Translations under genes and position numbers: made by a program | Notes under the pieces: generated by a model | The model's database searches: none | What the model was told of the DNA's origin: nothing | What the model saw: the letters and a program-made list of their open reading frames with translations, nothing else | Shown: positions 1 to 32,319 of the stretch, in pieces | How positions within the stretch are numbered: position 1 is the first letter of the stretch | Layout: every line of letters starts with the position of its first letter | DNA from: Methanobacteriota archaeon | GTDB taxonomy: Archaea > Thermoplasmatota > E2 > DHVEG-1 | Length of the DNA stretch: 32,319 bases | Assembly: GCA_017885605.1 (NCBI GenBank) | Contig: JAFNFT010000101.1 | Location: 13,035 to 45,353, forward strand | Direction of reading: 5' to 3'

Positions 1-16
1 AATTAATGAAACAGCC

Positions 17-37
17 AACGCTACTTCACCTAGCGTT
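17..37 (-). terminator. stem-loop downstream of the first gene
   Basis: A perfect 7-bp inverted repeat, AACGCTA (17-23) and TAGCGTT (31-37), encloses a 7-nt loop. It lies about 30 nt past the stop codon of the minus-strand gene ending at 68, where a 3'-end hairpin would be expected. There is no strong T-run after it, so it may be an RNA 3'-end stabiliser rather than a true terminator. Confidence 0.35.
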
Positions 38-67
38 CATTCCAAAGACTCTATCTTTTGAGAAGAC

Positions 68-517
68 CTATAATACAACAAAAAGAAAATCCTTATACAC
101 GATTTGTCCTGGCTGGATATAAATGGAATTTATTTTCGTATGCAACCAGTCTTCTGGAGGGATACTGACTTTGATGAAATACAGTTTCGCTCTGAAAAGC
201 TTGCTATGAACTTGGAACAAACAATCCCCTCGATCATCGGTTTGTCCACTATACGAAAAGAACAATCCTCTCACACTGATATTGGCTCCCACATACGGAT
301 GCAAGCCCTCGCCTGGGGTATAGACCGAGGCATGGATAAGCAGATATCCGGTCAACTCCACAGGCACCGGTTTTTCTTGCACATCATACTGTTGTGTTTT
401 AACTCCAGACACGATGAGCGGTTGTTTCTCCGAAACCACACTAGACGATGAGACCGCTGGTAGCACCATCAGCACAGCTAAAACAAAAAAACAAAATAAC
501 ATTATTTTTTTCTTCAT
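68..517 (-). CDS. small exported protein, Ig/carboxypeptidase-regulatory-like fold
   Basis: A 149-residue protein. The start is placed at the ATG at 517 because a GGTGAT Shine-Dalgarno site sits just upstream and the Lys-Lys-Lys plus hydrophobic stretch that follows (about residues 1-25, ending VSSSS) is a classic signal peptide; the frame could be extended to 583, but that would bury the signal. After the signal, residues about 45-149 are beta-rich (VPVELTGYLLIHASVY, then ANISVRGLFFSYSGQTDDRG). This resembles the carboxypeptidase-regulatory-like/transthyretin-type folds common in exported archaeal proteins, but the match is by eye only. No catalytic motif is visible. It is transcribed divergently from the DUF996 gene. 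A TATA-like GTATAAAAA (555-563 on the plus strand, read in reverse) lies 42 bp before the start, giving a leader of about 15 nt. The function is unknown; it probably acts at the cell surface. Confidence 0.7.
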   Translation of the reverse strand: MKKKIMLFCFFVLAVLMVLPAVSSSSVVSEKQPLIVSGVKTQQYDVQEKPVPVELTGYLLIHASVYTPGEGLHPYVGANISVRGLFFSYSGQTDDRGDCLFQVHSKLFRAKLYFIKVSIPPEDWLHTKINSIYIQPGQIVYKDFLFVVL

Positions 518-580
518 AAGTATCACCCAATCTAGAGATTTATAATAGATACCTGTATAAAAACCTACCCCTGTGTAACG

Positions 581-590
581 CAATATTTAA
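581..590 (+). promoter_or_regulatory. TATA box for the DUF996 gene
   Basis: CAATATTTAA is an archaeal TATA-like element about 55 bp before the start at 643. This predicts transcription from about 613 and a 30-nt leader carrying a GAGGAG ribosome site at 627-632. Confidence 0.4.
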
Positions 591-642
591 GTCCCATAAG
601 CTGTTTCTAAGCCTTCATTTACCATAGAGGAGAGAAGAAGAT

Positions 643-1248
643 ATGTCAAAATTAGGTCAAGCAAAAGTATTAGGCGGAATAGGAGCGCTGTTATCGCTCT
701 TAGTATTTGTCCCAACCATCGGTTTCATCATAGGCATCGTCGGGCTGGTGCTTGTGTTTATCGCAGTCAAATATATCGCAGAAGAAACAAAAGACCATGC
801 TATATTCCATAACTACCTCATGAATTTCATCTTCGATATCATCGCAATTGGTGCGGTCCTCGGAATCATGATCGCAGCGTTTGGCGTCTCTGGTGGCATG
901 TCATGGGCCAACACCATACAGCAACAAAACATCACTGATTTTGATTCATTTTGGGCATCATTTGGTACTATCTTCGTAGGATTAATTCTTGCTCTTGTCG
1001 TTGCATGGGTCCTGCTCCTTATAGGAGCGCTCTATCTGAGAAAAAGCTACAACAGCATCGCTGAGCACACCAAAGTAGATTTATTCAAGACCACGGGACT
1101 AGTCAATTTCATCGGCGCTGCAACCCTCATCATCATCATAGGTTTTTTTATCATCATTGTCGCAAGAATCCTTGAGATCGTCTCTTACTTCTCCCTACCG
1201 GAGAATCTCCCTGCTCCAACAGAGCCACCAAAAACACCAACACCCTAA
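643..1248 (+). CDS. DUF996 family integral membrane protein
   Basis: A 201-residue protein. The N-terminus (SKLGQAKVLGGIGALLSLL, then GIVGLVLVFIAVKYIAEET) matches the DUF996 family of small archaeal and bacterial membrane proteins, whose function is not established. Hydrophobic segments at about residues 10-27, 28-46, 63-85, 107-131 and 148-175 suggest four or five membrane helices. The last residues are a Pro/Thr-rich hydrophilic tail (LPAPTEPPKTPTP), which is unusual and probably extramembrane. The start is supported by GAGGAG 10 nt upstream. It is a single-gene unit, divergent from the small exported protein and convergent with the C25 peptidase. No partner or regulation can be inferred. 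Confidence 0.8.
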   Translation: MSKLGQAKVLGGIGALLSLLVFVPTIGFIIGIVGLVLVFIAVKYIAEETKDHAIFHNYLMNFIFDIIAIGAVLGIMIAAFGVSGGMSWANTIQQQNITDFDSFWASFGTIFVGLILALVVAWVLLLIGALYLRKSYNSIAEHTKVDLFKTTGLVNFIGAATLIIIIGFFIIIVARILEIVSYFSLPENLPAPTEPPKTPTP

Positions 1249-1263
1249 AACAACAGAACTTCT

Positions 1264-1290
1264 CCCGTTTTCCCTTTTTTTCTTTTCTAA
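1264..1290 (+). terminator. oligo-T terminator after the DUF996 gene
   Basis: The sequence just past the stop codon is pyrimidine-rich with a run of eight T followed by CTTTT. Oligo-U tracts are the usual intrinsic termination signal in archaea. Confidence 0.5.
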
Positions 1291-1437
1291 CATACTAAAA
1301 ATAATCCATAGAGAAATCATCAAATATATTTTAGGTTTATTTACGCATAAAAAAATCATTTCTTTGTGAGGCAGTCCTTACTCTGATTTGCTTCTCTGTT
1401 CGTTGTTTTTGTAAACATAATACGTTATACTATCATA

Positions 1438-1459
1438 ATAAAAAAAAGAAAAAAAAGAA
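1438..1459 (-). terminator. oligo-T terminator after the C25 peptidase gene
   Basis: On the minus strand, about 10 nt past the stop codon at 1470, the transcript would read two T-runs separated by a single C. This is a typical archaeal U-tract terminator. Together with the opposing tract at 1264-1290 it closes a convergent gene pair; the 220-bp interval holds nothing else recognisable. Confidence 0.55.
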
Positions 1460-1469
1460 GGGAGGGCCT

Positions 1470-4184
1470 TTAGTACCCTGCAAGGTGTCGGAGGACTGGG
1501 AACAGGTTGGGGAACATCTCAAGTAGATGCTGGATGAATCCCTGCAGTGAGAATTGATATTCCGTTGGCATCACAACAGAAATTGTGCCCCAGTCGCTCT
1601 CTGCATCCATGGTGTCTTTCGCCTTGACTTTCACTGTGTAAGTCCCCTCGTCAGCCCAGGAGTGTGTCTGATGGATCTGGGTGCCAGAAAGATACGGTCC
1701 AAGCCACCCAGTTGTCGTGTTATCCCCCCAGTCAACATAGTAATAGATGTTCTGATCCTCAGCGTCCGTGGTGATCATATTGAACAGGTACGGGCTTCCT
1801 GGTTTTCCCTCTGACGGACCAGTCACATCAGGAACATCTGGCGGTGTATTATCCGTGATAGTTACCAGTAATGGTTCTGACCAGATGCTTCCCGCGCCCC
1901 ACATGTCCCTTGCTTTCACTTTCACTTCATAGGTTCCCAGCACCGTCCAAATATGGCACGCGGTGACGGTCTGCCCTCCATTGAAGGGTCCAAGCCATCC
2001 GCTGTTGCTTCCGTCGCCCCAGTCGAACAGGTAGTAGATTTGATCATTCTCAGGGTCTGTTGTTTGGCTGCTATAGCAATATTCTACGTTCCAAATCCCA
2101 AGACTTTGACCGATAGGTTTTGCGGGTGGTGCTGGTGCTTCACTTGGGCGAGGTGTTCTGAGCTGCTGGGCAGGATCGCCAAATAACAGGCAGCATTGAA
2201 TGATTTGCCTCCAGGTTCCGCCATCCCAGTCAATCATGGGTACCATTTGATCCTTTGAATGAGCATGTGATCTGCCCATCTGCCACTTGCTTAGATCACC
2301 GGAAAGGTTTTCGACATCAAGGAAGAATCTCCAGAATTCCTTGGCTTGGAACGCACTGCTCGAATTTGTGCAGTATAAGTTCCCCCAGCCGTTGCCTGTA
2401 TTGTAGACACAACCAAAGGCAAGTTCCGTATCTGAATGGAAGAGCATTGTCTCAAGGACGCCATCATCACCATCGTTGAAGTCACCGCAGTGGCATCCAT
2501 AATCGTGGATGAAGAACGGCTTTGTGTTATGATACTGGCTTTCCCATTGAGATACACCAACATCCAAAGACATCTGGTTATTCGCATGGGCGATACCGCT
2601 GATAATAGTGACCAAATCATTATTGATAGCATCTTTGAATCCAGCTGTACCCGATCCAGACCAGCCTGGGTTCGGCGACGGTGCTTCCGTACATTTCACG
2701 GAGAGGTTGAACTGGTTCCCGGGGTGTACCTCATTCCAGGTCTCAAAACCAAACTGGAAACCAACCCAACTGGGGAACAGATCAGGGGAGGGCCCCAGCC
2801 ATTCGTCGGTTCCCTTGATGGCACTGTAGTCCATGAAATCATCACCCTGGCAATTCCAAGTCGTGTCACCGCCATAGAACGCTGCGTTGTCTAAGTAGTC
2901 CCACTCTGCGCTATCCGCATAATAGAAACTCTTTGTCAGCCAGTTTGACACATCCTGTGGTACATCACAGGTGATACGTCCCACAAACAACTCTGCGTAG
3001 AGATCAAAGCCACTGTCTCCTTCCTCGCCCCATTGACTATCATGATCGTTATTAAAATCATCGTCAAGATTGCTCCAATACAGATCAGCATCAACATTCG
3101 ATTCACCACCGGACGACATCAGTCGAGCTGGTACGTAGTTCGAATCACCACCAATCAGGACATAGCTTGTCCCCCAGTCCTCATACGCATCCTTACAGAA
3201 CTCTCGAACATGAGCCTGTTGGTCATTGAACGGGTTTGTGCCGTAATAATCAGAGCACGCGTCAATGTCTTGGACGGTGACGAGCGTGGATGTCAATGCA
3301 TCCCCTGCGTGTTTCTCCATGAGGCTTTCCCAGTTGTATGGAGTGGAACTATTAGTGTCCCAATAGTCAAGACTATTCTGAGTTGTGGTGATAATCACAT
3401 AATCATAATGCTCACTGGGGTCACAGAGTCCTCCAGGATATTCAAACGTCGGTATATCACTGGTCTCGTAGAGTTGCGCAATTTCTGGGTTTGAGACTAG
3501 CGTCTGAACATAGGTTTTGTCATTAGGGTTGTTGCGGAACAACTCATTGACGTATCCGGTGTTCTCAAGGGTAATGGTGACCGTCATGGTTGGATAAAAG
3601 GACAGTGTACCAGTACTTGGAGAATACTGCAATGGGCTTAATCCAAAGTCAAGGATCGCGTACCCATGGGAATATCCGATATGGTACTGGGTGTCTATCT
3701 TCGATGGATACGGAGTGTTCGATGAATAAATATCAAAGTTTTTCACAAATACTTGCGGTTCATTGCTCCCAAAAGGAACAGATTTTTGATAGGGAAGAAC
3801 TGGCTGAGCGATAAGATCGACAGCTTGTGAAATAACAACCGGTGTACCAGACACTGTAATGTCCGATACTGTCATTTTTGGTGGTATTAAAAGCTGGATC
3901 ATTTTCATCGGTAACTGTGGTGCTCCAACTTGTGCACCGCTCCCAATGCATCCTGGCATGTTCACAATGGTGTAATCAGAACTATCAGCGGTAATCGATT
4001 GATACGTTGGTTCTAAAAAACTCCAAGTGTACGTCAATTGAGTCGTGTTTGAAAGTGTCTGTTTGTTGATATCTTGTGGATCTATGAGCGCTGTTGTTAC
4101 AGATGTTGTAAGCATCAAAGCACAGATTGCTACACCGACAACAAGTCTACCTATCTTAAAATTATGAGTTTTTATTTTCTTCAT
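1470..4184 (-). CDS. secreted gingipain-type (C25) cysteine peptidase with two PKD-like domains
   Basis: A 904-residue exported protein. Residues 1-32 form a signal peptide (basic N-region, then LVVGVAICALML). Residues about 45-235 resemble the beta-rich pro-region of C25 proteases. The peptidase domain spans about 258-672: HYDYVIITTTQN at 259, a conserved VLIGGDSNYVPAR at 342, probable catalytic His533 (in SGIAHANN) and probable nucleophile Cys564 (in HDYGCHCGDF), followed by FGCVYNTGNGWGN near 590 and the closing FGDPAQQLR at 668. Two related PKD/Ig-like modules follow (about 682-776 and 778-871), each with an FDWGDG/VDWGDN core and a SGWLGP/TGWLGP strand. The final 28 residues form a hydrophobic/basic tail (MFPNLFPVLRHLAGY). 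Gingipain-type proteases cleave after Arg or Lys and are known from sediment archaea thought to feed on detrital protein; the specificity here is inferred. An AGGGG ribosome site precedes the ATG. The peptidase call is strong. Confidence 0.9.
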   Translation of the reverse strand: MKKIKTHNFKIGRLVVGVAICALMLTTSVTTALIDPQDINKQTLSNTTQLTYTWSFLEPTYQSITADSSDYTIVNMPGCIGSGAQVGAPQLPMKMIQLLIPPKMTVSDITVSGTPVVISQAVDLIAQPVLPYQKSVPFGSNEPQVFVKNFDIYSSNTPYPSKIDTQYHIGYSHGYAILDFGLSPLQYSPSTGTLSFYPTMTVTITLENTGYVNELFRNNPNDKTYVQTLVSNPEIAQLYETSDIPTFEYPGGLCDPSEHYDYVIITTTQNSLDYWDTNSSTPYNWESLMEKHAGDALTSTLVTVQDIDACSDYYGTNPFNDQQAHVREFCKDAYEDWGTSYVLIGGDSNYVPARLMSSGGESNVDADLYWSNLDDDFNNDHDSQWGEEGDSGFDLYAELFVGRITCDVPQDVSNWLTKSFYYADSAEWDYLDNAAFYGGDTTWNCQGDDFMDYSAIKGTDEWLGPSPDLFPSWVGFQFGFETWNEVHPGNQFNLSVKCTEAPSPNPGWSGSGTAGFKDAINNDLVTIISGIAHANNQMSLDVGVSQWESQYHNTKPFFIHDYGCHCGDFNDGDDGVLETMLFHSDTELAFGCVYNTGNGWGNLYCTNSSSAFQAKEFWRFFLDVENLSGDLSKWQMGRSHAHSKDQMVPMIDWDGGTWRQIIQCCLLFGDPAQQLRTPRPSEAPAPPAKPIGQSLGIWNVEYCYSSQTTDPENDQIYYLFDWGDGSNSGWLGPFNGGQTVTACHIWTVLGTYEVKVKARDMWGAGSIWSEPLLVTITDNTPPDVPDVTGPSEGKPGSPYLFNMITTDAEDQNIYYYVDWGDNTTTGWLGPYLSGTQIHQTHSWADEGTYTVKVKAKDTMDAESDWGTISVVMPTEYQFSLQGFIQHLLEMFPNLFPVLRHLAGY

Positions 4185-4220
4185 ATAGTCCCCTATATAG
4201 TAAGCATGATACTCCTATCA

Positions 4221-4246
4221 TTTAAATTTTTTGGTTATATAAATTA
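4221..4246 (-). promoter_or_regulatory. promoter region of the C25 peptidase gene
   Basis: Read on the minus strand, two TATA-like elements, TTTATATAA (about 4237-4245) and TTTAAATG (about 4221-4228), lie 37-60 bp before the ATG at 4184. Either would give a short leader containing the AGGGG ribosome site. Which one is used cannot be decided from sequence. Confidence 0.35.
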
Positions 4247-4338
4247 TGATTTACCAGATAAAATAAGGTTGGTTAAAAATCAGCAAGAGAGACGAGATAC
4301 TAACCTCTGGTCAAAGGATGTGGGACTCATTGAAAACG

Positions 4339-4388
4339 ATGATTCTTTATTCTAATGAACGTAAAGAATGGACCGGTAAGAGAATCAT
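4339..4388 (-). terminator. nested inverted repeats at the 3' end of the propeller gene
   Basis: ATGATTCT (4339-4346) is the exact reverse complement of AGAATCAT (4381-4388), and a second pair, ATTCT (4349-4353) and AGAAT (4365-4369), nests inside. The outer arm overlaps the stop codon region of the minus-strand gene ending at 4385. It could fold as a 3'-end stem; no long U-tract follows, so termination is a guess. Confidence 0.3.
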
Positions 4389-6418
4389 TTTACCCCGATA
4401 ACAAAGCATAGCAACAGCGTCGCATGAACAGTTTTATTGACAAATATTCCCTCATCACAGAGCACAGATGTAAAAATGGTCGTTTTCCCAAACCCCAACA
4501 CCAATATTTTCTCTGTAATCTCTGCTCCTGGCAAAAGATTCAGAAGAATTTGAAATCTGAATGGATAAAGAATAAAACCGTTATCAATAGTGACATTCCA
4601 GGAAACACCTGTCGCAGGAGCATCACCGGTGTTTGCTATCGTAAACGTAACGCCAAAGCCGCCTTTTATTTCGACCGTAAGCTCTGGTGCAGTGATGGAA
4701 AGTCCAAAGGGATCTGACCAGTCACTCTCCGCACCATGCCAGTCTTTTACCCTGGCCTGAATCTTGTAAGCTCCTCTGGTAGACCATGTATGGTTTTGAC
4801 TAACAATAAATCCTGAACTGAACGGTCCAATCCATCCACTTGTCGTATTATCCCCCCAATCGATGTAATACAAGATCTTATCATCGTTCTGGTCTGAAGA
4901 AGTGAAAACAAACTCATAGGATGCCGCTGGTTTCCCGCTTGCCGGACCGTCTATCACAGGAATCTCAGGCGGGACGTTCGGAACATCAATAAAAACCAAG
5001 GTATCATCGGTTGCGATCTGACCAAGACCATCGGTAACGATCAGAGTAACCATGTACTCCCCGATAGCAGTATAGGAATGAATTGGATTCTGCTGTGTTG
5101 ATATCGTCCCATCACCAAGATCCCAGTACCATGAAAAACCAGGTTCACCACCATAGACAGAGCCGGTGAACTCCACAGACGAATTGACAAAACCATAGTA
5201 CGGACCATTGGCATCAGCAAGATACTGGACATCACCAAAAGCATAGACTTTTCCATCCCCAACGCCAACAAACACCTTCCCTGCGGCAAGAGCTGGTGAT
5301 GATTTCGTATGAAGCTGCGTATTCAGATTATAATTCCAGATCAACGCCCCAGTATACGCATTCAAACAGAACAAATAACTGGTATACCCGCAACACGGGT
5401 CTGTGACAAAATACACGTTCCCATCAGCAACACCAAGTGATGACTCGACGCTGCCATTGATCACATAACTCCAGAGGAATTCTCCGGTGTCCTTATCAAG
5501 GCAGAACATCCTGCCATCACTCGTACCAACAAAAAGAAAACCGTACGCGATCGAGGGAGAGGAATGCACCTCACTTTGAGTGTTGTAACTCCAGATGAGG
5601 CTGCCGTTCTCCGCGTCAAGACAATAGACGTTATAATCATTCGCGCCAAAGTAGATTTTTCCATTATCTCCCGTTGGGGATGAGTAGATACCTGACGTTG
5701 TCGTAAACGTCCAGAGGTGGTCCCCCGTGTTGCTATTCAGGCAGATGAAATCTCCATTCACAATACCAACATAGACTTTCTCATCAAAAATCGCGGGAGA
5801 AGAGACAAGCGCACTATTGGTCTCGTACTCCCAGACAAGACTTCCATCCTCAGTATTCAGACAATACAGCGAACCATCACTCGAACCAAAAAAAACCTGA
5901 TCATCAACAACAGTCGGAGACGTTTCGACAATAAAACCTGTTTTAAAAGCCCAGAGGAATGAACCATCAATCGCATCCAGACAATACAGATAGGTGTCCT
6001 GTGAGCCGACATACACTTTCCCGTTTACCACCGCAGGAGATGACGTAATCTCACTGAATGTTGAATAGTTCCATAACAGATCTCCGCTGTCCATCGCAAA
6101 ACAGTAGATACTACGGTCCCAGGAACCGACATAGACACGTCCATGGGCAACAGCAGGGGATGAAGAAATGATAAAACCAGTCTGATACGTCCAAAGCACT
6201 TGGGCATCATCTGGTGCGGTTGTCGTAGAAACACCACTGTGCGTCGCATCATGACGGAACATCGACCACCAATCATTCCCCTCAGGACTATTCGTTTGCC
6301 TGGGCTCAGTGAAGAGTCCCACAATCGAATCTGCCGTAGAAGAAAATGTTGTTACTATCATACACATGACAACAAAAAGCAATATTGCAAGATGTTTTCC
6401 CATCACTCTTTCGTTCAT
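4385..6418 (-). CDS. secreted PQQ-type beta-propeller protein with PKD domains
   Basis: A 677-residue exported protein. Residues 1-30 are a signal peptide. Residues about 45-395 hold eight imperfect 40-residue repeats of the pattern SSPAV..GKVYVGS.DG.LYCLDA..G.L.W.Y, i.e. a PQQ-type (WD40-like) beta-propeller; the seventh unit has an insertion with a Cys-Cys pair (near 342). Residues about 396-478 form a PKD domain (WYWDLGDGTIS at 430), and 480-575 a second Ig/PKD-like module (IDWGDNTTSGWIGP at 519) closely resembling those of the neighbouring C25 peptidase. The last 100 residues form a beta-rich domain (EIKGGFGVTFTIANTGDAPA) ending in a hydrophobic strand (ATLLLCFVIGVK). I see no dehydrogenase active-site signature, so binding or scaffolding at the cell surface is more likely than PQQ enzymology. 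A GGTAAT site precedes the chosen ATG; Met6 is an alternative. Several N-X-S/T sites are present. Confidence 0.85.
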   Translation of the reverse strand: MNERVMGKHLAILLFVVMCMIVTTFSSTADSIVGLFTEPRQTNSPEGNDWWSMFRHDATHSGVSTTTAPDDAQVLWTYQTGFIISSSPAVAHGRVYVGSWDRSIYCFAMDSGDLLWNYSTFSEITSSPAVVNGKVYVGSQDTYLYCLDAIDGSFLWAFKTGFIVETSPTVVDDQVFFGSSDGSLYCLNTEDGSLVWEYETNSALVSSPAIFDEKVYVGIVNGDFICLNSNTGDHLWTFTTTSGIYSSPTGDNGKIYFGANDYNVYCLDAENGSLIWSYNTQSEVHSSPSIAYGFLFVGTSDGRMFCLDKDTGEFLWSYVINGSVESSLGVADGNVYFVTDPCCGYTSYLFCLNAYTGALIWNYNLNTQLHTKSSPALAAGKVFVGVGDGKVYAFGDVQYLADANGPYYGFVNSSVEFTGSVYGGEPGFSWYWDLGDGTISTQQNPIHSYTAIGEYMVTLIVTDGLGQIATDDTLVFIDVPNVPPEIPVIDGPASGKPAASYEFVFTSSDQNDDKILYYIDWGDNTTSGWIGPFSSGFIVSQNHTWSTRGAYKIQARVKDWHGAESDWSDPFGLSITAPELTVEIKGGFGVTFTIANTGDAPATGVSWNVTIDNGFILYPFRFQILLNLLPGAEITEKILVLGFGKTTIFTSVLCDEGIFVNKTVHATLLLCFVIGVK

Positions 6419-6590
6419 TTCATTACCTTTGGTGGACTTTTATCTATGCTACTTATTACAACCAATGGACCCCTATATAATTTTAACGATTGTTAATACA
6501 TAACCCTTGGCGCTACGAGCCTTATCAATCATTCAATAGACATAATATCACAAAACGTATTCACATTCAGGACATCAGGAGAACACTTCT

Positions 6591-7583
6591 ATGAAAGTAT
6601 TGATCACCGGAATAACAGGTTTTCTCGGCACACATCTCGCTGAAGAACTTTTAAGAACAAATAAGTACGACCTTGTTGGAACATACAGGGATGCCGGAAA
6701 AGCCACAAGGTTTGAAAAACAAGGAATCGAGATGAGAAAAGCAGACCTGCTCAAACCGGATTCTCTTAAAAATATTACAAAGGATATGGATGTGGTTGTT
6801 CATCTCGCAGGATTAATGCGGTTCCATGATCCCTTTGACCTTTTATACAACCATAATGTGAAGGCGACACAGAACATAGCAGAAGATGCCTTACAGCATG
6901 GCGTACAACATTTCATTTATGGTAGCTCGACAGAGGCCATCGGTCCCGTAACCAATGTTCCAGGAGACGAAACAAGCCCATATCATCCTACCTATGACTA
7001 TGGAAAAACCAAGCAGCTAGCGGAACTCTACCTGAAAGAAAAACAACAAACGAATGGTCTTCCGTTAACCATTCTCAGACCAACTGGGATCTATGGGCCA
7101 GGCGATCTCTATGTCACCTTATCGACCGTTCGAGCAGTGGCAAACAAGAAATTACGATTCCTGCCTGGAAAAGGAGACACCTACATTCACTTCACCTATG
7201 TCGATGACATTACCCAAGGCATCCAAAAAACAATCGAAAAACCAAAGCAATCCATCGGGGAAACATTCATCCTTGCAAGCGATGCGTATATCACGTATAA
7301 GGAAATGTTCACCATTGTAGCACACTTGTTAGACGTGCCCCCACCTACCTATTCTATCCCGATGAGTCTTGCAAAAGCATATCTCTCCGTTGTCCAACGG
7401 AAGAATAAAAGAAAAGGAATCGATGACTTTGTCATGCATACATCGCTCATCGATACCATGCGAACGAATAGGGCGTATAGTAACGAAAAAGCAAAAAAGT
7501 TGCTTGGTTTTTCACCGCAATATAGTTATCAAGAAGGTATGAAAAAAACTATTGATTGGTACAAAGAAAAAAATCTCCTCTAA
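6591..7583 (+). CDS. NAD(P)-dependent epimerase/dehydratase, extended SDR family
   Basis: A 330-residue extended short-chain dehydrogenase. The nucleotide-binding motif GITGFLG is at residues 7-13 of an N-terminal Rossmann fold, the GSSTEAIG strand (111-118) supplies the catalytic Ser/Thr, and the active-site pair Tyr135-Lys139 lies in YDYGK. The LRPTGIYGPGD segment and a C-terminal substrate lobe are present, so the protein is full length. The substrate cannot be told from sequence: nucleotide-sugar epimerases, reductases of the 3-beta-HSD/flavonol type and others share this pattern. AGGAG lies 11 nt before the ATG. It sits alone on the plus strand among minus-strand genes for secreted proteins, so context gives little help. 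Confidence 0.85.
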   Translation: MKVLITGITGFLGTHLAEELLRTNKYDLVGTYRDAGKATRFEKQGIEMRKADLLKPDSLKNITKDMDVVVHLAGLMRFHDPFDLLYNHNVKATQNIAEDALQHGVQHFIYGSSTEAIGPVTNVPGDETSPYHPTYDYGKTKQLAELYLKEKQQTNGLPLTILRPTGIYGPGDLYVTLSTVRAVANKKLRFLPGKGDTYIHFTYVDDITQGIQKTIEKPKQSIGETFILASDAYITYKEMFTIVAHLLDVPPPTYSIPMSLAKAYLSVVQRKNKRKGIDDFVMHTSLIDTMRTNRAYSNEKAKKLLGFSPQYSYQEGMKKTIDWYKEKNLL

Positions 7584-7606
7584 ATGAAAACTATCCGGTT
7601 TTCATT
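7583..7606 (+). terminator. hairpin between convergent genes
   Basis: A 9-bp stem (7583-7591 with 7598-7606; core ATGAAAAC / GTTTTCAT) and a 6-nt loop begin at the last base of the epimerase stop codon. It sits in the 56-bp space between two convergent genes and, being symmetric, could serve both strands. On the minus strand a short run CTTTTT precedes it. Confidence 0.5.
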
Positions 7607-7639
7607 AAAAAGACGTATCCGCAACACGAAACGCTGACT

Positions 7640-8059
7640 TCATCTTCCTAACTCATACGTCACCCAGATATCTGTTGCTTTACACACAGCAAATATCCTT
7701 TGAGGTGTGTTCTGAAAGACCCAGGATTTTTCTCCCCTGAAAAAAAGACCTTTGGCTCCTTGCAACTGTATGATGATGTTTTCTTGACTGAAATAAAAAC
7801 CGATTTTCGAAGGAAGGATGAACGCATTTATTTTTTCATTCTCTCCACCGTTTGCTTGGATGATCACTTCTCTGTTGAGGATAAACTTGAAACCGAATAA
7901 CCAGAGCGCTGGTGATGCCACGGTGTCACACTTTCCCATGATGATGACAAAACTATCGGTGAAATGATCTGTCGTTGCCTGGACGATTGGTTGAGAACTA
8001 AGGAGAGACAAACAAAAAATTGCGATGGTTACCCCAACGAATCGATATGTTGTTTTCAT
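7640..8059 (-). CDS. exported protein of unknown family
   Basis: A 139-residue protein with a clear signal peptide (residues 1-28: a basic start, then VGVTIAIFCLSLLSS, cleavage probably after VQA). The mature part is about 110 residues, beta-rich and moderately hydrophobic, with two cysteines (in MGKCDTV and AVCKATD) that could form a disulphide, and a repeated feel around GFKFILNREV and GFYFSQENIIIQL. I do not recognise a family. A GAGG ribosome site lies 5 nt before the ATG. It is 51 bp downstream of the beta-helix gene on the same strand and may be co-transcribed with it. A surface or extracellular location is inferred only from the signal. Confidence 0.65.
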   Translation of the reverse strand: MKTTYRFVGVTIAIFCLSLLSSQPIVQATTDHFTDSFVIIMGKCDTVASPALWLFGFKFILNREVIIQANGGENEKINAFILPSKIGFYFSQENIIIQLQGAKGLFFRGEKSWVFQNTPQRIFAVCKATDIWVTYELGR

Positions 8060-8110
8060 TTTTCCTCACACCCCATTTAGTGTCTTTTTCATAGTTTCTC
8101 AAACTCCTCC

Positions 8111-9229
8111 TCAAATATCATAGGGTTCTTGTGCCGGGTGTTTATCAAATACTGTCCACCTGAGTTCCCACTGTGTAAGTGAAAAGTGGGGGAACGAAAT
8201 GCCAATTGGTATGCGAGGGAATGGCATGAACCATAGTGAACCAGTGATTGGGACCGGTAATTTCTTTGGCTCACCCCAGTAATTGCTATCCCAAGAGTTC
8301 AGTAGAAATCGAGGATACCGTAAGACACAGACGACCATGAAATAGGCGTTTTGAGTATTCCCCATGAAGTTGTTTCGTGTTATCTCAGTTTTCGATGCAT
8401 CGATTATCTGGATGCCTATCTCATAGTTGTCAAGGATATTGTTGTTAGTTATTTTGGTGTTAACCGGCCCGCTGTTCAGTTCGATTCCCCATCGATTTGC
8501 CCTCACCGTGTTCTGCGAGATGATATTATTCTCTGGAACTGGATTTCGATGATTCTTTATCCTATATTGGTTCCATAGACCATCGATTTCAATGCCACGA
8601 TAGGAACACTGAGATACGATATTATTTGTAATAGTGGTATTCGAGGAAATAAAAAGAAGTATTCCTTCACTCTTACAATCCTCAATGGTATTTCCAGAAA
8701 TATTCCCATGATTCAAACGAATTCCTAAAATGCCGCGCCCAGTTTTTTTAATAATATTATTATAAACAGAGACATTTTGAAGAACAACGATATTCCAATA
8801 ATCGGGATATGTATAGCCTTTAGCCACCTGGATTCCATCGGGTAGACCCGTGTTCGGTTGAATTGTAAAACCACTGATACTCACGTCACCTGCTGAGATG
8901 TTCACGATAACCCAATCAGGACTTTCGTCACCCAAAATAACCGTCGTCTCCTTATTTTCCCCTATCAGACTTATGGATTTTTCTATATTTATGTTCTCGT
9001 AATATGGTGAAGAATCATCGTAAACAAAAACAGTATCACTATTTGTAGCATCATTAATGGCATCCTGAATCTTGGTATAGTTATTGGGGCCTAAGCCACC
9101 GACGTACAAGGTGTTCCCTCTTGTCAGTGATGCTTTTTCCGATATTGTTGTTCCCGATACAGGTACGATGGTGCATACTATCATCAGCATACAAAAAAGA
9201 ATACACATTATTGGTTTCTTCATCATCAA
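8111..9229 (-). CDS. secreted parallel beta-helix (NosD/PbH1-type) repeat protein
   Basis: A 372-residue protein. Residues 1-27 form a signal peptide. The segment TLYVGGLGPNNYTKIQDAIN (about 41-60) is the usual entry to a right-handed parallel beta-helix. It is followed by successive rungs rich in Asn and Ile (NNIIKKTGRGILGIRLNHGN, NTITNNIVSQCSYRGIEIDG, TKITNNNILDNYEIGIQI), the pattern of PbH1/NosD-like repeats. The C-terminus (NSWDSNYWGEP, ending AQEPYDI) is the usual cap in archaeal exported members. These folds bind or process polysaccharide, or serve as surface scaffolds; no catalytic residues are evident, so the activity is unknown. AAGGAGG stands 5 nt before the first of two tandem ATGs. 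Several N-X-S/T sites make it a plausible glycoprotein. Confidence 0.8.
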   Translation of the reverse strand: MMMKKPIMCILFCMLMIVCTIVPVSGTTISEKASLTRGNTLYVGGLGPNNYTKIQDAINDATNSDTVFVYDDSSPYYENINIEKSISLIGENKETTVILGDESPDWVIVNISAGDVSISGFTIQPNTGLPDGIQVAKGYTYPDYWNIVVLQNVSVYNNIIKKTGRGILGIRLNHGNISGNTIEDCKSEGILLFISSNTTITNNIVSQCSYRGIEIDGLWNQYRIKNHRNPVPENNIISQNTVRANRWGIELNSGPVNTKITNNNILDNYEIGIQIIDASKTEITRNNFMGNTQNAYFMVVCVLRYPRFLLNSWDSNYWGEPKKLPVPITGSLWFMPFPRIPIGISFPHFSLTQWELRWTVFDKHPAQEPYDI

Positions 9230-9241
9230 TTCCTCCTTATG

Positions 9242-9269
9242 TAATGCTAATGCATACCATATATAAATA
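9242..9269 (-). promoter_or_regulatory. promoter of the beta-helix gene with a tandem repeat
   Basis: On the minus strand a TATA element (TTTATATAT, about 9259-9267) is followed, near the predicted start of transcription, by the plus-strand sequence TAATGCTAATGC (9242-9253). That is a perfect 6-bp tandem repeat and contains the interrupted palindrome ATGC-TAAT-GCAT (9244-9255). The location fits an operator, but no regulator is identified. Confidence 0.35.
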
Positions 9270-9300
9270 TTTTACGTGAAAGTATGTTAAAAAACAGCCG

Positions 9301-10140
9301 TTAACTCGAACCGTAGATACTAAAAGAAAATCCTAAAAAGTACGTTTTGTCGCTAGCGGGGGATAGCATGAGCCCAGTAAACCCCCAAAACACACCACTC
9401 TCATTGAGCGTCTCATGGACCAGACCTTTCAGACCAAGAGAACGAAACTCAATATCATAGCCCTCAAAGATCACAAAGTTGAACCATCGCAACGGATTTG
9501 ACATCCAAAGAAAAAGTCCTAGCTCAGCCAACTTGGTCGCCAACTCTGTTTGTCCAAAGATGGATACGATCAGAGCGGGAAATAGCCCAAGCACGAGCAA
9601 CAAACCAAGCGGAACGATGACCGGATCTGGATAATACCCCGGGATCTTCGTCGCAGCCGCGAACAAAGCACAAAAAGAATTCTTCAAATTCGGATTTGCA
9701 GTTTCACAGTGTTTTTTGTTCCATCTCTTGATAAAAGTATTTTCAACATGAGAGAACGTCTTAGACTGCTGATGATATCCACTCACCAACATCTGTGCTT
9801 GGTGAACGCTCATCCCCTTCGGCAACAACCCATGTTTGTTGATTTCAACGACCGCCTCATGAAAGAGGATGACAGCGTCCTCCTGAGACGTGGTCGCATT
9901 CAACCGTTCCATCAAACCATCAAGATACTCTGTTAACTTCTCGTATTGCGGTCTCGCAAGAGACACAGTAGACGGGCGATATCCATTGATACCGCATGCT
10001 TGTATCGTGACTTCAACACGGTCCTTGCCAGTGGATGCTTCAACGATTGTGCTCGTCAGACACGGCAGTAGTATCACTCCAATACACAAAAGAATAGCTG
10101 TAACAGCTCCCCCTTTCCTCAGCAGGCGGTTTCCACTCAA
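9301..10140 (-). CDS. exported/membrane protein of unknown family
   Basis: A 279-residue protein. A basic N-terminus and hydrophobic run (residues about 12-33, AVTAILLCIGVILLPCL) form a signal peptide or anchor. A charged, mostly helical domain follows (about 45-165: VEVTIQACGINGY, then the QYEKLTEYLDGLMERL helix), then a hydrophobic segment (about 170-195, VPLGLLLVLGLFPALIVSIFG) and a C-terminal beta-rich stretch. Two Cys in the middle (KKHCETANPNLKNSFCAL) may pair. I cannot assign a function. The start codon is TTG; it is chosen because GGAAGG lies just upstream and the next ATG would remove the signal. A TATA-like TAATAAATA around 10,178-10,186 precedes it. The gene stands alone beside the cold-shock gene and is divergent from it. 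Confidence 0.6.
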   Translation of the reverse strand: MSGNRLLRKGGAVTAILLCIGVILLPCLTSTIVEASTGKDRVEVTIQACGINGYRPSTVSLARPQYEKLTEYLDGLMERLNATTSQEDAVILFHEAVVEINKHGLLPKGMSVHQAQMLVSGYHQQSKTFSHVENTFIKRWNKKHCETANPNLKNSFCALFAAATKIPGYYPDPVIVPLGLLLVLGLFPALIVSIFGQTELATKLAELGLFLWMSNPLRWFNFVIFEGYDIEFRSLGLKGLVHETLNESGVFWGFTGLMLSPASDKTYFLGFSFSIYGSS

Positions 10141-10281
10141 CCTTTTCCTTCCCCTGTAAAACGAATAGATACAGCATATTTATTACTTTTCAATAAAAAA
10201 AATAACCGAGACTCTCGCCACAGGAACCTTCATTGGACAGCTCGCCAGTTTATACCTAAATTTTTTTCCAACAGAAATCTA

Positions 10282-10289
10282 TTTAAAAG
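10282..10289 (+). promoter_or_regulatory. TATA box of the cold-shock gene
   Basis: TTTAAAAG, 130 bp before the cold-shock ATG, is the best TATA-like element in the 271-bp intergenic region. It predicts a start near 10,312 and a leader of about 100 nt. Other AT-rich stretches in the region make this uncertain. Confidence 0.4.
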
Positions 10290-10332
10290 AATAAAAGAAT
10301 TTCAAGACGCGCAAAGGACGAAAAAACGAAGG

Positions 10333-10411
10333 TTTCAAAACTATCTTTGAAATATTTTGTTTTTACTCTTTTGTAAAAAAACTCCGAAATATTTAAGGAG
10401 GAACAACTCTC
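10333..10411 (+). promoter_or_regulatory. AU-rich foldable 5' leader of the cold-shock gene
   Basis: The leader contains a 7-bp inverted repeat, TTTCAAA (10,333-10,339) and TTTGAAA (10,346-10,352), with a 6-nt loop. It also has two copies of GAAATATTT (10,349-10,357 and 10,386-10,394); since AAATATTT is self-complementary, the copies could pair across a 29-nt loop. The second copy abuts the strong ribosome site AAGGAGG (10,395-10,401). The two pairings are mutually exclusive, as expected of a switch; the function is inference. Confidence 0.4.
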
Positions 10412-10603
10412 ATGAAAGGAACAATAAAATGGTATAATACAAGAAAAGGCTTTGGATTTATCGTTGGCGAAGATGGAAAAGATATATTCCTTCACAGATC
10501 ATCCGTACCAGCTGAAATGAGTCTCAACGAAGGCGATAAAGTCGAATATGAAGTAGAAGACAGCGACAGAGGGCCAAAAGCAGTCAACATCAAAAAAGGA
10601 TAA
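10412..10603 (+). CDS. cold-shock domain protein (CspA family)
   Basis: A 63-residue single cold-shock domain, the normal length for the family minus a few residues. It has the opening MKGTIKWYN, RNP1 KGFGFI at residues 12-17 and RNP2 DIFLH at 24-28, then VPAEMSLNEGDKVEYEVE and the closing GPKAVNIKKG. Proteins of this type bind single-stranded RNA or DNA and act as RNA chaperones in the cytoplasm. They are scattered among archaea, mainly in mesophilic and cold-living lineages, which argues against a hyperthermophile. AAGGAGG lies 10 nt before the ATG. It is a single-gene unit with a long leader, followed by a T-rich 3' region. The family assignment is essentially certain; cold induction is inferred. 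Confidence 0.95.
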   Translation: MKGTIKWYNTRKGFGFIVGEDGKDIFLHRSSVPAEMSLNEGDKVEYEVEDSDRGPKAVNIKKG

Positions 10604-10613
10604 AAAAATAGCA

Positions 10614-10640
10614 TCTCCCCTTTTTCACACAAATTTTCTA
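10614..10640 (+). terminator. T-rich 3' end of the cold-shock gene
   Basis: CTCCCCTTTTTT and a following T-rich stretch begin about 12 nt after the stop codon and would act as an archaeal U-tract terminator. The rest of the 239-bp interval up to 10,842 is T-rich on the plus strand and holds no gene that I can see. Confidence 0.45.
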
Positions 10641-10810
10641 CTTATCTTTTTCAAATAACACCAAAAAATCCTTCCTAAAATACAAGAAAGAACGAATGTA
10701 CTCTTTCTCTGTTTATTTTTTTCATTACATCTTTCTTTTTTAGCAACTCGACGAAAGTCCTTATCCTTCATACAATGTTACGTTTCGCTACAGACCGTCT
10801 CCAATCGAAG

Positions 10811-10820
10811 GAAAAATAAA
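10811..10820 (+). promoter_or_regulatory. TATA box for a leaderless SDR/GalE-like mRNA
   Basis: GAAAAATAAA is centred 26-27 bp before the ATG at 10,843, the distance at which archaeal TBP/TFB places the transcription start. No ribosome site is present before the ATG, so a leaderless transcript is likely. Confidence 0.45.
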
Positions 10821-10842
10821 CAACGTACACGATTCCTCCCCC

Positions 10843-11784
10843 ATGAAAGCATTCATCACTGGCGGAGCTGGATTCATCGGAAGCCACCTCGTCGACACCC
10901 TTCTCAAAAACGGCTCTTCGGTCACGGTGTACGACAACCTCAGCTCAGGAAACAAATCCTTCATCCACCATCACCTCAAACAAAAACAATTCACTTTCCT
11001 CCAAGCAGATTTACTCAACCTCAACAAAGTAACAAAAGAACTCCAAGGCCATGACGTGGTCTTTCACCTTGCTGCGAACCCACACGTGCGACTCGGGGAA
11101 ACACAGACAGACCTTGACCTCAACCAAGGCGTCATTGCGACCTACAACGTCCTTGAAGCGATGCGACAGAACAACATCAAAAAAATCATCTTCTCCTCAA
11201 GCTCTGTCGTCTACGGGGAAACAACGGAACCTTCTCTTCCCGAGACCTACGGGCCGACCCTTCCCATCTCCCTCTACGGAGCGGGGAAACTCGGGGCAGA
11301 AGGGCTCATCAGCGCATTCTGCGGCACGTTTGACTTCCAAACCTGGATGTACCGATTCGCCAATGTCGTCGGCGCACGAGGCACCCATGGAGTCATCGTC
11401 GACTTCATCGAAAAACTCAGAAAAAACCCTCATGAGCTGGAGATCCTCGGTGACGGCAGACAATGTAAACCCTATCTCTACGTCAGCGACTGCGTAGACG
11501 GTATTCTCTACGGATTTAACAATTCCCATGAGAAGATGAACCTCTTCAACCTCAGCTGCGACACCACCACCACGGTCACCCGCATTGCAGAAATGGTCAC
11601 AGAAGAAATGGGACTCAACAATGTTTTATTCAAATACACGGGAGGAATACGAGGTTGGAAAGGGGACGTCCCCCGGTTCCAACTTGACGCAGAAAAGATA
11701 AACACACTCGGATGGAAAGCAACCCTCACCTCAGATGAGGCGGTCAGAAAAGCGATCAAAGACGTGCTGCACGCCAACCTTTAA
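10843..11784 (+). CDS. NAD-dependent nucleotide-sugar epimerase/dehydratase (GalE-like SDR)
   Basis: A 313-residue extended SDR. GGAGFIG (residues 7-13) binds NAD, DNLSSG (31-36) is the typical adenosine-side loop of GalE-type enzymes, FSSSSVVYG (117-125) carries the catalytic Ser, and Tyr145-Lys149 (YGAGK) is the active-site pair. The C-terminal lobe with PYLYVSDCVDG is complete. The likely role is C4 epimerisation of a UDP-sugar. Because the next two genes make UDP-glucose and UDP-glucuronate, UDP-glucose/galactose or UDP-GlcA/GalA are the best candidate substrates, but a dehydratase cannot be excluded. It heads a plus-strand set of three sugar-nucleotide genes; 29 bp separate it from the dehydrogenase. 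The codons are markedly C-ending compared with genes at the right end of the window. Confidence 0.85.
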   Translation: MKAFITGGAGFIGSHLVDTLLKNGSSVTVYDNLSSGNKSFIHHHLKQKQFTFLQADLLNLNKVTKELQGHDVVFHLAANPHVRLGETQTDLDLNQGVIATYNVLEAMRQNNIKKIIFSSSSVVYGETTEPSLPETYGPTLPISLYGAGKLGAEGLISAFCGTFDFQTWMYRFANVVGARGTHGVIVDFIEKLRKNPHELEILGDGRQCKPYLYVSDCVDGILYGFNNSHEKMNLFNLSCDTTTTVTRIAEMVTEEMGLNNVLFKYTGGIRGWKGDVPRFQLDAEKINTLGWKATLTSDEAVRKAIKDVLHANL

Positions 11785-11787
11785 AAG
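11780..11787 (+). promoter_or_regulatory. TATA box overlapping the upstream stop codon, for ugd
   Basis: TTTAAAAG spans the TAA stop of the preceding gene and is centred 30 bp before the ugd ATG, which has no ribosome site. This suggests an internal promoter giving a nearly leaderless ugd transcript. Confidence 0.4.
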
Positions 11788-11813
11788 AACAAGAAAGTTT
11801 TCCATACACGACT

Positions 11814-13079
11814 ATGCGACTCTCCATCATTGGGACTGGATACGTCGGGCTTGTCACCGGCGCCTGTTTTGCAAAACTAGGACATACCGTCATCTGTGTT
11901 GACATCGACCCTGAGAAAGTACAAAAGATCAACAACAGCATTCCACCTATTTACGAACAAGGATTAGACAACCTTCTATCAACATACAAAGAGAACCTAA
12001 CGGCGACAACAGACTACCAAACCGCCCTCAAAACTACCGATGTGACATTCCTCTGTGTCGGAACACCAGCCATGAAAAACGGCTCCATCGATATTTCCTA
12101 TCTCAAAGAAGCAACAAAACAGATAGCAACGACCCTGAAGAACAAACAATCATGGCATCTCGTCGTCGTTAAAAGCACGGTACTGCCGGGAACCACACAA
12201 CAGATTGTCTTACCTCTCCTAGAAAAGCACTCGGGAAAAAAAGTAGGCACCGACATTGGACTAGCCATGAACCCTGAGTTCCTTAAAGAAGGAGTCGCAA
12301 TACAAGACTTCCTTCAACCAGACCGCATCGTCATCGGCTTCTACGACGAAAAAAGTAGAACCACCCTGCGAGAACTCTACAAAAACTTCGCCTGCTCCAT
12401 CGTAGAGACATCACTCTCAGCAGCAGAGATGATCAAATATGCAAGCAACGCATTCCTTGCCACAAAAATAAGCTTCATCAACGAAATCGGGAACCTCTGC
12501 AAAAAACTCGGGATCGACACCTACGAGGTCGCCACAGGAATGGGACTTGATAGCAGAATCGGCAGACCATTCCTTGACTCAGGCATCGGCTGGGGAGGAT
12601 CCTGTTTCCCCAAAGACGTTGACGCCCTCATCACTTGGGCAAAAGAAATCAAAGAACCAACCAGGATCATTGAAAGCACCAAACAAATCAACGCCGACCA
12701 ACCACTCCGACTCATCAAAATCCTTCAAAAACATTTCCCAAAACTCAAAGGAAAAACTATTGGCATCCTCGGTCTTGCCTTCAAACCAGACACAGATGAT
12801 ATCAGAGACAGTCGGGCGATACCCATCGTCAAAGAACTCCTCAGAAACGGAGCACAAATCAAAGCATACGACCCCCAGGCGATGGACAATTTTAAAACAC
12901 TCTTTCCAACAATAGAATATTGCGAGTCAGCCACAGACGTTCTATCCTCCGATGCGATTCTCATCACCACCAAATGGAAAGAATTCACCACCCTCAACTT
13001 CCAGGGAAAAATCGTCATCGATGGACGAAGACTCGACCAGGCAAAAAACGCGAAAATCTACGAAGGAGTATGTTGGTAG
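11814..13079 (+). CDS. ugd: UDP-glucose 6-dehydrogenase
   Basis: A 421-residue enzyme of the UDP-glucose/GDP-mannose dehydrogenase family, which oxidises UDP-glucose in two steps with two NAD+ to UDP-glucuronate. The N-terminal NAD-binding motif is GTGYVGLVTG (residues 7-16). The catalytic Cys264 sits in GWGGSCFPKD, with the family's Lys-Asp following. The central dimer helix (ASNAFLATKISFINEIGN) and C-terminal UDP-binding domain (GILGLAFKPDTDDIRDSRA) are intact. The GGSCFPKD form is typical of UDP-glucose enzymes, as opposed to the GGHCLPKD of the HexNAc-type homologue at 22,697-24,055, so the two are not redundant. It lies immediately upstream of galU, which makes its substrate. Confidence 0.93.
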   Translation: MRLSIIGTGYVGLVTGACFAKLGHTVICVDIDPEKVQKINNSIPPIYEQGLDNLLSTYKENLTATTDYQTALKTTDVTFLCVGTPAMKNGSIDISYLKEATKQIATTLKNKQSWHLVVVKSTVLPGTTQQIVLPLLEKHSGKKVGTDIGLAMNPEFLKEGVAIQDFLQPDRIVIGFYDEKSRTTLRELYKNFACSIVETSLSAAEMIKYASNAFLATKISFINEIGNLCKKLGIDTYEVATGMGLDSRIGRPFLDSGIGWGGSCFPKDVDALITWAKEIKEPTRIIESTKQINADQPLRLIKILQKHFPKLKGKTIGILGLAFKPDTDDIRDSRAIPIVKELLRNGAQIKAYDPQAMDNFKTLFPTIEYCESATDVLSSDAILITTKWKEFTTLNFQGKIVIDGRRLDQAKNAKIYEGVCW

Positions 13080-13080
13080 T

Positions 13081-13953
13081 ATGACCATAAAAAAAGCAGT
13101 CATTCCCGCAGCAGGATTCGGAACAAGGTTTCTTCCGGTCACCAAATCCATGCCAAAAGAAATGCTCCCGATTATTGATACACCAGCGATTCACTACGTC
13201 GTCAAAGAAGCAGTCGAAACAGGCATTGACGACATCATCATCATCACAGGACGAGGGAAACGAGCGGTCGAAGATTATTTTGATGAATCACCGGAAATGG
13301 AAATGCATCTCGCAAAACACAAAAAAGACGATCTCCTCCAGACAATCCGGGAGATCTCCTCTATGGCCAACGTGCATTACATTCGACAGAAAGAGCCAAA
13401 AGGATTACCTGACGCTATCCTAGCAGCAGAAAAACACATCGGTGATGAACCCTTTGCCGTTCTCTTAGGCGATGACATCATCATCTCCGAGACACCCTGC
13501 ACCAAGCAGCTTCTTGACGTCTACGAAACGTACCACTCTTCTGTTCTTGCGATCCAAGACGTTCCACGAGAAAAAATCAACAGATATGGAGCGGTGAAAG
13601 CAACAAGAATCGCTTCTTCTCAGATAGAGCTGTATCAGGTTGACCATATCGTCGAAAAACCAAGAATCGAAGAAGCACCCTCAACGTTGGCTGCGATCGG
13701 TAGATACGTTTTTACTCCAGAAATCTTCGATGCGATGAAACACACCAAACCCGGCGTTAATAACGAGCTACAAATCGCTGACTCCATTAACATCCTCTGT
13801 GAATCCCAAAAAGTGTACGCCTGTGCGTTCAAAGGAAAGCGTTATGATATCGGGGATAAACTCGGCTATGTTCAGGCAATCATCGATTTCGCCCTGAAAA
13901 ATGATGAACTCAAACCCGGGGTGTTAGCGTATCTCAAACATCTCACCGCATAG
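13081..13953 (+). CDS. galU: UTP-glucose-1-phosphate uridylyltransferase
   Basis: A 290-residue protein making UDP-glucose from glucose-1-phosphate and UTP. The N-terminus KKAVIPAAGFGTRFLPVTK and the following PKEMLPIIDTPAI are hallmark GalU motifs, and VLLGDDII, IVEKP and AIGRYVFTPEIF follow in the right order. The length is typical. The start is set at the ATG at 13,081, one base after the ugd stop codon: AAGGAG lies inside the end of ugd and the family N-terminus begins here, although the frame stays open further upstream. The one-base gap implies translation together with ugd. It supplies UDP-glucose to the 6-dehydrogenase. It ends 22 bp from the convergent aminotransferase gene. Confidence 0.93.
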   Translation: MTIKKAVIPAAGFGTRFLPVTKSMPKEMLPIIDTPAIHYVVKEAVETGIDDIIIITGRGKRAVEDYFDESPEMEMHLAKHKKDDLLQTIREISSMANVHYIRQKEPKGLPDAILAAEKHIGDEPFAVLLGDDIIISETPCTKQLLDVYETYHSSVLAIQDVPREKINRYGAVKATRIASSQIELYQVDHIVEKPRIEEAPSTLAAIGRYVFTPEIFDAMKHTKPGVNNELQIADSINILCESQKVYACAFKGKRYDIGDKLGYVQAIIDFALKNDELKPGVLAYLKHLTA

Positions 13954-13975
13954 GAAATTTCTGAAGAGACATGGG

Positions 13976-15076
13976 TTATCGATGAATGAATTTTTTAATC
14001 TGATCAACGACGTACTGACGCTGTTTCGTTGTCAACTCAGGATACATAGGAATTGAGACGATCTCCGAGGCAAGCTGCTCAGAGACTGGGAACTGACCTT
14101 TTCGAAACCCAAACGAAGCATATGCAGGCTGCAGATGCAACGGGATCGGATAATGGATCCCACATTCGATGCCCTGCTGTTTCAGAGACGCCATCAACGC
14201 ATCACGCTGCTGCACCCGGATCACGTACATGTAATACACATGCTTCGCGCCCTTTGCCTCTAGGATTCTACCGACATTCGAAGGCAGATTCTTATCATAA
14301 AAACGTGCGTGCTCTCGACGCAACTCCGTCCAGTTCGAAAGATGGGATAGTTTGACATCTAAAATCGCTGCCTGCAGCGCATCCAACCGATAATTATATC
14401 CTTCGATCCGATGCTCATATTTTGTCGTCCGCCCATGATTCGCCAGTAACCGTAGCTTCTCCGCAAGCTCATCATAGTTCGTGATCACCGCCCCGCCATC
14501 ACCATAGCACCCGAGGTTCTTCGCAGGAAAGAAACTGAAACACGCGATATCCCCATAAAACCCGGGTTGATGACCGTTCCACTCTGCAGCATGCGCCTGT
14601 GCGGCATCCTCAATGACGAACAAATCGTGTTTCACCGCGATCTCTCGGATCCGTTGCATATCAGGCATCTGCCCATATAAATCCACCACGATGAGTGCTT
14701 TTGTCTTCTGAGTAATCGCCTTCTCTAACGCATCGATATCGAGCAGTGCCGTCTGTGGTGACACATCAACGAATTTGATCTTGCCACCGACATAGGAGAT
14801 GCATTCTGTCGTCGCAATAAACGTGTTAGGGACGGTGAGGACCTCATCGCCTTTTTTGATCCCCGCAGCCAGTAACGCAAGATGGATCGCCGCGGTCCCA
14901 TTCGCACACCCAATCCCATGTTTCACCTGGCAGAACCTGGCGAAATTCTCCTCGAATTTTTTCACATACGGCCCCATGATAAACGAGCTGCTCTCCAATA
15001 CACCCTTAATAGCACTGTCAATCTCTTTTCTGATAGAATGATAATTCGCCTTCAGATCCACGAGTGGAATATTCAT
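13976..15076 (-). CDS. wbpE: PLP-dependent sugar aminotransferase, WbpE-like (DegT/DnrJ/EryC1 family)
   Basis: A 366-residue fold-type I aminotransferase. The PLP-binding Lys186 lies in FFPAKNLGCYGDGG, the same arrangement as in Pseudomonas WbpE; Asp157 in EDAAQAHA contacts the cofactor, and GTAAIHLAL (60-68) is the phosphate-binding region. With the WbpB- and WbpD-like genes just upstream it should convert a UDP-3-keto-GlcNAc uronate to the 3-amino sugar using glutamate. The start is taken as the ATG at 15,076 because AGGAG lies 9 nt before it; a TTG nine bases earlier is possible. The AGGAG overlaps the end region of the acetyltransferase gene, so translation is probably coupled. A second, different DegT enzyme lies at 21,640-22,728. 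The exact substrate is inferred from context. Confidence 0.85.
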   Translation of the reverse strand: MNIPLVDLKANYHSIRKEIDSAIKGVLESSSFIMGPYVKKFEENFARFCQVKHGIGCANGTAAIHLALLAAGIKKGDEVLTVPNTFIATTECISYVGGKIKFVDVSPQTALLDIDALEKAITQKTKALIVVDLYGQMPDMQRIREIAVKHDLFVIEDAAQAHAAEWNGHQPGFYGDIACFSFFPAKNLGCYGDGGAVITNYDELAEKLRLLANHGRTTKYEHRIEGYNYRLDALQAAILDVKLSHLSNWTELRREHARFYDKNLPSNVGRILEAKGAKHVYYMYVIRVQQRDALMASLKQQGIECGIHYPIPLHLQPAYASFGFRKGQFPVSEQLASEIVSIPMYPELTTKQRQYVVDQIKKFIHR

Positions 15077-15088
15077 CAATGACAACTC

Positions 15089-15556
15089 CTACAGAGACCG
15101 TAGCCTCCGCGCAGGATTCCCAACGTACACCCCTGATTCCTTGATATCTTTTGTCACAACCGAGCCAGCGCCAATTACTACGTTATCCGTGATTGTGACC
15201 GGTAGAATCGTTGCATTCGTCCCAATCGACACATAACTACCGACCTTTGTCGGCCTCCACAAGGACCGATCACCACCAGCTGGTTTCCCTAAGGAAAATA
15301 AATCGTTGACAAACTTCACCCCATGAGAAATAAAACAGAAATCACCGATCGCCACCAGCTCACAGATAAACGCATGCGACTGCACCCGGCAGTTCTTCCC
15401 TATCTTGACGTTCCGCTGGATTTCTACAAACGGACCTATGAAACAATCATCACCGATCTCGCATTCGTAGAGGTTCACTGGCTCAACAACTGTGACGTTT
15501 TCCCCGAACGTCACATCCTTTATCTGCACTTTTTTAATCGTTGGTCTATTCTTCAT
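15089..15556 (-). CDS. wbpD: sugar N-acetyltransferase, WbpD-like left-handed beta-helix
   Basis: A 155-residue hexapeptide-repeat protein. Repeats such as IGDDCFIGPFVEIQRNVKIG and IGTNATILPVTITDNVVIG form a left-handed beta-helix that trimerises and binds acetyl-CoA, and the end (VGNPARRLRSL) is standard for the family. The likely reaction is acetylation of the 3-amino group of a UDP-GlcNAc(3N)A intermediate to give UDP-GlcNAc(3NAc)A. Supporting this, the WbpB-like dehydrogenase ends 19 bp upstream and the WbpE-like aminotransferase starts 12 bp downstream. An AAGGTG ribosome site precedes the ATG. Unlike its homologue at 21,065-21,643 it has no zinc-ribbon tail. In the presumed catalytic region, His58 and Asn83 positions (around SHGVKFVND) resemble WbpD, judged by eye only. 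Confidence 0.8.
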   Translation of the reverse strand: MKNRPTIKKVQIKDVTFGENVTVVEPVNLYECEIGDDCFIGPFVEIQRNVKIGKNCRVQSHAFICELVAIGDFCFISHGVKFVNDLFSLGKPAGGDRSLWRPTKVGSYVSIGTNATILPVTITDNVVIGAGSVVTKDIKESGVYVGNPARRLRSL

Positions 15557-15575
15557 ACGCGCACCTTCAGAAATA

Positions 15576-16589
15576 TTATCCTTTCATGGCAGCCTTATAG
15601 ATTTTCTCTATGATCTGAACGGTTTTCAACCCATCTAGCAGATCGGTCGTGATACTTCCCCCATGGACCAACACATCAATCACATTCTCATAGACCTTCT
15701 CATGATTTGACATCGATCCTGTATTCTTCCCATACACATTCGGGGGATTCCCTGGTTCAAGGCCGGTGATCTCATAGCCAGCAATCGACTGATACTCCAA
15801 AAGGTTCAGATACTGACCACCAATTTTTACGGTCCCTTTCTCCCCAAATAAGGTAATGGAACCTTCCATGTTTTTCCCATAGGAATTTATCGTAAAATGA
15901 ATCGTTCCCAAGGCACCATTCGTAAACCGTAGCACCACGACGCCAGTATCCTCGAATTCGATAACACCCTGATGGAGATAATTTTCGGTAAACGCTTGAA
16001 CCTCCTCAATATCACCAACAAACCAATACAAGAGATCAATGAAATGACTGTACTGCGTGAAGAGCGTCCCGCCATCCATGGCTAGCTTCCCACGCCAATC
16101 AGAACCAAGATAGTACTCACGGTTCCGATTCCAGAAACAATTTAGCTGCACACTGAGAATCTTTCCTAATTTTCCTTCATCGACAATTTTTTTTACTGCC
16201 TTGACTGGGGGATTGAACCGATTCTGTTTCACGATGAACAACCGCCGGTTCGTCTCCTCGGCGGTATGAATCATCCGTTCACAATCACGCACTGTCGTCG
16301 CCATCGGTTTTTCGCACAGCACGTTATAGCCGGCTTTCAACGCTTTGATACTATGCTCTGCATGCAGACCATTCGGAGTACAAATCGCAACGAGATCAAG
16401 AGATTTTTCTCCAACAAGTAACTCATCAAGAGAAAAATAAGATTTACAGTGATATTGTTCAGCGATACTCTTCGCCCGGTCTTGTTTTATATCACATACT
16501 GCCACTAAGGTACCCAGGTGACTCGCATGTTTCGCATGCTGAGAACCAATATGACCAACACCAACGACCGCGATGTGTAACTTGCTCAT
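15576..16589 (-). CDS. wbpB: Gfo/Idh/MocA dehydrogenase, WbpB-like
   Basis: A 337-residue NAD-dependent oxidoreductase. GVGHIG (residues 10-15) begins the Rossmann fold, EKP (93-95) is the family's catalytic Lys motif, KQNRFNPP (121-128) is a segment I associate with WbpB proteins, and DGGTLFTQYSHFIDLL (172-187) carries the active-site Asp/His region. WbpB oxidises C3 of UDP-GlcNAcA and, in Pseudomonas, works as a pair with the aminotransferase WbpE that follows here. The order dehydrogenase, acetyltransferase, aminotransferase on one strand supports that pathway. It is preceded by a possible internal promoter and a 5' hairpin. The UDP-GlcNAcA it needs could come from the 6-dehydrogenase at 22,697-24,055. 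Confidence 0.85.
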   Translation of the reverse strand: MSKLHIAVVGVGHIGSQHAKHASHLGTLVAVCDIKQDRAKSIAEQYHCKSYFSLDELLVGEKSLDLVAICTPNGLHAEHSIKALKAGYNVLCEKPMATTVRDCERMIHTAEETNRRLFIVKQNRFNPPVKAVKKIVDEGKLGKILSVQLNCFWNRNREYYLGSDWRGKLAMDGGTLFTQYSHFIDLLYWFVGDIEEVQAFTENYLHQGVIEFEDTGVVVLRFTNGALGTIHFTINSYGKNMEGSITLFGEKGTVKIGGQYLNLLEYQSIAGYEITGLEPGNPPNVYGKNTGSMSNHEKVYENVIDVLVHGGSITTDLLDGLKTVQIIEKIYKAAMKG

Positions 16590-16604
16590 GTCCGTCTCTC
16601 TTTT

Positions 16605-16624
16605 CCCACGAGAAAAAACGTGGG
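16605..16624 (-). promoter_or_regulatory. GC-rich hairpin just upstream of the wbpB-like start
   Basis: CCCACG (16,605-16,610) and CGTGGG (16,619-16,624) are perfect inverted repeats with an 8-nt A/T-rich loop. On the minus-strand mRNA the hairpin ends about 15 nt before the ATG at 16,589 and directly precedes the purine-rich ribosome site. It may affect translation or mRNA stability. Confidence 0.4.
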
Positions 16625-16650
16625 ATCACTACCGATATTTCCTCTCCCCT

Positions 16651-16659
16651 ATTTAAGAA
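16651..16659 (-). promoter_or_regulatory. possible internal TATA box before the wbpB-like gene
   Basis: Read on the minus strand, TTCTTAAAT lies in the 87-bp gap after the glycosyltransferase gene. A start 26 bp downstream would put the transcript's 5' end near 16,629, immediately before the hairpin at 16,624-16,605. Confidence 0.35.
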
Positions 16660-16676
16660 TAACAGACATGTTTTTT

Positions 16677-17678
16677 TTACAATTTTCTATACGCAATTCC
16701 TCGAAGAAAACCAGCACCATACCCCACATGGATCAACAAATAAAACAACACACTGCTCACCACGACGCTGGGTTTTCGTGTAATCTGCAGGGTACTGACC
16801 ATCGACATTAACACATACGCTACGATCAGACAGGGAATCACCCACAAAGGCAACAGACGCAGAATTGTCAGTAGCACAACCAGAACACCACCAAGGATAA
16901 ACCCTGGCCCAAGCAAATGGAAAAATTTCAAGGTATCATGGTGCTTCTTTACCATCTTCGCCCTCGCGATCCCATATCGGTACATCTGATGCCACAACGA
17001 TCGAATAGAATCCCGCTTAAAATGATAGACCTTCGTCTTCGGTATGTACAAGATTTTATATCCTGCCTTCCGAAGCCTGATATCAAGCTCGTAATCCTGG
17101 CCACACCAAAAAACAGGGTCGAAACCACCGACCTTTTCAACAGCTTCTTTTCGATAACAGGAGAACGACAGATGATCGGTATATCGTTCCTCTGGGAAAA
17201 CTGCGTTCTGAGAAAAAAAATTCCGTCCACCCATAAAACTCAAAAACGCAGCACCAGAGACTTCCCCAACAAAATTCTGCTTCCCCGGTGAAAGATTCGA
17301 ACAGCCAACCGCCGCCACATCAGCAGGTAGGCTCTGCAATCTCAAAGCAAGTTCTGTAAGAAGGTTCTTTTCAGCAATCACATGACCAGAATAATTCATC
17401 ACCATCTCACCAGTCGCATGTTGGATACAAATGTTCCGACCGATGGAGGTGTTTCCCGTCGGATTATCTAATAGGATTATATTTTTGTTTTTACTTGTGT
17501 ATTCTTCAAGGATAGCATTTGTATTGTCTCTTGACGGTCCTTTTGCTATTATTATCTCTGTTTTTTCTTTTGGATACTCCAAAGAAAACAGGGAATCCAA
17601 ACAGTTTTTTATGGTTTTTTCTTCATTGAGAACAGGCATGATGAAGGAGACTGTAGGGTTGTTATTTTTTTCAGACAT
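16677..17678 (-). CDS. family 2 glycosyltransferase with C-terminal membrane helices
   Basis: A 333-residue protein. The GT-A domain (about residues 8-235) opens with VSFIMPVLNEEKTIKNCLDSL and has the acceptor-side motif GQDYELDIRLRKAGY (193-207), whose Asp195-Glu197 should contain the catalytic base. Three hydrophobic segments (about 254-273, 277-296 and 303-325) anchor it in the membrane. The position that normally carries the metal-binding DXD reads NYSGHV (95-100), with no Asp, and the usual SxDGT loop reads GPSRDNTNA (47-54). The overall layout resembles ExoA-like GT2 enzymes. Its sugar donor is unknown; the UDP-diacetamido-uronate made by the three genes downstream on the same strand is the natural candidate. 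The start lacks a ribosome site and is probably leaderless. Confidence 0.85.
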   Translation of the reverse strand: MSEKNNNPTVSFIMPVLNEEKTIKNCLDSLFSLEYPKEKTEIIIAKGPSRDNTNAILEEYTSKNKNIILLDNPTGNTSIGRNICIQHATGEMVMNYSGHVIAEKNLLTELALRLQSLPADVAAVGCSNLSPGKQNFVGEVSGAAFLSFMGGRNFFSQNAVFPEERYTDHLSFSCYRKEAVEKVGGFDPVFWCGQDYELDIRLRKAGYKILYIPKTKVYHFKRDSIRSLWHQMYRYGIARAKMVKKHHDTLKFFHLLGPGFILGGVLVVLLTILRLLPLWVIPCLIVAYVLMSMVSTLQITRKPSVVVSSVLFYLLIHVGYGAGFLRGIAYRKL

Positions 17679-17703
17679 AAAGTGAAATCAGTATAGATAT
17701 GTG

Positions 17704-17712
17704 TTTATTTAA
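17704..17712 (-). promoter_or_regulatory. TATA box for the GT2 gene and the wbpB-D-E unit
   Basis: On the minus strand TTAAATAAA is centred 30 bp before the ATG at 17,678, with no ribosome site between. This predicts a leader of a few nucleotides. It shares a 164-bp intergenic region with the divergent plus-strand glycan operon. Confidence 0.45.
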
Positions 17713-17792
17713 CGTTAATCGAATGAAGAAAAGATAACAATCGGGATTTAATTTATGTGTAAGGTTTTTATAAGTTATCCATATACCGCCAC

Positions 17793-17801
17793 ATTATAAA
17801 A
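17793..17801 (+). promoter_or_regulatory. TATA box for the plus-strand glycan operon
   Basis: ATTATAAAA lies about 46 bp before the ATG at 17,843 and predicts transcription from about 17,823 with a 20-nt leader. Confidence 0.4.
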
Positions 17802-17842
17802 GATGGAGAAGATTGTATCTTTGCACATCGACTGGGAAAACC

Positions 17843-18967
17843 ATGAAAATTCTGATGATCCTTTCGAATCCTTTCATTGTTGACCCACGCGTCTATAAGG
17901 AGGCACTGTCACTTTCAGATGCGGGTCATGAGGTGACTGTTGTTTTTTGGGATAGACATGCTGAGTACCCAATAGATGATACCGTGGAAAAAGTGCATGT
18001 GATTGGAATCCGAAATAAAGGATTTATGAAGGTTTTGCCTCATGATTTATTCCGCAACCCTTTATGGTGGCGAAAAGCGTACAAAAAGGCATTGGAATTA
18101 TATAACAACGGATACAGATTTGATGTTGTGCATTGTCATGATTTAGACACGCTTCAGAGTGGAGTATGGTTAAAAAAACGCTTGAACGTTAAACTTGTGT
18201 ATGATGCCCATGAAATCTTTGGGTACATGATAGAAAAAACAATGCCGACATCCATAGCAAAAATTTCATTTTTGATTGAAAAACGGTTGATAAAAAAAGT
18301 TGATCACATCATTACAGTGAATGATCCATTAAAATCATTTTTTTCTAAAATCACCCATCATCCTATCGATATAGTAATGAATTGTGGAGAGCTCATTACC
18401 ACCACCTATACTCCTCCTAAAAATTCATTGTTCACCGTTTCGTATTTCGGGATCTTAGATTCGTCAAGAATGTTTCCAAAAATAGTAGAATATCTCGGGA
18501 TAATTGAGAACATTCAATTTCTTATTGCCGGAAAAAAAGCACGATTATACAAAGAGGTTGAAAAAGTATCAAAAAAATATAGCAATATTACTTTTTTAGG
18601 ATCAATTCCCTACAGCCAAGTCATTGAGAAAACGTTAGATTGCAATGTCATTCTTTGCATGCTTGATCCAGAGGAAAAAAACAATCAGGTGGGGCTACCA
18701 AATAAAATTTTTGAGGCGATGTTAACGGGAAGGCCAGTCCTTGTTACTAAAGGGCTTTACTACAGTAAACTGGTTGAAACGGAGAGATGTGGTGTTTCCG
18801 TGGAGTACGATTTCGAAGAAGTAAAGAAATCAATCATCATGTTACGAGATGATCCAAAACGATGTGAAGAGTTAGGAAAAAATGGATTACAGGCAGCAAT
18901 TCGAGAATATAACTGGGAAAAGCAAAAGAAAACACTCCTATCCGTCTATGAGAGGTTGAATGCATGA
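17843..18967 (+). CDS. family 4 glycosyltransferase (GT-B fold)
   Basis: A 374-residue GT-B enzyme. The N-terminus MKILMILSNPFIVDPRVYKEALSL is typical of GT4 proteins with a DxR donor/acceptor loop. VVHCHDLDTL follows, and the C-terminal nucleotide-sugar-binding region reads LPNKIFEAMLTGRPVLVTKG, containing the conserved Glu of the family. The start is the ATG at 17,843 because it is the family N-terminus; a TTG 30 bases upstream is in frame. It is the first gene of a tightly packed plus-strand operon: its stop overlaps the ATG of the 2-epimerase by four bases (ATGA). It probably transfers the ManNAc3NAcA-type sugar made by that operon. The donor and acceptor are not shown by sequence. Confidence 0.85.
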   Translation: MKILMILSNPFIVDPRVYKEALSLSDAGHEVTVVFWDRHAEYPIDDTVEKVHVIGIRNKGFMKVLPHDLFRNPLWWRKAYKKALELYNNGYRFDVVHCHDLDTLQSGVWLKKRLNVKLVYDAHEIFGYMIEKTMPTSIAKISFLIEKRLIKKVDHIITVNDPLKSFFSKITHHPIDIVMNCGELITTTYTPPKNSLFTVSYFGILDSSRMFPKIVEYLGIIENIQFLIAGKKARLYKEVEKVSKKYSNITFLGSIPYSQVIEKTLDCNVILCMLDPEEKNNQVGLPNKIFEAMLTGRPVLVTKGLYYSKLVETERCGVSVEYDFEEVKKSIIMLRDDPKRCEELGKNGLQAAIREYNWEKQKKTLLSVYERLNA

Positions 18968-20046
18968 AAATCGTTTCTATTGTCGGGGCTCGACCACAAT
19001 TCATTAAATGTGCTCCGGTATCAAAAGAGTTACGAAAAAATAATCATGAGATCTTGATTCATACCGGTCAACATTATGACTATGAACTCTCAAAAGTGTT
19101 TTTTGATCAACTTGGCATCCCTACACCTGATTACAATCTCGAGGTTGGTTCCGCGTCACACGGGAAACAAACCGGTACGATGCTTGTTGAAATTGAAAAG
19201 GTTTTACTCGATGAAAAACCTGATGTGGTTCTTGTGTACGGTGATACCAATTCAACACTTGCTGGTGCCCTTGCATCAGTCAAACTTCACATTCCTATCG
19301 GACATGTTGAGGCAGGATTGCGAAGTTTTGATAGAAATATGCCAGAGGAGATCAACAGAGTGCTCACCGACCATGCATCGGATCTGTTATTTGTTCCTAC
19401 ACAAACAGCGGTGACTAATTTGAAAAAAGAGGGGATCTCTCAAGGTGTTTTTTTGGTCGGGGATGTCATGTACGATGTCCTAAAGCAGAGTACGGGGATA
19501 GCAAGCAAATCTCAGATCCTTGAAATACTTGGGGTACAACCAAAAGAGTATTTTCTAACAACGATTCACCGGCCATCAAATACGGATAACATACAGAATC
19601 TCTCCCAAATTTTAGAGATTCTTTCTTCTGCAGCTAAAAAAGTTATCTTTCCCGTACATCCTCGCACTATGCATTTCATTAAGAAACATGGCCTGGAACG
19701 AAGCATTGGGGCGAATGTGCATATGATGAAGTCAGTGAGTTATTTTGATTTTCTCTGGCTTGAACAAAACGCAGAAAAAATTTTGACTGACTCTGGTGGC
19801 ATACAAAAAGAATCCTACATATTGAAAGTTCCCTGTATCACGTTAAGAGAAAACACGGAATGGGTTGAAACGATAGCGGACGGATGGAACGTTCTTGTAG
19901 GAACCAATAAAGAAAAAATAATAGATGCAATACAACACTTCAATCCAACAGGTGAACAAAGAGACCTTTTTGGTACGGGTGATGCGAGTACAAAAATAGT
20001 TAAAATAATAGAAGATTACGGGTCAGATAGCATCAATCATACTTAG
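18964..20046 (+). CDS. wbpI: UDP-HexNAc 2-epimerase, WbpI/WecB type (non-hydrolysing)
   Basis: A 360-residue enzyme inverting C2 of a UDP-GlcNAc-type sugar. Motifs: GARPQFIK (8-15), HTGQHYDYELS (33-43), VGSASHGKQTGTML (61-74), GDTNSTLAGAL (93-103), HVEAGLRSFDRNMPEEINR (114-132), and GGIQKES in the C-terminal half. The SASHGKQTG form and the GDTNSTLAGAL/HVEAGLRSF pair resemble WbpI (UDP-GlcNAc3NAcA 2-epimerase) at least as much as WecB. Since the next three genes make the 3-acetamido group, UDP-GlcNAc(3NAc)A to UDP-ManNAc(3NAc)A is the most likely reaction. UDP-GlcNAc to UDP-ManNAc, feeding the dehydrogenase at 22,697, is the alternative. Its ATG overlaps the upstream glycosyltransferase stop by four bases, implying coupled translation. 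Confidence 0.88.
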   Translation: MKIVSIVGARPQFIKCAPVSKELRKNNHEILIHTGQHYDYELSKVFFDQLGIPTPDYNLEVGSASHGKQTGTMLVEIEKVLLDEKPDVVLVYGDTNSTLAGALASVKLHIPIGHVEAGLRSFDRNMPEEINRVLTDHASDLLFVPTQTAVTNLKKEGISQGVFLVGDVMYDVLKQSTGIASKSQILEILGVQPKEYFLTTIHRPSNTDNIQNLSQILEILSSAAKKVIFPVHPRTMHFIKKHGLERSIGANVHMMKSVSYFDFLWLEQNAEKILTDSGGIQKESYILKVPCITLRENTEWVETIADGWNVLVGTNKEKIIDAIQHFNPTGEQRDLFGTGDASTKIVKIIEDYGSDSINHT

Positions 20047-20087
20047 TGATGTATGTAAGAATAACCATATATTGGGGGAATTTCGAT

Positions 20088-21068
20088 ATGATCAAAATAG
20101 GCGTAATTGGGACCGGTTCAATGGGGAAGAATCATGCACGGGTTTGCTCTGAGTTACATGATGTTGAACTCGTAGGTATTTGTGATGTTGATAAAAGCAC
20201 AGCAAAGATTGTTGCTGAGAGATTTCATACACAAGCATTTACATCCTACCAAGATCTTATATCAAAAGTCGATGCTGTCATCATTGCAACGCCGACATCA
20301 ACTCATTTTGATATCTCGACTAAAGCACTTTCTTCCGGGAAACATGTGCTCGTGGAAAAACCAATCTGTGACACGATTAAAAATGCTCAAGAAATGGTCA
20401 AAAAAGCTGAAGATGAACACCTGGTGTTAGCCACAGGTCATATCGAACGGCATAACCCTGCTGTCGCATTTGTGAAAGAAGGGATTCAGAAGAACAGATT
20501 TGGTGATGTCATTAGTTTGAGTTCTCAACGGGTGAGCAATCTACCCGGGCGCATTAGAGATGTAGGCGTGATTCTTGATTTTGGTGTACATGATATTGAT
20601 GTGATGCGGTTTTTATGTGGTGAGGTTCTTTCTGTCTATGCCAAAGCTGGGGTTTATACTAAAAAAATACAGTATGAGGATCATGCAACGATTCTTTTGA
20701 ATTTTGAAAATGACGTCTGCGGTGTAGTTGAAGTAAACTGGCTTACTCCTATTAAGATTCGGAAGATTTTTTTGACATGTTCAGAGCAGTTTGTTGAAAT
20801 GGATTATATAGATCAATCCGTTACCGTGTCTTCATCTCGTTTCAAGGCTGTTGATGAAATGGATTTATATCATGTTCCAATGCAGTTTACAAGCAGTCAC
20901 ATTGGTTTAGAACGAAAAGAGCCTTTAAAAAATGAGATACAGGATTTTATTCAAGCAATAAATGCTCATAAGAAACCATTGGCATCAGGGTATGATGGTC
21001 TTATGGCACTTCGTATCGCACAGGGTGCTCTTCAATCCTATAAAACTGGGGACGTGGTTAGATTATGA
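20088..21068 (+). CDS. Gfo/Idh/MocA oxidoreductase, probable UDP-GlcNAc 3-dehydrogenase
   Basis: A 326-residue NAD-dependent oxidoreductase. Its Rossmann motif GTGSMG is at residues 8-13, EKP at 90-92, and GHIERHNPAV at 117-126. The last motif, in place of the KQNRFNPP seen in the WbpB-like gene at 15,576-16,589, puts it in the branch I associate with the methanogen enzyme oxidising C3 of UDP-GlcNAc itself (acetamido-sugar biosynthesis in Methanococcus). The start is the ATG at 20,088, preceded by GGGGGAA, where the conserved N-terminus begins; an in-frame GTG lies at 20,046. Its last bases overlap the acetyltransferase ATG (ATGA). The presumed product, UDP-3-keto-GlcNAc, would go straight to the aminotransferase at 21,640. 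Substrate assignment is inference. Confidence 0.82.
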   Translation: MIKIGVIGTGSMGKNHARVCSELHDVELVGICDVDKSTAKIVAERFHTQAFTSYQDLISKVDAVIIATPTSTHFDISTKALSSGKHVLVEKPICDTIKNAQEMVKKAEDEHLVLATGHIERHNPAVAFVKEGIQKNRFGDVISLSSQRVSNLPGRIRDVGVILDFGVHDIDVMRFLCGEVLSVYAKAGVYTKKIQYEDHATILLNFENDVCGVVEVNWLTPIKIRKIFLTCSEQFVEMDYIDQSVTVSSSRFKAVDEMDLYHVPMQFTSSHIGLERKEPLKNEIQDFIQAINAHKKPLASGYDGLMALRIAQGALQSYKTGDVVRL

Positions 21069-21643
21069 TTCATAAGACCGCAATTGTAGAAGAAGGCGCG
21101 CAACTTGGTGAAGGAACTCGGATCTGGCATTTTGCTCATGTTCGAAATGGAGCCAAAATCGGGAAAAATGGGAACATTGGAAAAGATGTCTATATCGATA
21201 CGAACGTGGTCATTGGGGATAACTGTAAAATCCAAAATTTCGCATCTTTATATCATGGTTTAACAGTTGGTAATGATGTGTTCATCGGCCCTCATGTTTG
21301 TTTCACCAATGACCTCTATCCCCGTGCTATTATCTGGAGTGATGAACGTTTAGCGAAAACAAAAGTAAAAGATGGGGCATCGATTGGGGCGAACTCAACT
21401 ATTGTCGCTGGTATTACCATTGGAGTTTCTGCGATGGTTGGTGCCGGTTCTGTGGTGACAAAAGACGTTCCCGATCACGCTCTTGTTTTTGGAAACCCTG
21501 CTCGGATACACGGTTTCGTCTGCGACTGTGGCATGAAACTTGAAAAGAAGGGTACGAAAAAGAACGTGGTGGTATTCCGCTGTACACAATGCGGAAAAGA
21601 AGTAAGTATTGAAGATTCAATCTATAAGGAGTGTGAAGAATGA
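21065..21643 (+). CDS. sugar N-acetyltransferase with C-terminal zinc-ribbon-like tail
   Basis: A 192-residue protein. Residues 1-149 form a left-handed beta-helix of hexapeptide repeats (IGKNGNIGKDVYIDTNVVIG, then the FIGPHVCFTNDLYPR active-site turn), ending in VTKDVPDHALVFGNPARIHG, as in WbpD-type acetyl-CoA transferases. A 43-residue extension follows with Cys153, Cys155, Cys173 and Cys176 in a C-x-C ... C-x-x-C layout, a probable zinc ribbon that is absent from the WbpD-like paralogue at 15,089-15,556. It should acetylate the 3-amino group produced by the next gene. It overlaps the genes on both sides by four bases (ATGA), so the three enzymes are probably made in step. The role of the metal tail is unknown; it could aid assembly. 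Confidence 0.83.
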   Translation: MIHKTAIVEEGAQLGEGTRIWHFAHVRNGAKIGKNGNIGKDVYIDTNVVIGDNCKIQNFASLYHGLTVGNDVFIGPHVCFTNDLYPRAIIWSDERLAKTKVKDGASIGANSTIVAGITIGVSAMVGAGSVVTKDVPDHALVFGNPARIHGFVCDCGMKLEKKGTKKNVVVFRCTQCGKEVSIEDSIYKECEE

Positions 21644-22728
21644 TACCTATAGCGAAACCATTGATTGGGGAAGAAGAAAAAACCGCGGTCATGCGCGTTC
21701 TCGATTCCGGCATGCTTGCAAGCGGCCCAAGAACTGAGGAATTTGAGAAAAATTTTGCTGAATATGTTGGAACGAAATATGCGATGGCAACCACCTCAGG
21801 CACCACCGCATTACATCTCGGTTTACTCGCCTTAGGTGTAGCCCGAGGAGATGAAGTCATTCTTCCTGCTTTCTCTTTTATCGCGACAGCAAATGTTGTG
21901 TTATTTTGCGATGCAGTTCCTGTTTTTTGTGATGTCGACCCGAAGACATTCAACATCGATCCAGAAAAAATAGAGAAACTGATCACGAAGAAGACGAAAG
22001 CGATTATGCCTGTTCATCTCTATGGGCAAGCTGCTGATATGAAACCAATTCAAGAAATCGCAGATAGTCATGATATCCATGTAATTGGTGACGCATGCCA
22101 AGCACATGGCGCAGCCTATGATGGAAAAATGGTCGGTTCATTTGGTGACGTTGAATGCTTTTCATTTTATCCGACGAAGAATATGACCACAGGAGAAGGC
22201 GGGATGGTCACAACAGACAATGAGCAGATCGCTGAACTGACAATTTCTCTCAGAAATCATGGTCGTGAAAAGACGAAATGGGGATATGAACATGGACGGT
22301 TAGGATATAATTATCGTATCACCGACATCGGAGCAGCGATAGGTCTTGAACAGTTAAAAAAATTACCAAAGAATATTGAGATACGGCAGAAAAATGCACA
22401 GTATTTTAACACTCATTTGAACAGTGTTGAAATCCCTTACGTCATTCCAAAAGCGAAACATGCATACCATCAATATACCGTGAAAAGCAAGAATCGCGAT
22501 GCTCTCACGCAGAATTTAAAGAAAAATGAGATAGGTTTTGGGATTTACTATCCACAACCTTTACATTCATATAAACATTTAAAGAAATACGAGCATAAGG
22601 ATTTGAAAATATCAGAAAAACTAGGAACTGAAGTGGTATCATTACCAGTTCATCCAGGACTTACAAATGAGGAATTAGTAAAGGTGGTTGAGGCTGTTAA
22701 TATGGCTTACCAATACCCCGATAAATAA
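21640..22728 (+). CDS. PLP-dependent sugar 3-aminotransferase (DegT/DnrJ/EryC1 family)
   Basis: A 362-residue aminotransferase. Lys180 in FYPTKNMTTGEGGM is the PLP Lys, Asp151 in GDACQAHGAAY contacts the pyridine ring, and TTSGTTALHLGLLALG (51-66) binds the phosphate. The Lys context differs clearly from the FFPAKNLGCYGDGG of the other DegT enzyme (13,976-15,076), so the two are separate subgroups, not a recent duplication. Together with the upstream 3-dehydrogenase and acetyltransferase it completes conversion of a UDP-GlcNAc-type sugar to its 2,3-diacetamido form. It is the last gene of the operon. Its 3' end overlaps the convergent 6-dehydrogenase gene by 32 bp. Confidence 0.87.
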   Translation: MIPIAKPLIGEEEKTAVMRVLDSGMLASGPRTEEFEKNFAEYVGTKYAMATTSGTTALHLGLLALGVARGDEVILPAFSFIATANVVLFCDAVPVFCDVDPKTFNIDPEKIEKLITKKTKAIMPVHLYGQAADMKPIQEIADSHDIHVIGDACQAHGAAYDGKMVGSFGDVECFSFYPTKNMTTGEGGMVTTDNEQIAELTISLRNHGREKTKWGYEHGRLGYNYRITDIGAAIGLEQLKKLPKNIEIRQKNAQYFNTHLNSVEIPYVIPKAKHAYHQYTVKSKNRDALTQNLKKNEIGFGIYYPQPLHSYKHLKKYEHKDLKISEKLGTEVVSLPVHPGLTNEELVKVVEAVNMAYQYPDK

Positions 22729-24055
22729 AACCTGCCTTCTCACATTCTTCTTTATTATATGCATTTCTTCCATCAATTAGGACCGGATTCTTCATTTTCT
22801 TTTTAATCTCGGTTAGATCCAAATTCAGATACTCCTTGTGTTTTGCAAGTATTACTATTGCATCTGAAGCTTTTATTGCATCATCAAGATTAGATGTAAA
22901 TGGATAATCAAAATCTTTTACATATGGGTCATGAAGAACTGGATTTGCTCCTTTTTTCTTTACAATTTCATAAAATGGTTTTGTGGGGGTATTTCTCGTA
23001 TCATCAGAGTTTTCTAAAAATGCGACACCTAAAATTGCGATTTTCGCTCCCTTTAAATCTTTTCCAGCTTGTTTTAGTCCGTCTTCTAGAAGGTTTACTG
23101 TGTGTTCTGGCATATACATATTCATGCGTCTACTTTCGATAATGACATTTGGTTTGACTTTAAATTTCCCGTATGTATCAACACCATATTTGAAAAGCCA
23201 TGGATCTTTAGGCAGACAATGGCCTCCAACACCTGCTCCAGGAAAATGCATATTTCTTACAGGATTTGCAGCAGGATTTGATGGATCATTTGGTAATGTA
23301 TTTACAAGTTCTCTAACCTTGTACACATCAATTCCTAAGCTTTCACACATCAAGGCTACTTCGTTTGCAAAAGCAATATTCACATCACGGTACGTGTTTT
23401 CAACGACTTTTGATACCTCTGCAGTAAGACAATCTGTTGGAAATAAAGGTGCCTGGACTATGTGTTTGTAAAGTTCTATTGCTCTTTCTGTACTTTCTTT
23501 ATCAATGCCTCCAACAATTCTGGGAAGTTTAGTAATATTATGAAGAAGACGACCTACCATGACTCTTTCATACGAGAAGGCAAGAGAAAAATCAGATCCA
23601 GCTTTCATTCCTGATTCTTTTTCAAGGATGGGTTTTACAATATTTTCTGTTGTACCTGGTGCAACAGTTGATTCGATAACGACTAAAACGTCTTTAGGCA
23701 TCGTTTTACCGATTTTTTTACTTACTTCTTTTAAAGATTCGTAATGTGGAACTCCTTTTTCATCTGTAGGTGTTTGGACATCAATTAAAATAACATCTGC
23801 GTTTTTACATTCGTTAAAATCATCAGTAACATGAAATGTGTTTTTCTTTACGACTTTTTCAATCAATTTATTAAGACCTGGTTCATCCCCCCCAATCGGA
23901 TTTTTTCCTTTGTTAAGCAAGTCTATTTTCCAACCGGAACGTTTTGATTTTCTCTGAATCCCAATAACATTAAAACCTTTTACATCTGCAAAAAGACAAG
24001 CAGCTGGTATACCAACGTAACCCATTCCTACTACAATGATTTTCTTTAGCATCAT
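22697..24055 (-). CDS. UDP-N-acetylhexosamine 6-dehydrogenase (WecC/WbpA type)
   Basis: A 452-residue member of the UDP-sugar dehydrogenase family. VGMGYVGIP (residues 8-16) binds NAD. The catalytic Cys280 lies in GVGGHCLPKDPWLF, the GGHC-LPKD form typical of enzymes acting on UDP-GlcNAc or UDP-ManNAc rather than UDP-glucose. The dimerisation helix (VENTYRDVNIAFANEVAL) and C-terminal domain (GVAFLENSDDTRNTP) are complete. It would supply the uronate oxidation needed for GlcNAc(3NAc)A or ManNAc(3NAc)A, and UDP-GlcNAcA for the WbpB-like enzyme. Two tandem ATGs occur (24,055 and 24,052); a TATA-like TTAATAAA centred 24-26 bp upstream fits a leaderless start at either. Which C2 epimer it uses cannot be read from the sequence. 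Confidence 0.87.
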   Translation of the reverse strand: MMLKKIIVVGMGYVGIPAACLFADVKGFNVIGIQRKSKRSGWKIDLLNKGKNPIGGDEPGLNKLIEKVVKKNTFHVTDDFNECKNADVILIDVQTPTDEKGVPHYESLKEVSKKIGKTMPKDVLVVIESTVAPGTTENIVKPILEKESGMKAGSDFSLAFSYERVMVGRLLHNITKLPRIVGGIDKESTERAIELYKHIVQAPLFPTDCLTAEVSKVVENTYRDVNIAFANEVALMCESLGIDVYKVRELVNTLPNDPSNPAANPVRNMHFPGAGVGGHCLPKDPWLFKYGVDTYGKFKVKPNVIIESRRMNMYMPEHTVNLLEDGLKQAGKDLKGAKIAILGVAFLENSDDTRNTPTKPFYEIVKKKGANPVLHDPYVKDFDYPFTSNLDDAIKASDAIVILAKHKEYLNLDLTEIKKKMKNPVLIDGRNAYNKEECEKAGFIYRGIGKPY

Positions 24056-24074
24056 TGACGGTAAATATAAATTA

Positions 24075-24082
24075 TTTATTAA
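24075..24082 (-). promoter_or_regulatory. TATA box for the 6-dehydrogenase gene (leaderless)
   Basis: TTAATAAA on the minus strand is centred 24 bp before the first ATG and 26-27 bp before the second, with no ribosome site between. This points to a leaderless mRNA, perhaps starting at the second ATG. Confidence 0.4.
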
Positions 24083-24117
24083 TCCTTTGAATTGTGATTA
24101 CTTTATTAACTCGATAA

Positions 24118-24125
24118 TTTATACT
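24118..24125 (+). promoter_or_regulatory. TATA box for the amidotransferase gene (leaderless, GTG start)
   Basis: TTTATACT is centred 26-27 bp before the GTG at 24,148. No properly spaced ribosome site is present, so transcription probably begins at the GTG itself. With the minus-strand element at 24,075-24,082 it forms a 92-bp divergent promoter. Confidence 0.45.
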
Positions 24126-24147
24126 GTTTTTTTATCCATGGGAAGAG

Positions 24148-25287
24148 GTGAAAAATATACCACGAGAATATCAAATCTGTAAACGCTGTGTAATGGATAC
24201 GACAGATCCAGATATTGTTTTTGATGAAAATGGTTACTGCAATCATTGCACAGATGCCTTGAAGAAGCTCAATTCGTATCCGATTAATCTCAGCAAAGTG
24301 GAAAAAGAAAAAGAACTGCAAAGGATCGTTGCAGAAGTAAAGGAATCAGGTAAGAACAAGCAGTATGATTGTATTGTGGGAGTCAGTGGTGGTGTCGACA
24401 GCAGCTATGTGCTATATTTAGTAAAAAAACTTGGTTTACGTCCGCTTGCTTTTCATTTGGACAACGAGTGGAATACAGAGCTTTCTGTAAAAAATATCGA
24501 GAAAGTGACAAAAAAATTGGATGTAAAACTCCATACGATGCATGTTGATTGGGAGGAATTTAAAGATTTGCAACTTGCTTTTTTGAAATCATCGACACCA
24601 GACCTTGAGATACCAACAGACCACGGGCTTCTCGCAGCACTATACAAAGTGGCAGCAGAATACAAGGTGAAATATATCATCAGTGGGCATAATTTTATCA
24701 CAGAAAATATCTCAGTGCCTACCTGGTCCCATGGACATTATGACTGGCGCTATGTCAGATTAATGCAAAAGAAATTTGGTACAAGAAAACTCACCAGCTT
24801 CCCTCATTTAAGCATGTATTCTCTTGCATCACAACAGCTATTCCGCGGAATTAAAATCATCAGAATCCTCAATTATGTGCCAGAATACGATAAGAAAAAG
24901 ATCATATCTTTCCTGGAAAAAGAATTTGGATGGCAGAATTATATTACAAAACATGCCGAGTCTATCTATACTTTTTTTGTCCAAGCATACATCCTACCAA
25001 CTAAATTCAATTATGATAAGCGGAAGATGCATTTATCAGATCTCATCTGTGCAGGTCAGATGACACGTGACGAAGCCTTAGAGACATTAAAAAAACCACT
25101 TTTTACAGATCTAGAACTGAAAGAAATGATTGAACGTGTATGTAAAAAATTTGGTATCACGAAAGAAGAATTTGATGCGTTTATGAAACTGCCAAACAAA
25201 AGCTACTATGATTATCCGTCATACGAAACACATCCAATTTATAGAATTCTACGAGATATCTATAAAAAAGTCAATCCTCAGATATAG
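24148..25287 (+). CDS. wbpG: N-acetyl-sugar amidotransferase, WbpG/PseA type
   Basis: A 379-residue protein of the ATP-PPase type. A four-cysteine metal site is formed by Cys11, Cys14, Cys31 and Cys34 (ICKRCVMD and YCNHC), and the PP-loop SGGVDSS at residues 80-86 binds ATP. In Pseudomonas the homologue, with a HisH/HisF-like ammonia-supplying pair, turns the 3-acetamido group of ManNAc(3NAc)A into an acetamidino group; AglX/Y/Z of Methanococcus maripaludis are linked to the same archaellin glycan modification. The upstream genes can make exactly that substrate. No HisH- or HisF-like gene lies in the window, so ammonia would come from elsewhere. The start is GTG because the family N-terminus begins there and the closer ATG at 24,138 is out of frame. 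The family call is firm; the sugar is inferred. Confidence 0.88.
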   Translation: MKNIPREYQICKRCVMDTTDPDIVFDENGYCNHCTDALKKLNSYPINLSKVEKEKELQRIVAEVKESGKNKQYDCIVGVSGGVDSSYVLYLVKKLGLRPLAFHLDNEWNTELSVKNIEKVTKKLDVKLHTMHVDWEEFKDLQLAFLKSSTPDLEIPTDHGLLAALYKVAAEYKVKYIISGHNFITENISVPTWSHGHYDWRYVRLMQKKFGTRKLTSFPHLSMYSLASQQLFRGIKIIRILNYVPEYDKKKIISFLEKEFGWQNYITKHAESIYTFFVQAYILPTKFNYDKRKMHLSDLICAGQMTRDEALETLKKPLFTDLELKEMIERVCKKFGITKEEFDAFMKLPNKSYYDYPSYETHPIYRILRDIYKKVNPQI

Positions 25288-25393
25288 ATGATCGTTATTA
25301 TCTTATGCGAATTGATAATACAAGTAATTTGTTTACAAGTATGAAAAAAGTCAAGGGAAAGTCTATTTATTCATTTGTTAGGTGATATTTAAA

Positions 25394-26401
25394 ATGACAA
25401 CAATATGCTTTGTAGGCAACCCTCAAGACTCTTTTATCAAAGAAGATTATTTACGTTTAAAAATTTTTTTCAATATAAATGTAGTTGATCCACCTAGAAA
25501 ATGGAGCTTACCAGCATGGTTAAAATTTCTTTGGCTCTTGCTAAAAAATGTAAGAAAATCGGAATTAACCTATTGTTGGTTTGCTGGAGCTCCAGCGGCT
25601 TTTGCAGTTTTATTTTCCAAATTATTCGGAAAAAAAACAATTGTCATGGTTGGTGGATGGGACGCATCGTATTTTCCAGAGATACATTATGGAGCGTTTA
25701 TAAAATTTAAAGATAGAATACCCGTAAAATTCGTCTATAAACATGTAGATAAAATACTTGTTGTAGCACCGTTTTTAAAAGATGACATCGTAAAATATGC
25801 AAAAGTGAAAGGTGACGGTATTGAATGTGTTCCGACCGGATTTAACCCTGATTACTGGAAACCAGATGGAAAGAAAGAAAATATTGTTATCACCGTTGCA
25901 GGGGCTAAAACACTCCTGAATGTAAAATTGAAAGGGTTAGAAACATTTGTTCGATCTGCAGTGCATATACCGGAGGTAAAATACATTGTTATTAATGTGA
26001 GAGATGATGCGAAATTATATCTTGAACAAATATCACCAAAAAATGTTGAATTTACTGGATTTCTTCCTGATGACGAAATTCTTAACTATTATCAGAGAGC
26101 AAAAGTATATTGTCAACTTTCTTATCGAGAAGGATTACCAACTGCTTTATGCGAGGCAATGCTTTGTGAATGTATCCCTGTTGGAAGTAAAGCTGCTGGA
26201 GTCATGGCTGCTATCGGCGATACGGGTTTTTATGTTGAATACGGGGATGAAAAAGGAACTGCAGATGTGATTCGAAAAGCTTTAGATTTAAAAAATGAGT
26301 TAGGGAAAAAAGCAAGAGAGAGAATTAAAAATTCATTCCCTGAGAAAAAAAGAACGGATAAGTTGAAAAATTTAATTTTAGAGATGGTAATCTCCTCATA
26401 A
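25394..26401 (+). CDS. family 4 glycosyltransferase (GT-B fold)
   Basis: A 335-residue glycosyltransferase. The N-terminal half is a degenerate GT-B Rossmann domain (TTICFVGNP, then KKTIVMVGGWDASYFP). The C-terminal half has VEFTGFLPDDEILNYYQRA and the EX7E donor motif in YREGLPTALCEAM, both characteristic of GT4. A GGTGAT ribosome site 7 nt upstream favours the ATG at 25,394 over the in-frame GTG at 25,382. It follows the amidotransferase after 106 bp, an AT-rich interval without another gene, and may share its transcript. Its end overlaps the convergent SDR gene by six bases. The donor and acceptor are unknown. Confidence 0.85.
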   Translation: MTTICFVGNPQDSFIKEDYLRLKIFFNINVVDPPRKWSLPAWLKFLWLLLKNVRKSELTYCWFAGAPAAFAVLFSKLFGKKTIVMVGGWDASYFPEIHYGAFIKFKDRIPVKFVYKHVDKILVVAPFLKDDIVKYAKVKGDGIECVPTGFNPDYWKPDGKKENIVITVAGAKTLLNVKLKGLETFVRSAVHIPEVKYIVINVRDDAKLYLEQISPKNVEFTGFLPDDEILNYYQRAKVYCQLSYREGLPTALCEAMLCECIPVGSKAAGVMAAIGDTGFYVEYGDEKGTADVIRKALDLKNELGKKARERIKNSFPEKKRTDKLKNLILEMVISS

Positions 26402-27280
26402 TGTAATTTCTTTTAGCATTGTTAACAAACCAGTATCGATATCTATTTTTGGTTGCCACTTCAACTGTTCCTTTGCTTTTTGGTTATTGGCAACGATATT
26501 CATTATTTCGTTCACCCTTGTTTTATTGGTATATGAAATTGTAGTGTTCTTCTTTTGAGCGAGGGTGATGATTTTATTTGCAATTTCTTTAACACTATAA
26601 CTCACTCCTGACCCTATGTTGAATATCTCAACTCCCTTACCAGTATATGTAGCGGCTTTGATATATGCCGAGATTACATCATCAACATATACATAATCTC
26701 TCATAGGTTTAGGGTTTTCTAAAGTAATTTTTTTTGATGATAGCTCAGCGATGATTGACGGTATTAAAAAATCTTTGTTCTGTCCAGTTCCATATATGTT
26801 AAAAGGCCGTAAAATAATGCAATTTAATCCATAGTCATAGTAATAGCCTTTGCACAATTCTTCTCCAAGAATTTTACTTCGATTATACGGATTTATTGCC
26901 TGAATTGGATGTTTTTCATCGATGGGAAGATACCTTGGTTGACCATAGACGTAGGTGCTGGCAAAAATAAATTTTTTAATGTCATATATTCGAGCAATTT
27001 CAAGGAGATTCATTGTACCAATTACATTAGTAGTATATGTTATTCTTGGATTTTTAAATGAGTATGGTACAAAAACAATAGCTCCTAGATGAAACAGCAC
27101 ATCAATTTTAGATGTTTTTTTTATAAAATTATGAAGTTGTTCCCAATTTGTTAAATCTATACCATTTTTAATATCAATTTCTTCGACATGTACCCCTTTT
27201 TCTTTCAATGAACTAACCAGATGTCTTCCAATAAATCCTTCACTGCCAGTAACAAGCGCATTCATACCTTTTAATTTCAA
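26396..27280 (-). CDS. NAD-dependent epimerase/dehydratase (extended SDR)
   Basis: A 294-residue extended SDR. GSEGFIG at residues 12-18 binds NAD, FASTYVYG (106-113) holds the catalytic Thr/Ser, and Tyr132-Lys136 (YNRSK) is the active-site pair; RPFNIYGTGQ and MRDYVYVDDVISAY follow in order. It is slightly shorter than typical GDP-mannose dehydratases. The start is a TTG: AAGGA lies 10 nt before it, whereas the ATG at 27,265 has no usable spacing. It is the last gene of the minus-strand run flippase, methyltransferase, LegB-like, nucleotidyltransferase, SDR, and follows the nucleotidyltransferase by four bases. It probably acts on the sugar nucleotide made by those two genes, as a reductase or epimerase of the 4-keto product; this is inference. 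Confidence 0.82.
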   Translation of the reverse strand: MKLKGMNALVTGSEGFIGRHLVSSLKEKGVHVEEIDIKNGIDLTNWEQLHNFIKKTSKIDVLFHLGAIVFVPYSFKNPRITYTTNVIGTMNLLEIARIYDIKKFIFASTYVYGQPRYLPIDEKHPIQAINPYNRSKILGEELCKGYYYDYGLNCIILRPFNIYGTGQNKDFLIPSIIAELSSKKITLENPKPMRDYVYVDDVISAYIKAATYTGKGVEIFNIGSGVSYSVKEIANKIITLAQKKNTTISYTNKTRVNEIMNIVANNQKAKEQLKWQPKIDIDTGLLTMLKEITL

Positions 27281-27284
27281 TCTA

Positions 27285-27983
27285 TTACCATTCCTTATGA
27301 GTTTCTATAAACTTACAGGCTGCCTCATAGTCCGCAGGTCTTCCGATATCGAACCAGTATCCTTCATGAACATATCCATTTACTTTTTTCCCCGCAGCTA
27401 ATATTCTCTTCAATAAATCAGGAAGATCAATGCGTTCCCTCGATTCAATATATTCAAAAATTTCAGGTTCAAAGACGCATATACCTGTTCCTACATGATA
27501 GGTGATTTTTGGTTTTTCTTCATATTTTTCAATCATCGATTTTTCAGTAAGAGTGGGCACTCCAAAGTCGATTTCCATTTCTCTTTTAGTCAGTGCTATT
27601 GTCGCTATACAATTGCTATTTTTATGATTTTGAAGAAGTTTTGTGTAATTTAAATCTGTTAATGTATCTCCATTAATAACCAAAAATGTCTCCTTCAACT
27701 TATCTTTAATTAGTGAAAGGGGGCCGATGGTACCTAATGGGGTATCCTCCCTCGAATATGTGATTTGTACACCATATTGCCTTCCGTCCCCTAGAAACGA
27801 CATTATCAACTCTGCGAGATGTCCGACCGCGAGTATGATATCTTTTTGACCAGATGCTGCCAATTGTCGCACTAATATTTCCAGAATTGGTTTGTCACCT
27901 ATCGGCATCAGGGGTTTAGGGAAAGAGGTCGTGTATGGTTTTAGTCTTCTTCCTTTTCCACCAGCGAGAATAACAGCCTTCAT
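27285..27983 (-). CDS. sugar-1-phosphate nucleotidyltransferase
   Basis: A 232-residue, single-domain nucleotidyltransferase. AGGKGRRLKPYTTSFPKPLMP (about residues 6-26) is the NTP-binding signature, and VINGDTL, GTIGPLSLI and GTGICVFEPEIF complete the fold. No acetyltransferase or phosphomannose-isomerase domain is attached. The base (GDP, UDP, dTDP or CDP) cannot be told with confidence; the pattern is near mannose-1-P and heptose-1-P guanylyltransferases. The start is the ATG at 27,983 with GGAG 6 nt before it; the upstream in-frame GTG overlaps the LegB stop codon. Its position directly after a LegB-like dehydratase suggests that it activates that enzyme's substrate, as PtmE does in Campylobacter legionaminic acid synthesis, although PtmE carries an extra CBS region. 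Confidence 0.82.
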   Translation of the reverse strand: MKAVILAGGKGRRLKPYTTSFPKPLMPIGDKPILEILVRQLAASGQKDIILAVGHLAELIMSFLGDGRQYGVQITYSREDTPLGTIGPLSLIKDKLKETFLVINGDTLTDLNYTKLLQNHKNSNCIATIALTKREMEIDFGVPTLTEKSMIEKYEEKPKITYHVGTGICVFEPEIFEYIESRERIDLPDLLKRILAAGKKVNGYVHEGYWFDIGRPADYEAACKFIETHKEW

Positions 27984-27994
27984 AAAATTCTCCA

Positions 27995-28987
27995 CTAAAT
28001 CGTATACATTCCAACTTTATAATCATCAATATGATCTGAAATCCATTTTATAGTTTTTTTAAGTCCGTTATCCAAATTCACCTGTGGCTGCCAACCAAGC
28101 ATCTTTCGCGCCTTTGCCGAATCAGCCCACAATCGTTCAACTTCGCTATCTTTTGGTCTTACTCGTTTTTTATCGATTTTTATCGTTACTTTTGATTGGG
28201 TTAATCTTACTATTTTCTCTGCAAGGTCTCCAATAGATATTTCAAAACCAGAACCGATGTTAATCACTTCTCCGATTGATTTTTCTTCTTCTGCAATTTT
28301 GATGAATCCTTCGATTGTATCAGTGACAAAGGTAAGGTCTCGTGTCGGGTGTAATGACCCGAGTTGAATCACCTTCTTAATCAGTGCCTGAGTAATAATT
28401 GTTGGGATCACTGCGCGTGCAGATTGACGAGGACCGTATGTGTTAAAAGGCCTAATAATAGCAACAGGTAGTTTAAACGATGTGTAAAAACTATACGCGA
28501 TCATATCAGCACCGATTTTACTCGCAGAATACGGTGATTGTCCTTGGAGAGGATGTTTCTCGTCTATCGGTACATACTTGGCTGTTCCATAGACTTCACT
28601 CGTAGACGTATGGATGATTTTTTCTACATCATTATCTTTTGCAGCCAGTAAGATATTTGTTGTCCCTAATATATTTGTGTCAATGACTTCCATTGGATGT
28701 ACATATGAGTAGGGGATGGCAATCAATGAACCTAGATGAAAGATAATATCTGTATCTATTACGACATTTCTGACCGCATCTGGATCTCTCAGGTCTCCAG
28801 CGATAACCGTGATTTTTGATAGTATGTTCTCAGGCAAATATTCTAATTGTCCACAATCATTTCTTGAGTTATATCTAACGAATGCTTTTACATTCGCTCC
28901 AAGATTGACTAAACGTTCAGTGAGATGGCTTCCAATAAAACCACCGGCACCGGTTAGCAGGACGTTTTTATTTTTCCAGTTCATCAT
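27995..28987 (-). CDS. legB: LegB-like NAD-dependent 4,6-dehydratase
   Basis: A 330-residue extended SDR. GAGGFIG (13-19), STSEVYG (128-134) with a Thr at the catalytic position, and Tyr153-Lys157 (YSASK) are in place. The segments SLIAIPYSYVHP, VPIDEKHPLQGQSPYSASKIGAD and GPRQSARAVIPTIITQ are close to the wording of LegB proteins, which remove water from (GDP/UDP-)GlcNAc to give the 6-deoxy-4-keto sugar in legionaminic acid synthesis. A nucleotidyltransferase follows directly. The aminotransferase (LegC) and sialic-acid-type synthase (LegI) are absent, so the end product may be another 6-deoxy sugar. GAGGG is 3 nt before the first ATG and 6 nt before the second (28,984), so translation may begin at the latter. 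Confidence 0.82.
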   Translation of the reverse strand: MMNWKNKNVLLTGAGGFIGSHLTERLVNLGANVKAFVRYNSRNDCGQLEYLPENILSKITVIAGDLRDPDAVRNVVIDTDIIFHLGSLIAIPYSYVHPMEVIDTNILGTTNILLAAKDNDVEKIIHTSTSEVYGTAKYVPIDEKHPLQGQSPYSASKIGADMIAYSFYTSFKLPVAIIRPFNTYGPRQSARAVIPTIITQALIKKVIQLGSLHPTRDLTFVTDTIEGFIKIAEEEKSIGEVINIGSGFEISIGDLAEKIVRLTQSKVTIKIDKKRVRPKDSEVERLWADSAKARKMLGWQPQVNLDNGLKKTIKWISDHIDDYKVGMYTI

Positions 28988-29049
28988 ATACCCTCTATAA
29001 AATCAAGTAACTACGTACTTAATATTATTATCAATAAATGATTGCTCTC

Positions 29050-29868
29050 CTATTTATAATTTATTTTTTTTTTTGCACTTATAAATATAACATCTCCAAA
29101 TTTTTTAATAGACATACAGAAATAATTTATGTATTTGGCTATAGATTTATTGTTGTTGATAACTGACCCTATATGCTTAACTGATAATGGTTCAAAACCA
29201 GTGTTCTTCAATAAATAAACAAGAGATTTTTCTGAAAAATAAAATAAATGTTGTGGTGGGGTTAATAAATTCCAATTAGAGCCACTTATTTTTGCATTTA
29301 TGCTTTCAATATCCCCGGTGCTTATAAATAAATATCCGCCTGGTTTAATGCATTTATGAAGGTTTATAATTGCTTTTTTTGGATTTTTTAAATGTTCGAT
29401 ACAAGCCCACATGACAACTACATCAAAACACTCATGATATTCTTCAACAAAAAAATCCATATCGCAAATATCACCTTGAATTGCTTTTATTCCATTTGAA
29501 TTTACACGGATACAATTTTTCTTAGATATATCCACTCCAATACAATCCCAGTCATTCATCTTTGCCACTTTTAAAAATTCACCATTCCCACATCCTATCT
29601 CCAACAATTTTCCTTTTGCCAATTTTGAAATTAATTTATATCTTTTCTGATGGGGATTTTTAAATACAGACCTTTGGATAGCTTCTTCTACGTTTGCATT
29701 AAGAATATCTGAATTTTCCTCGTAAATATCAGACAATTCTTTATCAGACGGGATGTCGTTAATATATACTAAACCACATTTTTCACACTTGACAATATCG
29801 AAATTATTTATGGAATATAACAAAACACTTTTTTTTTCGTTACAAAGATTACAGCATTTACGATCCAT
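29050..29868 (-). CDS. class I SAM-dependent methyltransferase with N-terminal zinc ribbon
   Basis: A 272-residue protein. The N-terminal 35 residues hold two Cys pairs (Cys6/Cys9 and Cys28/Cys31 in CNLC ... CEKCG), a probable zinc ribbon. The methyltransferase core starts with LLEIGCGNGEFL (88-99, SAM-binding), followed by CIGVDISKKN, VVVMWACIEHLKNP and LHKCIKPGGYLFIST. This domain pair is common in sugar and polysaccharide clusters, where it methylates a sugar hydroxyl or a nucleotide-sugar carbon. An AGGAG site 11 nt before the ATG supports the start, and the gene follows the flippase by 34 bp. It is the most AT-rich gene in the window by eye. The target sugar is unknown; O-methylation capping a glycan chain is plausible. 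Confidence 0.82.
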   Translation of the reverse strand: MDRKCCNLCNEKKSVLLYSINNFDIVKCEKCGLVYINDIPSDKELSDIYEENSDILNANVEEAIQRSVFKNPHQKRYKLISKLAKGKLLEIGCGNGEFLKVAKMNDWDCIGVDISKKNCIRVNSNGIKAIQGDICDMDFFVEEYHECFDVVVMWACIEHLKNPKKAIINLHKCIKPGGYLFISTGDIESINAKISGSNWNLLTPPQHLFYFSEKSLVYLLKNTGFEPLSVKHIGSVINNNKSIAKYINYFCMSIKKFGDVIFISAKKKINYK

Positions 29869-29902
29869 GGTACTCTGTCTCCTACACTATATTATGTGAG
29901 TT

Positions 29903-31417
29903 TTATCTGCCCTTCAATTCGTCAATAATATATGCTAACATTTTCTTTATGTTTAACGTGTCTAGAAACAAATTAAAATCTTCCTTATTAAACTCCCTTA
30001 AAATGAAAAGAATACCAAGATAAATGAACAAACCTAAAAGAGAAATTCCAATCAATTCATACCATCGACCAATATAAAAAATATTTGTTAGATAGTAAAT
30101 AATGATTCCCATCAATGCAGCAGATACGATATGTAATATTATTCTATGATTACCTTTCATATTTGCAACACGAAATGCATACACTCTCGTGGTAATGAAT
30201 CCGACAAAATATGCTATCACAATTGCGAGAGCAGAACCAGTAGCACCTAAACCCGCTAATTTAAGACCTAGACTTTGTATGTCCACTGGAACCAAAATGA
30301 GGTTCAAAACAATGCTCACTATCATCATAAGTAAGATTCTGTTCCGGACGATATGTGGCATGTTCATCCCTTGTAACTGACTCTGATATGGCTGTGATAA
30401 CACCTCAAAAAGAACAAAAAAAGGCAAAATCTGCAAAACGGTTAAAGCAGGTAAATATTTATCACTCAATAAAATATGAATAACCGGTTCTGCTAAAACA
30501 ACGAGTAATATAACAATCGGAAAAGTAATCATGCTCAGATACCGTTCAGATGTCAATGTCAATTTTCTAATATCATCCATATAATTTTTCGCATGATACT
30601 CTGATATTGTTGGTAACAAGAGAACAGCAAGGGCCGAGGAAAAGTTTAGAACGAAACGTGATAAATTGAACACAGCAAAATATTCTCCGACCTGCTGGGC
30701 ACCCCAAAACAACTGAATGAATACTTTATCAATATTCAATATAACGATATATGACGCTGACGCAATCGCCATGGGAAAAGCAAACTTTGCATAATTTTTT
30801 AGATAATCGAGCGATGGTTTCTTGACAGGATATGTTCTAAAAAAATAATAGGCAACAACGAATTGGAAGACCTCGCCTATAAGATAAGTATATGCTAATG
30901 CTAGGACACCAAATCCAAAATATGCTATGATAATTGTAATAAAAACCCGTATTATTGTATAGATAAAATATGGTATCTGACCTTTAGCGATTTCTTTTTT
31001 AGCGGAAAAAGTCGTAGTGAACACCTGGGACAGATTAGCTAAAACAAAATAGAAAAGCAAGATGTAGACTGCTTGCTCGTGCACTGGTGTTTCAAATCCT
31101 CGTCCAAAAACAAATCGCCATAGAATTATCGATAAAATCGTAGCAGAAGCAAGAATGCCAGTTAAAATTAATTTAGTCGCGGCAAATGTACCAACACATT
31201 TACCCTCATCTTTCCCCTCGGAGATCCGCTTGACATGTGCCGCTCCAAAACCTAAATCTCCAAAAATTGAAAAAAGGGCGACAAAACCGTACGCAAAACC
31301 AACAACCCCGTACTCCCAAGGCTGCATATATAATGCTATGAACTTAAGCCCAATAAAACCAAGAATGCCGTTTAGCAGTTGAATGAATATGATAAGAGCT
31401 GATTTTCGCGCTATCAT
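29903..31417 (-). CDS. wzx: Wzx-like lipid-linked oligosaccharide flippase (MOP/PST superfamily)
   Basis: A 504-residue polytopic membrane protein of the normal family length, with about 12-14 hydrophobic helices. The opening MIARKSALIIFIQLLNGILGFIGL, the early YGVVGFAYGFVALFSIFGDLGFGAAHVKRISEG and the later VLQILPFFVLFEVLSQPYQSQLQG are typical of polysaccharide transporters of the Wzx/RfbX group. It should flip the finished undecaprenyl- or dolichyl-linked glycan across the cytoplasmic membrane. No Wzy polymerase or AglB is seen. The start has no ribosome site but a TATA element 24-25 bp upstream, so it is probably leaderless and heads the minus-strand unit that runs through the methyltransferase, LegB, nucleotidyltransferase and SDR genes. 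Confidence 0.88.
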   Translation of the reverse strand: MIARKSALIIFIQLLNGILGFIGLKFIALYMQPWEYGVVGFAYGFVALFSIFGDLGFGAAHVKRISEGKDEGKCVGTFAATKLILTGILASATILSIILWRFVFGRGFETPVHEQAVYILLFYFVLANLSQVFTTTFSAKKEIAKGQIPYFIYTIIRVFITIIIAYFGFGVLALAYTYLIGEVFQFVVAYYFFRTYPVKKPSLDYLKNYAKFAFPMAIASASYIVILNIDKVFIQLFWGAQQVGEYFAVFNLSRFVLNFSSALAVLLLPTISEYHAKNYMDDIRKLTLTSERYLSMITFPIVILLVVLAEPVIHILLSDKYLPALTVLQILPFFVLFEVLSQPYQSQLQGMNMPHIVRNRILLMMIVSIVLNLILVPVDIQSLGLKLAGLGATGSALAIVIAYFVGFITTRVYAFRVANMKGNHRIILHIVSAALMGIIIYYLTNIFYIGRWYELIGISLLGLFIYLGILFILREFNKEDFNLFLDTLNIKKMLAYIIDELKGR

Positions 31418-31437
31418 CGGAAGCGAATTCTTTATTC

Positions 31438-31445
31438 GTTATAAA
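31438..31445 (-). promoter_or_regulatory. TATA box for the flippase gene (leaderless)
   Basis: TTTATAAC on the minus strand is centred 24-25 bp before the flippase ATG at 31,417, and no Shine-Dalgarno site lies in between. Confidence 0.45.
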
Positions 31446-31500
31446 TAGATATGTAATCCTTCGTTTTTTCTCCTTAATTTTATGTTCTTTTAAAAAGGAT

Positions 31501-32319
31501 TTACAAAATAATCGCTTTCGGTGTAATTTCACCTTTTACGACAGCTCCTAGGCCGATAAAAACATTATTCCCAATCATAGTTCCGACATTGATAGCAGAA
31601 TTAATTCCCGTTTGAGCATTATCCCCCATCACCATCCCGAGTTTCCGTCGTTTTGAATCGATTTTCTTTCCATTTAATGTCACAACAATGTTTTTTTTAT
31701 CAAGCCTGAGGTTTGCAACGGTGGTTCCTGCTCCAAGATTACAGTTTTGTCCAATAACAGAGTCACCAACGTAATTGAGATGGGGGACGTTACTAAAATC
31801 CATAATGATTGAGTTTTTCACCTCGCAGGCGTTTCCAACATGGCAGTGATTTCCGATGGTAGTATATGGCCTGAGATAACAATTTGGTCCGATTTTACTA
31901 TCATTTCCGATTACCACCGGACCTTCAATGTAAGTGCCTGAATGAATCACGGTGCCTTTTCCTACGATTATCGTTCCATTTATTCCTACGTTTTTCTCCA
32001 CTGTCCCCTGGATTTTTGTTTTCATTTTCTTTAAGAGCTCTTCGTTTGCATCAAGGAGATGCCAGGGGAAGGCGACATCTCGCCATTCTTTGAGAAATAC
32101 GCCTTCCATTGGTTCTTTGCTTACCAGCAAGTTAATCGAATCTGTGATTTCAAATTCTCCTCGCGGTGATTTTTCCGTCTTTCTGATATAGTCAAAGATC
32201 TGTTTGTTGAAATGGTAAACTCCTGCATTGATAATATTAGATGAGGGATGTTCCATTTTTTCATGAATGTTCATCACGTGTTTTCCCTTGAGTTCCACGA
32301 TGCCGTATTCTGTTGCGTT
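31501..32319 (-). CDS. GlmU-like bifunctional sugar-1-P nucleotidyltransferase/acetyltransferase, partial (5' end outside the window)
   Basis: The last 272 residues of a longer protein; the frame is open through the right edge, so the N-terminal NTP-binding part is not visible. The visible portion begins NATEYGIVELKGKHV, the middle of a nucleotidyltransferase domain, continues with SNIINAGVYHFNKQIFDYI and RGEFEITDSINLL, and from about 31,501 to 32,000 becomes a left-handed beta-helix (IEGPVVIGNDSKIGPNCYLR, GNHCHVGNACEVKNSIIM, HLNYVGDSVIGQNCNLGAGT). This arrangement is that of archaeal GlmU-type enzymes making UDP-GlcNAc or UDP-GalNAc and of related glucose-1-P thymidylyltransferases. The HLNYVGDS and GAGT elements favour the GlmU side. 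UDP-GlcNAc is the precursor of most products of this cluster. The end lies 84 bp from the flippase start on the same strand. Confidence 0.82.
   Translation of the reverse strand, partial: NATEYGIVELKGKHVMNIHEKMEHPSSNIINAGVYHFNKQIFDYIRKTEKSPRGEFEITDSINLLVSKEPMEGVFLKEWRDVAFPWHLLDANEELLKKMKTKIQGTVEKNVGINGTIIVGKGTVIHSGTYIEGPVVIGNDSKIGPNCYLRPYTTIGNHCHVGNACEVKNSIIMDFSNVPHLNYVGDSVIGQNCNLGAGTTVANLRLDKKNIVVTLNGKKIDSKRRKLGMVMGDNAQTGINSAINVGTMIGNNVFIGLGAVVKGEITPKAIIL

Follow-up and report, generated by a model that had tools for sequence, protein, structure and literature searches.

A WbpG-type amidotransferase lies in a predicted nucleotide-sugar cluster

The window analyzed here is a stretch of 32,319 nucleotides, positions 13035-45353 of contig C101 in the draft genome of an uncultured archaeon (G000; 2.40 Mb in 108 contigs, 91.13% complete). 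On its plus strand, an open reading frame at 24148-25287 begins with GTG, at the same point as its 86% identical orthologue in genome G199, and encodes a protein of 379 amino acids. The protein scored 325.6 bits against TIGR03573, the NCBIfam model for the WbuX/WbpG/NASAT family (cut-off, 203.2). It carries a tetracysteine site (C11-x2-C14 ... C31-x2-C34) and an SGGVDSS PP-loop at residues 80 to 86; residues C11, C14, C31, C34, S80, G81, G82, D84, and S85 were invariant across alignment A1. An alignment of 39 relatives that have a nearby partner gene gave 33 columns invariant or nearly so, and the window protein deviates from these only at 132 and 160. Its AlphaFold model (mean pLDDT, 92.2) gave 8WEX as the top PDB match (Foldseek E value, 3.5e-16; TM, 0.65/0.64; rmsd, 6.3), followed by much weaker matches to carbapenam synthetase, TtuA, LarE, and NH3-dependent NAD synthetases. 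The structure 8WEX is that of LpNASAT from Legionella pneumophila (PMC10607449), which resembles the window protein in fold, tetracysteine site, and PP-loop but is 17% identical to it in the structural alignment and has SGGKDS where the window protein has SGGVDSS. The TIGR03573 family comprises at least two kinds, one SGGVDSS-like and one with SGGKDS. Family score, motifs, and predicted fold all place the window protein among the N-acetyl sugar amidotransferases. An earlier note had called it a WbpG-type enzyme from the four-Cys site and the SGGVDSS loop, and the TIGR03573 score upholds that call. The alternative raised there, an unrelated ATP-PPase, did not hold: scores and predicted fold match this family and not other PP-loop families, in a comparison that did not include WbpG itself.

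The gene is flanked, as the earlier note had it, by a divergently oriented nucleotide-sugar 6-dehydrogenase gene (22697-24055, minus strand; TIGR03026, 369.9 bits against a cut-off of 189.8; candidate WbpA-like) and by a GT4 glycosyltransferase gene (25382-26401, plus strand; PF00534, 64.6 bits), whose counterpart in contig G114:C118 is 79% identical. Four further plus-strand genes encode a candidate WbpI-like non-hydrolysing UDP-sugar 2-epimerase (18964-20046; TIGR00236, 344.5 bits, cut-off 210.15), a candidate WbpB-like 3-dehydrogenase of the Gfo/Idh/MocA family (20046-21068; 346.1 bits against NF040723, UDP-GlcNAc 3-dehydrogenase, below the cut-off of 450), a candidate WbpD-like hexapeptide acetyltransferase (21065-21643; PF00132, 77.7 bits; NeuD/PglB family, 100.9 bits, below the cut-off of 160.8), and a candidate WbpE-like DegT/DnrJ aminotransferase (21640-22728; PF01041, 446 bits, with no NCBIfam cut-off reached). 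All five broad families of the UDP-ManNAc3NAcA pathway (WbpA, B, E, D, and I) are therefore encoded together at 18964-24055, and five enzymes of these families are described as making UDP-ManNAc3NAcA (PMC10622841). A curated NCBIfam cut-off is reached by just two of the five, the 2-epimerase and the 6-dehydrogenase subfamily, so we can only infer the exact sugar.

A polysaccharide flippase-like gene (29903-31417, minus strand; PF13440, 108.5 bits) marks a conserved edge of the cluster. Compared with locus L152 of the same genus (G073:C50), the window is conserved at its edges (13979-22728 and 29903-32298) and carries a different middle cassette. In this syntenic cluster, the transaminase and acetyltransferase are 84% identical to those of the window and the flippase 78% identical, and hisH and hisF follow a WbuX with 43% identity to the window protein. 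Since the edges are conserved and the middle is not, these sequences suggest an O-antigen-like exchange of the middle cassette, here in an archaeon.

HisH and HisF were not detected in the 91%-complete draft genome

A machine of three proteins is commonly associated with acetamidino sugars, and the partners of WbpG are of HisH/HisF type. Searches of the window and of the remainder of its 61-kb contig (13.1 kb to the left and 15.7 kb to the right) detected no homologue of either HisH or HisF, so the possibility that the pair lies just outside the window was rejected. Across the draft genome, no match to HisH (TIGR01855) exceeded the cut-off, HisA/HisF (PF00977) gave only partial matches of 19 to 36 bits, and HisG was not found. 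The best of the partial PF00977 matches reads, by sequence, as a geranylgeranylglyceryl-phosphate synthase. The absence of partners beside the gene, claimed in the earlier note, is thus confirmed and extends to the whole draft. Two of the explanations offered there for it found no support: the draft shows no pair encoded elsewhere, and the sharing of histidine-pathway HisH and HisF was rejected for this draft because HisG, HisH over cut-off, and HisA/HisF of real strength are all missing from it. Given that neither the contig nor the draft holds a dedicated hisH and hisF, the window gene was not classed as part of a glutamine-dependent, three-part WbpG-HisH-HisF system. The window protein is a real member of a known N-acetyl sugar amidotransferase family without the usual partners.

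A search with PF00117 returned four proteins of class I glutaminase fold in the draft: two of 360 and 557 amino acids, by size CarA and CTP synthase, and two that read by sequence as GuaAa-like and DJ-1-like. A PdxT-like protein adjoins a PdxS-like one (names again from sequence reading). The draft also encodes a second, divergent WbuX-like protein (L156:9334-10515, contig G000:C71; 154 bits, below the cut-off), which lies among glycosyltransferase genes and likewise has no partners.

WbpG of Pseudomonas aeruginosa O5, described in connection with ManNAc3NAmA (PMC10607449), is like the window protein in belonging to this family and in having the ManNAc3NAcA families alongside, a likeness drawn through the family and not from an alignment with WbpG; unlike WbpG, the window protein has no partners in its cluster or draft genome. 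In a different archaeal lineage, MMP1081 of Methanococcus maripaludis, compared here by description, is homologous to WbpG and acts on a sugar of an N-glycan, and its deletion is reported, as unpublished results, to lose the acetamidino group (PMC2952790). We found no description of family members without partners in the open-licence literature.

Closely related enzymes differ in the presence of partner genes

A close match to the window protein was present in 6 of 45 genomes of its GTDB family, its own included, and 17 of 292 genomes of the phylum had a TIGR03573 match over the cut-off. The window protein groups with copies from G114, a genome of its own genus (contig C118; 91% identical, interrupted), and G199 (86%). 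None of these three orthologues has a partner nearby, and G114 holds a pair elsewhere. Their sister is a second G114 copy (contig C52; 69% identical), whose gene is immediately followed by hisH and hisF (support, 100/99). HisH and HisF were not found in the 83%-complete draft G199, which holds the closest intact orthologue. The interrupted orthologue (L138:3129-7465) is broken by about 4.3 kb carrying an open reading frame for an Mrr_cat endonuclease and a short one with a DDE transposase match.

Among 24 genomes of the phylum tested (with strong or weaker matches), HisH exceeded the cut-off in five (G073, G114, G169, G181, and G141) and was not found over it in the other 19. In each of the five, one HisH directly adjoins a WbuX; a second set, including HisA and HisF, is present in G169 and G181.

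We counted a partner as adjacent when at least one of hisH and hisF was present, the neighborhood being taken as within about 1.5 kb in Bacteroidota. A partner adjoined 27 of the 30 Bacteroidota loci sampled from 41 matches in 395 genomes (both genes at 25 loci and HisF only at 2), and at the remaining 3, HisH/HisF lay farther away in the region, at distances of up to about 15 kb. The corresponding figures were 8 of 12 loci in Spirochaetota (392 genomes; of the four others, two duplicate a Treponema already sampled) and 17 of 22 in Pseudomonadota (398 genomes; one more locus has partners in its cluster). HisH exceeded the cut-off in 22 of the 29 named bacterial genomes (bins) with relatives; six of the seven without it also lacked a strong HisA/HisF match. 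Several lineages contain family members that have no nearby partners.

Several minor observations came from these loci. Two or three WbuX matches per genome were seen at L169, L170, L173, and L175 (genomes G346, G559, G508, and G353, respectively). In G508, one region holds two WbuX genes and a single HisH/HisF pair, which suggests that one pair can serve several amidotransferases. Loci L112 and L113 encode near-identical WbuX proteins although their bins carry the names Azovibrio restrictus and Bacteroides, which points to possible contamination of one bin. In a Clostridia bin, WbuX is split over two reading frames (L123:9998-11102).

Residue 132 tracks the presence of nearby partners

A column scan picked out position 132, which in the AlphaFold model is predicted to be the last residue of a strand spanning residues 128 to 132. 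Valine occupies this position in all 64 rows with an adjacent partner gene and in all 4 whose cluster contains one (68/68), a count that omits the duplicates L171, L197, L208, and L225. It includes L105, L169, and L174, which have HisF only, L110, which has HisH only, and L126, counted as adjacent with its pair about 5 kb away. L113, a near-copy of L112, is among the 64 and was omitted from the earlier partnered sets, including that of 39 rows. In the 27 rows without a nearby partner, valine was retained in 11 and replaced in 16: by histidine in the window clade (3 rows), by lysine, threonine, or glutamine in an 11-row clade drawn mostly from gut bacteria, by threonine in one of two Treponema copies, and by lysine in L109, from a genome without HisH or strong HisF. 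The 27 include nine rows that lie at contig ends or have HisH elsewhere in the genome, all with valine; among the other 18, six of the gut clade come from genomes with HisH over the cut-off, and L138 comes from G114. Counted by genome, position 132 is not valine in 7 of 9 rows without HisH over the cut-off and in 7 of 81 rows with it, the latter being six gut-clade rows and the broken G114 copy. Valine persists without HisH over the cut-off in one Treponema copy and in L150, which lies on a 3-kb contig. Where a partner is nearby, position 132 is thus always valine, but a missing partner need not bring a change.

On the tree, residue 132 changes four times, always in lineages without nearby partners. 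Rows left out ahead of the counts were one short open reading frame from L116, the fragments at L122 and L123, the smaller of the L138 fragments, L127, L128, and L097-L099, which copy other loci; six rows had N-terminal stretches trimmed. Of the 33 columns conserved in the 39 partnered rows, 4, 8, 4, and 3 depart in the four lineages, and column 132 alone departs in all four. About 0.01 columns would be expected to do so if all columns behaved alike, a rough guide given that columns differ in rate, that two of the window-clade departures lie where L138 is broken off, and that L150, with valine, was not counted as a lineage. With few contrasts available, independent-pairs tests did not reach significance whichever of three labellings was used (median P of 0.25 or 0.5). 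A further 8 and 16 partnered rows from two other phyla, obtained after the pattern had been seen, all have valine (24/24), and two later rows without nearby partners have threonine and lysine and join the gut clade. Other positions were set aside. Position 219, a proline linked to partners in the first sets, was rejected because partnered Spirochaetota and Pseudomonadota rows carry lysine, threonine, and arginine there; positions 107 and 127, altered in the window clade, are unaltered in nine gut-clade rows.

Free ammonia is the probable nitrogen source of the window enzyme

Once shared or elsewhere-encoded partners fall away, free ammonia or a different glutaminase is left. Replacement of HisH and HisF by a different glutaminase, either a stand-alone amidase or another class I glutaminase of the genome, appears rather unlikely. 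It draws on the single-contig genome G123, which has no HisH over the cut-off and no strong HisF. There, the stop codon of a gene for a distant, SGGKDS-type (NASAT-type) member of the family overlaps the start codon of an amidase gene by one base (L140:9834-12316, G123:C1), and the product is a GatA-like amidase-signature protein (PF01425, 265.7 bits; gatA, 238.3 bits, below the cut-off of 481.1). Because of this overlap, glutaminase replacement may happen in this family, and the window's genome keeps free-standing GuaAa-like and PdxT-like glutaminases, named from their sequences and neighbors. However, none of the 20 window open reading frames scanned with Pfam, a subset of the total, belongs to an amidase or glutaminase family, and a tblastn search of the window and 247 loci with the G123 amidase as query matched only G123's own two loci. 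Nor did any of ten genes beside bacterial homologues without nearby partners fall in a glutaminase family, four of them matching no Pfam family at 1e-8. A common replacement glutaminase adjoining partnerless genes was thus not found in the Pfam scan of those ten genes or by tblastn over the loci. Less probable still is that the partners exist and fall within the missing 9% of a draft in 108 contigs. Glycan islands do assemble and bin poorly in metagenome bins, but the G199 draft, from the same family, also lacks partners, and in both genomes the contig that carries the gene shows none alongside it; HisG is missing too from the window's genome, and the change at residue 132 is common to the three orthologues.

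We give a lower probability again to a change of chemistry or substrate in the window clade, to another nucleophile or another N-acyl sugar, such that no glutaminase is needed. The PP-loop relatives TtuA and LarE do transfer sulfur, and positions 107 and 127, conserved in partnered rows, are glutamate and lysine in this clade. Set against this are the mere 2 of 33 conserved columns altered in the window protein, the UDP-ManNAc3NAcA families flanking its gene, and the synteny and high identity of the partnered G073 cluster. Decay of the gene to a state without any product is highly improbable: the insertion in the G114 orthologue would fit decay, but the window and G199 copies have full-length open frames, are 86% identical, and keep their motifs.

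Our best explanation, advanced tentatively from sequence and at a little under even confidence, is that the window protein is active as an amidotransferase of WbpG type, no longer relies on HisH as glutaminase or on HisF as ammonia conduit, and uses free ammonia. Free ammonia is the probable source because neither of the usual ammonia-supplying partners turned up in the draft genome. The activity, the substrate, the ATP chemistry, free ammonia as the nitrogen source, and the role of residue 132 are predicted parts of this model. The five flanking enzymes would supply UDP-ManNAc3NAcA, whose 3-acetamido group would be activated with ATP, yielding AMP and PPi, a chemistry proposed for the NASAT family from structure 8WEX (PMC10607449). 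The product of attack by free ammonia would be ManNAc3NAmA, a 3-acetamidino sugar that the glycosyltransferases of the cluster may place into a surface glycan. Loss of V132 could reflect a constraint released, or a re-tuning, where a partner delivers ammonia; we found no account, in the open-licence literature, of the way in which HisF feeds the amidotransferase. This reading has to accommodate a genome that is 91% complete, the 11 of 27 partnerless rows that keep V132, and the 3 of 5 pathway enzymes below curated cut-offs.

A parallel is offered by the NAD synthetases, in which the glutaminase is described as fused, clustered, remote, or absent and the archaeal single-domain enzyme as using ammonia (PMC3376133). 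The window enzyme would be a NadE-like, ammonia-dependent variant that arose after loss of the glutaminase/tunnel pair. The type N NAD synthetase of that account is, like the window protein, a PP-loop amidating enzyme whose glutaminase depends on lineage, but it belongs to another family with another substrate, and the study found no residue that discriminates by itself. A broader proposal, possible but on balance doubtful, is that WbpG-type enzymes independently lost HisH-HisF several times and became ammonia-only, with loss of valine at the end of strand 3 marking both these lineages and the HisF hand-over point. If free ammonia is indeed used, amidine sugars would be expected even in organisms that make no histidine. 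The 69% identical archaeal pair, with and without the machine, together with a candidate residue, makes ammonia delivery directly testable.
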